The notes beneath the pieces were generated by a model. That model was not told the DNA's origin and ran no database searches. It saw only the letters and a program-made list of their open reading frames with translations. The position numbers and the translations under genes were made by a program. From Chlorella sorokiniana (taxonomy: Eukaryota; Chlorophyta; Trebouxiophyceae; Chlorellales; Chlorellaceae), in the NCBI GenBank assembly GCA_025917655.1, contig CP084620.1, positions 1,984,001-2,048,000 of the forward strand: 64,000 nt of DNA, written 5' to 3'. Each line of letters starts with the position of its first letter. Positions within the stretch are counted from its first letter, which is position 1. Below, in pieces: positions 1 through 64,000 of the stretch.

Positions 1-1587
1 GGCGCATGCTGTCCGACCCCGACACCCTGCGCCAGATGAGCGCCGTGATGAGCAACCCGGTGAGCCGGGCGTGTGGGGGGGCGCGGGGGGGCGCGCGCGC
101 AGGCAGGGCAGCTGTGATGGATGAGGGTGCTTCATCCTGGAAAAGCAGAGTGGGCCCTGCGTTGAACGAGCCTCGAGCCAGCACCTGTTAACATCACTCT
201 TCCTGCCCCGATCACCCATCTGTCCTCGCTTCTGACTGTGCGCTGCAGGCTCTGATGCGTGAGCAGATCCGCAACATGGACCGCGCAATGAGCAACATCG
301 AGAGCATGCCGGGCGGGTTCAACGCGCTGCGCCAGTTCCACGACTCCATGCAGCCGCTGGAGGAGGCCGCCAGCGAGGCCCCCGCCCGGACAACCCCTTT
401 GCCGCGCTGTTCCAGCCAGGAGGCGGCGGCGCCGGCACCGGCAGCGGCGGCGCGGCCCAGCAGCCAGCGGGCGCCCCCAATGAGGCGCCACTGCCCAATC
501 CCTGGGCCGCGCCCAGCGGGGGGCGGCGGTGGTGTGGCAGGCGGCGCAGCGGGCATGGGCGGCCTTGGGGGAGTAGACCCTGGGGCCATGCAGCAGGTGC
601 GCTGCGCTTGCTTCATCGACGGACCGACGTCATACTCGTCAATGCATCGCTGAGCTGTCCCGGACTATCTGGGCTGGCCCTTCAGGTCTTGAGCACCCCC
701 CGCCCCTGTTCAGCTCATGGACAACCCGGAGATGCAGTCGGCGGTGCGGCAGATGATGGCGGACCCGGCCATGCAGCAGCTCATGCAGCAGCAGATGTCG
801 AGCCTGCTGTCCACGCCGGAGGGCCAGGCCCAGGTGACGGCGATGCTGGAGAGCAACCCGATGTACCAGAGGTGAGCAGGGGCGGTGCGCGGGGCGGGGC
901 TGCCATCCAGGCCGGTCCTGGCCCCTCGAGCCCGCATGTCCCCCCCCCACACACACCGTCGCATGCCAGCTGCTGGGAGGCTCTGCTTGCAGTTGTGCGG
1001 GTGCATGGCGCCTGCGGGCTGAGGCTGGCGTGGCCCCCGTTGCTGCCGCTGCGTGCAGCGCCGCCGCGGCCAACCCGGTGCTGGCTGAGCAGATGCGGTC
1101 GATGCTGGCTGACCCTCAGCGCCTGAGGGCCATGATGGACCCGCGCACGCAGCAGGCGATGCAGCAGATGGTGCAGGTGGGGGCGGGTTCTGGGGATGAA
1201 GCCAGGCATGTGTGCAGGGAAGCCCGGTTGGCGAGGGGGAGCCTCAGCGGCTGCCCCTCTCCTCTGCAGGCCATGCAAGAGCTGCAGAGCACCGGCCTGT
1301 TCCCTGGCCTGCCCGGGGGCATGGGCAGCGCACCCAGCGGCGGCGGGCCTCTCGGCGGCGCTGCCATGCCCGACATGGGGGCGCTCATGGGCATGCTGGG
1401 CGGTGGTGGGCTGGGCGGGCTGGGAGGCGCGCCGCCGCCGCCTGCCAACCCGGAGGAGGCGTACGCGTCTCAGCTGGCCCAGCTGCAGGAGATGGGCTTC
1501 TACGACAGGGAGGCCAACCTGCGGGCGCTGCTGGCGGCGGGTGGGAACGTCAACGCCGCTGTGGAGCGCTTGCTGTCCTCGATGTGA
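1..1587 (+). CDS. DSK2: Ubiquilin / DSK2-like shuttle protein (3' part)
   Basis: Carries ubiquitinated clients to the proteasome in cytosol and nucleus. Only the C-terminal part lies in the window; the N-terminal ubiquitin-like domain would be upstream. Spliced exons encode STI1-type Met/Asn/Pro repeats: [10 protein letters not shown] at 8-40, an [18 protein letters not shown] block near 270-320, [18 protein letters not shown] near 716-770, and [15 protein letters not shown] near 1075-1120. The last exon has a Gly/Pro-rich linker and ends in a UBA domain ([20 protein letters not shown], 1471-1584) with the diagnostic MGF loop. The stop is TGA at 1585-1587. UBA at the very C-terminus after STI1 repeats is the standard ubiquilin order. 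The gene is collinear with the SnRK2 gene that follows after about 580 bp. Confidence 0.9.
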
Positions 1588-2169
1588 GCCCACCCGCTTG
1601 CCCAGCACGGAACAAACACGGCGGAAGCTCCTCGTAAGCCAAGGCGGCGCCCGTGGTCTCAGCAGGCTGCTTCCCCTGGCGGCAACTGTCCAGCTAAAGG
1701 CCTTGGAAAATGCCAAGACTCATTTCATTTCGCCAGGGCGGCCTCCAGCTCCGTCACACCTGATCACCCTGGAATACCCTGGGCCGACGGGCGCTGCCGC
1801 CCATCATTGACAGTCCTCAGCTTCCCAACCCATATCTGTCGGGCAGCAAGTCATCAACCCCCTTCAAGCCAATTGTAACAGCAGCGACGGGCTGTCAGCC
1901 AAGCAAATCAATCACGCGCCCCAGTCTGTGGTTGGCCCTGCGGCGCCACGCCTCGCCAGGGCAGCGGCATTGCAGGTCAGCATCCTTTTGGCCCCCTCGC
2001 CCCCGTCCAGCCGCCTGTCTGTTCATGATCACTTGTCCCTTTGCGGTGCGGCAGCGCAAGCACGGTCTCAGCCCACCTTCACCCCGAGCCTGCACGGCCC
2101 GAGCACGGGGCCTTGGGGCCCTGAGGACCCTCAGAACGGCTTTCACAGGCCCGATACAGGCGTGCAGCA

Positions 2170-4696
2170 ATGGACCTTGGCCAGAAGTTCGAGCTGGTAA
2201 CTAGTCTGCGGCTGGGGGCGTCCAGGGAGGTTGCAGCAGCCCTGCGTGCGGTCCGGCGGCCTTAGATGTCGTCCCGCATGCCTCACACCTTGCGATCACC
2301 CCCGGTCTGTGCAGATTCGCGACATAGGCAGCGGCAACTTCGGGGTGGCGAAGTTGTGTCGAGCCAAGGACACGGGAGAGCTGGTTGCGGTGAAATTTAT
2401 AGAGCGAGGAGAAAAGGTGCGCTGGAAGGCGGGCCGGGAGGCGCCCCAGCGGTGGCGGACGGGGCGGCGAGGAAGTGGGGGACTCGCCGTTCGAGTTCTG
2501 CTCCGCCGGTGCTGCTGCATTTGATCAGTTCATCCGTTTTGGTATGCAGATAGATAAAAATGTAGAGCGAGAAATAATCAATCACCGCATGCTGTCTGGC
2601 CACCCCAACATTGTCCGATTTCGGGAGGTGCGTAAGCGGAGAGCGGATGCTGTGCCGCGCACATTGCTGGGCTGCTGAACTTCCTGGATTTGTTCTGCAC
2701 AACCGGGAGCATGTAGTTTCTGTGATTCGCTCCAGCGTCGATGAGCATGTTTTGTCCTCCACGTTGGGTACTATGTCGTGCGTGGCTCCACACGCTCCGC
2801 CGCCGCCGCCCCCCCGGGGCTGTCCAGGTGTTCTTGACCAGCACACACCTGGGCATCGCCATGGAGTATGCCAGCGGCGGCGAGCTCTTTGACCGCATTG
2901 TGAAGGCCAGTCGCTTCAGCGAGGATGAGGCGCGCTACTTCTTCCAGCAGCTCATATCCGGGGTGGCGTGGTGCCACAAGGAGGTGCGCGGCGGGCACCC
3001 AGTGCGGCAGCCTTGCGCATTGCTGAATGACTGCAAGGCCAGGGTGAACTGCATCAGCAGTCGTCGGTGACAACTGTTGATCGTGTTGCATGCATGCCGC
3101 CGCTGCGCGCTCTCCTTGACCTGCGCCCCCGCCTGCGGCCGCCCCGCCTCTGCAGGGCGTGTGCCACCGCGACCTCAAGCTGGAGAACACGCTGCTGGAT
3201 GGGCGGCCTGCGCCGCGCCTCAAAATCTGCGACTTTGGCTACAGCAAGGTGGGCTCCCGTGGAGCATCAACCCCAGCTGGCTGTGCATGCGCCGACAGCA
3301 GCCGACCGCAGGGCGCACGTTCATTGCCTGCGGCGCTGAGCCTGCATGCGCGCGCTTTGCGCCTCCCTCTGCAGTCGGCTGTCTTTGACTCGCAGCCAAA
3401 GTCGACGGTAGGCACGCCCGCGTACATCGCGCCAGAGGCAAGCGTGCAAGAGAGGGGGTGCGATGTGGTGGCCACGCCGCTGTTGCCCTCGCTGATATCG
3501 CCGAGGCAGCCTTTGCTCGTGGCCTGGGGGCCCTGCTGCGACGGCCGTCCCCATCTCTGGCCGACGTAGGGCCTTTGAATCCCTGGTCCCTGCAGGTGCT
3601 GTCCCGCAAGCAGTACGACGGCGAGATTGCAGATGTGTGGTCGTGCGGCGTGACGCTGTACGTGATGCTGGTTGGGGCCTACCCCTTTGAGGACCCGACA
3701 GACCCGCGCAACTTCCGCAAAACCATCCAGGTGCGTGTTGCGCACGAGCGCTCGGGGGTGACGGTGGGGAGAGACCCCAGCACACGAGACCAGAACGAGG
3801 CTCACCAGCGAAGAGCATGGTCAGGGGAGCAGCTGCGCTCTGCTCCCACCTTCCCACGCCTCACCCGCTCCTCCTCTGCCTGTGTGCTGCTCCCCTGCCC
3901 CGCAGCGCATCATGAGCGTCAAGTACTCGTTCCCGGCCACCCTGCACCTGTCGCGCGAGTGCCTGGACCTCATCTCCCGCATCTTTGTGGCCAACCCCGC
4001 GCAGCGCATCTCCATCGCGCAGATCAAGCAGCACCCCTGGTTCTTGCGCAACTTGCCAGAGGAGCTCAAGGTGTGTGTTTGTGTGTGTGTGTGTGTGTGT
4101 GTTTGTTGGGAGGAGCATTATCCGTTTGCTTGTTTGCTTTCATGTTCTGGTTCAGCGGGAAGGGCGGGGGGCCAAGAGGCTTGCAGAATGGTTGGTTGAC
4201 TGCTGGCGGCAGCATGTAGCATCGCCAGGCATGCGCACGCCTCGGCTATAGCTGACATGAGAGGAAAGGGCAGCAGCGCCAGTAGAGCGCGAATTCCGCC
4301 CTCCACGCTCCGCCAACGCTGCCTGCCTGCCCCTTTCGGCGCTGAGCCGCTTTCCCCCTCTGTGCCCCGGGTGGCGCAGGATGGCGGCATTGCCATGAAG
4401 GAGGCCTGCCCAACCCCTTCCCAAACCGTCGACGACATCCGCCGCATTGTCGGCGAGGCGCGCACCAAGGCACAGGCGCCGCCGGTGAGGGGGGCGGTGA
4501 GGGGGGCCGCACCTCAACCCCTGCTTGTGCGCCTGGCCCGCGCTGCCGTCGCTTCCCGCCAGCTTGGCCCCGCCTGGCGTGCGTGCTGTGGTCGACCCGC
4601 CTGTGCGCCTGCTGCTGCCTGCAGCCCGCTGCCCGCGACTTCAACGAGGAGGACTACATGGATGGCGACTTGATGGATGAGGAACTCGTGGAGTGA
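2170..4696 (+). CDS. SnRK2-family serine/threonine protein kinase
   Basis: Plant-lineage SNF1-related kinase class 2, acting in osmotic, ABA or nutrient-stress signalling. The start ATG at 2170 opens a short first exon (MDLGQKFEL). Further exons lie at 2315-2416, 2550-2627, 2828-2983, 3156-3248, 3375-3437, 3596-3730, 3905-4070, 4380-4484 and 4625-4696. Visible motifs: Gly-rich loop [10 protein letters not shown] lysine, [12 protein letters not shown], catalytic loop [15 protein letters not shown], activation loop [12 protein letters not shown], and the C-lobe [20 protein letters not shown] that is typical of SnRK2. The tail is acidic ([19 protein letters not shown]), matching the regulatory C-terminus of SnRK2. 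The intron after IAPE has a GC donor. One intron holds a GT microsatellite. All key catalytic residues are present. Confidence 0.95.
4071..4106. repeat. (GT)n microsatellite in SnRK2 intron
   Basis: About 18 GT dinucleotides with two TTT interruptions start exactly at the 5' splice donor after the exon ending EELK. The donor GT is therefore part of the microsatellite, so repeat-length change could affect splice-site choice. Confidence 0.9.
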
Positions 4697-5229
4697 AGGG
4701 GCGTTCGGGGGGGCAGAAACGGAACAGGGCGGCCGCCCATGTCGCCCGGCCCCAGCCTTGCCGTCATACCCCCGCTTCACAAGCCTGCTCCGCCGTACGC
4801 CCACGTACCGCCTGCGGCAGCCGCCCACGGAGCGTGCTATCGCACTGGGAGCGGCGGGCGCCGGCCCCAGGCCCTTTTGCACGCCGCCTCTTGCTTGCTT
4901 CCAGTCCCCCGCTAGTGTTCATCCCTCTTTTAGAGAGTAGGCAGCCGGTACGAGTGTCTTCGTCAACCAATGTTTTGTCTCTCTCCCCCGTGCCGCTCTC
5001 CCCCTTGCCATGCCTGGCTGCCAGCCGGCCCTGCTCTGCACCCTTCTGCCGGGCAGCAACTTTATCCCAGCACTACTCTATCACTCCTGTGGCTTGACTG
5101 CGCAGTGATCGCGCCCACACCCCGCTTCCAGGCGCGTGCGACACCACCAGCTGCCCTCCTTGCACCTCCTGGCCGGCCCATGCACCACCGCGGCCGCACC
5201 TTGCAAGCACTGTGAGCAAAGCACCCGGC

Positions 5230-5455
5230 CACGGTGCAGCCCTTGCCAGCGTCATCACAGGGGTGCATACACGCAGGAACAAGGGCGAACAGCGTCAGGC
5301 CGCAAAGTAGAGGCGCACAGCCGCTACGTGGCTGCCGCAGCGGCCGCCAAGACGGCGCCCTGCGCAAAGCCGGGCAGGAAGGCCAGCTGGGACCGTTCGT
5401 CAGCTGCTGCGTGGGGCATGGTTGTGCCGCTGCTGCCTGCGCACCACAGCTGCCC
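5230..5455 (-). pseudogene. Duplicated 3'-end fragment of the aladin gene
   Basis: Read on the minus strand, this stretch matches the last coding exon and 3' UTR of the aladin gene near 14940-15150 at high identity. It contains the codons for LAFLPGFAQGAVLA, the stop context GCGGCCTGACGCTGTTCG, and downstream UTR sequence including CACCCCTGTGATG and GCAAGGGCTGCACCGTGG. There is no upstream WD40 coding sequence here, so it is an isolated fragment, not a gene. Small substitutions and an indel separate it from the source. Confidence 0.85.
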
Positions 5456-5539
5456 TGCTTGCCTGTTGCCGCCGAGCTCAGGGGTGATGCAAGCCTCCCG
5501 GGAACGGCAGGCTGCCGCTGCCGCCTCCGCTGCCGCAGC

Positions 5540-5830
5540 CCAGCCCCCGCCCAGCAGTGCCCGCCGCCCCAAAGCGAATTATCATTGCCCATGCGCAAGG
5601 ACGAAACGCTCTGCTCGAGAAATGGTTGCAGATGTTTAGTGACGGCAGCGCCCTCTCCTGCCCGCCTGGGGGTGCCTCCTTGCTCCGCCCAGCATGGCTT
5701 GCTGGCCTCCCCACCAGTTCACTGTGCCCGCAGCCCTCTCCCGCAGCAGCCCCCTTCTGCAGAATGCAGCCAGAGCAGCAGCGGACACCTTGGGCTTTAT
5801 GTTTCGCAGCAGGCAAGGCCGGCCTGTGTG
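5540..5830 (-). repeat. Second inverted duplicate segment (matches 15255-15450)
   Basis: The reverse complement matches the region just downstream of aladin. Shared landmarks are CCCGCCCAGCAGTGCCCGCC, the GACGGCAG...CCCTCTCCTGCCCGCCT block, GCTGGCCTCCCCACC, and CCGCAGCAGCCCCCTTCTGCA. The copy is interrupted near 5571-5638 by a U6 snRNA fragment that is absent from the 15.4-kb copy. Relative to the copy at 15 kb, this segment and the aladin 3' segment lie in swapped order. Confidence 0.75.
5571..5638 (+). pseudogene. Degenerate U6 snRNA 3' fragment
   Basis: Shares ATGCGCAAGGACGAAACGCT and CTGCTCGAGAAATGGTT with the 3' half of the full U6 at 26741-26843, with several substitutions. It covers roughly the region from the AGATTAGC element to just before the 3' U tract. 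It sits inside a duplicated segment whose other copy lacks it, so it arrived after, or with, the duplication. Truncated U6 pieces joined to unrelated DNA are a known by-product of LINE-mediated reverse transcription; that origin is inference here. Confidence 0.8.
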
Positions 5831-5960
5831 CCGCCTCGACAGGAACTAGACAGGCCTGCAGGACGACAAAGCGTCGCTCTCTCAAATTTGAACATCCTGT
5901 CCTCGTCACACATAAAAATGGGGTTTTGAACATCCTGTCCTCACACAAATGAAAAAGGCG

Positions 5961-6033
5961 CGATCGCGGGAGGATTCGAACCCCCGACCTGCTCTTTAGG
6001 AGAGAGCCGCGCTATCCGCTGCGCTACGCGACC
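5961..6033 (-). tRNA. tRNA-Arg (anticodon CCU)
   Basis: The 73-nt minus-strand sequence folds into a full cloverleaf. The acceptor stem is GGTCGCG paired with CGCGATC plus discriminator G. The D-arm is GCGC/GCGC, the anticodon stem GCTCT/AGAGC with loop CTCCTAA, the variable loop AGGTC, and the T-arm has GGTTCGAAT. The anticodon CCT reads AGG, giving arginine. There is no intron and no encoded CCA. Internal A and B box promoters are present as parts of the D- and T-arms. Confidence 0.95.
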
Positions 6034-6128
6034 TGTACCATTCAAAATCAGGCATTGGGTGTGCGGGCGACGCCCAGCCGTCGAAGCAATTAGCAATTTG
6101 CTGCAGAGCAGTTGCATCGAAAACGCTG

Positions 6129-7398
6129 TCAAGTCAAGTCAAGTCTGTTTACCTCTTTTCATCCATCTTTGCTAGAGTCGCCTGTCGCTGCAGGCCCCGT
6201 GCGGCCCTCCCCGCCCCACAGGGGCCCTCTTGGGGCAACACTTTGGGATTGGGGGCCCCAGAGCGAGTGGCCGCGACATCGCGTGGCTGCCTCGGTGCAG
6301 GGCGGGGTGCCGGGTGCAGACCCCGCGATTCGGCGACTACGTACCCCGAGGCGGCTTCTGGAGCGCGGGCGGGCCCCCGCGTGGGCCGGGCGTGCAGCGC
6401 GGCCCTTTGCGGGACGGCTGGCAGCCCGCGGGCCAGCTCCGGCTCCTGGCCCGTGTATTTCGCAGCTTGCCGCGGCGACCGGCTTTTTCCACGCGGACTG
6501 AGCCAGCTCCAGCCGCGCAGCACGTGCTCCTCCTCCCCATCCCCAGATCGGCCCCTGGCAGCCAACCTCCCCTCCTTCGGACCGTCTCGCTGACTGGTGG
6601 GCTGTCGTGCATGGTGGCTGTTGGGCGCAGCCCCAACCTGCCTTGCTGCGGCAGCCTGGCGGCACCCTGCCAGCGGCAACCAGGCGGCAGCGGTCCGCCC
6701 AGCCAGCACCCTACCCTTCCCAGGCTTTCCCCTGTTTAATCCCTCTTGACACCCAGTCCCCTGCCCCACGCTTACAATCTGCCGGGCTCCTCTCGCCCCC
6801 GCCTCGTGTGCGGCGCCCAACCCGCCCGTCTGGCCGCCTCCCGGCTCCTGTGCCGGGGCGGGCTTGGCTCGCGCTTTGGTGGCGGCGTGCCTCGCACGGG
6901 CCCTTCCCCTGGCCATCCCTGTCTGACCCGCTGCATGACGCTTCAGTGTCCCCTGGCTGCCCCGTGTCGTTTCCGCCCGCCCGTCTGGCCGCCTCTCGGC
7001 TACTGTGCCGGGGCGGGTTGCGCCGCTTGGCTGTCAGCGGCCTGCTGCCGCCCTGCTGCGGGGCCCTACTTCCCCCTTTCCATCCCCATTCTGACCCGTG
7101 CTGGCGGCCCTGCGGTGGCGTGCGATGGTGCCCGCATGCGTAACCGGCGCCCTGCCTCCCCGCCTTCCTGTGTCTGCTGCTTCGCTGGCGGCGCTTTGGG
7201 TGTGCTCCCAGGCGCCCTCCGCTCCCCTACCGCCCTCTGCGCCCGATCCCCGGCTTGAGCCGGTGCCTACAACCCTGCCCGCCCGCCCGCCTGCGATGCT
7301 TAGATGTTGTACCGGAGCTAGTGGGATGCATTGCTGTGTGTCCCCAGCGCGTTACCGCGCCTGGTCTCTGTAACAGTCAAGTCAAGTCAACTGTTTAC
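6129..7398. mobile_element. Dispersed repeat E, candidate non-autonomous element, copy 1
   Basis: A C/T-rich block of about 1.2 kb bounded by near-identical direct repeats: three GTCAA units followed by CTGTTTAC at 6129-6153 and at 7376-7398. Its right half (about 6900-7375) is strongly similar to the reverse complement of 15803-16330. Both copies end in GCGTTACCGCGCCTGGTCTCTGTAAC followed at once by the GTCAA repeat. An internal block near 6827-6870 (CCCGTCTGGCCGCCTC) recurs at 6980-7025. No convincing coding sequence is seen. The terminal pentanucleotide repeats resemble either target-site duplications or a simple-repeat tail of a SINE/LINE-like element; the family is not recognised. Confidence 0.5.
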
Positions 7399-7990
7399 GC
7401 GCTTATAGGCGAAACTATCGTCTTTTTACGCCTTTACGAAGTTGTTAAAGTCCACACGAACGAAAGCGCCTCGTACCAATGGGGTTTCGCTGTTTCAAAA
7501 TGCCAAAGATCCCAGTGCTAGCTGCTGCTGTAAATCAGCAGGGCGAACAACCATCATTAGCTTCACCCAAAGATGACCCTTGGAGCCCAATATTAAGCTG
7601 GCAACGGCCATGCGCCTTGCTAGCTTGACTACGTGGACAAGTAGGACGCCCACAGCCCCTTCCTTCACGCTTGCCCTTCCTGAGCTGAGACCACGAGACT
7701 CAGCCGAGTATGAAACACATGCTATGCACTGTGGAATGTACTTCTCCTGATATGCCAAGCTCATGAACAAAGCTTGGCCTCCTGCGCATTACATCCAGCT
7801 GCCGCCGCCTGGCAGTCGCTGTCGTTGTCGTGGTTTGGACTGCCCCAACATGGGATTCCCTCGCCCGCTTCTCGACTCAATTCCTCTCTACGCGTCTTTC
7901 AACGCTTCTATCCGGGTTCAAGCCCTCGATGGCCAGCCAACTTCAGGCTGCGCGTTGTTGTGTCGCCAGGCAGGTGACGGAGGAGGGGGA
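7399..7990. other. Intergenic stretch before the DNA methyltransferase
   Basis: No supported gene. Base composition is closer to neutral than in the surrounding coding regions. It may contain the promoter and non-coding 5' exon of the methyltransferase gene. Confidence 0.5.
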
Positions 7991-7998
7991 GCGGCTCG

Positions 7999-10900
7999 GA
8001 CGAGGATTGGGAAATTCTCGAGGACAGCGAAAACTCGCTTCCGGCATCTGCACAGCCAAACGGAGGCGACGAGCCGGAAGTAATAGACTACTTGCGGTTT
8101 CCAGTGAAGCCATGCTTTGTTCAAGGTCCAAGAGACTCCTTGCAGTCAACGGAGGAGGGCAGACCAGGGTTGGAGCCCTGCGCAAAGCGGCAGCGTTGGT
8201 CGTCGCCGCCGACGCGGGCCGCCAAAACTTGCAGGTGACGTGTGCTCGCAAGCAGCCGGTCCTCACCACCACTGAACTCAACATTCCGCTGTACTCCACA
8301 GGCATTGCAAATCTTTGTTGAACTCTAGCGATCGAATCCGCCTGGATGTACGGTTATCGGGGAGGGGCCAGGCGGCTTTCGTCACGTGCCGTCACTGCTC
8401 AGGGAGCGTTGCGTGGGTGGACAAGGTGGGCCCCTCAAAGGGCAGCGCAGCTGTGGCTCCAGGCTGCACCATGGCAGCACTCACCATGTCCGCCCCTGCG
8501 ATGCAGGGCACTTCTGGTGGGTGCATCTCACGCGGGTCCGTTCTGTGCATGAACGGTGACAGCGCCAGCACCCGCCACTACCTCGTCTGTGGCATTCAGA
8601 AGGATCAACTCCACAGGGAGGGCAACCCCTGGATGGCTGCTTGTTGCACTGCCAGCGCTTGGCTCCCGAGCTCCGATTGCCCTACAAGGATGAGGTGCTG
8701 ACGTTTGCGCTGCACGGTGAGCCCAGTGTGCTTGTCGAAACACTTGTTGAGCTACAATCGAGACCTCACGCATTGTTCATGGCAGGCGACAACAAGTTCC
8801 GGGTGCTGCCGGCGGATGAGCAGCCGCACCTGGACATCCCTTGCACGCACTTTGCCAAGGAGTGGGCCTGCGGACGGGCAGACGTGCTGCCCAGTGGGGC
8901 CCAGCTCTTCTACACTGTGCACCCCACCTGCGATCAGCTGTCGCTGCCTGAGCTGGCCAGCTGCGCCTCGTGCAGCTGCGGCTGCCTCAACCCGTGGTCT
9001 GCGCACGAGCATGGTCCTACTGAGCTGGCGCAGGACAGCGCCAGCTGCCGCTATCGCGGGAGGCGTACCGCAGGGGGATCTGGCCTGGGTGGTGCCACCT
9101 GGCGATGCTGAGGTGGACGCCGAGCTGCATCTGGTGGGCTCCTGCAGCGGGCGCCGGCGCCCAGCAGATGAAGCCCCAGAGGACGCCTGCTGCCTCCAAG
9201 CAAAACCCTGCAGCTCTCAGGTGCCGCACATGGCTGCCCGTCTTGTGCAGGGCCGCATCGTGGGCTTCCGCTGCGTGGCGCTGGACGTCTCTGAAACACA
9301 GGAGCTGACGGTGACGGCGCATGCCTGGCTTCCACCTGTGACATGCTGGCGTTGCCTCTGAAGCTGCCGCGTGAACGTGCACGCTCACCTAACACCACGC
9401 CTGCATGCTCCATCCTCGCGTTGTTGCTGCAGCCCGTGTGTGTCCAGAGCAGGGGTGATGCCCTGCCTGTGCGAGTGCGGTATCAGCGCTACCATCGAGC
9501 CGACAGCGTGCAGGGCAGCATCTACACCGCAGCTGCCGAGCCGCCGCTGGAGTGCAAGGTCAGCAGCCTGGCGGGTGTGGCTGACCTGCCCAGGCATGCG
9601 CCAGGCTGCAGGCTGGAGGACAGCATCAGATGCGAGTCTGGCCCCGGATGCAGCGCAACTCCCGCCGGCACCACAGGCCCAGCTGAGGTTGTTGGCGACG
9701 ATGCCACGCCCAGCGGCAGCGATGGCAGCGCCAACCTGTCGTGGAGCAGCGACGCAGAGGAGACCGATGGCGACAGCTGCGCCGCCAGCTGGTGCTTGAA
9801 GGGGCGGCAGAGCAGTGGGCGGGATGACCAGCAGGGCTGTGGCGGAGCGGGGGTCCATCAGCAGCCGTTTGCCGGCGTTGAGATTGCAGACGTGTTCTGC
9901 GGCTTCGGAGGCCTCTCCCTGGTGCGCTCAGCTACGCCCCTCGCCCCAGTGCTGCCTCGCACGTGACTCCTTGTGGAGGGGTGCATCCCGGCTCCCACCC
10001 CCGCCTGTCTGCAGGGCATTGAGCGTGCGCTGCCGGGGGCGAGGGTCAGGTGGGCCTGCGACCTGTTCAAGGAGGCGCTGGCCACCTACCGGAACTGCCA
10101 CCCAGGCAAGAGGCCTGCTGCCGTGCGGCAACACCTGCTTCATTCCGGCCCCTGCATCATCTGCACCCAGTTTTTCTTCGTGTACTGCATCGGGCTTGCA
10201 GAAGCCCACACCTTTGAAGTGAATGCGTGTGAGTTCCTGGCGGGCATTCGAGCCAGGAAGCGGGGACACCCGCGGCCAGGGTGGCAGCCCGGCGACCCGC
10301 CGCGCATGCTTGTGGGCGGCCCGCCCTGCCAGGGCTTCAGCAACGCCAGCAGCGCCGAGCAGGAGGACAAGGAGAGGAAGAACATTCTGGTGCGCGCGCC
10401 AGGACTGCCAGAGCCGCTGCTGTTGGAAAGCGGCAGGCAGGAGGGTGGCACGCCCCACCAGCCCCATATGACAGCATGGTTCCCTGCCACTGCTGTCCGG
10501 CAGGTGCCGCTCTTCCTGGAAATCCTGTCTGAGCTGCGGTGGCCCTACGCAATCATGGAGAACGTGGTGGGACTGCTGTCAAGTGAGCGGCAGCGTGCCC
10601 GCTTGCGTGGGCGCTTCCAGCTGGAGGGTGGCTGCGCGTGGCAGGCTCGCCCTGCCTGCCCAGCCTCACCCCCAAGCTTGCAGCACAACCAGCTGCCACC
10701 CTGGCGGGCCTGTGCTTGGCGTCCTGCCTTGCAGCGGAGGGCACCATGCAGCGCATCATGCAGGCTGCGGTGAGCATGGGGTACCAGCTTACCTTCCGGG
10801 TGCTCAACGCAGGCAGCTACGGAACGGCGCAGGTGGGTGCAGCAGGAGAGAACTCCGCACCACTGGCGACTGCTCTGCCTGGTTTTCATTCTGGTGCGCG

Positions 10901-12333
10901 CTCGTTGTGTTCAACACCCTCCGCACTTTGCCGCATCGGCATGCGGGCGCCCGTGGCTGCGCCCGCGCAGTCCCAGCCCTGCCTTTCACACCGGCGCCCT
11001 GCAGCACCGCCGCCGCGTCATCGTGTTTTTCGCACGCCACGGCCTGCCCATGCCCGCCTTCCCAAGGCCCACCACCGTCTTCAGTGGCGCTGGCGGCTAC
11101 AGGGTGGCTGGCTTCGGCTCTGCCACCTGCTCACTCAAGGTGGCGCCCGCCCTGCTGCCAGCCATGCCTGGCCTGCGGGCTGGCCCTGCCGCTGCGCCTG
11201 TGCCGGCGCTGCCTGCGGGGATGACCGGCTGAGCCACACTGGGTGCATGCCTCCCGTCCCCGGGGCAGGGCCGCGAGGCGGAGGCCTTCAAGCGCGTGCC
11301 CACCCAGTGGCAAGCCAACGTGGAAGTGCCCCGCCATGCGCCCCTGCCGGCTCTGACCTGCCACGACTGCCTGGGAGACCTGCCTCGGGAGGCCGGGCGC
11401 AGGCGTATGACCGTGCGCCGCACAGCGCCTTTGCGGCGCGCATGCGGCCAGGCGGCCTGGAGCAGGGGGCGCCGCTGCACAACCACGTCACACAGAACCT
11501 GCAGGCCGACACGCTGCGCCGCATCGCGCGGGTGCCACGCCAGGGGGCGCCCCGCCGCCGCGCCTGAAGCGCTGGCCGGGCGAGCAGCGCTGGGTGGCCA
11601 ACCCTTTCCAGCCGCTGCGCAGCGGCAACTGGTGAGCCGGTGGGGCCGTGCGAGGGGCTGGCCGGTCGCCTGGCACGGCTGCTGCGGCGACTGCGCTGGC
11701 TGCGACTCCCTGCTGCGCCGGGCCTCTGAAGCAGACAATGCAGGTGGCCGCAGGGCTTACAGCCAGGCTGGCGCTCCTCCTTTCCTCCCGCAGGCAGTCG
11801 CTGCCCCCGAGGAGCTGCCCGAGGCGCAGGCTGAGCTGCTGCGCATGGAGGAGGGCGTGGAGAAGCGCAAGAAGATGCGGCGGTGGGCGGGCATCTTCGG
11901 GCGCATGACGCCGCGCAGCCACTTTGCCACGCTGACCACCAACCCCTCCCTCAACTCCCACACCACCTCCACCACCCTACACTGGGATGCCGACCGGCCG
12001 ATGACGGTGCGGGAGTCGGCGCGCGCGCAGGTGTGGCGCTGGCAGCGCAGGGCTCCAGCTGCTGCCCGCCTGCTCTGCTGCGCTGCTGCTGTGAGACCTG
12101 GCAGCCGTCCAATGCTGGCTCACAAGATGCGGCTCTGAGCAGCCTGTGTGCCAAGGGGCCCATCCCTCTGCGCCTCCATGTCGTTCCCTGCGCCGCAGGG
12201 AGTTCCAGACAGCGTGCGCTTCGAGGGCTGCACTGCGGCCTGCTACAAGCAGGTGGGGAATGCGGTGCCGGTACCGTTGGCAGAGGCGCTGGGGCGGGAG
12301 TTGGGGGTTGTGCTGGAGCAGCTACGTGGCTGA
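7999..12333 (+). CDS. DNA (cytosine-5) methyltransferase, MET1/DNMT1-type
   Basis: Methylates cytosine C5 in nuclear DNA; the likely role is CG maintenance. The first supported exon, near 7999-8230, reads DEDWEILEDSENS and PEVIDYLRFPVKPCFVQ. Exons at about 8330-9900 carry BAH-like segments (GDLAWVVPPGD, ARLVQGRIVGFRCVALDV, VRVRYQRYHRADSVQGSIYT). The catalytic domain follows: motif I DVFCGFGGLS (about 9890), GIERALPGARVRWACDLFKE, motif IV GGPPCQGFSN with the catalytic Cys (about 10320), motif VI ENVVGLL (about 10558), GYQLTFRVLNAGSYGTAQ, motif VIII RRRVIVFFARHG, and motifs IX/X ending in QVGNAVPVPLAEALG. The stop is TGA at 12331-12333. All core motifs are intact. The BAH-before-catalytic order favours MET1/DNMT1 over DRM or DNMT2. 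The true ATG was not located. Confidence 0.9.
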
Positions 12334-12899
12334 AGGTCCAGCAGCAGCAGTTCACTGCCACTTCCTTGGCTTGATGCTCCTGTATATTCGTCCAACATTG
12401 ATGCGTGCAAGACCTCCCAACATGTGAACTGTGAACAAAACTCACACTTGACTGCAATCTTGGCCTGAAGGCGTCATGCTGAAACTCGAACTCTTTTATT
12501 ATTTCCCTGTAAGCATTGAGAGCCCCTAAGCAGTGGGAGTAAATATGGGCATCGAGTGCTGCAGGATCAAACCGCATGCTGTGTGCCGCCCGCCCGCCCG
12601 CCAAGCTGTCGCAGGGGTGGCCCTGGAAACACAAAGCTTGCCGGTCCGGCGTCACAGTGATGACGGATCCTCATCTCACCATGGCGCACACTGAAGTCCC
12701 TCCTTCAAGCAGCAGGACGATATGCGAGCTGCAGTGTCAACTGTGTAAGCTGCTTTGCAGCTTTTGCTACTGATTGGCCGTGCATGTCAATTTGGAACTT
12801 GACCACAGGTCTGTTTGCTGTCTCGCAGTGACTGCCCGAGCCGGTGTGCGTTCGCAGCTGGTGAGCGATCAGCACTGTTCACGGCAGTCGGCTGGGGAG
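12334..12899. other. Intergenic region between methyltransferase and aladin
   Basis: 3' flank of the methyltransferase gene (an AT-richer stretch near 12360-12560) and presumptive promoter of aladin. No gene is supported. Confidence 0.5.
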
Positions 12900-15071
12900 A
12901 TGCACGGTTTAGCGGACGTCCTGGGCATAACTGACATGCACCGTCCTGGCATGCAGGCCGGTCCCGCGTGCCCTGATGCCGACTTGAGCGCCGCCGACGC
13001 CACGCCCGCCAACCCCTGGGCAGCTACGCGCCGGTGGCAAAGTGCCCAAGCGGCCAATGGCCGCCGTCCTATGACCCGGAGGAGGGCTCCTGGTGCAGCG
13101 AGAGCAGCGGCGCGAGCGGCCCCGGCGGCCTGCGCCCGCTGCTGCAGCAGCTGCTGCGGCGCCTGCCGGGCCGAGGCGCCGCCGAGCGCTTGGAGGCGCT
13201 GCTGGGCCTGCAGGCGGGGCCTGACCCCGCGCCAGCGCTGGCGTGGCACCCGCAGCAGGCGCTGCTGGCTGCAGTTGAGGGGGCGGCGGCCGGGTTCAAG
13301 TGTTTGACTATTCGGGCGGCTGCCCCCGCTGGGGCGGGGCGCCCCGCTGGCGCCGCCCACCCCTCTGGCGGCTGCACACGTGCTGCAGCACGAGCTGCAG
13401 CAGCAGGCCTCAGCCGCCGCGTGGCGCCCCAACGGCGGCAAGTGCCTGGCCGTGGGCGCGACGCGGGGCGTCTGCCTCTGGCACATTGGCCGCCCGCCCC
13501 CGGCAGCGGGTCGAGGTGAGGCGGGCCGGCCTGGGCAGCGCCGCCTGCACAGCGGGCCGGCCCTCCGCCTGGCTCCCGTAACAGCGTTACCACCGACCAC
13601 CCATCGTGCTGGTGCAGGTCTGACGGCGGCGCATGGATGACCTGGCTGGCAGCACCCTGCGGCGGCGCCGTCACCGCGCTGGCCTGGCACCCGCAGGGCA
13701 CCCTGCTGGCGGGGGCGGCGCCGGGGCAGCGGCCGGCTTCTGGGTGTGGGACGTGGCCACAGGCATCAGCACGGCCGTGGCGGTGAGGCGGTGGGGGGGG
13801 CCAGCATTTCGGCGCCGCCTGCAGGAGCGTGCCGCCGTTGCCCCGCCGCCCTGCGTGGGTGCCCAGGACGCCCTGCCTGATGCCCCCTGCCGTCCTGCTG
13901 CGCCCCTGCCCTCGCAGGCGGGCCTGGAGGGCGTCAGCCTGCTGCGCTGGTCTCCCTGCGGCTCCTACCTGCTGGCCGCCCACCCGGGGGCGACCTGCGC
14001 ATCTGGCAGACGCGCGGCTGGTGGTCGCAGCGCTGGGCGGCGGGGGGGGCGGCGCGGGGCGGGTGGTGGAGGCGTGCTGGGCCCCCGACTCCCGCTCCCT
14101 CCTCCTGGCCTACCAGCGTTCGCCGCAGGTGGGGCGCCTGCTGGGGGCGCAGGCGGAGGGGCACCCGCAGCCAGCGAGCAGCCAGGGAAGCCCAGCGGAG
14201 TTGTGAGGCCCGCGCCGGGGCCGCCTGTGCTGCATGCCACACGTCTCAACACCTGACCCTCCCCGCTGACCCCCCCTCCAACACACACACACACATACAC
14301 ACCACACCCCACCCACACACCCCCACAGCTCGTCTCCCTGCACTTCACCGGCGAGCCGCCCGTCGCTGCAGGCGCAGCTGCTGCCGCTGCCGCTGGACGA
14401 GCTTGCTGCCACAGGTGACCGGCGGTGTGCCCCCTGGTGCCGCCAACCCGCTAGTATCGTTGCTTTTTGTCTTTGGGAAGGGGGCAGGCGAATGGGTGCC
14501 TGGAAGGCCCTTGCCGGAGGGCCTCCCTGCGTGGTTGCGCTGTCCAACCTGCACACCGGCTCGCCTCTCTCCTGGTGCAGGGGCCGGCAGCGGCGGCAGC
14601 ACCCGCGGCAGCACCGGCGCCAGCCTCATCCAAGCTGCGGCCTGGGACCCGCGGGCCCAGCGGCTGGCCATCGCGCTGGGCGGCGCCCACCCCGCCGCCG
14701 GCTGCGTGGCGCTGTACGACACGCGCAGCCAGCCCATCCTGTCGGCCCGCTTCATCGGTTTCATGCGGCTGGGGCCGCTGGGGGCGAGGCGGGGGGCCCT
14801 CCCCTGCCAGCGCGAGCGCTCCGCGGCGGCAGAGGCAGGTTGGGAGGAGATACAGCCCGAGGAGGTGGCAGAGGCGCAGGGCGCGCTGGGCAGCGCGGGC
14901 GGGACCTCTGCAGCGCCGCGGCGCGCAGGCGGCGGCGGCACATCCGTGCCCCACGCGGCGGCTGACGAACGGCCCCAGCTGGCCTTCCTGCCCGGCTTTG
15001 CGCAGGGCGCCGTCCTGGCGGCCCGCTACGGCAGCCACGTAGCGGCTGTGCCCCTCTACTTTGCGGCCTGA
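12900..15071 (+). CDS. AAAS: Aladin-like WD40 nucleoporin
   Basis: A beta-propeller nucleoporin of the nuclear pore complex, homologous to human and plant ALADIN. The probable start is ATG at 12900. WD-type blades are visible: PALAWHPQQALLAAV (about 13230), ASAAAWRPNGGKCLAVGATRGVCLWHIG (about 13410), TALAWHPQGTLLAG then FWVWDVATG (about 13680-13760), SLLRWSPCGSYLLAAHP (about 13940), and ACWAPDSRSLLLAYQ. The C-terminal region is strongly diagnostic: LVSLHFTGEPP, LQAQLLPLPLDELAA, AALYDTRSQPILSARFIGF-like sequence, and the ending AAVPLYFAA. The stop is TGA at 15069-15071. Continuity of the frame requires one extra base in each of several G runs (13018-13020, 13292-13294, 13986-13990), which looks like a sequencing artefact. 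Its 3' end is duplicated at 5230-5455. Confidence 0.85.
14281..14327. repeat. (CA)n/(CCCA)n tract in aladin intron
   Basis: An alternating CA and CCCA tract lies in the intron just before the exon that encodes LVSLHFTGEPP. It doubles as a pyrimidine-rich lead-in to the acceptor CACAG. Confidence 0.8.
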
Positions 15072-15159
15072 CGCTGTTCGCACTTGTTCGTGCGTGTGTG
15101 CACCCCTGTGATGCATGCTGGCAAGGGCTGCACCGTGGCGCGGGCGGCCAGCGCTTTGT

Positions 15160-15460
15160 GGGGTGGGCGGCCGGGCGGGCGGCAGCGAGGCGTGGCAGAA
15201 GCTCTGCCCAGCTCCGCGCCCGCTGCTGGCCGGGGTCAGCGTGGCGGGAGGCCCAAGGCGTCCGCCGCTGCTGCTCTGGCGGCATGCTGCAGAAGGGGGC
15301 TGCTGCGGGAGAGGGCTGCGGGCACCCCAGGGTGAAGTGGTGGGGAGGCCAGCAAGGGCATTCATGCTGGGTGGAGCAAGAAGACAGCCTGCCCCGAGGC
15401 GGGCAGGAGAGGGCTCTGCCGTCGCGGCGGGCACTGCTGGGCGGGGTCTGTGCTGCAGCG
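15160..15460 (+). repeat. Duplicated segment downstream of aladin (partner of 5540-5830)
   Basis: Non-coding sequence immediately 3' of aladin that is duplicated in reverse orientation at 5540-5830. This copy is uninterrupted where the other carries a U6 fragment (between GCGGCGGGCACTG and CTCTGCCGTC, about 15415-15435). Confidence 0.7.
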
Positions 15461-15469
15461 GCGCCAGCG

Positions 15470-15700
15470 GCGGCAGGCAAAAAGAGGAGCGGGGGAAGGC
15501 AAGAAGGCAGCCCGCCCTGAGCGGGAGGGCGGGCGGGTGGGCAACGCAGGGGCCATGCTGCTCGGCGGGCGGGCGGGCGGCGGGCGCCGCTGGGGGCGCC
15601 GCGGCGGGGAAAAAAGAGGAGCGGGGGGGGGGGGGGGGGGGGGGCGCAAGAAGGCAGCCCGCCCTGAGCGGGAGGGTGGGCGGGGGCGCAGAGCAGCGAA
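15470..15700. repeat. Two-unit tandem duplication with G22 run
   Basis: The block AAAAAGAGGAGCGGGGG ... AAGAAGGCAGCCCGCCCTG AGCGGGAGGG occurs twice, about 155 bp apart. The second unit contains 22 consecutive G at 15623-15644. Together with neighbouring GGCGGGCGGGCGGG stretches, this strand is strongly predisposed to G-quadruplex formation. No coding sequence is supported. Confidence 0.8.
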
Positions 15701-15802
15701 AAAAAACACTCTTCCACTCTTATCAATGAGGAGCTGTCAAGGCATGGCGTTGCAATTGTTTGCGTACTTTGTTAAGAACGCCGTCTCACATGTGTTTTCG
15801 AC

Positions 15803-16345
15803 TTGACCGTTACAGAGACCAGGCGCGGTAACGCGCTGGGGACTTGGCAATCCATCGCAGGTCCGGTACAATATCTAAGCATCCCAGGCGGGCGAGCGGG
15901 CAGGGATGTAAGCACCGGCGCCAGCCGGGAGATCGGGCGCAGAGGGCGGTAAGGGAGCGGGGGCGCCTAAGGGCACAGCCAAGCGCCGCCAGCGAGGCAG
16001 CAGACACAGGAAGGTGGGGGGGGCAGGGCGCCGGTTACGCATGTAGGCACCATCGCACGCCACTGCAGGGCCGCCAACACGGGTCAGAACGGGAACGGAC
16101 AAGGGGAAGGCGGGCGCCGCAGCTGAGCGGCAGCAGGCCGCCGACAGCCATGCGACGCAGCCCGCCCCGCCACCGCAGCCGAGAGGCGGCCAGACGGGCA
16201 GGCGGAAACGACACGGGCAGGCAGGGGACACTAAAGCCACATGCAGCGGGTCAGACAGGAGAGAAGCACAGGGGACGAACTGGGAAGGAACGAGATGGAG
16301 ACGAGGGGCGAGGCCGCCCGCCGGCGCAGCTAAGCGGGCGGGGCA
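15803..16345 (-). mobile_element. Dispersed repeat E, copy 2 (partial, inverted)
   Basis: The reverse complement matches the right half of the element at 6129-7398, from about GTCTGACCCGCTGCATG to GGTCTCTGTAAC, followed by GTCAAGTC. Identity is clearly high but includes many substitutions and small indels, so the copies are not recent. The left half of copy 1 is not recognisable here. Confidence 0.6.
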
Positions 16346-16648
16346 CACAGGCCGCGGTCAAGTGCTAGGCACTAGGGCAAGGGGGGCCGCAACTGCAGGC
16401 GGCCATTTTCTGTGAAAAAGAAGGTGGGGATGCGGCCAAGCCAAGCGGCAGCGGCGCCGGGCGCCGCCGGCTCTTGCGGAGGCGGGGGGCTCCTGGCTGG
16501 CGGCGGCCGAAGCCGCTGCGCCAGGGGGCTCGGGAGGCGCACATGTTCATTTGGTGCAGGAATGGGCAGCGGAGGACTCAGGCCTGCTGTTAATACCTAG
16601 GCAGCACACTGGGGACTGTCCCTCGCTAAAGTGCCGCCTGCTGCTGCC

Positions 16649-19631
16649 TTACTGTGGCAGGAACGGCAAGAGGGGGCGCAGGATGCCAGCTGCCTCTGCG
16701 TTCAAGCGGCCCAACTTGCCGCTTTCCACGCTGGCCCGCATCCTCTTCAGCTTGCCGGACAGCATCTGGGAGGTGGCAGCACCGTGAAAGGCGGGAGTGG
16801 CCAGCAGCCCAGCCCAGCTGACCTGGGCCAGGACACCATTGCCGCCGGTGATGGCTGCATCTCCACGCCGCCTTTGCACCAAGTCTGCCACGTGCTGTGC
16901 CAGCGCCAGCTCTCGCCGCCTGTCCACTCCAGCCTTGGCAGCCCCTGGCAAGGAGGGGCGGAATGGATCAATGAATTAGGTACTAGCGCCTGGAGCCTCC
17001 ATGCCAGCCCCACTCGGAACATACTCCCAATCACCACCTCCCGCCCACCCCCACCCCCACCCCCACCCCTGCAACGCCAGCTCACTTTCTTTGGGGGCGC
17101 CCTGCGCTTGTCGCGCCCGACTCTGCTGCTGGCGCCTCCGCCCCGGCCGGCACGTTCTCGTCCTGGCAAGGGGGAAGGGGGCGGGAGTGAGACAGCGCTG
17201 CAGCAACAGCTGCACCCCTTGACGTGAGCGGGAGGCCCGGCTCGCACACCTGCTCGGCGCCTGCTTTGCGCTTGCGATGCCCTGATGGCGCTGCGGGAGG
17301 TGTCGTGTCCGCCGTGTCGCCGCTGTCGTCCTGTCGAGGGACGGGAACAAGGGAAGGCTGGGCCGCTAAACAGCTAGAAACGGTTGTGGGCAACAGCAGA
17401 ACGGAGAAGAGTTAGCTCATGAGTGACTGATCAGCTCACCTGCTCGACGACAGCCCTGTCGTGGCCCGCCTGCACTGCGGGCGACGCTGCCGGCTGCCGC
17501 TGGCGCATCGCCCTGCGCTGCTCGTTCTGCCGGGTGTTCTTCCTGGCCTTGAAGCAGGCCAGGCACTCCTGCTGCCCACTAACCCCCCGGGCATGCACAG
17601 GCCGGGTGGCCCACCGCCTGCCACCTCCACACAGGCGTCGCCCTGGGGGCAGCGCAGCGGCTCTGTGCCGCCCAGCGCGCAGCCGAGCACGTAGCAGGTT
17701 TCTGTGCAGTACACCTGGGAGGTGCGGCTGATGGCTGCCCCGCAGATGGGGCACTGCTTCTCTGCTGGCGGCGGGCCGGCTGCTGCACCCGTGCTGTCGT
17801 GACAGTGCAGGCAAGAGCACGAGCACCCCACCAGGCACCTGCAGACGCCGCCCTGGTCGCAGGCTGCTGGGCAGGAGCAGCTGGCCTCGTGCGCCAGGCG
17901 GCACTTGATGCAACGGCAGCGGCAGGCAGGGTCGGGGCCCCGGGGGAGCAGCTGCACGTCTGGCAGTGCCAGGCGCGCTCGTGGTTGGGCTGGTGAGCCA
18001 GAGACACGTCGAGGGCGCCTGCCTGGCCACCCAGCATCTCCCTGATCGCGGCACTCGCCCCGACCACGGCCGCCTGCTTCTGCCGCGCGCTGGCGCCCGT
18101 GTGCTGCCCGCAGAGGGAGGCGCTGCCAGCTTGAAGGCCTCCACGCCTGCCGCCTTGGCTGCAGCTGCGGCGGTGCAGATGGAGCTGGTGAAGGACGCCT
18201 GCCTGCCGCTGGCAAAAGCGCCAGCCTGCTTCTCCTCCCGCAGCAAGGCTGCGAACACGGCCTCGCTGCAGCTGCCGATGCAAACTGGCGCCAGCACCGC
18301 CGACGCGCCGGGCGATGAACACTGGAGGGCGTAGTTGCTGCGCATCCAGTCCTCCAGTGCTGTCAGGGCGGCTTCGCCGCCGTCGCTCGCCCTCATGCCC
18401 TCCACAACGCGGGCGCCCAGCATCGCCGTCGCACAGCAATCGGCCGGCTGCAAAGCTGCTGTCATTACTGCCTGGCACTGCAGGAGCGTGACGATCTCGC
18501 TGCCATTCTCCTTTGCGGCGTCGCGCAACTCTTGCAGCGTTCCAACCGCGCGAGTGACGCGGTCGAGAGCGGTGGCCAGCACCGCCACTGGACCCAACTC
18601 TCTGCGCAGGGGCGCCAGCAGTGGGTGGGCTGCCGCTGCTGCGCTAGCAATGCTGACGCCGTTGCACTTCAGTTGCCGGGCACCCGTCGACAGGTCCCTG
18701 CAGGGTGTTGTGGGCAATAGCGCCCCTCTTGTGTCGGCGAGAGCAGCCAATTGTGGATGCAAGGGGGAGGCGGTGCACCAGCTGCAGCCAGTGACCCCCT
18801 TCCCTGCCTCTTCCCGCTCCACACACCCCGCCTCCGCCCTCCCCCCCCCCCCCCCCACCCCCACACACACACACAGCACATGCCCACTGAATGCTCACCC
18901 GCAGGCCGCCGCCAGCAGCGCCAGCTGCCGGGTCAGGGAACCGTTGGCCAGGTCGCCCTCAGCACCCGCACCAGCCAGCGCCTGCGCACCGCCGTGCAGC
19001 TCCGCGGAGGACGTCCGCACAAAGAGCACCATGCTGGCGCCCAACCAGCATGTGGCACTCCAGAATGGTGCGCACGGGGTGCGCAGCTGGAAGCCCCGTG
19101 AGGCCAACCCGCTGCATGTAGGCATGCTGGGATGCGTACCACCCATGCCCTGACGACAACGCTTGCGCCGCCACCGCGACAAGGGCGGTTGCGCGCCGGA
19201 AGCCGGCGATAAGCTCCCGCATCGCCGCCGCATCGCTGCCAGCTGGCAGCTGCCCCCATCCGCCAGCACTGCCAGGCCGGCGGGTGCGGCCGCGCTGCCC
19301 ACAGCCACGGTCAGCACGGCAACGCCTTGGCTGTGTAGGCGAGCAAGAACATTTTCCATGTCGGTCATGTACCGAGCCAAGCGGCAGGGGCTGGGCAGCA
19401 CCACCAAGTCGCCGGGGCGCACTGCCGCAAGCAAGGCGCCGACCATGCAGCGGTCAGAAGGGGGTGCTCGTGCGTGCTGCACGTTTCCAGCCACAGTCGT
19501 GAGGATAAGTTCTCCACCGCCCCCTGGAACGCAGTGGCAATCGCAGCTGCACACACCGCCGCCTGCTCGCCTGCAGCGTAAGGGAGTGTGGCGGGAGCAG
19601 GAGGGTTGGTTTGGTCAATGGCCACGAGCAT
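16649..19631 (-). CDS. Unrecognised protein with VWA-like N-terminus and Cys-rich C-terminal half
   Basis: Multi-exon minus-strand gene. The likely ATG at 19631 opens MLVAIDQTNPPAPATLP, resembling the first strand of a von Willebrand A fold but with DQTNP in place of a canonical MIDAS DxSxS. VWA-like segments follow: ELILTTVAGNVQHA, GALLAAVRPGDLVVLP and ARLHSQGVAVLTVAVGS. An alpha-helical Ala-rich region lies at about 18720-18150 (DRVTRAVGTLQELRDAAKEN). Next come dense cysteines (HCQTC, CRCRCIKCRLAHEASCSCP, CRCLVGCSCSCLHC, CPICGAAISRTSQVYC; about 17990-17650) suggesting zinc binding. A basic GHRKRK patch (about 17265) could be a nuclear signal. The stop is at 16649-16651 after RPLLPFLPQ. One frame slip coincides with a C5 run at 19520-19524. 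Family and function are not recognised; the VWA call is tentative. Confidence 0.5.
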
Positions 19632-19700
19632 GCAGTGCAGTGCATGCGGATGCACATCAGGGGAAACTGCACCCACCCGGCCACCCACCCAAGGTGCTGC

Positions 19701-21671
19701 CTAGGCCGCCAGGTCCATCGTGCGCAGAGGCACGACAGAAGATGTGAAGGGTGGGCCTGCCACGCCCACTTGGCAGCGGGCGGTCAGGCGCTGCCTCCCC
19801 ATCCGGCTGGCTAGGCCCTCGATAGGTGGCTGCTCTGCGTCCACCTCGGCGGGACCGCTGGTCTCGACGGCAAACATGTCAAAGGCCTGCTCCAGCTGCC
19901 TGCTGACCTTGGCGAGCGCCTCGCCGTTGCGCCCACGCAGCAGGCGAGAGAGCAGGGCACCCGCCGTGCCCTCCACCTCCGCCTCCTCCGCCTCCTCCTC
20001 CTCCTTGGGCTCCTCCTCCTCCTCCTCCCCCTGCTGGTGTGCCTTCCTGCCTGGGCGCTGCCGGATGGCGGACCGCAGCAGGCCCGCGAGCTCGGCATAG
20101 ATCATAAGCGGGATGCCAGTGGTGCAAGCGCCGCCGAGGTCGCGCACCCTGCGGGCCAGGTGGGGGCGCAAAACGGCAGAAGTGGAAGAGGGTGCAGCCT
20201 TGCAGGCGTGGCGACTGGTAGGGGCCCGGCACAGGGCAGGGAAGACAAGAGCCCCTCCTTTTGAACAGCGCAACATGCTCACTTGTGAATCCAAGAGGTG
20301 ACGTCCACCGCCAGCGCCGGGGTGGCAGAGCAAGCCGCCAGCGCTGTCAGCGCCTCAGCTGACACGGCAACGGCCTGCGCAGCCACCCTGCTGGGCTGCA
20401 CCGCCAGCAGCTGCGTGCCCACGCGGCTGACCAGCACCTCGGGCAGCTCGGCCGGGCCCCAGCACAGGCACCCCTGGAGCACCTCCTCCACAGCATCCAG
20501 GTCCAGCACTGGCGCCTTCTGGAGCCTGGCTGAGGGGGAACACCGCGAGGCAGATGCTGCCAGCTGGGATGTGCCGCACAAAGCTGTGCAGGTGCCAGCC
20601 GCTGACCACGACGGGTACCCCGAGCGCGGGGTCCAGCTGCACGTGCTGCAGCTGCCGCACCACATCAGACGCCGCGGCCGCCTGCCAGGGCGGCGAGAGC
20701 ATCCCCGATGCAGCGCTCAGGTGCTCGGTGGTGACGCGCTGCGCCAGGAAGGCCAGCGCCGCAGCGGGCGTGCCTATGCTGGGCAGCTGGGCGGCGGCAG
20801 CCGGAGATGCGCTTGCTGCTGCGGCCGCCACCTCAGCTGCCAGCAGGCCCACGCGAGGAACACCGCATGGGTCGGCGAGGGGCAGGAGGGCGGAGCGGGC
20901 AAGCAGGGCTGCCAGGGTGTCGGCTGCGAGCAGCAGGCCCGCCCGCGTCGGGCGAGTTGCGGATGCTGACTGGCAGGGTGTCTATCAGCCTGCGCCAGGC
21001 CGCTGCCATAGCAAACGCGGCTGCTACCGCGGGGCTGTCCCCTGCCTCCCTTGCGCCAGGCACAGCCTGCCCCTGGGCCACAAACAGCAAGATGGCTGCA
21101 GCGGCAAGTGCCCAGGCGTGGCGCTGGCCAGCATGGCCTTCCATCCCCCGCGTGCCCAGCCGTGGCGGGAGCGCACGGTCGCCACCGCACGCGTCACCGC
21201 GGACTCCTGGGGGGCACTCGTGGAAGACGGTGACCACCGCTGCGCCCTGCGCCCAGGGGTCCATCGAGAACAGGCGGGGCTGGGCTGCCAGGGCTGCCGC
21301 CGCCGCGGCTGCTGCTGCAGCAGGCTCGGCTCCCCGCGGCAGGCGCACGACGACAATGCGTGATCCCAGGTGAGGGAAGGCCCGGCCGGGGGCGAGCGCA
21401 GCATAGCCTGCCAGGTGGGTGCTGACTTCTACGGTGCCGCCGACCCCTATAGCGGCAGCGGCGGCCAGGTCGGCCAGCAGATGGCCGGCTGCCTGCAACG
21501 GGAAGACGAGAGGGGAGGTGGTGGGGCCATTGACAGCTTGTCAAGAGGGCCTGATAGGGGCTGCGACAGGGGCTGCGACACTGGCTGGTCCCGCCGCCGG
21601 CGCAAGCGCCGCCGCCGCTGGAGATCTTCCCCGGGGCGGCGACCCACCTGGATCGGCGCTGCGGCTGCCAT
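19701..21671 (-). CDS. Unrecognised large Ala-rich protein with acidic segment
   Basis: Minus-strand exons read MAAAAPIQ (possible start 21671), then HLLADLAAAAAIGVGGTVEV, GSRIVVVRLPRG, LFSMDPWAQGAAVVTVFHEC, a helical region (LAFLAQRVTTEHLSAASGML), GVPVVVSGWHLHSFVRHIP, APVLDLDAVEEVLQGC, and ELAGLLRSAIRQRPGRK. These are followed by a Glu-rich run (about 20010-19970) and LLRGRNGEALAKVSRQLEQ. The stop is TAG at 19701-19703. The alternation of a solenoid-like body with a beta-rich part recalls large vesicle-adaptor subunits, but no family is recognised. Only about 70 bp separate its stop from the ATG of the next minus-strand gene, so both could be parts of one transcript if an intron removes this stop. 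Confidence 0.45.
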
Positions 21672-22299
21672 CAACCAGTGATCTGTGGACTGCAGGACCA
21701 CGGCGAGCTGCAAGGTAAGCAGGGGGTCAGCGGATGGCGCGAGGTTAGCGCGATTCCTGCTCCGAGGTTGCCGGGCGGTGAGGGACCGATAAAGGGCTGC
21801 AACCTGGTCGATACAGCCACGAGCCAACCGGGGCAGCAATGTGCGCCTGGAGAGGCACCGTCAAGCCTCGCAGGTGTCTCCCGGGGCCACGAGCCCTCGC
21901 GAGATCTGAATCATCGATCAGCGGACCTGATAATGCATGTAATGCTCACATTGGAGAGATGCGAGCGGCTGCAGCCGCAGCCGACGCTGCGGCGCTGAGC
22001 TGGCAAGGCGCGGCAGCGGGCACTGGCCGCATGCTGAGCGGGCAGCGGCCAGCAGGCCTGCCTCTCCCTCCGCAGCGATGTCATTCTGAGCTGGCCGAGG
22101 GCAGCATGAAGCAGAGCTACAGCGCCAAGCATGGTGGGTGCAGGGTGCCGAGCAGGCGCAAGCACGGCGCCGATCCCTTACTGGGATGCCTGCTCCCTGT
22201 GGAGCCCAGCCCGCTCCCAGCCACTTTGTTGTGCAGCGGGGCATAAGAAGTGGGGCCAGCCAGCCACTTTGTTGTCCGGCCGAGCATAAGGATGGGGGG

Positions 22300-22363
22300 A
22301 AAAGTTGTGGAACCATTTCTCGAGCAGAGCGTGTCATCCTTGCGCAGGGGCCATGCTAATCTT
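22300..22363 (-). pseudogene. Truncated U6 snRNA, array unit 1
   Basis: Minus strand: AAGATTAGCATGGCCCCTGC through CTCGAGAAATGG and the TTTT tract. The 5' half of U6 is replaced by GGCGGCGGACAGC. Confidence 0.9.
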
Positions 22364-22855
22364 GCTGTCCGCCGCCATGCCGCCTGCGCGCATGGCGGCG
22401 GCAGAGGGCTGCACGAGGTGCGCCGCGTTGGAGTGCTTGCGCATGCCCTCCTTCCGCCCCGCCCGCTCCGCCCCGCCAGCTGTACTTCCCTGGCGGCAGC
22501 TCCTGCCACGCCATCCCCGGCTGCCGCCAAGGGCGCGAGGCGGCGGTGGCGCCGGGGCAGATTGCCAGGCGAGGGGAGAACGGACGCGGCGCCAAGCAGC
22601 CAACCTGTGTGGCTGAGCTGGCCACTCCCCGCTCCAGCTTGGGCGGGCCCCACCTTCCATAGCAGCCAGGTGCGGGTCTTCCAGCGGGGCCGCCCCTTAC
22701 GACACGCTGTGGCGCCAGGGCGGCATTCGGGACTGGCAGCCAGGGGGTGGGGCAAGGCTGGCCCCGAGGTGGGGCAGGGATGAGCATGCAGCGGGGCATA
22801 AGAAGTGGGGCCAGCCAGCCACTTTGTTGTCCGGCCGAGCATAAGGATGGGGGGG

Positions 22856-22919
22856 AAAAGTTGTGGAACCATTTCTCGAGCAGAGCGTGTCATCCTTGCG
22901 CAGGGGCCATGCTAATCTT
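22856..22919 (-). pseudogene. Truncated U6 snRNA, array unit 2
   Basis: Same 64-nt U6 3' portion and same upstream breakpoint as unit 1; G7 follows the terminator. Confidence 0.9.
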
Positions 22920-23409
22920 GCTGTCCGCCGCCATGCCGCCTGCGCGCATGGCGGCGGCAGAGGGCTGCACGAGGTGCGCCGCGTTGGAGTGCTTGCGCAT
23001 GCCCTCCTTCCGCCCCGCCCGCTCCGCCCCGCCAGCTGTACTTCCCTGGCGGCAGCTCCTGCCACGCCATCCCCGGCTGCCGCCAAGGGCGCGAGGCGGC
23101 GGTGGCGCCGGGGCAGATTGCCAGGCGAGGGGAGAACGGACGCGGCGCCAAGCAGCCAACCTGTGTGGCTGAGCTGGCCACTCCCCGCTCCAGCTTGGGC
23201 GGGCCCCACCTTCCATAGCAGCCAGGTGCGGGTCTTCCAGCGGGGCCGCCCCTTACGACACGCTGTGGCGCCAGGGCGGCATTCGGGACTGGCAGCCAGG
23301 GGTGGGGCAAGGCTGGCCCCGAGGTGGGGCAGGGATGAGCATGCAGCGGGGCATAAGAAGTGGGGCCAGCCAGCCACTTTGTTGTCCGGCCGAGCATAAG
23401 GATGGGGGG

Positions 23410-23473
23410 AAAAGTTGTGGAACCATTTCTCGAGCAGAGCGTGTCATCCTTGCGCAGGGGCCATGCTAATCTT
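23410..23473 (-). pseudogene. Truncated U6 snRNA, array unit 3
   Basis: Same 64-nt U6 3' portion and breakpoint; G6 follows the terminator. Confidence 0.9.
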
Positions 23474-23965
23474 GCTGTCCGCCGCCATGCCGCCTGCGCG
23501 CATGGCGGCGGCAGAGGGCTGCACGAGGTGCGCCGCGTTGGAGTGCTTGCGCATGCCCTCCTTCCGCCCCGCCCGCTCCGCCCCGCCAGCTGTACTTCCC
23601 TGGCGGCAGCTCCTGCCACGCCATCCCCGGCTGCCGCCAAGGGCGCGAGGCGGCGGTGGCGCCGGGGCAGATTGCCAGGCGAGGGGAGAACGGACGCGGC
23701 GCCAAGCAGCCAACCTGTGTGGCTGAGCTGGCCACTCCCCGCTCCAGCTTGGGCGGGCCCCACCTTCCATAGCAGCCAGGTGCGGGTCTTCCAGCGGGGC
23801 CGCCCCTTACGACACGCTGTGGCGCCAGGGCGGCATTCGGGACTGGCAGCCAGGGGGTGGGGCAAGGCTGGCCCCGAGGTGGGGCAGGGATGAGCATGCA
23901 GCGGGGCATAAGAAGTGGGGCCAGCCAGCCACTTTGTTGTCCGGCCGAGCATAAGGATGGGGGGG

Positions 23966-24029
23966 AAAAGTTGTGGAACCATTTCTCGAGCAGAGCGTGT
24001 CATCCTTGCGCAGGGGCCATGCTAATCTT
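23966..24029 (-). pseudogene. Truncated U6 snRNA, array unit 4
   Basis: Same 64-nt U6 3' portion and breakpoint; G7 follows the terminator. Confidence 0.9.
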
Positions 24030-24521
24030 GCTGTCCGCCGCCATGCCGCCTGCGCGCATGGCGGCGGCAGAGGGCTGCACGAGGTGCGCCGCGTTGGAGT
24101 GCTTGCGCATGCCCTCCTTCCGCCCCGCCCGCTCCGCCCCGCCAGCTGTACTTCCCTGGCGGCAGCTCCTGCCACGCCATCCCCGGCTGCCGCCAAGGGC
24201 GCGAGGCGGCGGTGGCGCCGGGGCAGATTGCCAGGCGAGGGGAGAACGGACGCGGCGCCAAGCAGCCAACCTGTGTGGCTGAGCTGGCCACTCCCCGCTC
24301 CAGCTTGGGCGGGCCCCACCTTCCATAGCAGCCAGGTGCGGGTCTTCCAGCGGGGCCGCCCCTTACGACACGCTGTGGCGCCAGGGCGGCATTCGGGACT
24401 GGCAGCCAGGGGGTGGGGCAAGGCTGGCCCCGAGGTGGGGCAGGGATGAGCATGCAGCGGGGCATAAGAAGTGGGGCCAGCCAGCCACTTTGTTGTCCGG
24501 CCGAGCATAAGGATGGGGGGG

Positions 24522-24585
24522 AAAAGTTGTGGAACCATTTCTCGAGCAGAGCGTGTCATCCTTGCGCAGGGGCCATGCTAATCTT
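24522..24585 (-). pseudogene. Truncated U6 snRNA, array unit 5
   Basis: Same 64-nt U6 3' portion and breakpoint; G7 follows the terminator. The single-base indels near 24850 and 24915 lie further on in this unit. Confidence 0.9.
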
Positions 24586-25076
24586 GCTGTCCGCCGCCAT
24601 GCCGCCTGCGCGCATGGCGGCGGCAGAGGGCTGCACGAGGTGCGCCGCGTTGGAGTGCTTGCGCATGCCCTCCTTCCGCCCCGCCCGCTCCGCCCCGCCA
24701 GCTGTACTTCCCTGGCGGCAGCTCCTGCCACGCCATCCCCGGCTGCCGCCAAGGGCGCGAGGCGGCGGTGGCGCCGGGGCAGATTGCCAGGCGAGGGGAG
24801 AACGGACGCGGCGCCAAGCAGCCAACCTGTGTGGCTGAGCTGGCCACTCCCGCTCCAGCTTGGGCGGGCCCCACCTTCCATAGCAGCCAGGTGCGGGTCT
24901 TCCAGCGGGGCCGCCCCCTTACGACACGCTGTGGCGCCAGGGCGGCATTCGGGACTGGCAGCCAGGGGGTGGGGCAAGGCTGGCCCCGAGGTGGGGCAGG
25001 GATGAGCATGCAGCGGGGCATAAGAAGTGGGGCCAGCCAGCCACTTTGTTGTCCGGCCGAGCATAAGGATGGGGGG

Positions 25077-25140
25077 AAAAGTTGTGGAACCATTTCTCGA
25101 GCAGAGCGTGTCATCCTTGCGCAGGGGCCATGCTAATCTT
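25077..25140 (-). pseudogene. Truncated U6 snRNA, array unit 6
   Basis: Same 64-nt U6 3' portion and breakpoint. This unit also carries the short deletion near 25315. Confidence 0.9.
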
Positions 25141-25630
25141 GCTGTCCGCCGCCATGCCGCCTGCGCGCATGGCGGCGGCAGAGGGCTGCACGAGGTGCGC
25201 CGCGTTGGAGTGCTTGCGCATGCCCTCCTTCCGCCCCGCCCGCTCCGCCCCGCCAGCTGTACTTCCCTGGCGGCAGCTCCTGCCACGCCATCCCCGGCTG
25301 CCGCCAAGGGCGCGAGGCGCGGTGGCGCCGGGGCAGATTGCCAGGCGAGGGGAGAACGGACGCGGCGCCAAGCAGCCAACCTGTGTGGCTGAGCTGGCCA
25401 CTCCCCGCTCCAGCTTGGGCGGGCCCCACCTTCCATAGCAGCCAGGTGCGGGTCTTCCAGCGGGGCCGCCCCTTACGACACGCTGTGGCGCCAGGGCGGC
25501 ATTCGGGACTGGCAGCCAGGGGGTGGGGCAAGGCTGGCCCCGAGGTGGGGCAGGGATGAGCATGCAGCGGGGCATAAGAAGTGGGGCCAGCCAGCCACTT
25601 TGTTGTCCGGCCGAGCATAAGGATGGGGGG

Positions 25631-25694
25631 AAAAGTTGTGGAACCATTTCTCGAGCAGAGCGTGTCATCCTTGCGCAGGGGCCATGCTAATCTT
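25631..25694 (-). pseudogene. Truncated U6 snRNA, array unit 7
   Basis: Same 64-nt U6 3' portion and breakpoint; G6 follows the terminator. Confidence 0.9.
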
Positions 25695-26185
25695 GCTGTC
25701 CGCCGCCATGCCGCCTGCGCGCATGGCGGCGGCAGAGGGCTGCACGAGGTGCGCCGCGTTGGAGTGCTTGCGCATGCCCTCCTTCCGCCCCGCCCGCTCC
25801 GCCCCGCCAGCTGTACTTCCCTGGCGGCAGCTCCTGCCACGCCATCCCCGGCTGCCGCCAAGGGCGCGAGGCGGCGGTGGCGCCGGGGCAGATTGCCAGG
25901 CGAGGGGAGAACGGACGCGGCGCCAAGCAGCCAACCTGTGTGGCTGAGCTGGCCACTCCCCGCTCCAGCTTGGGCGGGCCCCACCTTCCATAGCAGCCAG
26001 GTGCGGGTCTTCCAGCGGGGCCGCCCCTTACGACACGCTGTGGCGCCAGGGCGGCATTCGGGACTGGCAGCCAGGGGGTGGGGCAAGGCTGGCCCCGAGG
26101 TGGGGCAGGGATGAGCATGCAGCGGGGCATAAGAAGTGGGGCCAGCCAGCCACTTTGTTGTCCGGCCGAGCATAAGGATGGGGGG

Positions 26186-26249
26186 AAAAGTTGTGGAACC
26201 ATTTCTCGAGCAGAGCGTGTCATCCTTGCGCAGGGGCCATGCTAATCTT
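26186..26249 (-). pseudogene. Truncated U6 snRNA, array unit 8
   Basis: Same 64-nt U6 3' portion and breakpoint; last truncated copy before the full U6 gene. Confidence 0.9.
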
Positions 26250-26740
26250 GCTGTCCGCCGCCATGCCGCCTGCGCGCATGGCGGCGGCAGAGGGCTGCAC
26301 GAGGTGCGCCGCGTTGGAGTGCTTGCGCATGCCCTCCTTCCGCCCCGCCCGCTCCGCCCCGCCAGCTGTACTTCCCTGGCGGCAGCTCCTGCCACGCCAT
26401 CCCCGGCTGCCGCCAAGGGCGCGAGGCGGCGGTGGCGCCGGGGCAGATTGCCAGGCGAGGGGAGAACGGACGCGGCGCCAAGCAGCCAACCTGTGTGGCT
26501 GAGCTGGCCACTCCCCGCTCCAGCTTGGGCGGGCCCCACCTTCCATAGCAGCCAGGTGCGGGTCTTCCAGCGGGGCCGCCCCTTACGACACGCTGTGGCG
26601 CCAGGGCGGCATTCGGGACTGGCAGCCAGGGGGTGGGGCAAGGCTGGCCCCGAGGTGGGGCAGGGATGAGCATGCAGCGGGGCATAAGAAGTGGGGCCAG
26701 CCAGCCACTTTGTTGTCCGGCCGAGCATAAGGATGGGGGG

Positions 26741-26793
26741 AAAAGTTGTGGAACCATTTCTCGAGCAGAGCGTGTCATCCTTGCGCAGGGGCC

Positions 26794-26825
<32 letters not shown>

Positions 26826-26843
26826 ACATGTGGTCCGAAGACC
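26741..26843 (-). ncRNA. U6: U6 spliceosomal snRNA, full length
   Basis: A 103-nt minus-strand sequence with every U6 landmark: the 5' stem-loop GGTC-TTCG-GACC, AAAATTGGAACGATACAGAG containing the ACAGAG box that pairs with 5' splice sites, AAGATTAGCATGGCCCCTGC including the AGC triad, the internal stem-loop GCGCAAGGATGACACGC, and a 3' end with a TTTT tract for Pol III termination. A TATA-like element lies 25-30 bp upstream. It is the only intact copy in the window and forms the end of the array, so it is the likely parent of the truncated copies. Confidence 0.97.
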
Positions 26844-26867
26844 GGCAGGGAAGGGTGGGGTGCAGCA

Positions 26868-26873
26868 CATAAA
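26868..26873 (-). promoter_or_regulatory. TATA-like element of the U6 gene
   Basis: Minus-strand TTTATG lies 25 to 30 bp upstream of the U6 5' end at 26843, the spacing expected for Pol III type-3 (U6) promoters. It is absent from the truncated copies, which carry GC-rich sequence at that place. Confidence 0.6.
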
Positions 26874-26879
26874 GAGCCA

Positions 26880-27884
26880 GGCTGGCTGAGGGCAGACCCT
26901 TATGGGGCAGCAGGCCCACATCCCCGCCTCCCCTGCCTCCCAATCGGCCCGTTTTGCAGCCTGCATGCACGTTTACATCCATAGCAGGTCCCAGACATGC
27001 CGTGGCCGGCCCCAGGCAGTCCCCTGACGCACAACCAGGTGGGGGAGGCATGCCATCCTGACCCCCACACAACCCACCGCCTGCAGCGCGCCGCTCCGCT
27101 GCCATCGCTGCTCGCATCGCAATTTGGGCCGATTGGGCGCCCCCGGCGGCAAATTGGGTGGGGAGAGGCGATGCCGGCGGCAGCCGCCCTCACCCATCCC
27201 GCCAGATGAAGCGCGGCCGGCCGGGCAGGCACATTTCCCGCTGCACATCATTGAGCGACTGAAGGCCGACGCAATGCGCCGCCGTTTGACTGTGCCCGTT
27301 GGCCAGCGAGGTGCCAGCGCGGCGCGGCGGCCGCCCAGCCCCCTCCACGGGGCCATGGCCTGTCGCATCTGCTGCTAACCAGTTACTCCCAGGTTGAGGG
27401 AAGGGGATCACAGATTGCTGCCTGGGGGGTCAGCCACGCGGCGGCATCAACATGCGATGACTTCCACCGCTGCTGTAAGCTAAGCGTGCAAGGTCGGTGC
27501 CGCTGCCGTTCCCCCAGCCTCCTGCCCAAGTCTGCGGCGAAAGGGCGTCATGAAGAAGGCTGCCTGGCGCGGAGCCTGCCTCACAGGCAGCCCGAGTGCT
27601 GCCATCTCAAGACACACACGGCGACTGTTGGGATGCGGCACTGCGTCCCAAGGGTTGGCAGGCCGCGGCAAACTGCCAGCACGCTGCGCAACATCCCTCA
27701 GTTGCCCGCATGCTTCATGTGGAAACCATCATGCGTGTGGTGCACCACAGCAGTTCCTGTCGACCCCAGCAGCAAAGGTCAAACCACCTGACTTTGTGGT
27801 CTTGTTTGCGATTCACATGGAATGCACAACTGCAAGTACTGGTCTTTGGGAAACCACGCGAGGGGACAGCATCTACAGGCGGAT
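26880..27884. other. Gene-free stretch upstream of U6
   Basis: About 1 kb with no supported gene. It may hold distal U6 promoter elements and the 3' flank of the minus-strand Gln-rich gene. Short open frames here show no recognisable protein. Confidence 0.45.
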
Positions 27885-28710
27885 CTAGGGCGGCCGAGGC
27901 GAGCAGGATTGTGCCAACCGGTGAGGCTGCTGCTGGCGTGGCCGCGGCCCCACCTCCAGCTCGCGCAGCAGGCTCCATGCACCCCCCGCCGCTTCGTTTG
28001 CCGGCTCTGGCACCGTCAGCGCAGGCAAGCTGGGCCTGCCGCCCTCTCCAGTGAGGCAGGCGGGGTCCACGAAGCGCGGCGTGGCTCCTTTGGCTGCTCC
28101 AGCCACCGGCGCTGGCTGCCAGCTGGCCTCGACCCAGGGGCTGCTCACGGGCGCTGGCGCGCCGCGCTGGCTCTGCTGCTGGCCAACGCCGTGCAGCGCC
28201 GCCGGCAGCGGCTGGCCGCCTGGCGTCCCCAGCACGGCCAGCGGAGAGGCCGCCCCCTGTTGCTGCCACAGCGAGCGCAGCGCAGCCAGCGGCGCAGATG
28301 GGGCACCTGAGAGGGGAGCCTCCTGCCACGGCGGGCCCGCCGCCCCCGCTTGCTGCCGCTCGCTCGCGGCGGCGCCGGCGCCGCCCCTGCAGCCGCCGGG
28401 CGCCTGGGCGCACATGATGCCGCTGCTGCTGCCGGGGTCGGAGCCAGCCAGCGCACGCGCCCGGTCCTCCGCCTCGACACCTTGCGTCAGCAGCTGCTGC
28501 TCCGCATCAACATCAGCCTGCCGGCGCGCCCCGGGCCGTCAGACCCAGCCACCAGCCGGGCGCCGCCGGCCAGCGCTTCAGACCCCTGCCGCCCCGCGCC
28601 GTCGTGCTCCTGCGACTGCGACTCCCGCCCAAACCGGCTGCGCTTCTGGTGCCAGCGCTCCGCTTCCTGGGACGCGCTGCGCTTCCCCCTCTGCTGCACC
28701 TGCTGCTGCA

Positions 28711-28754
<44 letters not shown>

Positions 28755-31638
28755 GAGGCAGCTGCCGGGCTGCCAGGTACGGGCGCGACGCCCTCAGCAG
28801 CAGCCGGCACACCCGCAGCGGCCGCCGCTGCTGGACGCCCTGCGTTGGCCCTGCTGCCGCTGGTCCCGCTCACTACGCCCGAGCAGTGTCCAGCAGCCCC
28901 AGCAGCAGCCACCCCACCCGCAGCGCTGGGGCCCACCCAGCCAGGTGTGCACGCCGTGCCGGGCTGCTTGCCTGCGCTGCTGGGGCGGCGGTTCTTGGGG
29001 GAGGTGGAGTCGCGCTGGCTGTCCAGCAGGGCAGCCAGGGAGGGCGCGGGTGTGCCTGCAGGCAGTTGGCATGGGAAGGGCTCGGCAAGGGTCCAGGGCC
29101 TGGGCAGCAGTGCTTGCATGCCGCGTCAGCCGTGCAAGCCGCCGCACACCGCTCGTTGACCGGTGCGCACAGCAGGTCACCTAGGGTGGGCTGCGGAGCA
29201 GGAGCACCGACGCCGGCGGCGGCCTGCGCTGGAGCCTCGGAGGGCAGCGCCGTGGCAGTCGGGTCCGCCGCAGGGGGCGGCAGCTGGCGTCGTTCCTGCC
29301 ACGCCTGCTGCCCTGCCTGTGCCGCCCCGCCTGCACCTTCCTGGGAGGGCTGCGCCGGCGAGCCCAGGGGCTGCGTGTTGGGCAGCGATGGATCCTCCGA
29401 GCTTGGGCGGGACGCGGGAACAGCCGCACCTGCTGCGACGGCAGCAGGCTTGTGGCCGGCGCCGCCGGCGTCCCCAGCTCCCTCCACCGGCCCATGCGGG
29501 ACCTGCTCCTGGCTGTTGCTCTGGCTGCTGGTCAGGTTCTCCTTGCCGCCCAGCCCGGCCAGGCCGGGCGGGGGCGGCAGGTCGGGCGGCAGTGGGGCGT
29601 GCCAGCTGCGCCGTGCCGGTGCGAGGCGGGCGGCTCCAGCTGAGGGAAGGCGAAAAGCTGCGAGGCGCAACCGCTGGCGCCGCTCTGCCCTCGCCTGCCT
29701 GTACAACGGGCCTCGCCAGCCTCGGCACCATCCTGGCTGGCTGCCCCCCTGCTGTGGTCTGCTGAGGACTGCCGCCCAGCAGGCCGGCTGCTGCGGCCGC
29801 CGCGGCGGCCGCTGCACGGTCGTCACTGCTGGTGCTGGGCGCGGCATCGCCCCTCAACGCCGCGTGCACTGCAACCGCATCTTGCGCAGCCGCCACGGCC
29901 GCCTCAGCGGCCTGCGTGGCCCCGGGCAAGGCGCCAGCGCCGCGGCAAGGGTGGCAAGGGAGTTGTTGGCTCTGTCGGGGGCGCTCCCAGTGACGCATCT
30001 GCTGGCTGAGCAACTGGCTGAGCCGCAGGAAGAGGGGTGAGGTCGGGCAGCGGCTGCAGGGCCCCAGCTGCAAACGTGCCAGGCAGCCCCGCTGCGGCTG
30101 CCGCCTCTGCTTGTGCAGCAGCCGGTGCGGCGGCCATGCGCACTTCGGCTGGGCTGTGGCCGTGCCCCTGCGCCGTCGCTGCGGGCGAAGCGGAAGTTTG
30201 CTGCCGCCGCTGCAGCGGCAATGCTGGGGAGAGCTCCTGGAACACTGCAACAGCTGGCGCCGGTGTGACGGCCTGCCGTTGCCCTTGCTGGTGCTGCAGG
30301 AACAGCGCCAGCGGGGGTGCCTCACTGACGTTCCCAAGCAGCAGCAGCTGTTGAAGGAAGCTCAGCAGCGGCGCCTGCACCTGCTGCTGCTGCTGCCACT
30401 GGCGCTGCTGGTCGGCCAGCAGCGCCTGCAGCGCCTGCAGCTGCGCAGTCAGCTGATGCATGCCGGAGGCCAGGGTTTGCACCGCCTCAGTACCAACAGC
30501 TGCCTGGCCCTGGTGCGGAATGTGCGGGTCTGCTGCCGCAGCCTGCCCAGGCACCGTGCGAGCCAGCGGCAACGCAGGCGGCACTGCAGCCTGCTCAGGT
30601 TGTGGCGTTGCCACAACGGCGACGGCTGCTCTGCTGCCTTTCTGCTGCTCTGGCTGCTGACCATGCACCTGGATTTGCTGCTGCTGCTGCTCCACGTGCT
30701 GCAGAGCAGCAGCAGCTTCCGACTTGAGCTGAGCAAGTGCAGCTGCAAACGGGGGCAGGCTGCCCGGCCGGGCGCTGGTGGCCACAATGTGCTGCGCACG
30801 CTGTGCCAGCTCGGCTTGAACGCTGCCCAGCAGCTGCCGCTCCAATGCCTGCAGTGCAGCAAGCGCCGCCAGGTTGGCAACAAAGTGTGCGCGGGCGAGG
30901 CAGCGAAGGCAGGGGGAGCCAAGGCGAGAAACGGCCCCGGCGCATCACCAAATGCATGCAGCTGCCTCACCAGCTCCAGGCAGCCGCGCTGGTGTGCCAG
31001 GTGGCGAGCCGCAGCGCCGCTGTCCTCGCTCTGCCCTGCCAGCGTGGCACCCAGAGCCGCCAGGGCCCCCAGGGCATCGGCAAGCTGGGCGGCCAGCGCG
31101 GCCTCGGCACGGCGGTACGCAGCGAGCACCTGCGCGATCAGCGGCACCGCGGGGGCCAGCTCTGCAGGGAAGCCAGGAAGAGTGTGGTGTGAGCAGCATG
31201 CACTGGCATCGCGGAGGCAGCCGCGGACCTGCAGGCGGTCGGCAGCAGGCGCGGCCCTCACCTTGGCTGCGGCGAGCGAGGGCCTCGGAGCAGAGCGCTT
31301 GAAGCGGCGCCAGCGTGCTCCCTGCTCCGGCATGAGCATGCTGCAGGACGACCATATGCTGCAAGCGCTGGCCCCATGCCGCCACTTCAAGCAATGGGAT
31401 AGCCTGCGGCGGGCGGGCTTTGACCAGCCCAGTCAGGCAGCAGAAAGTGGCTGGAGGGGGCGGGGGGCGCGCAGACGGGGTCTGGCCCCAGAGCGCCCAG
31501 CCATCGTCGGTGCATGAGCAGGCGGCCCAGTGACCATGGCTGCCAGCGCACCTCTTCCTGGGTGCGGGCCAAGGAGAGCGCAACCTCCGCAGGAACGTTC
31601 AAGGCGTTGAAGATTACGCTTTCACCAGGCTGCGACAT
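27885..31638 (-). CDS. Unrecognised Gln/Ala-rich low-complexity protein
   Basis: The minus-strand start ATG at 31638 gives MSQPGESVIFNALNVPAEVA followed by LSLARTQEEVRW. A helical segment (VPLIAQVLAAYRRAEAALAA, then RHLAHQRGCLELVRQLHAFG) lies at about 31160-30950. It is followed by a long Gln/Ala/Pro-rich region: QLLGSVQAELAQRAQHIVA, HQLTAQLQALQALLADQQRQ, and a poly-Gln run from a CAG repeat at 28712-28753. The stop is at 27885 after RLAQSCSPRPP. Such composition is common in transcriptional co-regulators and RNA-granule proteins, but no domain is recognised. Exon joins are only approximate. The start lies about 190 bp from the oppositely oriented gene at 31829, so a shared promoter is likely. 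Confidence 0.55.
28712..28753. repeat. (CTG/CAG)14 triplet repeat
   Basis: Perfect CTG triplets on the plus strand encode poly-glutamine on the minus strand in the low-complexity gene. Confidence 0.95.
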
Positions 31639-31828
31639 TTGTTCAATACGATCTTGAGACGTGATGAAGGAGCAACGGGTTTTCAAGCGCAAGCACCATG
31701 CTGCGAATGCTTTGCTTGCTGCCGCACTTCAGTCCGCAGCGGAGCGCGAACCCCACTGCATGGACTCCTGTAGCGTGCGGTAACGATGCTGCGACATTTT
31801 GTGGCAATGCATCGGCTTGTGGCACACT

Positions 31829-32761
31829 ATGCAAGCCCTGCAAGCCGCCAGAAGTGACACTTTGCCTGTGGTGCGCTCCCTGGTATCTGTCAAAGGCTTC
31901 AAGCAGCCTGTGGCGGCGACACCTTGCAGCCTGGCATTTTCAAGTGGACGCAGCACCCGACATGTCAAATCGGCGGCGGCCAGTAGAGGCGACAACGCTG
32001 CCGTCGCCTCTTCCTCTTCCTCCAGCCCGTCAGCAGGCGACTATCAAGAGTGGCGCGGGCTGTGGAGCAGATTTTTGCAGCAGGCCTTTGACTTGGGACA
32101 CTTTGCAGCAGACCCAGGCGTCACTTCCGACCGGCTGCATGCTGTCCCAGGTGCTTCGACCATCCCAGGAACCAGTGGTCCTGGGATGGGGTGACCCGCT
32201 GCCGCTCTGCTCAAGCCGGCCGATGAGCACTCCCTCTGCTTTGCTTCATCGAGGACGCATTGCTTCACCCTTCACCCGTCTTCCTCTGCTCCTTTCCCCT
32301 GCTTCAGGTGCTGCCAAACGCGGTATTAAGCCTAGCACGGCAGCGCGGCGATGTTTTGCGCACGCTGTCACCCCTCAAGCTGCAGGCACTGGTCAAGGCG
32401 GGATACCCGGTGGATGACCGCAAAGTGGGTTTTGGGGGAGCAGCGACCGCCTTGTATCCTGTCATTTGTCTTGCCCGCCCTGCGAGCGTGGGGATGCTGC
32501 CCATGCAGCTGCGCTGGACTTGCCGGCTGATTGAGTAACTGCGTGGTTTGCTGCCCACCCGCCCCACCTCTGCAGACCAAGAACGCTCACAAGAGGCTTC
32601 AGGCTAGCATCCTGGAGGGCAAGGATCTGAGCCCCGCTGATGGCGGCCCCGCTGAGCTGCAAGACGTGATGCGCGTGTTCCTCAGCCTGGCTGGCTGCGA
32701 CCGCAGGGATGCCGAGCTGTTCAAGCCACTGATTGCCGCCCGCGCAGGCGCTGCTGCCTGA
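31829..32761 (+). CDS. Hypothetical protein, probably plastid-targeted
   Basis: ATG at 31829 opens MQALQAARSDTLPVVRSLV, an N-terminus rich in Ala/Ser/Arg with few acidic residues and a long Ser tract (about 32010-32025), as in chloroplast transit peptides. The mature part contains DYQEWRGLWSRFLQQAFDLG. A phase-consistent splice can join VP at about 32150 to ARQRGDVLRTLSPLKLQAL (about 32336), then KNAHKRLQASILEGKDLSP (about 32578) and LQDVMRVFLSLAGCDRRDAE. The stop is TGA at 32759-32761. No family is recognised; the charged helical C-terminal part looks like a genuine folded protein. Confidence 0.55.
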
Positions 32762-33764
32762 CATCATGGCAGCAGCAGCGGCGCCGCCGCCGCAGCCAGA
32801 GGTTCTTGAGCAGCAAGGTGCGCCTGTGCTTGACTAGTCAGATGGTTTTACAGCAGGGTAGGCTAGCTAACAAATATCAGTGAGCTTGAATCTCTAGATG
32901 CGCCCACATGCTTGCCTCCCCACTGTAGGCTCACGAAGGTACATGCCGGCCCAGCGAGAAAGGCCGTCTGCACAGACACAAGTAGCACCACGGAGGCCGC
33001 CCAGCCGAGATAGGCAGCAGCACACCCAGGGGTCGCCCACCCTGGAGGCATGGCTGGGAGAAGGAGAGGGAGGTCGCAAAGCAGCTGACGCACAGCAGTT
33101 GGGCAGTGCCAAGCATGTAGGAGCAGAAAGGGGCGATGACAAGCAGCGCAGCAAACGGAGCGGGCAGCAACCGCGGCGGCAGAAGAATCCGTGGGAAGCA
33201 CGGCCGGAAGGCCGCAGCAGCGACAGCCAGCGTCAGCGCTGGTATGGAGACTGAGTTGTCCTGCCTAGTCAAGCTTTTTAAAAGCGTGGTTTCCGATGAA
33301 TCTGCCTCTTTCACCTGCCGCTTTAAGCCCTGTCATGACGTCACGCCACAGAGCGCTGGCTGCTACGGTGCGCCTCCTCCAGCATGGGGCAACAAAGGCG
33401 GAAAGCATTCGAACGCACGTTGTGCAGGCTCGTGCCCAGGGCCTCTGACTGCTTGCTGCTCATGTTGAAGCCACTGAAGTGCACCTGTGAAAAGGCGCCT
33501 GACGACTGAAACGCTGTGACAGACGGACATGAAGGCATTGCATGCTTTCCAGCTGTCCCGCCCACACCCAAACGCACATGCCGGATTTCACCACCACTGC
33601 CCTTGCATTCTCTCTTGCTGCGCACGGCAAAAAGTTGTTTGAGAGGGATGCCAGTGCTGTGTTCTACATGAGGGCAGTCAACAAGGGGTAGCAGCCGCTG
33701 ACACGAAAACCGTGCCGCTGCGCTGATGAATGGTGAGCACACTGATGAATGGGTGCCTGCTCCG
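32762..33764. other. Intergenic region
   Basis: Convergent 3' flanks of the plus-strand plastid-type gene and the minus-strand MBOAT gene. No gene is supported. Confidence 0.5.
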
Positions 33765-35106
33765 CTATTTGCTGCCGGTTGCTGCAGCATGCAGCGCTTC
33801 GATGTTGCGACCCATGCGTGCCACAAACTCGCGTAACAAGGGGATGCGCTCCGCAGGTTCGAAGAACAGGAAGTGGCTCAGCGCCAGCAGCACAGTCAGA
33901 GTCACAGCGATGCGAAGGACCGGCGGTGGCTTGATGCCAGCCTGGCCCATGCGGTTCATCAGCCAGCGCTCAAACAGGATGACGGGACCCTGCACATCAA
34001 CATGCAGACCAGCTGGCGATGAGCATCAGGAGGCTGAGCAGCAGCAAGCAGGAGCGACTGTTCCAAGCTAGAATGTTAGCGCAGGCCGCAGAGCCCACCT
34101 GAAGGGCGAAAAACGCCAGCCAGGCACCCCACACTGAGGTGCCAGTGATGTACCAGACAATGACCTCGTGCACTAACCCAGATGTCAGGCAGGCCGTGCA
34201 CAGCGCCAGCGCAGCGCGTGGCGGCCGGCCCGAGCCTTTGCCATGGGGCTGCCGCCGCGGCCCGTGTGGCTTGCGCCCCAGCTTGCGCCAGCAGCCCTCC
34301 AAGATGGGTTCATATACCGAGCAGCGCACCGCGTTGCTAGCAGCGAGGTTCCAGTGAGCGCCCCAGAAGGCGGACACGGACCGCGCCTGCCAGGGGGCGG
34401 AAGGTTGCTTCAAGGCGCAGCCCCAGCGTGATGAGCGCTAGGCTGGCCATGCCATCCATGAGGAGACCTGCGGCAGGAAGCAGGAGCCGCGGACCTGCCC
34501 TTGCACTCACAACGTCGGGAGCAGGATGCCAGCTGCCAGCTGTTCCTGCTGCCCGCGCCACAAGAGCCCGCAGCCTACCCGCTTGGGTGCCTGCCCGTGA
34601 GAAGCCCACTCACCCAGCCAGCCGTACATCGCCAACACGTACAGCACCTCCTTGAGCACCTTCGGCGGCCCCCAGGCAAGGCCAGCCAGCGCAGCCACGG
34701 TGAGCACCGTCTTGGCGGCAGACCGTGCCAGCAGGCCCCCGCTGGCGCTGCCGCCAGAAGCAGCAGGGCCGCCGGGGTCGGCCGGCAGCAGGGGCATCGC
34801 GTAGAGCGCCACCAGCTGCGCCCAAGTCCAGCGCTGGGAGACCAGAGGACCGCGACCGCAGAAGAATGCAATTGCCTTGGAGTTGGCCAGCCAGGTAAGC
34901 AGGAAGGCAACCATTCCACGGGTGATATAACATGTTGCCCGGTCAAACAGCAGAGCTGCAACGCAGTTCACTGCCACCGCAGCCGCAACTGGCGCCGCTG
35001 CTGGTCGGCCGCCAGAGCCTGGCCGCCGTGAGCTGCGATAGAGCCATGTTGCGCAGGCGATCACACCCAAGGAAGTGGCTGTCGCTGCAACCGTGTAGCT
35101 GAGCAT
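33765..35106 (-). CDS. Wax-synthase-like MBOAT O-acyltransferase
   Basis: Integral ER-membrane enzyme of the plant wax-synthase (long-chain-alcohol O-fatty-acyltransferase) type, transferring acyl groups to an alcohol acceptor. The chosen start is ATG at 35106 (MLSYTVAATATSLGVIACA). Hydrophobic segments recur: VAAAVAVNCVAALLF, GMVAFLLTWLANSKAIAFF, LVALYAMPLLPA, LTVAALAGLAW, LMDGMASLALITLGL. The signature FWGAHWNLAASNAVR (about 34350) matches the family FWGRRWN motif. SGLVHEVIVWYITG (about 34140) carries the conserved MBOAT histidine. The last exon ends ERIPLLREFVARMGRN..., with stop at 33765-33767. The key His is present, so the enzyme should be active; substrate cannot be told from sequence. 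A slightly earlier start is possible. Confidence 0.85.
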
Positions 35107-35758
35107 TGGCTGCGAGTGGCGGCTTATGCGGCAGTGGACCTGTGGCGGCGGTGCCTGGGATGCTGCGAGGTTGAGGCCAGCGGTCAGCACCCAATCACCC
35201 AATTCATCGCAGCTATCGAGAGCTTCAGCTGATCCGTGCAGAGGTTGTCGATCGTGCTGATCAAGCGAGAAGGCGTGGGAGACCGCTGCGCAGCCAAGCA
35301 CACAATTCAAAAGCAAGTATCACAGTTAAGAATCGTCATCAATGCCGCAAAGCGCGGAGGAGCCCGAGTGGAGCCTGCAGCAAGAGGAATTGAGATGGCG
35401 GTCCTGAGGTGTCGATGAGATGGCGGTGCATGGCGCGGCGCACAGGATGCACCCTGCAATCATGTGTGCCACCCGGCAACTGCTGCTGCTTCGGTGGACA
35501 CATTGGAGAAGCTACCAATGCGTTAATGTTGAACACTTTAACAATAAGCGTTGCGTTAGTTGAAGAAAGTGGACGCTGGCAGGAGCGCCCGCCTGGCAGG
35601 CTCTTTCCAAAACTGCTGTGAAACCCGTTTGCCCTGCTCAGGAACATGCTCGTCCCATCAATGCTATTTACTTGGTGGCAAGACGTCTTGAAGGAGATTG
35701 CTCTACAGCTGAACTTGCCTCCGTGTCTTTCCTAGAAAAAGGCCTGCTTCTCACAACC

Positions 35759-38700
35759 ATGCTGCATCTGTCAACACCCTGGATGGCAGGCTACAGCGAG
35801 AACAGCGAGCCCCTTTTGAGTTCGCCGAGTGAACATACGCTTCCTGTAGCTCAGATTGAGAGGTGCATGGATGACCATGGGTTGCCGCTCTGGCCACATG
35901 CCCATCCAGCACGCACTGTGGTGCCACTTGCCCCACCAGCGCTGGTCAGCGCCTTTGGGTTCCAGCCACCAGCGCAGCGTCGAGCCCTTCATGCCATACT
36001 GCCACAGACACACACACGTTACCGACTGTTATCTGTCATGAATCCTGGCATCAGCATGAATCAGCAAGGTTGTGCTGTGGCCACAAAGGGCAGGGCAGGG
36101 CCGACGGTGTCATGCCGCCAGCTGAACAAGCGCCTGCTCGAGGCCCCCACAGTGAAGGCACGTCGACTCGCACTGGCCACCCCTGTCGTCTGCAGAGCTT
36201 GTTTGCAAGCGTGTGCTGTGGGGATCACTTTCGAGTTCCCGGCTCCATGCAGGACTTGTTTCGTGCCCTAAGCGAGGGTTGGCAGGCTTTGGATGTGATC
36301 AACCTGGCCACTGCCCTGCAGCGCCTGGCCCAGCTGGCGGAGGCATGGCCCGGTGGAGCGGCAGCGTTCAAAACGCAGCAGCTGCTGGGGTCACCTGCCT
36401 GGTTCTGGCTGCTGGACCAAGTGCTGGCCGCATCTCAGGCCCCAGAATTCAAAGAGGAGAGCACTGCAGATGTGCTGTGCGCGCTGTGCAAATTGGATGG
36501 GCTGTCGCCACCAATCTTGGAGGCCTTGCACGGGCCGCTGGCAAGTGCCCTCTGCAGCACCCAACTGGACAGCCGCAAGCTCACTGACATTCTGTGGGCG
36601 TTTGGCGAGGAAGTGAACCTTTGGCCGCTGCTGGTGGCTGTAAAAGAGCCGTTGCTGGAGGCTCTGTCGGAGCATGCATCGAGCTTGGATGCGCGGGTGA
36701 GGGCAGGATGATTTATGATGTGAGCATGTGACATGTGCAAGAGCATCTGCACGATGAGGCGATGCTGGACATTTTTTTCTGTCGAAAGCTGACAGCCCCC
36801 TCAAATGCTGCTGCGTTGCCAGGGTGTGGTCACCGCCTGGAGGATGTTGGGTGAGGTCGGGAGCAGGGCGCCCGCTGGGGCACTGGATCCTGCTGCAGAC
36901 ATGCCCGCCCTGCTACCTCGCCTGGCGAAGGCGGCGGCATCGGCCGCAGGCTCCATGCACTTTCAGGGCATCTCCCAGGTGGGTACCCAGAGTTGGAGGC
37001 GATGCAACATGCCAAGACGCATCCAAGCGAAGCACGAGCATTACAAGCACTGGTCAACTGTTGTGCAGGTGCTGAATGCCTGCGTGAAGATAGGCCCTGC
37101 ACTGTATCGTGATGAGGTGCTGCTGCATGCCCTGACTACAGCAGCAGCATGCAGGTGAGCAGGCACATGGGGGCCCGAGCTTGATTCTGGCCAGGAGCCT
37201 CACACACAGACCTTGGCGTGCACAGGCTGAGCAGTGGGGAGGAGCGGCCGACGCCCCAGGCAGTAGGCCTGATTGCACAGGCCCTGGGCTGTCTTGGCTT
37301 CGCGCCGCACTGCCATTGGAGCATGGAGCGCGGCGAGTTTGTGCCTTTCCTGGACGTGCTGGGTGAAGCCCTGCTGCAGCAGCTTGACACGACAACACCC
37401 GAGGTACGTGCTTCTGAATGACCCATCACTCATACTCTTAGAAAACATGGCTAGCTCTGAACTGTAGTACCCATTCAACATGAAGCAAACTCGGTGATAC
37501 AAGTGACGCTGCAATTCCTGGGTGCCTGCTGCTTGCAGGATGTGTGCAGCTACCTCAATGGCCTGCGCATGCTGAGCCACCACCTGCCCGGCTGCATGCT
37601 GGATGCCCTGCTGCTCTGTTTTACTTTTGGGAATAGCAGCGGCAGCACTGGAAGCAGCAAGGGTCTGACGCTGCAATGCTTCACCTCGCACCAGCTAGTG
37701 GACGTGGTGAGCTGGCAGCTGCTGTGCAAAAGTGCAGCGAGCTTGAATGATGTCAACTTGACGGCGACTCTTGCCCCCCCAATGCAGGTTGCTGCCGTTT
37801 GCAGCCTCCTGCGTGGCGGACACTATGCGCCCTCTGGGTTGCCGCACGACACCTTGTTCGCCTTCTTTGATGCCCTGGACACAGTGCTGACAGCACGCCT
37901 TTCAGTTGCTCGCCAAGCCAGGAAGGCATCTAGCCCTGTTCATGACGAGCTGGCGCTCACTGGGCAGCACCTTGGGGCCATCTGCGGGGAGCTCGGCAAG
38001 CTTGGGGCATACCCATGCGCTGCTTTGACGTGAGTCGCACAGGGTCCCCCTTCAATTACCTGACATGTAGATCACCAAAACCAATTGGCCGCTTCTGCGG
38101 GTATCCTGCAGGGAAACAGCGATTCTGGAGCTGGAGACCCACATCTGCCAGGAATCCTCAGTATACAGCGGCGCTGCGCTGGCCAACATTCTCCAGTTCT
38201 TCAGCGCGCATGGCATCCAGCCACGCAAGCAGACGGCGCAGGCCATATGCGACCGCCTGCTGGCTCTACTCCTTCCGTCTGCTGTAGCACATCGGCAGCC
38301 CCGTAGTCAGCAGCACGCTGGCCACCGGCAGGCGCTTCCTCTGCACACCGTCGGCAAGATCTGCTTCGCAGTCGCCATCCTGCGACTCGAACACCCCACC
38401 CTGCTCACCGCCTTGTTTGCTGCAATCTCAGAGGCATTCACGCTGCTGGAGAACACCTTACGGCATGGCAGCACCATGCCCTCTGCTCTGCTCAATGACC
38501 TTGTGCTACTGGCAGGCGCTGTAGCAGAGCTCTATGCTGGTGGCATGCTGCACGCAGCCGGTTTGGGAGCCCAAACATTCTGCTGCCCCTATGGCAGGAA
38601 ATTATGGCATGGATCGCTCACGCCAGTGAGTGTACAGCACAATCGGGTGGAGGAAGAAGAGTGGCGATGCAGGATGCAGTCGTCCTGGGGCGGTCGGCAA

Positions 38701-38798
38701 CCGAACTGAACGGTGGCGTCAATGGAAGCAGCGGCGCAGTCTTCCAGATCCCACGCCAGGTGCAGCATGTGCTGGCCATGACAAACTTGGATGGCTGA
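35759..38798 (+). CDS. Helical-repeat organellar RNA-metabolism protein (RAP/FASTK-like)
   Basis: ATG at 35759 (MLHLSTPWMAGYSEN). An exon carrying QLNKRLLEAP is followed by alpha-helical repeats: DLFRALSEGWQALDVINLAT, LDSRKLTDILWAFGEE (about 36560), VLNACVKIGPALYRDEVLLH, AVGLIAQALGCLGFAPHC, DVCSYLNGLRMLSHHLPGCM, HQLVDVVSWQLLCK, GQHLGAICGELGKLGAYPC, GAALANILQFFSAHGIQPR, and LNDLVLLAGAVAELYAGG. The LNKRLLEA and ILWAFG-type repeat signatures are those of RAP/FASTK/OPR-like proteins that bind and mature chloroplast or mitochondrial RNAs in green algae. At least nine short introns are present. The probable stop is TGA at 38796-38798 after an exon ending AMTNLDG. A C-terminal RAP domain was not clearly recognised. 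Confidence 0.65.
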
Positions 38799-39012
38799 GC
38801 GTTTGCAGCCAGTATGTTTCTGTTGCTGTTCACATGGCGTTGTGCTTAATTCACAATCAGGCATCTATGTGGCAGTGTGGTGAGAGAGTCAATACTGAGA
38901 AGCAAACAAAGAGGAGTGAAGTAGCGAAGGGGGAGAACGCTTGGAAGTTACAGATGCTCTAGGGTAAGCAGCTAAACAAGGAAGCGGAGCAAGGAAAACT
39001 GGTAGCATTAAC

Positions 39013-39075
39013 GGCATGCTCAGCAGGAGCCGAGCGCATGCTCAGCAGGAGCAGAGCGCATGCTCAGCAGCAGCC
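39013..39075. repeat. Three short tandem repeats at the Rab gene 3' end
   Basis: GCATGCTCAGCAGGAGC recurs three times at about 23-bp spacing. The last unit supplies the Rab stop codon and the two terminal cysteine codons, so the array abuts the coding end. Confidence 0.85.
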
Positions 39076-40329
39076 ACCTTGCTTGCTGGCCGTCGCCTTG
39101 CGCTGCCCTGTGCCCACTCGTAGGCTGGGCCCACTGCCACCCCCGCTGCCTGCCTCCGGCTGCGTGTCTTTCAGCCGCAGCATAATGTCGCGTGCAACTG
39201 ACTGCAGCAGGACAATGTGCAGGAGGCATGAGCCGGGAATGAAAGTGAGATCGTGCATGCATGCTGCCTGCCCTTGTTGTCTTTTAAAGCCAGCCGGCAG
39301 GCGTTGTTCTCTGTGCGAAAGACTCTTGCCTGGAAGACGTCATCCACGTTTGTGTTGTTCTTGGCGCTGGTCTCAAAGAACTGCAGGCGAAACTCATCTG
39401 CCAGCGCCTGTCCCCGGCTGTAAGGCACGGCACGCTTGCTTTCATCCATATCGCTCTTGTTGCCCACAAGCACCTGCGGTATGAGGCCAACGACAGCTTA
39501 AGAATGACCAGCCCATTATCTGGCCTGCCCGCATACAGCATGGAACACCAAACCAAACGATTGCTGTTAGCGCTCCTGATGTTTTGCTGCGCTCAACCTC
39601 TGTCAATGCATGCAAGCAGTCAACCACTGCTGCAGCTGCTGCCGCATGCTGCTCCAGGGCTGTGCTTGCCTTGATGACGTTGTCGCTGGCATGCTGCTCA
39701 ATGTTCTTCATCCAGTTGCGGATGTTGTTAAAGGAGGCCTCGTCCGTGACGTCGTACACTAGGAGGATGCCCATCGCGCCACGATAGTATGCTGCAAAAC
39801 AAGCAGTGCTTATAAATGAAGCGGGCGGTGACGCTCAGGCTAAGGCGCCAGATGTTTCCATGTCAGCACCATCCAACACGGATGCTGGAGAGGCGAACGA
39901 CACCGCACGCACCACTGGTGATAGTGCGGAAGCGCTCCTGGCCCGCGGTGTCCCATATCTGAAGTTTGACCCACTTGCCGTCAATCAGCACTTTCTTGAT
40001 TTTGAAATCAATCCTGTAGAGGTTTGAGAGGGTGATTTCACACAAACAAACATCCTGAGGGGTAAGCGAGCCAAGCACACGCAGAGCGGCCGTGGGGCCC
40101 GCCACTGGCGGCTCACCCGATAGTCGTGATGAAGCTTGACGTGAAACTGTCTTCAGCGAAGCGCAGCAGCAGACAGCTCTTTCCCACCCCTGCACAGGCA
40201 ACGGGGAGGTCACGGGCAGTCGGCCAGAGCGCCGCGTGGATCATGCGAGCCGGCTGCCAACACCTTACCGCTGTCACCGATGAGCAGCAACTTGATCAGA
40301 TAGTCGTAGTCTTGCCGTCTAGAGCCCAT
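39064..40329 (-). CDS. Rab GTPase, RabE/Rab8 family
   Basis: Small GTPase for exocytic (Golgi to plasma membrane) vesicle traffic. The minus-strand ATG at 40329 gives [20 protein letters not shown], then [19 protein letters not shown]. The effector region TTIGIDFKIK, switch [35 protein letters not shown], nucleotide motif GNKSDM and ETSAKNN follow in order across about six exons. The C-terminus is KQGGCC, a double-Cys geranylgeranylation signal. TTIGIDFKI and the [13 protein letters not shown] block are characteristic of Rab8/RabE. All G-box residues are present. The stop is TGA at 39064-39066, inside a short tandem repeat. Confidence 0.95.
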
Positions 40330-40677
40330 CTTGCCTGGGATCGCCGTCACCTGTTACCGAACTTATGCTGCCCCCTATGCTGGCAGGGTTGCGAGCCTGT
40401 CAGCAGAGTAAGTGCGGACAGAGGGTCGAGGTGAGCCGCACCGCCGTTGAAGGGCAGTTTTGACACCGCGAAACGCCGGTCAAAGCTTCCGCTAGGTGCT
40501 GCTGAACAGGTTGCAAATGGTGCTAGTTATATGGGATTACTGGCAAAGCAAGCCCAGATGAGAAGGGGTGGCAGCCAGGGCCACTGGCATCAGCTGTGCG
40601 GGTGCCAGCAGTGCGCCGTCGCCAGCAGAAGAAGCGTCATGGGCCGGCTACTTTCCTGAGAAAGAAGGATCCCGAGG

Positions 40678-40935
40678 ATGTCCCAAGTCAATGGCCTGAC
40701 CTCTTATGGGTGGATTAAAGCGTTCAAAAACTCTGTGAATGCCAAAGGCACTGTTGGAGAGCAATACAGCAACGCTGTAAGGAACGAAATGGAACAGAGT
40801 CGCTCAACTGGACAGGATCGGGTGCGGATGAGTGAGGAGGAGAATGCCAACCTAAGTCGTATAAACCACAAGCTACGAGAAGAAGGATGTGATCGTGGGA
40901 GGGAGGCGATGGCAAGTGTTTGGATCTCGAAGTGA
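40678..40935 (+). CDS. Small hypothetical protein
   Basis: Uninterrupted 85-codon frame starting MSQVNGLTSYGWIKAFKNSV, with charged, evenly distributed residues (NAVRNEMEQSRSTGQDRVRM, NLSRINHKLREEG), unlike the Ala/Arg-rich false frames nearby. A splice donor may lie near the end, so the C-terminus is uncertain. Family not recognised. Confidence 0.4.
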   Translation: MSQVNGLTSYGWIKAFKNSVNAKGTVGEQYSNAVRNEMEQSRSTGQDRVRMSEEENANLSRINHKLREEGCDRGREAMASVWISK

Positions 40936-41056
40936 ACAACACAGCAGAGCCACGACAGGCCTCCTGGCAAGCAGACAGCCTTTGTGTACACATTGAAGCC
41001 CTGCAAAACTGCGCAGAAGATAGGCGCCGCCAGCGCATGGTAGGACGTCTTTATTG

Positions 41057-43310
41057 TCACATGATCGAGCAAGTGCATCCCTGAATCGGGGTGTCGGCGG
41101 CGCTGCCATCCAAGTCACCTACGCACGGGGCAGATGGGTAAGGGTTCGACCTGGAGCAGGCACATGGCCTCCCAGCGATTGCGGGGCACAGCCAGCTTGA
41201 AACCAAACCATCAACAGCAGCAGTGGCCCCACCCGACTCCTGCACACGCTCCAATGCTTCCACCACAGCGCGCGCAGCGGGCCGCAGCTCGGGGTCGTTC
41301 TTCCAGCAGGCCGTGATCACCGCTGCCACAGGGGCGGGCAAGTGGGGGGCAGAGGCGGACGGTAGCCATTGGCAACCTGTGGAGGGGCGGGGCACATGAG
41401 CAGCGAGCATGGGGTATTAGACTAAGTTCAGGACAGGCTTTTCAAGATGGACTGTCCTGCCAGGCAGCCCAAGACCCACCACCTGATCTGCACTCGCTGC
41501 TTGTGCCCCCCCTCCCAAAAAAAAATCTCACACGCCACTGCGCCCCACCTTGGCGGCCCAAAGCTCCATGGGGTCCTGCTCGGGGCTGGAGCAGCTGAGC
41601 AGCAGCTCAAAGCCCGGGATCTGCCGCGCAAACAGGTTGTGCATTACCATGGCAAGGCTGCGGGGGGGGTTTGCAGAGCAGCTGCATCACCCTCTCCGCC
41701 ACAATCCTCTCCACCAACCCCGCGTTGCCTGCATGTTTAAGCGGCACTTCAATTCCCTGATGGCAGGGGTATTACCTGAACACGTCTGCGCTGGCGCCAT
41801 AAGGAAGGGAAGAAAGCACTTCCGGCGCCATGTAGCCCAGGCTGCCCGTCTTCCCGTGAGGCATGGAGCGGCAGCGCTGCCGAGGGGCTTCTGGCGCGTT
41901 TGCTGGCTGCCATTCACCTGCTCCGCGTCGCAGGCCAGCGTGGGCGGCAGCGCTGCAGCTGATCCCTTGCCCATGGGTGCCTCGTGGTGCATGCGTGCCA
42001 GCCCAAAGTCTGCCTGCACAGTGTGGAGGCCGGCGGTGGAGCAACTGCTGCGTGCATGGAGGCTGAAGCACAGGATCCCCGCAGCATGCCCTGTTGGCTG
42101 GCACGTGAATCTCACTGGCAGGCTGGTAGCAGCAGGCGAACGTTTGCACAGCGTGGTGCTGCCAGCCTTGACTCGGGGCTGGCCTCCTGTTGATTGGCAG
42201 GCAGCGAGCGGATTGCGCTGCACACTCACCAGTTTGGCCTCTGCCCTAGCCAGCTGCGGGCAGGACAGCATCACGTTGTCCAGCTTCAGGTCGCGGTGCA
42301 GCACCGCCGGCCGCAGCTCATGAAGGTAGTGCAGGGCGCGGGCCATGTGCAGGCTCCAGCGCAGCGCGTCAGCGTCGCTGCACACAGCGAGGCAGGGAGG
42401 GCAGCCCGGCATGGGGTTCATGGGACAAATTTCAAATCAGGGGCCAGCTTTGCAGTCCAGGGGGCCACAGGGCACACAGGCACCCATGGCAGCCTCTGTC
42501 ATCAAGTGGGCACAGTAGCCTCGCGCCACAGCGGGCCCCACCTGTACAGCGGCTTGTAGGGCCGCACCATCTGCCGCCGCACCAGATCACCCAAGCTGCC
42601 ACCAGAGCCTGTGAGATACAGGCATGCATGCATGTTTGCATGTGAAAGCTGGCAGAAGGTGCTGCTGCAAAGCGATGGCTGCACGGTTTACCCCTTTTTA
42701 ACACTCCTTCGCTGACCGGGACGCTGCGCCCGAGCAAACGCATGGGTAGTCATGGACACTCACATAGCTCCTGAACGTAGTAAAAACTGATGCTGCGATG
42801 CGCCTTGGCAGCCGACAGCGCTCCGCCGCTGCGCCGTGTATTGCGCTGGCAGGCACTCCCTGCATGCCGTTTTCCGGCCGTGCCGAGTCGTCCAGGAAAG
42901 CACGGTGCCAGCCGCAGCCCAGAAAGTTGACAATATGCCTGCCAGGGGGCAGAGGGAGGTGTGTGAAAGACCTGCTTGATCGCTTGTGGCGTTGGCAGTG
43001 CGGGTTTTGTATCCAGTACCGCTCAGGATTGAGCGCAAGCTGCGGTGGATGCTTGGTTGCCGCACCTGTGGCGCAGGGTGCGCAGCAGCTCTGCCTCGTG
43101 TATGAAGAGTTCAATTTCCTCCGCATTGTGCAGCTGGCGGTGCAGCGTCTTCACGGCAACTTCATGCGCTGCTGGTCTGCCGCCATCGCAGAGCCGGCAA
43201 CCGCCGAGTGGGGGCCTCAGCTCTGCCACTCGCACAGTGGCGTAGGCTCCTTGCCCAAGAATGCCCCGATGAAACCTCAATCTCGTCTCCTCAGCCGTTC
43301 GCCCTGGCTG
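41057..43310 (-). CDS. TKL-type protein kinase (Raf/CTR1-like group)
   Basis: Multi-exon minus-strand kinase. The N-lobe near 43300-43080 shows the Gly loop GQGAYATVRVAEL, HEVAVKTLHRQL with the catalytic lysine, and IELFIHEAELLRTLRHR. Then HIVNFLGCGW, GSGGSLGDLVRRQM, LHMARALHYLHE, catalytic loop VLHRDLKLDNVML (about 42290), DFG as ADFGLARMHHE, GSLGYMAPEVLSSLPYGASA (about 41830), PVAAVITACWKNDPELRPAA (about 41300), and stop at 41057-41059. The ITACWxxDPxxRP block and GYMAPEV mark the tyrosine-kinase-like group; activity is probably Ser/Thr. All catalytic residues are present. The start codon was not found: the frame enters through an apparent acceptor near 43310, so a short 5' exon is expected upstream. 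Confidence 0.8.
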
Positions 43311-43319
43311 GGCGGCCCT

Positions 43320-44001
43320 CCCAGCGCCGGTCCGTCCATCAAATCCAGTTCAGGTTGTCACAACCACATGATATCTCGAGTGCTGCGCCTTCCCCTCTGC
43401 TGGCAGGACAGTGCGAACAGACCACTTGAGGAACAGAAAGCGTCGGCGAGAATTGAGCGGGTTGTGGGTACAGTAAAGTGATCTGTGGATGATTGAAGGG
43501 GGCTGAAGGCCCTCATCAAGTACTTCCCGTCCCTCCACTCACACCCAGATGGCTCGGAGCGTCCAACGCGGCCCTTCGCCCCGCTGGAACGCCCGCTACT
43601 CTTTCAACGCCTTCAAGCGAAGATTGCAAGCTCGAGAAGCACTGGTCTTGGGCCGTCCTGGGGAGTAGGGAAGCTGGCCGGCAGTGACAGCGCCGTGCCG
43701 CTCCCGACTGCCACTCCTGACTGCCGCCACTGCTGGCCTCCTCTCATGGCGAGCAGCCTCCTCTCATGCTACCCAAACCTTCATACGAGAACTTCTGCGA
43801 CCAAAACCTCAATTACGGAGGCCGCTTGCACTTTGCAGGTAGTGGGGCGGCTGCCTAATGTCCATGACAAGGTTTGTGCTGTGCGAACAGCGGTACATGC
43901 GTAGCACTGCAACGACTGGAGATGGTCCACAATCTCCACCCGGCATGACACAGACCTCGTCCAACAATGTTTGTGCAACTCAAACAAAGCAACCGACGGC
44001 C
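43320..44001. other. Intergenic region
   Basis: Contains the probable 5' exon and promoter of the TKL kinase and the 3' flank of the three-repeat gene. No independent gene is supported. Confidence 0.4.
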
Positions 44002-46550
44002 TCATGCCTGGCCTGCCGACACCGGGGTTGCGCTCTCCAGCGCCCGCTGCACAGCAATATGCAAAGAAAGACATGGAGGTGTTATGGCTTGCCGCCGCCT
44101 TCCGGCATCCCCCAAAACAGAGCAAAACAACAGGACAGCCACTCACCGCCAGCAGGACACGAGCCTGTCCAAACACGCTACTCGTGTCGCCCTCCTCCGC
44201 CTCCCTGATGCCGCGCAGCAGGTTGCGCACAAAGTTGGCACGTGCCTCGCCAGCTCCAGGCGCGGCGGACAACAGGGCCCTGGCTGGCGCAAAGCGTGGG
44301 TCTTCCTGCATGGCTCGCGCAGGTTTCATATTGAGAGAATGCCTGCACAAAACACAAGCACTCCCGACTCCTGGAGCGGTTGAGCCCAGCGCCCACCTGA
44401 AACTCGGGGCGGCGGCGGCCTCATTCAGCGCGCGCAGCAGACGTTCATACTTGACGCTGTCTGCTGGTTGCCCCTCCAGCAGCGAGCTGTTTGGCGGCGG
44501 TGCTGCTGCCGCCGCTGCTGCCTCCAAGTCCTCCAGCCTGAGATCCCCACTCTCTAACGAACGCTGCGGCGCAGGCCAGGCCGGCAGCATCGGACAGTGG
44601 TTGAAAGTAAGACACCTGCACAAGGGTGTAGTGTTCGAGGCAGCCATGCTTTTGCCAGCCTCACCTCCAGTAAAATTTTGGTTAGAGCAAAGGGACTGGT
44701 GTAATCGCCCTCCTGCACCCCTTCGATGCCTCGCAGCTGCAGCATGGACGGGGGGCAGGGGTGGCTGCCTTGCGTGGGGGTTTGTGGGCGCACCATGACA
44801 CGCGGCAGTCACAGTCAGTCGACTGCGCCACACGCCCTTGGCAGCCAGCCCTGTGTCGCACCAGGCTGCGCGCAAAGTTGTCCCGACGCTCGCCGCCGTG
44901 GGGGGCCGCAGCCAGCAGTGTGCGCACCGGATCAAATCGGTAGTCAACCTGCACAGACGAGCAAGTCCACTTGCCAAATACTGAAGAGCGTTGCAAACCA
45001 AAAACCAGGCTGCTGTTCATGCTCGTTGCGAAGAAAGGCGACAGCACCTCACCTCAAGCTCTGGAGAAGCTGCGGTGGCAGACAGCGCGGACAGCAGAGC
45101 ATCATACTTGCTGCCGCTGCTGTTGGACGCCGTGGCCGCTGCGGCGCCTGCAGCTCGTGCTGCTGGGGCGGCAGGCGAGTCCGTTGCAGGGCTGCCGCTT
45201 CCCGCTGGGTCGGTGATTTCGGCTGCAAGTGCTCGCTGCAGCAGACAGGACAGCACAAAGAGGCGGGCGTAAGGAGCTGTGCAGGCACCAGCCAGCCACC
45301 AAACATGCCAAGAGGGCCTGCTCGCGCGCTCGCGAACGCCCTGCTGCTGGGCCCGGCTCCCTTACCTCCAGCAGGGTGCGGGCCAGCCCAAACACGCTGT
45401 CGCTGCCGTCCTCTGCCTCGTCAACACCTCGCAGCAGGCTGCGTGCAAAGTTGCGTCGCGCTTCCCCGGACTTTGGCGCAGCTGCCAGCAGGGCGCGCAC
45501 CGGCTCGAAGCGAGGCTCCTGCAGCCGGGCACACGCGATTCACAACAGGCTCGGCGGGCAGGCTTGCCGCGTGCGCAGCAGCAAGCTCCGCCAGCGCTGG
45601 CTGGGTCGGTTGGTCCGCACAAGCTGCGGGCCGGCTCATGCAGGCACCTTGGCCTCCTGAGCAGCAGCGCAGAGGGTCTGCAGCAGCCCCTCCAGCCTGT
45701 CGCCGCCTGCTCCAGCGCCGGCACCAGCCTCTGCCGTGGCCTGGATGCTGGCTGCCGCTGGGTCCCCAGCACCGATGGCGTCCGCAGCTGCAGCATCAGA
45801 GCCACCAGACGCAACGCGCAGCGCGGTGCTGCTTGGAATGACTGGGACCGGAACAGGGCGCCGCGCATGTCGGCGCTGACCTTGGCCTGGGCCACAGGGG
45901 CAGCTTCGGGCTGGGTGCGTGCCGGGCTGGAGCCTGCTGAACGCACTGCGGGAGCTGCGCGGCTGGAGGCAGCCTCAAGCTGGCGGCCTGCGCCACCAAG
46001 GCCGCCCACCGCGACCTGCACGCCGCCATCCAGGCCCGCAGCCGCTGCTGCACTGTGCACAGAGGCGGCGGCAGCGCTGTCGGCCGACCCTCGGCGCAAG
46101 ATGACTGTGCCGCTGTCGGTCGCCTCGTTTCGGCGAATGCTTGCGGCTACAACAGACGCGACACCCTGCGCAGCAGCCCCAAGTAAATGGACGCGTCCTT
46201 TCGAGCTCGCAGGACGGGAGCTGAAGGTTGGAGCAGACGCCAGCAGGCATGCATCCTCAGCCCGCATGCTGGCGCACCTTGGCAAAGGGCAGAAGGGCAT
46301 CTGCAGCAGCAGACACAAATGCGACAGCCAGGATGAGAGGCGCGGCATGCTCCTTGTTGCCGCGGACGTTGGCCTGCCGGGCAGACGATGCCTCGTCAGC
46401 CGCCGCCCGTGGCGCTGCTGCGCGCGGCTGAATTGCTGCCGAGGGCTTTGCGCGCACAGGGAGCGGGGCTAGCCCATGTAGATGCCGAGCGCGGCAGGGT
46501 GCTCCCGCACAGCCCAGACTAGAGGCGAGCATTGTGCCCAAGGAGGACAT
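44002..46550 (-). CDS. Novel three-repeat protein, probably organelle-targeted
   Basis: The minus-strand ATG at 46550 (MSSLGTMLASSLGCAGAPCR) opens a basic, Ala-rich presequence. A possible membrane helix (APLILAVAFVSAAADALLPF) and a long Ala-rich linker follow. Three homologous units of about 110 residues come next. Each has a short helix (RLEGLLQTLCAAAQEAK; KYDALLSALSATAASPELE; KYERLLRALNEAAAAPSF), then RFxPxRxLLxAAPxxGExRxNF (45510, 44930, 44300), then SLLRGxxEAExGDxSxxF (45410, 44720, 44190) and ARxLLEV. Exon boundaries fall at the same places in each unit (after ...LLE and before the RFxP block), indicating exon-set duplication. The last exon ends ALESATPVSAGQA, stop at 44002-44004. Family not recognised. 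Confidence 0.7.
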
Positions 46551-46852
46551 GCTACGGACCACCCTTCGCAAGGAATTATTAGTTGCGACTCAAGTAACGA
46601 CGATGTAGGGCTCATTAGGGCCCCGATATTGGTATCCAAACATACTACCTGGCCGTACATACGTGCGTACTTTGCACGCTCCCAAAACGTTACAGGTGGC
46701 AAGGCTGCAGGGCTGAAAAGAGGGGAAAGCAGTTCATGAATAGGGGGTACTCAATGTGTAGACTATATGCAAGGGCACTTCACTGTGAGGAGAACACGCG
46801 ACACGCAGGTAGCGCCAGGCGCTGCCACATGTGCAACCAGTGCGTTGTCAGC

Positions 46853-49800
46853 TCAGCTGGCAGAGCTGCGGCCCATCGCTTCGATGGCGTGCGCCGCCGA
46901 CAGCGACGTGGAGCGCAGGATGATGGTGAGCAGGATGGCTGAGGAGGGCGCGTCGTCGGCCGACATCGCCTCGAAGGCGCGCCGCGAGATGCGCCACGCG
47001 CTGCCCCCTTCCTCCACCACCGCAGGAAAGCTGCAAGCGGGAGGCGGGCGAGGGCAGAGCTGCATCGGCGCGTTATCGGAAATCACTCAGCTGTTGCTGA
47101 ACCTTTGGCCACACACATGCCAGCAAGGGCAGCAACCTCAACGTGTCCCAGCAGAGCCAGATGCACGTCAGCAACGCTTGCCAGGGCCTGCCAGCACCTG
47201 CGTGGCCGCTGCAGGAAGAAGTCCAGCTCGCCCACAATGCTGCCTGGGCCATAGGTGAGGCGCCGCTCCGCGTAGTGCGGCCGCGTGTCTGGGGGAGCGC
47301 GTGCATCTGGGCGCGGCTGGCCACGGTGCTCTGCGTGAAGTCCACCCTGCAGGTCACCGCCCCGCACTCCAGGACCCACAGGCAGTCGGAGGCGCTGCCC
47401 AGCGCAAACAGCTCCTCGCCCGCCCTACGAGAAAGATGCTGACGATATGAGGTGGTGGAAGCAGTTCGGGCAGGCAAAGTTGTGATGAAAGGAAGGGCAG
47501 GAGCCCAGGCGCGCATGGCTGACGATGAGCGGTGGGACTGCTCTGCCAACCTGGCGAGCACCCTTCCCGCGCAGCCCAGCCAGCAGCCCCTCACCGCAGC
47601 TCCTGCTTTTCTGTGAATCGCTCCAACTGCGCCGCCGCCGCATCATAGTCCACGGCCTTGGTGCCAAAGATGCAGCGCGGCAGCTCCAGGTGCGCACGCA
47701 GCACTTCGGCCAGGGTCAGGCAGGGTGCCTGCGGCGGGCACAGCCCGTGCTGGCGGGCCGCTGCCAGGAAGTGCTCCTCGCAGAAGTGGCAGCCGGCGTC
47801 CATGGAGGGGAACCACAGGCACATGGGTCCTGCAAGGGCGCAGGCCAGGTGGCACATGCCTGGAGCACGAACCTGGGCAAACAGATCGCAGCAGCGGCGG
47901 GTTTGGCAGAGGAAAGGAAGGTCACGCGCATTCTGCGCACCGTCATCCCCAGCCAGGGCACCGGGGTTGGCTGTCGCAGCGGAAGGCCCTGGGCAGCCAG
48001 TAGCTTGCGGATGTGGGATTTGTTTGGGTCCATGTGGGTAAGGATGAGCTGCAAGGGGGGCAACACACGCGGGTCGGCTGCTTGCAAGAGTGCAGCAACA
48101 ACACAAGCAAGACAGAACCGCAGCCAGCAAAGCCTTGCCTGGATGCCCAAGGCCTGCAGGCGGTTGTGCAGGGTGACAAAGGAGCGCGCCGCTGTGGCGT
48201 CCAGCCCTTGTACGCGCCTGCAAGTGGGCGGGGAGGGGCAGCGGTGCGTGTCTTTCTGATTTCCAAGCTCCAAAGCTGACGGGATTAACGCGGCCAGCTC
48301 CCTGACTCGCCTGAAGTCCAGGATGAGGAAGCGCGGCGACTCCGCCAGCGCCGCCGCCACCTTGGATAGCTGTGCCCTGCAGGAGCCTGCAGGCGGAGCA
48401 GCAGCCAGCGTTCCATGACTCCCCTGCACTCCTGCAGCTGGGGCTGCCTGTGCCCCGAGTGCGGGACCCGGCAACACCCGTGCTTTACAGCAGCGAGCGC
48501 TTCAACCACAGCACAACCAGCCGGCAGCCCACCCGACAAGCTGCGGGCCAGCAGGTCAACGTTGTCGTACGTGCGGCTGAGAGTAGCGCTGCTGGGCAGG
48601 CTGGCCAGCCGCCCCATGTGCGCCTGGCCGTCGGCACCCTGCACAGCCTGCTCCCCGGCTCCAAGTGTGGCTGGCTGGCCAGCGTGCCGGCGACAATGCT
48701 CAGCACTCGCTCCACCACGCTCACAGAGCTGCGGCAGGCAGCAGTCATGCGCAGTCAGCTGAGCAGCAACAGCTTGGCAGCTGTGCACGGCTGGGCTGCA
48801 TACGCGTGCTGGACAAAGCTGTGCAGCTGCTCTTAAGCAGCCGCTGATCCGTGGCCCACCTGCCAAAGAAGAGGTAGCCCTGGAGCGACACAGCCGTGAT
48901 GCGCGCTGCAAACACGTCCAGCACCGTGCGTTGGTCAAGGTGCGCACCGCGTCGCTCCGGCTGGGCACCACAGTAAAAGCAGTCATCGTCACGCGCGAGT
49001 AGCTGAGCGGTGTGGGAAGGTGGGAAAGTTGAAGGGTGGAGGGTGGGGAAATATGGTGGAACCCATTGTTTAATACACATGCATCGGGGTGTCAGCCCCG
49101 GCCCCCACCTGTACGCAAAGTGCAGGGCGGCCAGCACGATGCCGCCAGCAATGCCCGCCTCCAGACCACCCGCCATCACCAGCGCAAAGGTGGCCAGCAG
49201 CAGCGCGTACTCCACGCCAGAGATGCGCTTGGCGGCAATGAACAGCCAGTCCTGCAGGCGCGCAAGCAGGCAACATGCTGATGATCGCGCTTGCAGATCG
49301 CGCAGATCGCAGCGAGCACGCCCTGGTCACACAACAGCACAGCGCTGTCAAATCCCCCTTGCCTTCAGGATATCCTGGCCGATCCAGGCCGTCAGGCCGC
49401 CAAAGTAAAAGTTGGGCAGGTAGGTCATCACGTTCACAGGAACAGCAAACACAGCCAGCTCCGCAGCTGCATCAACATCAGGCAGGGTGTGTGATGTTCA
49501 CTCTGTTGACTAAGCAGCAAACACCCACAAGGTTGGGGGAGCTGCCAAGCTCCCGTAAGTTGCACTCCAATCCCCCCCGCCCCCCTTTGCCCACCTGCCA
49601 GCATGATGCCCATCAGCGGTGTGTCCACCCCCATGCGCATGCTGAACAGCGTCTGGGAGAAGATGTAGCTGCCGGTGAAGCCCACCCCGGCTCCAGCGGC
49701 CAGCAGGTTGGACAGACCCACGGTGACCAGCTCAGCGTTGTAGTCCAGCTCGCGGGGAGAGTCTGCCTGGATGGCGGCAATGTCCAGGCTGCTCCCGAAA

Positions 49801-51440
49801 GCGACCACCACAAACAAAGCCAGAAGCTTGCCAACCTGTAGCCAGGGACATGGCCAAAGAGCTGCCTCCACATTCTTGGTTGAACTGCATGCGTTTATGC
49901 TGTTGAGCAGCCCTACCTGGGGGGCAGGGCCTGCCAGTAGATGTTGCTAGGAGGGAAGTCGTGAATGCCATACAGCCTCCACGCCTTCCAGAACCGCCAG
50001 TCGCTGTCGCCTGGCAGCTGTTTGGCCACCCAGCCAGCCTCCCGTGCATCCTCCAGCGTCAGGCCAAAGGCGTGGAGGGCAGCGTAGAACAGCAGCGGCA
50101 CCGACAGCAGCAGCACGGGCAGCGCAATGGGGCTCCTGCAGGCGCACCAACACCAACGTGAGGGCAGCTGCGGCAAGCCTGCTGGACAGCTTGGTCGAGC
50201 TGCTGCGACATCGCCGACCGCAGACCCACCTGAAGCGGTGGAGCACCGCAGTGATCAGCAGCACCATGGCCAAGGCAGGGGCCAGCTTGACCAGTGCGCT
50301 TCCGTCGGCCAGCTGAGCCCATGATGCAAGGCCTGCCACCTCTAGCCCTGTCGCCAGGCTGACCCCAGCTGTGAGGCAGAAGTAGCCCACGAAGCAGAGG
50401 TAGCCGCCGATGACGGGGAGCGGAACATACTGCACCAGGCTGGCCAGCTTCAGAGCGCCTGCGGGGTGCAGCAGACCCACGAGCGCTTGCCAATCGCAAG
50501 TAAACCGTGGAGTGTGCCTGCATGCAAGAACTGTTGGCAGACTGCGGTCACACCGGTGCAGATGATGAGCAGGCCCGCGACCCCAGTGGAGAGCGTCAGC
50601 GTGGCCAGCGCGGTGGCCAGCGTGCCGTCCTGCGGCCAGCCTGCCTCGCCGCACAGCGCCACCACCGAGGTGGCAATGGATGAGAGGAAGATGAGGCCCA
50701 CATCCTGCACCTGGCCGACCGCAAAGGGCAGCGTGCTGAACGTCGCAAATGCGAGCATGTGGATGGCAGAGGAGAGGAAGACGAGCTTGACCAGGGAGCC
50801 CATCATGGGGTGGAAGAAAGGGTCCTGCACACTCACAGAGGAGGAGGGCAAGGAATGGAGGCCCGTGAATCGGGGGCAGACGTGAAGCAGCTATCGCCCG
50901 TGACACACAGCAGCACTACGGCCAAAGGCGGTCGACAGCGGCTCAGCTCACCCTGAAGATGATTGCGGCAAAGGCGCCCATCACTGGCAGCGCAACAACA
51001 ACGTTGATGGTTCCCGTTACCGCTGCCCGTGTGTACCGCCCCTGCTGTTCGCGCTGGTTTGGCTGTGGGTGCAGCTCCGGCTGTGCGGCACCCTCGACTG
51101 GCTTGCGCGACGGCGGCGGTCGGTCAGGCCCCAGGATGTTTGTGTGAAAGGGGTGAGCGCCGCTGCCATTCATGGCCATGGACGTCGAGCCTGCCGGAGA
51201 GAACGGGCTGAGCACTGCGCCGCTGGGGTGTGGCGACAAGAGGCTTTCCAGCAGGCCGTCGCCAGCGCCGGTGCTCAAGGCGGCGGGGCTCAGCCGCCGA
51301 GTGCTCACGCTGCTCAGGCGCAGCTGTGGCCAGCGTTTGGGGCTGGAGCTCATCAAACGTTCGTTGCTATCATCTTGACCAGCTTCTTGCTCGCCAGCCT
51401 CCAGCAGTGGCTGCTCTATGTCTTCAACCTGGGAGCGCAT
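46853..51440 (-). CDS. SulP/SLC26-type transporter with STAS and cNMP-binding-like domain, copy 1 (Vsb1-like)
   Basis: ATG at 51440 (MRSQVEDIEQPLLEAGEQEA) starts a hydrophilic N-terminus. The membrane domain follows: TGTINVVVALPVMGAFAAII, SLVKLVFLSSAIHMLAF, STLPFAVGQVQDVGLIFLSS, YVPLPVIGGYLCFVGYFCLT, KLLALFVVVAFGSSLDIAAI, GLSNLLAAGAGVGFTGSYIF, VNVMTYLPNFYFGGLTAWIG, LLLATFALVMAGGLEAGIAG. A STAS-type segment (ITAVSLQGYLFFG, PRFLILDFRRVRELA, GLDATAARSFVTLHNRLQAL) and a C-terminal cNMP-binding-like segment (DCLWVLECGAVTCRVDF, YGPGSIVGELDFFLQRPR) complete it. The PFAVGQVQDVGLIFLS signature and the SulP-STAS-cNMP order match yeast Vsb1 (Ygr125w), a vacuolar protein for basic amino acid storage, better than plasma-membrane sulfate carriers. 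The stop is at 46853-46855. A one-base frame break lies at a G5 run, 47291-47295. Confidence 0.85.
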
Positions 51441-51770
51441 CTGGCCAGCAGGCACGGGGCTCCTCAACCACTCAAAGATCACGGTGTAAGCAGCCAGGGG
51501 CGAATCTTTTTCTAGTGTCGGTGGGCCTCCAGGGCTGACATGCTGTTGCAAAGAACCCTTGACAAACAACCCTGGAAACGGCGTGAGACATTCAATAAAA
51601 TTTCGCAGTACGTGTCCTCCATGACCGTAACCGTTCCTCTAAGCAAACAAGCAAATATATTTCGGTGCTGCTGCCACGTGGCCTCCAGCACGTTCCTTAC
51701 TTGCACTCCCTGCGCGATGTTTCTGATTGAAACATTTACGATCATTGGCTGGAGTCATCGCTGAATAGAA

Positions 51771-52715
51771 ATGCAGGCAGAGCGCTGTCTGCTGCGGACC
51801 AGTCTACCACTGTTTCAGCCCCGGAGGCCGGTGAGCATTGATCCTACGAATCAGACTTGTCCCCCGGCTGCAACAAACCAATTGCGCTGCCCCGCTGCGG
51901 TCTTTCTCCCTGCAGTGCCACTGCCAGTGCCACCGCCAACAGCCGCCTCCAGCCCCATCACATTTTGCCATCTCCACCTTTGCAGGGCCTGCGGCGGCAC
52001 AGCCGTGCAGTTGCTGTGCGCGCTGAGAAGGACAAGCCCAGCTCCTTCTTTCCCGAGGCCTTTGTGAACGCCATCACTGTGGCAGTGAAGAACTCGCCGC
52101 TGAACGCCGGCAAGCTGGCACTCGCGAAGGCGCAGGCAGGGCAGTACGATGAGGCGGCGGTGAAAGCCAAGATCCAGAACCTCATCAAAGACAACCCGGT
52201 GAGGGAGGCGTGCTCAAGGAACATGCTCGTGGATGGGGCTCTGCAGTTCGCGGCTGCGGTTGCCTGTCTGTGTCGCAGGAAGGGCCTGCAGCTGTGCCGA
52301 GGGGTGGCAAGGCTTGTCGCCCAGGACGGCCCGGCCCCGGCCCCCCCCGCAGGTGGTTGTGTTCTCCTGGTCAGGCTGCCCCTTCTGCAAGAAGGCGAAG
52401 GCGGTGCTGGACGCCGCGGGAGCGCGGTACACCGCTCTGGAGCTGGATGAGCTGGCCGATGGCAAGGCCCTCCGTGCCGAGCTGGCGGCGCTGACGGGGC
52501 GCACCTCCGTGCCCAACATCTGGATCGGCGGCGCCAACGTGGGCGGCTGCAACGACGGCCCGGGCATTGCCACGCTGCAGGCCAAGGGGAGCTGGAGCCG
52601 ATGCTGCGGGCAGCCGGCGCGCTGTGAGGCCAGCGTGGCGCCTGCGCTGCGGTGGGCAGGCCTTGGTGCAGCCCTTGTCGTGCTTCCCACCGACAACCTT
52701 GCCTTGTTGATGTGA
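51771..52715 (+). CDS. Glutaredoxin, CPFC type, predicted plastid-targeted
   Basis: Thiol-disulfide oxidoreductase using glutathione. The start ATG at 51771 and a 20-codon exon (MQAERCLLRTSLPLFQPRRP) splice to GLRRHSRAVAVRAEKD, together a plausible chloroplast transit peptide. An unusual helical segment follows (PEAFVNAITVAVKNSPLNAG, KAKIQNLIKDNP). The fold begins VVVFSWSGCPFCKKAKAVLD with active site CPFC, then the cis-proline block TSVPNIWIGG and the GSH-binding GGCNDG. After QAKG the annotated frame runs to TGA at 52713-52715 with non-family sequence. One extra G in the run at 52586-52589 would give the family-typical ELEPMLRAAGAL ending at 52625-52627. The gene lies between two tandem transporter genes on the other strand and starts about 330 bp from copy 1's start. 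Confidence 0.85.
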
Positions 52716-52890
52716 GATGAACGTTCAGCAGACACCTGAGGCTTGCTTTATGAATCATGCATGCACCTGCAAACAGTTCATTTATTAAAACGAGCAAGTG
52801 GCAACAAACCAGAGCCAAGTGCAATAAAAGGTCTGGGACAGCAAGCCAGCGGCTTGCACAGCTGCTTGCATGTAGTCTCCGCCGGTCCCT

Positions 52891-55800
52891 TCACAACAAG
52901 TGGCTACTGCGCTCCAGGGCCTCCAATGCATGCGCCGCGCTCAGAGTGGTGGACCGCAGCACAATCTGCTGCAGCACAGCCAGCGAGGCGGGGCTGTGCG
53001 CCGCCATGGCCTCCATCGCCTGGCGGGGGCAGCGCCACGCGCTGCCCGCCGCCTCCACCACCGCGCCCAGGCTGCGCGGCCGCTGCAGGAAGAAGTCCAG
53101 CTCGCCGACGATGCTGCCGGGCCCGCAGCGGATGGTGCGCTCCCGTGGTGGGGCTGCGTGTCTGGGGGAGCGCCGGCAGCTGGGCGCGGCTGGCCGCCGA
53201 AGCCAGGGCAAAGTCCACCTGGCACACCACTGCAGCCAAGCAGGAGAGCAGGAGGGACTGGCACACAAGGGCCCACCACTGATGCACAGTGCACAGAGAG
53301 CAGAGGCAGGTGCAAGGAAGCGGCTCGCCACGCAGCAAGCGGCCAGATCAGCCGCAGCCGTCTCACCCATGCCGCTTTCCAGGAGGAACACGTCGTCTGA
53401 ATGGTCGCCAACAGCGAAAAGCACGTCACCCGCCCTGCACCCCAGTGACAGGCGGTCAACAAGTCACACCCGCCGCACGTAGCAGCTGTGCACATGCATC
53501 GCAACGCGCCCGCAGCCTGGCGCAGCCCAGCCTGCAGCGCTCCTCACCGCAGCTCTCGCCTCTCCATGAACAGTTCCAGCCGCGACGCTGCCGCCTCGTA
53601 ATCCAAGGATGAGCCCAGTATGCAGCGCGGCAGCTCCAGGTGTGCACGCAGCACTTCGGCCAGGGTCAGGCAGGGCGCCTGCGGCGAGCACAGCCCGTGC
53701 TGGCGGGCCGCTGCCAGGAAGTGCTCCTCGCAGAAGTGGCAGCCGGCGTCCATGGAGGGGAACCACAGGCACATGGGTCCTGCAAGGGCACAGGCCAGGT
53801 GGCAGCGCGTGTGGCGGCCACACAGCCTGCAGCGGACGCGCAAGCAGGCGATGCTGCTGTGTCCTGCGCGCCCCGCGCACCAGCATCAGGCTGCCAATCA
53901 TCGGGGAGTTGGGCTGGTACAGGACCAGGCCTTGGGCTGCCAGCAGCTGGCGAACGTATGCGTTGCGCGCAGTGATGTGGGTGATGATGAGCTGCAGATG
54001 AGCGGCAACGAGGGCGGGTGGTCAGGTGCAACCAGGCTATCAGCAGGCCTGCATGCGAGGCGCGCGTCAGCGCTTGCCTGGATCCCAAGCTGCTGCAGCT
54101 TGCTGTGCAGGGTGGCAAACGAGCGGGCGGCCGTGGCATCCAGCCCTTGCAGCCGTCTGCAGATCAGGCAGAACGGGAGGGGGTTGGAGGCATCCTCCTG
54201 CTGGAGCAGGGCCCTTTATCAGCAAAGCCTGCAACCAGCCGCTCGCCTGAAGTCCAGGATGAGGAAGCGCGGCGAGTTGGCCAGCGCTGCCGCCACCTTG
54301 GATAGCTGCGCGGAACCTGCAAGCAGTGAACAAACACGCTCTGAGGGCGGCTCTTGCAATCCTGCAGACCACCAGGAACTGCCAGGCAGAGAACTAGCCC
54401 ACAGCGCTTTTCAGCCCGTGCGTGCTCGTCACAGTTACCAAGCAGCTTGTCCACATTGTCGTAAGTGTTGCAGAGGGCTGCACTCGGGAGTTGGTAGACG
54501 GCTGCCGGGCGCCCAGGGCTGTGGGGGAGGCTGGGGTGTAGCAGTGGCCGGGTGCAGCTGAGAGTTGAGGGTGCTGGCCGCAACTTCCACCACCTTCTGC
54601 ACCACCTGCACTGAGCTGCCGCAGCAGAACCAACCACACTTTCAGAACTGCCACAGCGCCTGCTGCTTGCCAGACAAGGAGGGCTGCAAACCACCCAGTG
54701 TCGTCTGGACAGGGCCCCCACGCCGCATCGCCCGCGCTCCCCTTTCGCCTGCGAGCCCTGTGCCCTGCAGCGCACGCACCTGCCGAAGAAGAGGTAGCCC
54801 TGGAGCGATACAGCCGTGATGCGCGCCGCAAACACGTCCAGCACCGTGCGCTGGTCAAAGGTGCGCACCGCGCCGCTCCGGCTGGGCACCACAGTAAAAG
54901 CAGTCATTGTCACGCGCGAGTAGCTGCGCGGTGTGGGAAGGTGGGAAAGTTGAAGGGTGGAGGGTGGGGAATGATATGGGGGCACGCGCTGTTTGGTACA
55001 CACACATCGGTGTATCAGCCCAAGCCCTTACCTGTACGCAAAGTGCAGGGCGGCCAGCACGATGCCGCCAGCAATGCCCGCCTCCAGACCACCCGCCATC
55101 ACCAGCGCAAAGGTGGCCAGCAGCAGCGCGTACTCCACGCCAGAGATGCGCTTGGCGGCAATGAACAGCCAGTCCTGCAGGCGCGCAAGCAGGCAACATG
55201 CTGATGATTGTGCTTGCAGATCGCAGCGAGCCCGCCCTGGTCACACAACAGCACAGCGCTGTCAAATCACCCCCTTGCCTTCAGGATATCCTGGCCGATC
55301 CAGGCCGTCAGGCCGCCAAAGTAAAAGTTGGGCAGGTAGGTCATCACGTTCACAGGAACAGCAAACACAGCCAGCTCCGCAGCTGCGTCCACATCAGGCA
55401 GAGGGTGTGTGATGTGGATCTGCTGACTAGACAACGCACACAATCATCCAAAAGTTTTGAGGAGCTGCCAAGCTCCCGTACGTCGCACTCCGACCCTGCC
55501 AAACCCGCGTCTTTGCCCACCTGCCAGCATGATGCCCATCAGCGGCGTGTCCACCCCCATGCGCATGCTGAACAGTGTCTGGGAGAAGATGTAGCTGCCG
55601 GTGAAGCCCACCCCGGCTCCAGCGGCCAGCAGGTTGGACAGACCCACGGTGACCAGCTCAGCGTTGTAGTCCAGCTCGCGCGGGAGTCTGCCTGGATGGC
55701 GGCGACGTCCATGCTTGATCCGAAGGCCACGATGAAGAACAGAGTCAGGAGCTTGCTGCCCTGCAGTGGGATGAGGAGAGGATTAAACCAGCGCCGCTCC

Positions 55801-57529
55801 TCACCCCACTAACAGTACCCATGGCAGACTAGGCCAGGAGACTCTTGAGGGCAGGCCGCATGAGCCACATGTGCACCAGGATCACCTGAGAGGGCAGGGC
55901 GTGCCAGTAAATGTTGCTGGGAGGAAAGTCGTGAATGCCATACAGCCTCCAAGCCTTCCAGAACCGCCAGTCGTGGTCGGCAGGCTGCGGCTTGGCCACC
56001 CAGCCCGCCTCCCGAGCGTCCTCCAGCGTCAGGCCGCACGCATACAAGGCAGCGTAGAAAGCAGCGGGGCATGCCAGCAGCAGGGCTGGCAGAGCAAAGG
56101 GGCTCCTGCAGCAGCACACCGCGGTCCCAAGCTTGGCCTTCGACACACTACCAGCGTTCAGGGCCCACTGCCGGGGATCGGTGGCTTCGCTGCTCAGGCT
56201 GGAGGCAGGCTGGTGGCAGGCTCAGGGCAGCGCCTGGCAGGCTCGGGGCAGCGTCGCGCTCACCTCGTGCTGCGCATGACCAAGATGATGAGCAGCACCA
56301 TGGCCAGGGCAGGGGCCAGCTTCAACAGTGCATCCTCATTCAGCAGTGCCTGCCATGACGCCAGCGTGGAGACTTGCACGCCGGAGGCCAGGCTGACCCC
56401 AGCTGTGAGGCAGAAGTAGCCCACGAAGCAGAGGTATCCGCCAATGACGGGAAGCGGAACATACTGCACCAGGCTGGCCAGCTTTAAGGCCCCTGCAACA
56501 GCGCAAAACGGCTTCAGGAGCCACACCTGAGATGGGAGCATGAGAGAAGCAATGCCTGGCATGCTCCCCTGTCCCGCACCTGTGCATATGATAAGCAGGC
56601 CCACGATTCCCGTTGCTGCTGTGACAGCGGTCAACACGGTGGCCAACGTGCCGTCCTGCGGCCAACCTGCCTCGCCGCACAGCGCCACCACCGAGCTGGC
56701 AATGGCTGAGAGGAAGATGAGGCCCACATCCTGCACCTGCCCCACCGCAAAGGGCAGCGTGCTGAGAAGCACAAACGCAAGCTGGTGGATGGCGGAGGAA
56801 AGGAAGACAAGCTTGACCAGGGAGCCCATCATGGGGCGGAAGAAAGGGTCCTGTGGTGAGAATAACAGCAGCAGATCTGAGCAAGTCAGCATAACAGAAG
56901 CAGCAAGAAGAAGGGAACAACACACTCCAAAGCAGACCAACTCACCCGGAAAATGATGGCTGCAAAGGACAGTTGAAGCGGGAGAGCAATGACCGAGTTC
57001 ACGACGCCGGCCACTGCAGCCCGCACATGACGCCCAGACTGCTGCTGCTGCTGTGCTGCCTTTGCCGTGGTGGTGGGCCCAGCTGGCAAGGCACTGTAAC
57101 CGGCACTGCCGGCATCCTCGGCCTGGAAGGCTGAGGACAGGCCCAACACGCTTGCCAGGGGCGTGCCAGGGACGGGTGTCGCAGATGGGGTCGAAGGCTG
57201 GTCCTGATGGGACGCTGCCGGATGCGTGATGCGCCGAGAGGACACGCTGCTTCCACGTAGCTGCGGCCACTGCTTGGGCGCCAGCACATGCTCAATGTAG
57301 CTCTGCTCCTGTTCTTCACCTCCCGGCAGGAGCGGCGAGTCAGACGCCTGGGGGAGCTGCTCAGCCCCAGTCCGCCAACGCCGCCACGCACGCTCTCCAG
57401 AACGCTGCTCAGCAGCCCGGCCCCCTTGCTGAGACTTAGAGATCCAGGTCGATGGCCTGCCGCCGCCCTGGGGCTCTCTCCGCCATCCAGGAGTGGTGGA
57501 GCCTCCTCATCCTGATCGCTTCTGGGCAT
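52891..57529 (-). CDS. SulP/SLC26-type transporter with STAS and cNMP-binding-like domain, copy 2 (Vsb1-like)
   Basis: Paralogue of the 46.9-51.4-kb gene, same strand and architecture. The probable start at 57529 reads MPRSDQDEEAPPLLDGGES; exon joins in the N-terminal region are uncertain. Membrane segments: VAGVVNSVIALPLQLSFAAI, SLVKLVFLSSAIHQLAF, STLPFAVGQVQDVGLIFLSA, YVPLPVIGGYLCFVGYFCLT, GLSNLLAAGAGVGFTGSYIF. A STAS-like region and HFCEEHFLAAARQHGLC follow. The cNMP-like segment has VFLLESG, CQVDFALASAASRAQ, CGPGSIVGELDFFLQRPR, ending ALEALERSSHLL with stop at 52891-52893. Frame breaks by one base occur at runs 53164-53168 and 53142-53144. Parts (about 53620-53800 and 54950-55390) are almost identical to copy 1 including intron sequence, while other parts have diverged. 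Confidence 0.8.
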
Positions 57530-57765
57530 GGTTGTAAAACAAACAAGCAACTCATGCAGCAAGGCAATTGCGACATAGGCCAGCGTCGATCATTGTGCTA
57601 TTAGGAGGCTCAGCGGGCCCACGCCAGATTCCTACGAGACTAGAGCAAAGCACGCAGCAGGCGCTCGCCCCAGTGGCTCATTGTTGGCTGTTTGCGACTT
57701 ACCACCGACCTATTACCTTCCTTATATCAACCAAAGCGATTTGACAGCCCGCGATAGACCTCCAA

Positions 57766-60700
57766 TTGCCGTCTGCCGCTGGAAGTTTTGAAGCGGCTTC
57801 CAGCACGCTCAGTCGGCAGGCCAATAGCACGCTGCAGGTTCTCGTAGGCAGAAACTGCTGCCGACATCCTGGCAGCAGCGGCTTGCCGAGCGCCGCCGCA
57901 GGCGGTAGCGGCGGCCGCACGCTCTTGCTAGTCGTGGCGAGACCCATTGCAGCTTGCCGCAATGGCACCCCGAAGCGCAGCACACTGCGAGAGATACTGT
58001 CACCAGGCCCTTCTTTGGAAACAGAGGATGACGAGGTGCGGGGGGCTACAGGGTGGATGCTGCGACGCGTGCTTTGTGACCACGCATGTCCCACTTTGTT
58101 CTGCGAGCACCACCTTCCTGCGACTCCTCGAGCAGGACGAGGATTACGTGGTGGATGAAGCAGTGGAAGGCGCAGACGACGATGAAGAAGGGGATGCCAG
58201 CAGCAGCGAAGAAGATAACGAGGAGGAGGAGGGAAGCGAGGATGCGCCGCAGGACAGCTGTGAACGCCCGGGGCCCACTGATGCGGCAGTGGGCGACAGC
58301 GTGTCGGCAGCGCCCAGTGCTGTCCAGCACAGCGTGGCTGGTGGAAGCACTGTCCCTGCTGAGGAAGAAATCCGTCGGCGCCTGCAGGGTGGGTGCAGAG
58401 CCAATTGGGACAGAAGGTTGGGGGTACGGCTTGAAGCAGCTCAGCCCCGTCCCAACCTTGTCGTCTGCCTGCTCTGTGCTGCTGCACATGCTGACATCCC
58501 TCGCCAAAGCCTGCATCCCATGTGTGCAGAGTTGGGGGCCTCACTGGGTGGCGACGATGATCCGGTGTTTGAGGAAGAGATACTGTCTGACTCAGACATC
58601 TCCCAGCATTTCTCGGAGGAGGAGGAGGAAGAAGAGGCGGCAGCGCTGCTAGGCGACAGCTCAGGTCCGTCATTAAATCTGATTCTACCGAGGTTTGCTT
58701 GCTGTGCACTGCTTGGGCAAAGTCGTGCTGAGTGCTGTGCAGGCTGGGTGGGCATCTCGTAAACGTGCCCCGCTGCTTCTCTGCCCGGCGCAGATGGTGA
58801 CTCCAGTGTGGAGGAGGGGGAGGAGGAGGGCTCGCAGGATGCATCTGAGGCAGCCAATGCCCAGAGCCGGGAGCAGGCACAGCCACAGCACGCGCACGAG
58901 CTAGCCACTGCAGGACCAGACGCAACCGCGGCTGCGCATGATGCTGATCGCGCACACACTGCCGCGGCTTGGGCCATGCCGCCACCCCCGCCCCGCCCAC
59001 GCCCTTCCGGCATCGTTGCAGCGGCTGCACCAGCAGCACAGGCTCTTCACCAGCAGGCACCAGCCACTGCAGCATCAGGCCATCAAGAAGCGTCTGTGCA
59101 GCCGGCCAGCCTAGCAGCACACGACTCCTTTGGCTTCGCAGCCATTGAGGCAGAGGGTGAATTGGGAGCCTTTGGAGCGGAGCTGGGCACCTTGGAGGAC
59201 CCGATTGCGCACCGAACACGGTGCGCTGCTGTCAGGCTGCTTGAGCTGGGCTCTGACTGCTCCCCTGGGTCGACCTGCTGTCTTGTTCGTGCATTTGGCC
59301 AGTTGGCTCAGACCCGGCCGGCTTTGGCCCTGACCTGTGCCTGGGCTGCAGAGCGCACCACTCGCTGGCCCAGTTCAGCATTGAGGAGCTGGAGCAGATG
59401 TTGCAGGTGGGCTGCTGGGTGATGGGTGGGGAGTTGCTGGACGGCGTGCTTGCTGCTGGCTGGCGGTTGACTTGCAAACCTGCGGCAGCGGCTGACCCAT
59501 GGCCGCAATGCGTGGGCGGCGCCAGGTGGACGAGGAGCTGGAGGGGCTGGCGCTGGATGAGGAGGCCGAGTACCAGCGCTTTCTGCAGGTGCGGGAAGGG
59601 GGTGAGGGCTGTGAGTGGGGGCTTCTCATCGAATGCCGCGACGGCGGGCGCGTGGCCAAGCGGAGGCAGCCTTGCTGCCTGTGAGTGGCAAGCTGTCTCG
59701 CCACAACATGTCGCTGGCGGGGCGGCGGGGACTGGCGTTGAGGCGCGTGCCTGCTCGCCTCCCTGTCCCGCAGTCCCTGCGCGGCGGCGAGGGCGGCGAG
59801 GACGCGCCTCTCGGCTTTCTCGAAGACGACGGCGAGGACAGCGGTGGGGCGGCGCTTGCTTGGTTGGGGCGCTTCTGGGCAGGGGGTGCCGCTGCCTCTG
59901 CTCGGACCCTTTACTCCGCATGCCGCTGGCTTTCAGGGCAGCTCTGCACCGCTGCCATGCATCCCAGCGCTTGTCGCTGTCGCTACTTTGCTGCAGACGA
60001 CGGCGATTTCTTCCAGGAGCTGCGGGGCATGCTGGGCATGGCTGAGGCGGCGCAGGAGGGGCCGGGTGGCGGCGGGGGCCCAGGCGGCGCAGGAAGACCA
60101 CAGAGGTGGGTGAGGCTGGCCCCTCCAACACCGCCATGCCCTTTGGGGGGGTGTGCCTGCCTTCCAGCCTGCCACCTCGCGCGTCACACCTGCCTCAGCT
60201 CACCCTGCCTGCTCGCACACCGTGCCGCCTCCCCGCCCACCCACCCGCCTGCCTGCAGCGCCAGCCACGCCAGCGCGGGCCGCGGCAGGCTCGCTGGACG
60301 CGCAGCGCTCTGGGGGAGCGGACGATAGAGAGCGTGGCGGCCCTGCGCGAGCACCGCCTGCGCCCGCTTGCGCCCAAGCGTGAGTGTGAGGCGTCGTTCG
60401 CTCCCAGGACCGGCTGCCAAGGGTTGCGCTCGTCGCTGGCCCTGGACGCAGCTCGTGCTCAGCTTTGCGTCTGCTATGTCACTCGCTGTGTTCCGCTGCC
60501 GCCGCCTCCACGCAGCGTTCATCACTGACATCGCCCGCCTGGCCACCCTGGCCGCCGCGGCCGCCTCCCAGGACGACCCGCGGCCCCCGTGACAGTCAAC
60601 ACGATTGTGGGGCCCATGCTGGTGCCCGCCGCCGCCGTGGCTGGGCCGCCGCTGCCGCCGCTGCCCCCGGGCGTCAAGCGCGACCCGGTGGTGTGGCAGC

Positions 60701-63700
60701 CGCCGCTGCCCGCCGCGCTGCGCAAGCAGCTGCCGCCCGAGACGGCGGCGGTGCTGGGGCAGGGGGCTGCCCCCGCGCCGCTGCCGGTGGGCGCCCCCTG
60801 AGGAGGGTGCTGAGGTGCAGCTGGCGGCATTCCAGCCAAAGCAGTACCGCCAGCTGTACCACCTGGTTCACCAGCACGCGCAGCTGCTCATGCAGGTGGG
60901 GCCGTGTTCCTGTGCCGTGCCGCCGCTACCGCCCCCGTCCGGCAGCCCCGACCCCCTTCACGCCTGCAATGGGGGCTCGCGTCCGCCCTGCCGACAAGTT
61001 CCAGGCAAAGCAGGTGGACAGCAATGGTCCGATACCGCTCTGCTCTACCTGCCCGCCGCAGATGTACGTGATGGGGGCCAGCAGCAGCAACCCTGAGCAT
61101 CGCCGGGTGGCGGCGCAGGCGCAGCGCATGGCCGCCGAGCTGCGCAGCTTTGCGGAGCGCCAGTCCTCCAGCCGGCAGGCACAGGTGGGTGGGCCTGGAG
61201 AGAGTGGAACAGGGGTTGGGTATGGTGTTTTGTGAGAAGGTGGGCGGGAGCGGGGCCGATTGCGTCACACGCAACCAGCTGTCTGCCAGGTGGCAAGCTG
61301 GAGAGCCTGGGACGCCTGCAGCGCACAGCTCTCTGCCATCCCATGCCCCCGACTTTCCATCCACTCCAAACGCATATTCCTTTGCCGCCCCAGAGCATCG
61401 CCCCCTACAACCCCGAGGCCCTGGGCTTCAGCGACCGCTTGCCGCCGCTGCCGACCGAGGACAGCGACGACGCGGCGCGGCGGCGGCGCCGCCAGTCGCG
61501 CATGCAGTGCGAGCTGGAGGCGCGGCAGCAGCTGGACGCGGCGCAGGCGGCGTGGCAGCCCTGGAGCAGCACCGCCGTCTTCTCGGTCGCAGACGTGGCG
61601 CCGCTGCGCTGGATGCAGCACGTGGTGGACGGGGTGCCGCTGCCGCCAGGCGACGTGCCGCAGCAGCGGCAGCCAGGGGTGGGCGGCGGGGAGGGGGCCC
61701 CGCACCAGGCGCTGGCGACCCGGTGCGGGGGCGTTGCCAGCACCCCGCGCGGCAGCAGCTCACCGAGCAGGAGCAGCAGCAGCCCAACGCGCAGGCGCTG
61801 CGGCCGGCAGGGGCAGGCAACAGCGGATTGCAAGGAGGCCCTGGCAGCCAGGAAGAGGACAGCAGCGATGAGGACGACGTGCGAGAGGCAGAGGCCAGGG
61901 CAGCCAGGTGGGCAGGGCGCTCCAGGCGACTTCGCCTGGGGGCGCGTTGGTTGCTGTGCTGCCCTGTGTTTGGAAACGCAGCGAGGCCGCAAGGCCAAGC
62001 ATGTCCCCGCTGCCCTCCTGGCTCCGGGCTGCGCAGGCGGCCGCGGCGCAGCAAGAAGAAGAAGTACGTGCCGCTGATGCAGCATCCGGTGTGGAGCGCG
62101 CTGCCGCCGCCCGCTGCCGCGGTGGTGGCCGACGTGCACCCTCTGCTGGAGCCCCTGCTGGTGCCCCGGGTGAGACGCAGGCTGAGGCCGCCGCCGCTGC
62201 ATGCGCATGTTCCGTGCCTGCGCACGCAGCCTGCGCACCCTTGTGCGTGCCGTGCCCGGGTTGTGCCCTCCGGACGCCTGGCCCCGCTGCCGCCCCCTCC
62301 CCGCAGGCCCCTGAGCACCTGACCAGCCACCAGATGCTGTTCTGCCCCGCCGAGGACGAGCTGCTGGCGCTGGGGCTGCAGAGGTGGGCGCGAGGGCGCC
62401 GCGCCCGCATCCTGCCGTGAAGCCTGCACAGCCGCAGGCTGGACCCGCCATCACCATGGTTCCTGCGCTCGCGTGCGTGGCCCCGACAAACCCACCCCCC
62501 GCACCCACCACCCACCCACCCACCCACCCCCAGGTACGGCTACGACTGGCCCCGCATCTGGGCTGAGCTGCTGCCCACCAAGAGCCTGGCCCAGCTGAAG
62601 AACCGGCGCAAGAATCGGTGCGCGGGCAACGCCCGACAACTGCATCAAGGTGCGGCGCAGGCAGGGAGGGCCAGGCGCGTTCAGGTCTGGGGGGGGCCTG
62701 CTGCCTGCAAGCGCGCAGCAGCTCCCGCTGAGCGGGGCAGGCTGGGAGCTGTGCAGCGCTGGGCTTGCCCGCGCACCCTGCACCCCTCGCTGTGCTGACC
62801 CGGTGGCTGTCTCTGCGTAAGCCCCCCCCGCCTTCTTCCCCCTTGTTTGCGCTGCCCCAGGACGTGGTGGCCTCCATCAGCGGGGAGCTGCTGCCTGACG
62901 AGGTGGCGCTGCTGGACAAGGCGCTGCACTACTACGGCCGCCAGCCGCACCGCTGGCACATCATCTGCAGGGACCACCTGCCCCACCGGCAGCCCCAGAT
63001 CCTGGCCCGCCTCTGGTCCCAGCACACCGGCGGCGCCAGCCGGCTGGAGCCCAACCGCCCCAGCGGAGGCGCGCGCCGCATCGATCGCAAGCGGCAGCGC
63101 AGCGCCAACGGCGGGCCCGATGGCAGCGCGGGGAGGCGCCGGAGGGCGGCCCTGGTTCGGAGGCGGAGGCGGGGGCAGCGAGACGGAGGCAGCGCCCGCC
63201 GAGGACGCCGGCGCGCCGCGGGGTTCGCCCCCGCCGCGCCTGCAGCAGCAGCGGCAGCCGCGGCGTGGGCGGCGCACCCCAGCCGAGGCCCCACGGCCGC
63301 CGCAGCGGCCTGCCATGCGCGACATGTTCCTGCGGGGTGGGCCCTCGGATGCGCAGCGGCAGCCGACGGTGCAGGAGGTGCAGCAGCAGCAGCAGTCGGA
63401 GGAGTCGGAGCAGCCGCCCTTGCTGCTGCAGGCGGGGCGGCGCCGCCAGCGCCCTTTGTGGCTGCCCAGCGGGAGCAGCTGCAGCAGCAGCAGCAGTGGG
63501 AGGCGGAGGCCGAGGCGCAGGTTGGAGACGCGGGCCAGGGCGGCTTTGCTGGCGACGACCCAGGGGCAGGCAGCAGAGCTTGCCTGGCGGCTGCGGCCCA
63601 GGGCCAGCAGCTGCAGGGGCAGCAGCCCGGCGCCCGCCCGTGTTTGAGGTGGAGGAGCTGGCGGACTCTGAGGACGACGAATGGGCTGCGCCGCCGCCTG

Positions 63701-64000
63701 CAGACCAGGCTCCAGCTGCGGTTGGCGGTGGCGTCGCGGCCCAACCGTCGGCGCAGGGAGCAGGTCCCTCTGTGGGCGGGGCGACATCACAGCCCTGCCG
63801 GCAGCAGCAGGCCAGCGCGGCAGCTGGGGCTCGGTTTGATCGGGAGGAGCTGTCCGACTCTGATGACGAGGGGCCTGCACCCGCCCCTGACCCCGCTGAG
63901 GCAGGCGGGCCTGGTGTAGCACCCGGGCAGGCAGCTGGGGCAGGGCAGGAGGAAGCGGGTGGCTCGCCGCATGCCGCCGCGTCCATGCTCCAGCAGCGCC
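57766..64000 (+). CDS. GON4L-like nuclear protein with SANT/Myb-like domains (3' end outside window)
   Basis: Homologue of animal GON4L and plant Myb-like relatives, presumed chromatin-associated transcription regulator. No ATG is seen in the first supported exon (TPKRSTLREILSPGPSLETE), so the start is unknown. Then come acidic stretches (DYVVDEAVEGADDDEEGDAS; EEILSDSDISQHFSEEEEEE; about 58140-58660), DDGDFFQELRGMLGMAE (about 60000), the family-specific block AFQPKQYRQLYHLVHQHAQL then MYVMGASSSNPEHRRVAAQA (60829-61100), SIAPYNPEALGFSDRLPPLP, and the SANT-like segments LLALGLQRYGYDWPRIWAEL (about 62370-62570) and LLPDEVALLDKALHYYGRQ with HLPHRQPQILARLW (62885-63020). The tail repeats acidic VEELADSEDDEWA and REELSDSDDEGP motifs. 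One unexplained frame change lies near 62615-62640. Confidence 0.8.
62500..62533. repeat. (CCCA)n simple repeat before a GON4L exon
   Basis: A CACC/CCCA run forms the C-rich lead-in to the acceptor CCCCCAG just before the SANT-like exon starting YGYDWPRIW. Confidence 0.85.

Follow-up and report, generated by a model that had tools for sequence, protein, structure and literature searches.

The spliceosome relies on U6 as its catalytic RNA. In the 64,000-nt stretch of Chlorella sorokiniana contig CP084620.1 analyzed here (the window), a complete U6 gene lies at one end of a row of 5'-truncated U6 copies. The question raised by this locus is how such an array was formed, and whether the broken copies serve any purpose.

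Organization of the truncated U6 array

In this single assembly, eight truncated U6 copies were found on the minus strand at a spacing of about 555 bp, and a complete U6 gene terminates the array. Rfam searches and alignment of the units confirmed the tandem array of eight truncated-U6 units, with a complete U6 gene and its promoter, that a first-pass annotation had described. The truncated copies scored 48.4 bits apiece (gathering score 44), with Rfam matches running from 22301-22364 to 26187-26250. Copies 1 to 8 lie on the minus strand at 26186..26249, 25631..25694, 25077..25140, 24522..24585, 23966..24029, 23410..23473, 22856..22919 and 22300..22363, respectively. Each is 64 nt long, spanning AAGATTAGC to TTTT, and all eight share an identical 5' breakpoint.

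A unit consists of these 64 nt of U6, 68 bp of the native 3' flank of the U6 gene and a 423-bp insert, and the seven whole units are 554-556 bp long. The flank of copy 8, the last one, passes into unique DNA without an insert. At the complete gene, the repeated U6 segment (last 64 nt plus 68 bp of 3' flank, 132 nt) occupies 26673..26804 on the minus strand. The array proper therefore extends from 22232, the final base in common with the repeat to the left, to 26804, the onset of the shared part within the intact gene. At its left end (22231..22232) the shared part ends in GCTGCA and unique DNA begins (CAACAAAGTGG); the start previously given, 22241, was 9 bp off.

The near-perfect identity claimed for the units was also borne out. 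Over a summed 4,441 nt, the eight units align without a substitution and differ by just five single-base indel columns, all in short C/G runs. Length and identity exclude chance as the source of the array. Full units were found at this locus alone in the 38.8-Mb genome, matches elsewhere being partial. Satellite DNA, for which several arrays would be expected, was rejected on these grounds, and the satellite without U6 linkage that the first-pass annotation had named as evidence against its reading was found at no other locus of the genome.

The intact U6 gene and its promoter

The complete U6 snRNA gene (26741..26843, minus strand) is 103 nt long to TTTT and matches Rfam RF00026 over model positions 1-105 with 93.5 bits. 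A TATA-like element, TTTATGTG, lies about 30 bp upstream of the U6 start (26866..26873, minus strand; 31 bp before GTCTTCGG), and an upstream element, CCCCATAAGGG, is located about 65 bp upstream (26897..26907, minus strand). The latter is common to U6 and U2, since two U2 genes carry CCCATAAGG and CCCATAACGG 70 bp upstream. In the window, CCCATAASGG occurs once, at the intact U6 gene. As a second control for the promoter, U5 was sought; no match was obtained in this genome, nor in the control genomes. The full-length family match, the snRNA-type promoter and the oligo-T terminator together identify 26741..26843 as a predicted U6 snRNA gene.

The insert resembles a decayed gene fragment

The first of the eight inserts, about 423 bp long, covers 26250..26672 (minus strand). 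It had been regarded as some 400 bp of unrelated DNA, but it has relatives in the genome. Alignment with L033 on C3 gave 82% identity over 153 bp and 73% over 131 bp, with L034, also on C3, 77% over 153 bp, and with L035 on C11, 73% over 190 bp. By this comparison the insert has an exon-intron-exon layout, with an intron-like stretch retained, and it represents a decayed piece of a family of probable coding genes, other members of which lie on C3 and C11.

The search for its origin that the first-pass annotation had proposed thus yielded relatives, but the direct donor was absent from the assembly, where the closest relative is 82-84% identical. In addition, the first ~130 bp of the insert align poorly to the gene family. 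Both observations count against the explanation favored below. L033, L034 and L035 match the window solely inside the units (E <= 1e-4), with no remains of a donor gene beside the array. No Pfam match was obtained for one L034 frame containing the related exon, and no protein homologue of an L033 frame was found at E <= 0.001 among 7,996 candidates scored. Besides U6, Rfam returned just sub-threshold microRNA look-alikes (23 bits, cut-off 88). On these negative searches a coding or RNA function was rejected and the insert was kept as a decayed fragment.

Other U6-like sequences in the genome

The same genome reveals further routes by which U6 sequence has spread. Three nearly full-length U6 retrocopies are found within a LINE on C9. 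They stop 8 nt short of the U6 3' end, have no terminator and, to the extent examined, no promoter. The insertion shows a 15-bp target-site overlap (one or two bases of which are possibly U6-derived) in 11 of the 11 LINE copies matched up to the insertion point from both sides. The target duplication and the empty sites elsewhere mark these copies as LINE-made retropseudogenes. The window gene is the sole U6 found with upstream element and terminator together, and, given what the C9 copies lack, it is probably the only working U6 of the genome. The description of one intact U6 gene consequently stands within the window, but genome-wide the three nearly full-length copies on C9 have to be added.

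On C8, a 63-nt U6 piece lies in a rearranged LINE. Compared with L079, which has an RVT_1 domain (E 7.7e-25), this locus contains 307 bp in inverted orientation (91% identity), then U6, then a sense part (96%), and the LINE is short of 127 bp. The U6 3' end is joined to the LINE 3' part, with the inverted LINE segment on the opposite side, as in a U6-LINE chimera; the one candidate target duplication, of 11 bp, is unanchored at the LINE ends. Within the window, a decayed U6 3' part was found in a separate 73-bp insertion (5568..5640, plus strand) whose empty paralogue is located on the opposite strand near 15423; the insertion showed no target duplication. Fragments of the two U2 genes were searched for in the genome, and none was found at E <= 10.

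Junctions and proposed origin of the array

The insert/U6 junction falls within the microhomology AAGA (26246..26249, minus strand), which is shared by the donor-family exon GCAAGAAGCGC and U6 AGAGAAGATTAG. The breakpoint claimed to be common to all copies was found in each of them, although its exact base is ambiguous within these 4 bp. A GC-rich hairpin was predicted in the insert immediately upstream of the junction (26251..26290, minus strand). On DNA folding, the 73-nt stretch 26248-26320 gave -27.6 kcal/mol (z -3.86), equalled by none of 200 shuffles. At the second junction, between flank and insert, no microhomology was identified, which again counts against the favored explanation. A DNA-level origin is supported by the 68 bp of genomic 3' flank that follow the U6 end in all nine U6 copies; normal U6 RNA would not include this flank.

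Template switching gives rise to tandem duplications with a templated insertion and microhomology at the junction. Judging from the junctions, a growing strand would have departed from the U6 3' flank during repair or replication, copied about 420 bp of the decayed gene fragment, re-entered U6 at AAGA beside the hairpin and, from there, duplicated the 3'-terminal 64 nt of the gene together with its flank. Unequal exchange or a related process would then have expanded one unit to eight and homogenized them, as their identity and head-to-tail order suggest. Amplification of one truncation beside the parent gene, as first proposed, agrees with this scheme. A simple unequal crossover suits the first step less well than a template switch, since U6 is joined to a copied gene fragment at a microhomology. 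Taken together, the array is quite likely a neutral, DNA-level tandem duplication 3' of the probable sole working U6 gene, formed by a template switch and then unequal exchange, with silent copies.

Alternative explanations

The only differences between units, single-base indels in C/G runs, are of a type common among long-read errors, and the array could be an assembly artefact, produced when a single unit or a few were multiplied or when a larger number collapsed to eight. This is unlikely: the array is 4.6 kb, short relative to long reads, which 15 contigs for 38.8 Mb suggest were used, and the indel patterns vary from unit to unit. Still less probable is that the copies, like those on C8 and C9, derive from reverse-transcribed U6 RNA that integrated next to the parent gene. 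The genome does hold U6 retrocopies, on C9 with the 15-bp overlap and on C8 in the rearranged LINE, and the C8 piece starts 1-3 nt from the array breakpoint. However, the shared 68 bp of genomic flank, where a LINE-made retropseudogene would have none past the RNA 3' end, disfavor this origin and led to rejection of that label; the insert still has its intron-like stretch, and the unit ends have no visible A-tail or target duplication.

A functional array, in which RNA made from the units, comprising U6 3' fragments, would damp or buffer splicing by binding U4 or U6 proteins, is highly improbable. The truncated copies retain the AGC triad, the internal stem-loop and the 3' oligo-U. The first 44 model positions are absent from them, however, and with these the 5' stem-loop and the ACAGAGA box; the promoter is missing as well. 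Their 64-nt extent and the lack of promoter motifs agree with the annotation on this point. Neither CCCATAASGG, the U6/U2 upstream element, nor exact TTTATGTG is present in the array units, which leaves the suggestion that the copies act as decoys unsupported. Such RNAs would be expected to hurt splicing, silence being the likelier state, and the units are uniform, insert included, so nothing indicates that selection has acted on the U6 part by itself. With no recognized promoter and no ACAGAGA box, the truncated copies are most likely promoterless and silent and do nothing, although a different promoter, of a kind outside the exact-motif search, may lie inside the insert.

Besides the template-switch duplication, a weak point in or near the U6 ACAGAGA box was considered, at which a ~63-nt 3' piece, as RNA or unfinished cDNA, would have been captured repeatedly: on C8, at 5568-5640 and, via DNA, in the array. 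The three U6 starts apparently span no more than about 7 nt; the one at 5568-5640 is uncertain, since this piece has decayed. The C8 and 5568-5640 pieces, of other origins, seem to start in or beside the box, which counts against chance microhomology. In a post hoc simulation, three uniform starts fell within a range of <= 7 nt with a chance of about 0.018. The weight of this clustering is reduced by the post hoc test, the uncertain third start and an array start already explained by microhomology. A recurrent weak point is unlikely. 2'-O-methylation is reported at or near the ACAGAGA box of human U6, at A47 (PMC8599867), and of Arabidopsis U6, at A43 in Arabidopsis numbering (PMC8053127). Such a modification might stop a LINE reverse transcriptase.

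Significance and comparison with known systems

The genome apparently relies on a single working U6 gene. The eight broken copies immediately behind it provide a permanent opportunity for unequal exchange and gene conversion. Where conversion is confined to the 132 nt in common, no harm would be expected, but exchange could also delete or copy the U6 gene. The picture of splicing is unchanged by the array. The locus preserves a clean trace of a probable template-switch duplication, apparently of recent date. No earlier account of such an array was found in the part of the open-licence literature that was searched.

Tandem snRNA gene arrays likewise have head-to-tail units of near-perfect identity. 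To our knowledge, those arrays carry whole genes with promoters, whereas eight of the nine U6 copies here lack the promoter and the 5' part. According to PMC3706591, Dada-U6 transposons insert at U6 positions 65-70 (GCGCAA/GCGAAA), duplicating 6 bp; they also place foreign DNA next to a broken U6 gene. In contrast, the array break lies at AAGA before TTAGC, a position 14-18 nt 5' of GCGCAA, and the insert is gene-fragment-like; a Dada-U6 insertion was rejected for the position of the break.

For mammals, PMC4476161 describes U6 pseudogenes and U6-LINE chimeras, including 5'-truncated U6 in platypus L2 chimeras. The 3'-truncated C9 copy with its target duplication resembles those pseudogenes, and the C8 locus resembles the chimeras in that the U6 3' end is fused to a co-oriented LINE segment; it differs from them in the inverted LINE segment 5' of U6. 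Both are loci other than the array, which has genomic flank.

A close parallel is template-switch or microhomology-mediated repair giving tandem duplication with templated insertion, a subject to which PMC5120786 and PMC6258378 appear to relate. The array shares with such duplications junction microhomology, a copied distant segment, an adjoining hairpin and head-to-tail copies. It differs in lying at an snRNA gene, in its eight copies, in the donor, which was not found, and in having microhomology at one of two junctions. The array is ordinary in kind and unusual in place.

Structure of the truncated U6 array

The window carries one complete U6 snRNA gene (26742-26843, minus strand; Rfam, 93.5 bits) and, on its 3' side, eight truncated U6 snRNAs scoring 48.4 bits each (Rfam). 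Read along the minus strand, the region starts with the promoter, U6, 68 bp of 3' flank and a 423-bp insert, followed by seven whole units of 554-556 bp, each composed of the last 64 nt of U6, the 68-bp flank and the 423-bp insert. It ends with the last 64 nt of U6 and the flank, which leads into unique DNA, the left limit of the shared sequence being 22232. This gives eight truncated copies and eight inserts, and the first-pass annotation, which had proposed eight truncated copies next to a complete U6, was accurate in this respect. In the U6 3' flank, a 43-bp near-repeat (1.9 copies, 22217-22297) spans the left end of the array.

In an alignment of the seven whole units and the intact-side unit, no substitution was found and five columns varied, all by single-base indels within short C/G runs (three further variable columns at the alignment start correspond to the junction with the intact gene). 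The eighth truncated copy and its flank are 100% identical to the intact gene over 132 nt. By our own arithmetic, zero substitutions in 4,441 nt set a 95% upper bound of about 7 per 10,000 sites; gene conversion would also keep the units alike.

U6 and U2 sequences in the genome

The genome searched comprised 38.8 Mb in 15 contigs, the window being C4:1984001-2048000. The unit had 18 matches: eight full or nearly full units, one array end piece and nine partial matches elsewhere, full units being found only at the array locus. The search for U6 family members, in which 47 of 1,970 candidates were scored, gave 14 matches. Above the cut-off were 13 of them: the intact gene and all eight truncated copies in the window, three nearly full C9 copies and a C8 piece of 63-64 nt; the fourteenth, a weak match, lies in the window at 5576-5637. 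The same 14 were recovered by DNA search at E <= 10, and a pattern search allowing up to three mismatches found them all plus one C5 match with three mismatches (control with the reversed pattern: one match). For comparison, 46 of 122 U2 candidates were scored, which yielded two intact genes, both on C6, and no U2 fragments were found genome-wide at E <= 10.

The intact U6 gene has CCCCATAAGGG about 65 bp upstream, TTTATGTG about 31 bp upstream and TTTT at its end. The upstream element occurs once within the 64-kb window. Since CCCATAAGG and CCCATAACGG are found 70 bp upstream of the U2 genes, the element common to U6 and U2 is probably an snRNA upstream element of this organism. The two U2 genes (C6:1666272-1666461, plus; C6:1671930-1672119, minus), in opposite orientation, are similar in the gene and near upstream stretch; beyond this they differ, apart from the CCCATAASGG element that both have.

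The C9 copies (loci L037 and L038) lie at 782917-783017 (minus), 787421-787521 (minus) and 796210-796310 (plus). All lack the last 8 nt of U6, including the T-run. Neither the upstream element nor the TTTATGTG-type element was found in about 780 bp upstream of one copy, and the remaining two have the same sequence in the flank compared. All three are retrocopies in a young LINE, because in 11 of 11 other LINE copies (C1, C2 twice, C3, C6 twice, C8 four times and C13) the matches to the two flanks both extend to the insertion point, with an overlap of exactly 15 bp; a further C2 pair was non-adjacent, and other matches span only part of a flank. One or two of these 15 bases may be U6-derived. 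Later duplications, one of 5.0 kb (99.5%) and an inverted one of 1.6 kb (99.8%), multiplied the copies. An endonuclease-like motif (GDWN) and a reverse-transcriptase-like motif (FLDFEKAYD) flank the insertion in the third copy; the frames tried there had no Pfam match. As the C9 copies are retrocopies without the T-run and, as far as checked, without the promoter elements, the first-pass annotation's 'one intact U6 gene' is probably right in functional terms, although it does not hold literally for the genome.

Origin of the insert and of the array

The insert, about 400 bp of non-U6 DNA in the first-pass annotation, has relatives at two C3 loci, L033 (82% over 153 bp, 73% over 131 bp) and L034 (77% over 153 bp), and at L035 on C11 (73% over 190 bp). 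L033 and L034 are taken for a coding-gene family because their similarity in translation extends over a longer stretch (best E 4e-115). One L034 frame had no Pfam match, and one L033 frame no homologue at E <= 0.001. The alignment suggests that the insert covers two exons with an intron between them, the exon limits being our own reading; the first 130 bp or so align poorly to the family, and the array copy has frame-breaking changes relative to it. Where it meets U6, the family exon has GCAAGAAGCGC in L034 and L035 and GCAGGAAGCGC in L033; U6 itself reads AGAGAAGATTAG, so that the four bases AAGA are common to both. A hairpin directly adjoins this junction (the 73-nt stretch folds at -27.6 kcal/mol against a shuffle mean of -18.6, z -3.86). 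The second junction showed no clear microhomology.

A U6 RNA template for the array is disfavoured by the 68 bp of genomic flank shared by the copies. In the simplest order, the 3' part of U6 would have been duplicated once together with a copied-in gene fragment, and the unit would then have been multiplied by unequal exchange. In the last unit the flank runs straight into unique DNA, which fits insert-U6-flank as the added piece. The outline of the earlier interpretation was right, and an explanation can now be given for the insert origin and for one junction. The array is a local rearrangement of apparently recent date, ordinary in kind; the gene affected is unusual and important.

Potential function of the truncated copies

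As the first-pass annotation had noted, neither the promoter motifs nor the ACAGAGA box are present in the truncated copies; the 5' stem-loop is also missing. Since they keep the AGC triad, internal stem-loop and tail, they could bind U4 and interfere if transcribed. That eight copies have survived speaks for their being silent, and most likely they do nothing.

Other U6 pieces and their LINE surroundings

A decayed U6 3' part lies in a 73-bp insertion at window 5568-5640; the paralogue near 15423 is empty, and the insertion shows no target duplication. On C8, a 63-nt U6 piece with a complete 3' end (L036:4350-4412, within 4045-5167) sits between inverted and sense LINE segments. Relative to the C3 LINE L079, 307 bp in inverted orientation (91%) come first, then U6, then the sense part (96%), and 127 bp of the LINE are absent between the two parts; on C12 and C4, too, LINE copies have both parts, arranged as on C3. 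No sure target duplication was found for the C8 piece. The array, the C8 piece and the 5568-5640 piece all appear to begin within or next to the ACAGAGA box, which is a lead and not a result.

The C8 arrangement has the pattern of twin priming plus a jump to U6 RNA, and would represent a U6-LINE chimera of twin-priming-like type outside the mammals. Both U6-LINE and twin-priming chimeras are described in mammals (PMC4476161 and PMC13174262), and LINE template jumps onto another RNA in a fungus (PMC2104539). Matches to one LINE segment, many 97-100% alike, are clustered in one stretch on several contigs (C8:753-785 kb, C2:3055-3084 kb, C6:747-765 kb, C3:2046-2104 kb, C9:782-797 kb and C13:320-354 kb), the C13 cluster consisting mostly of short pieces about 1.46 kb apart. 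Similar clusters, of the Zepp type, have been reported at the centromeres of green algae (PMC11005252).
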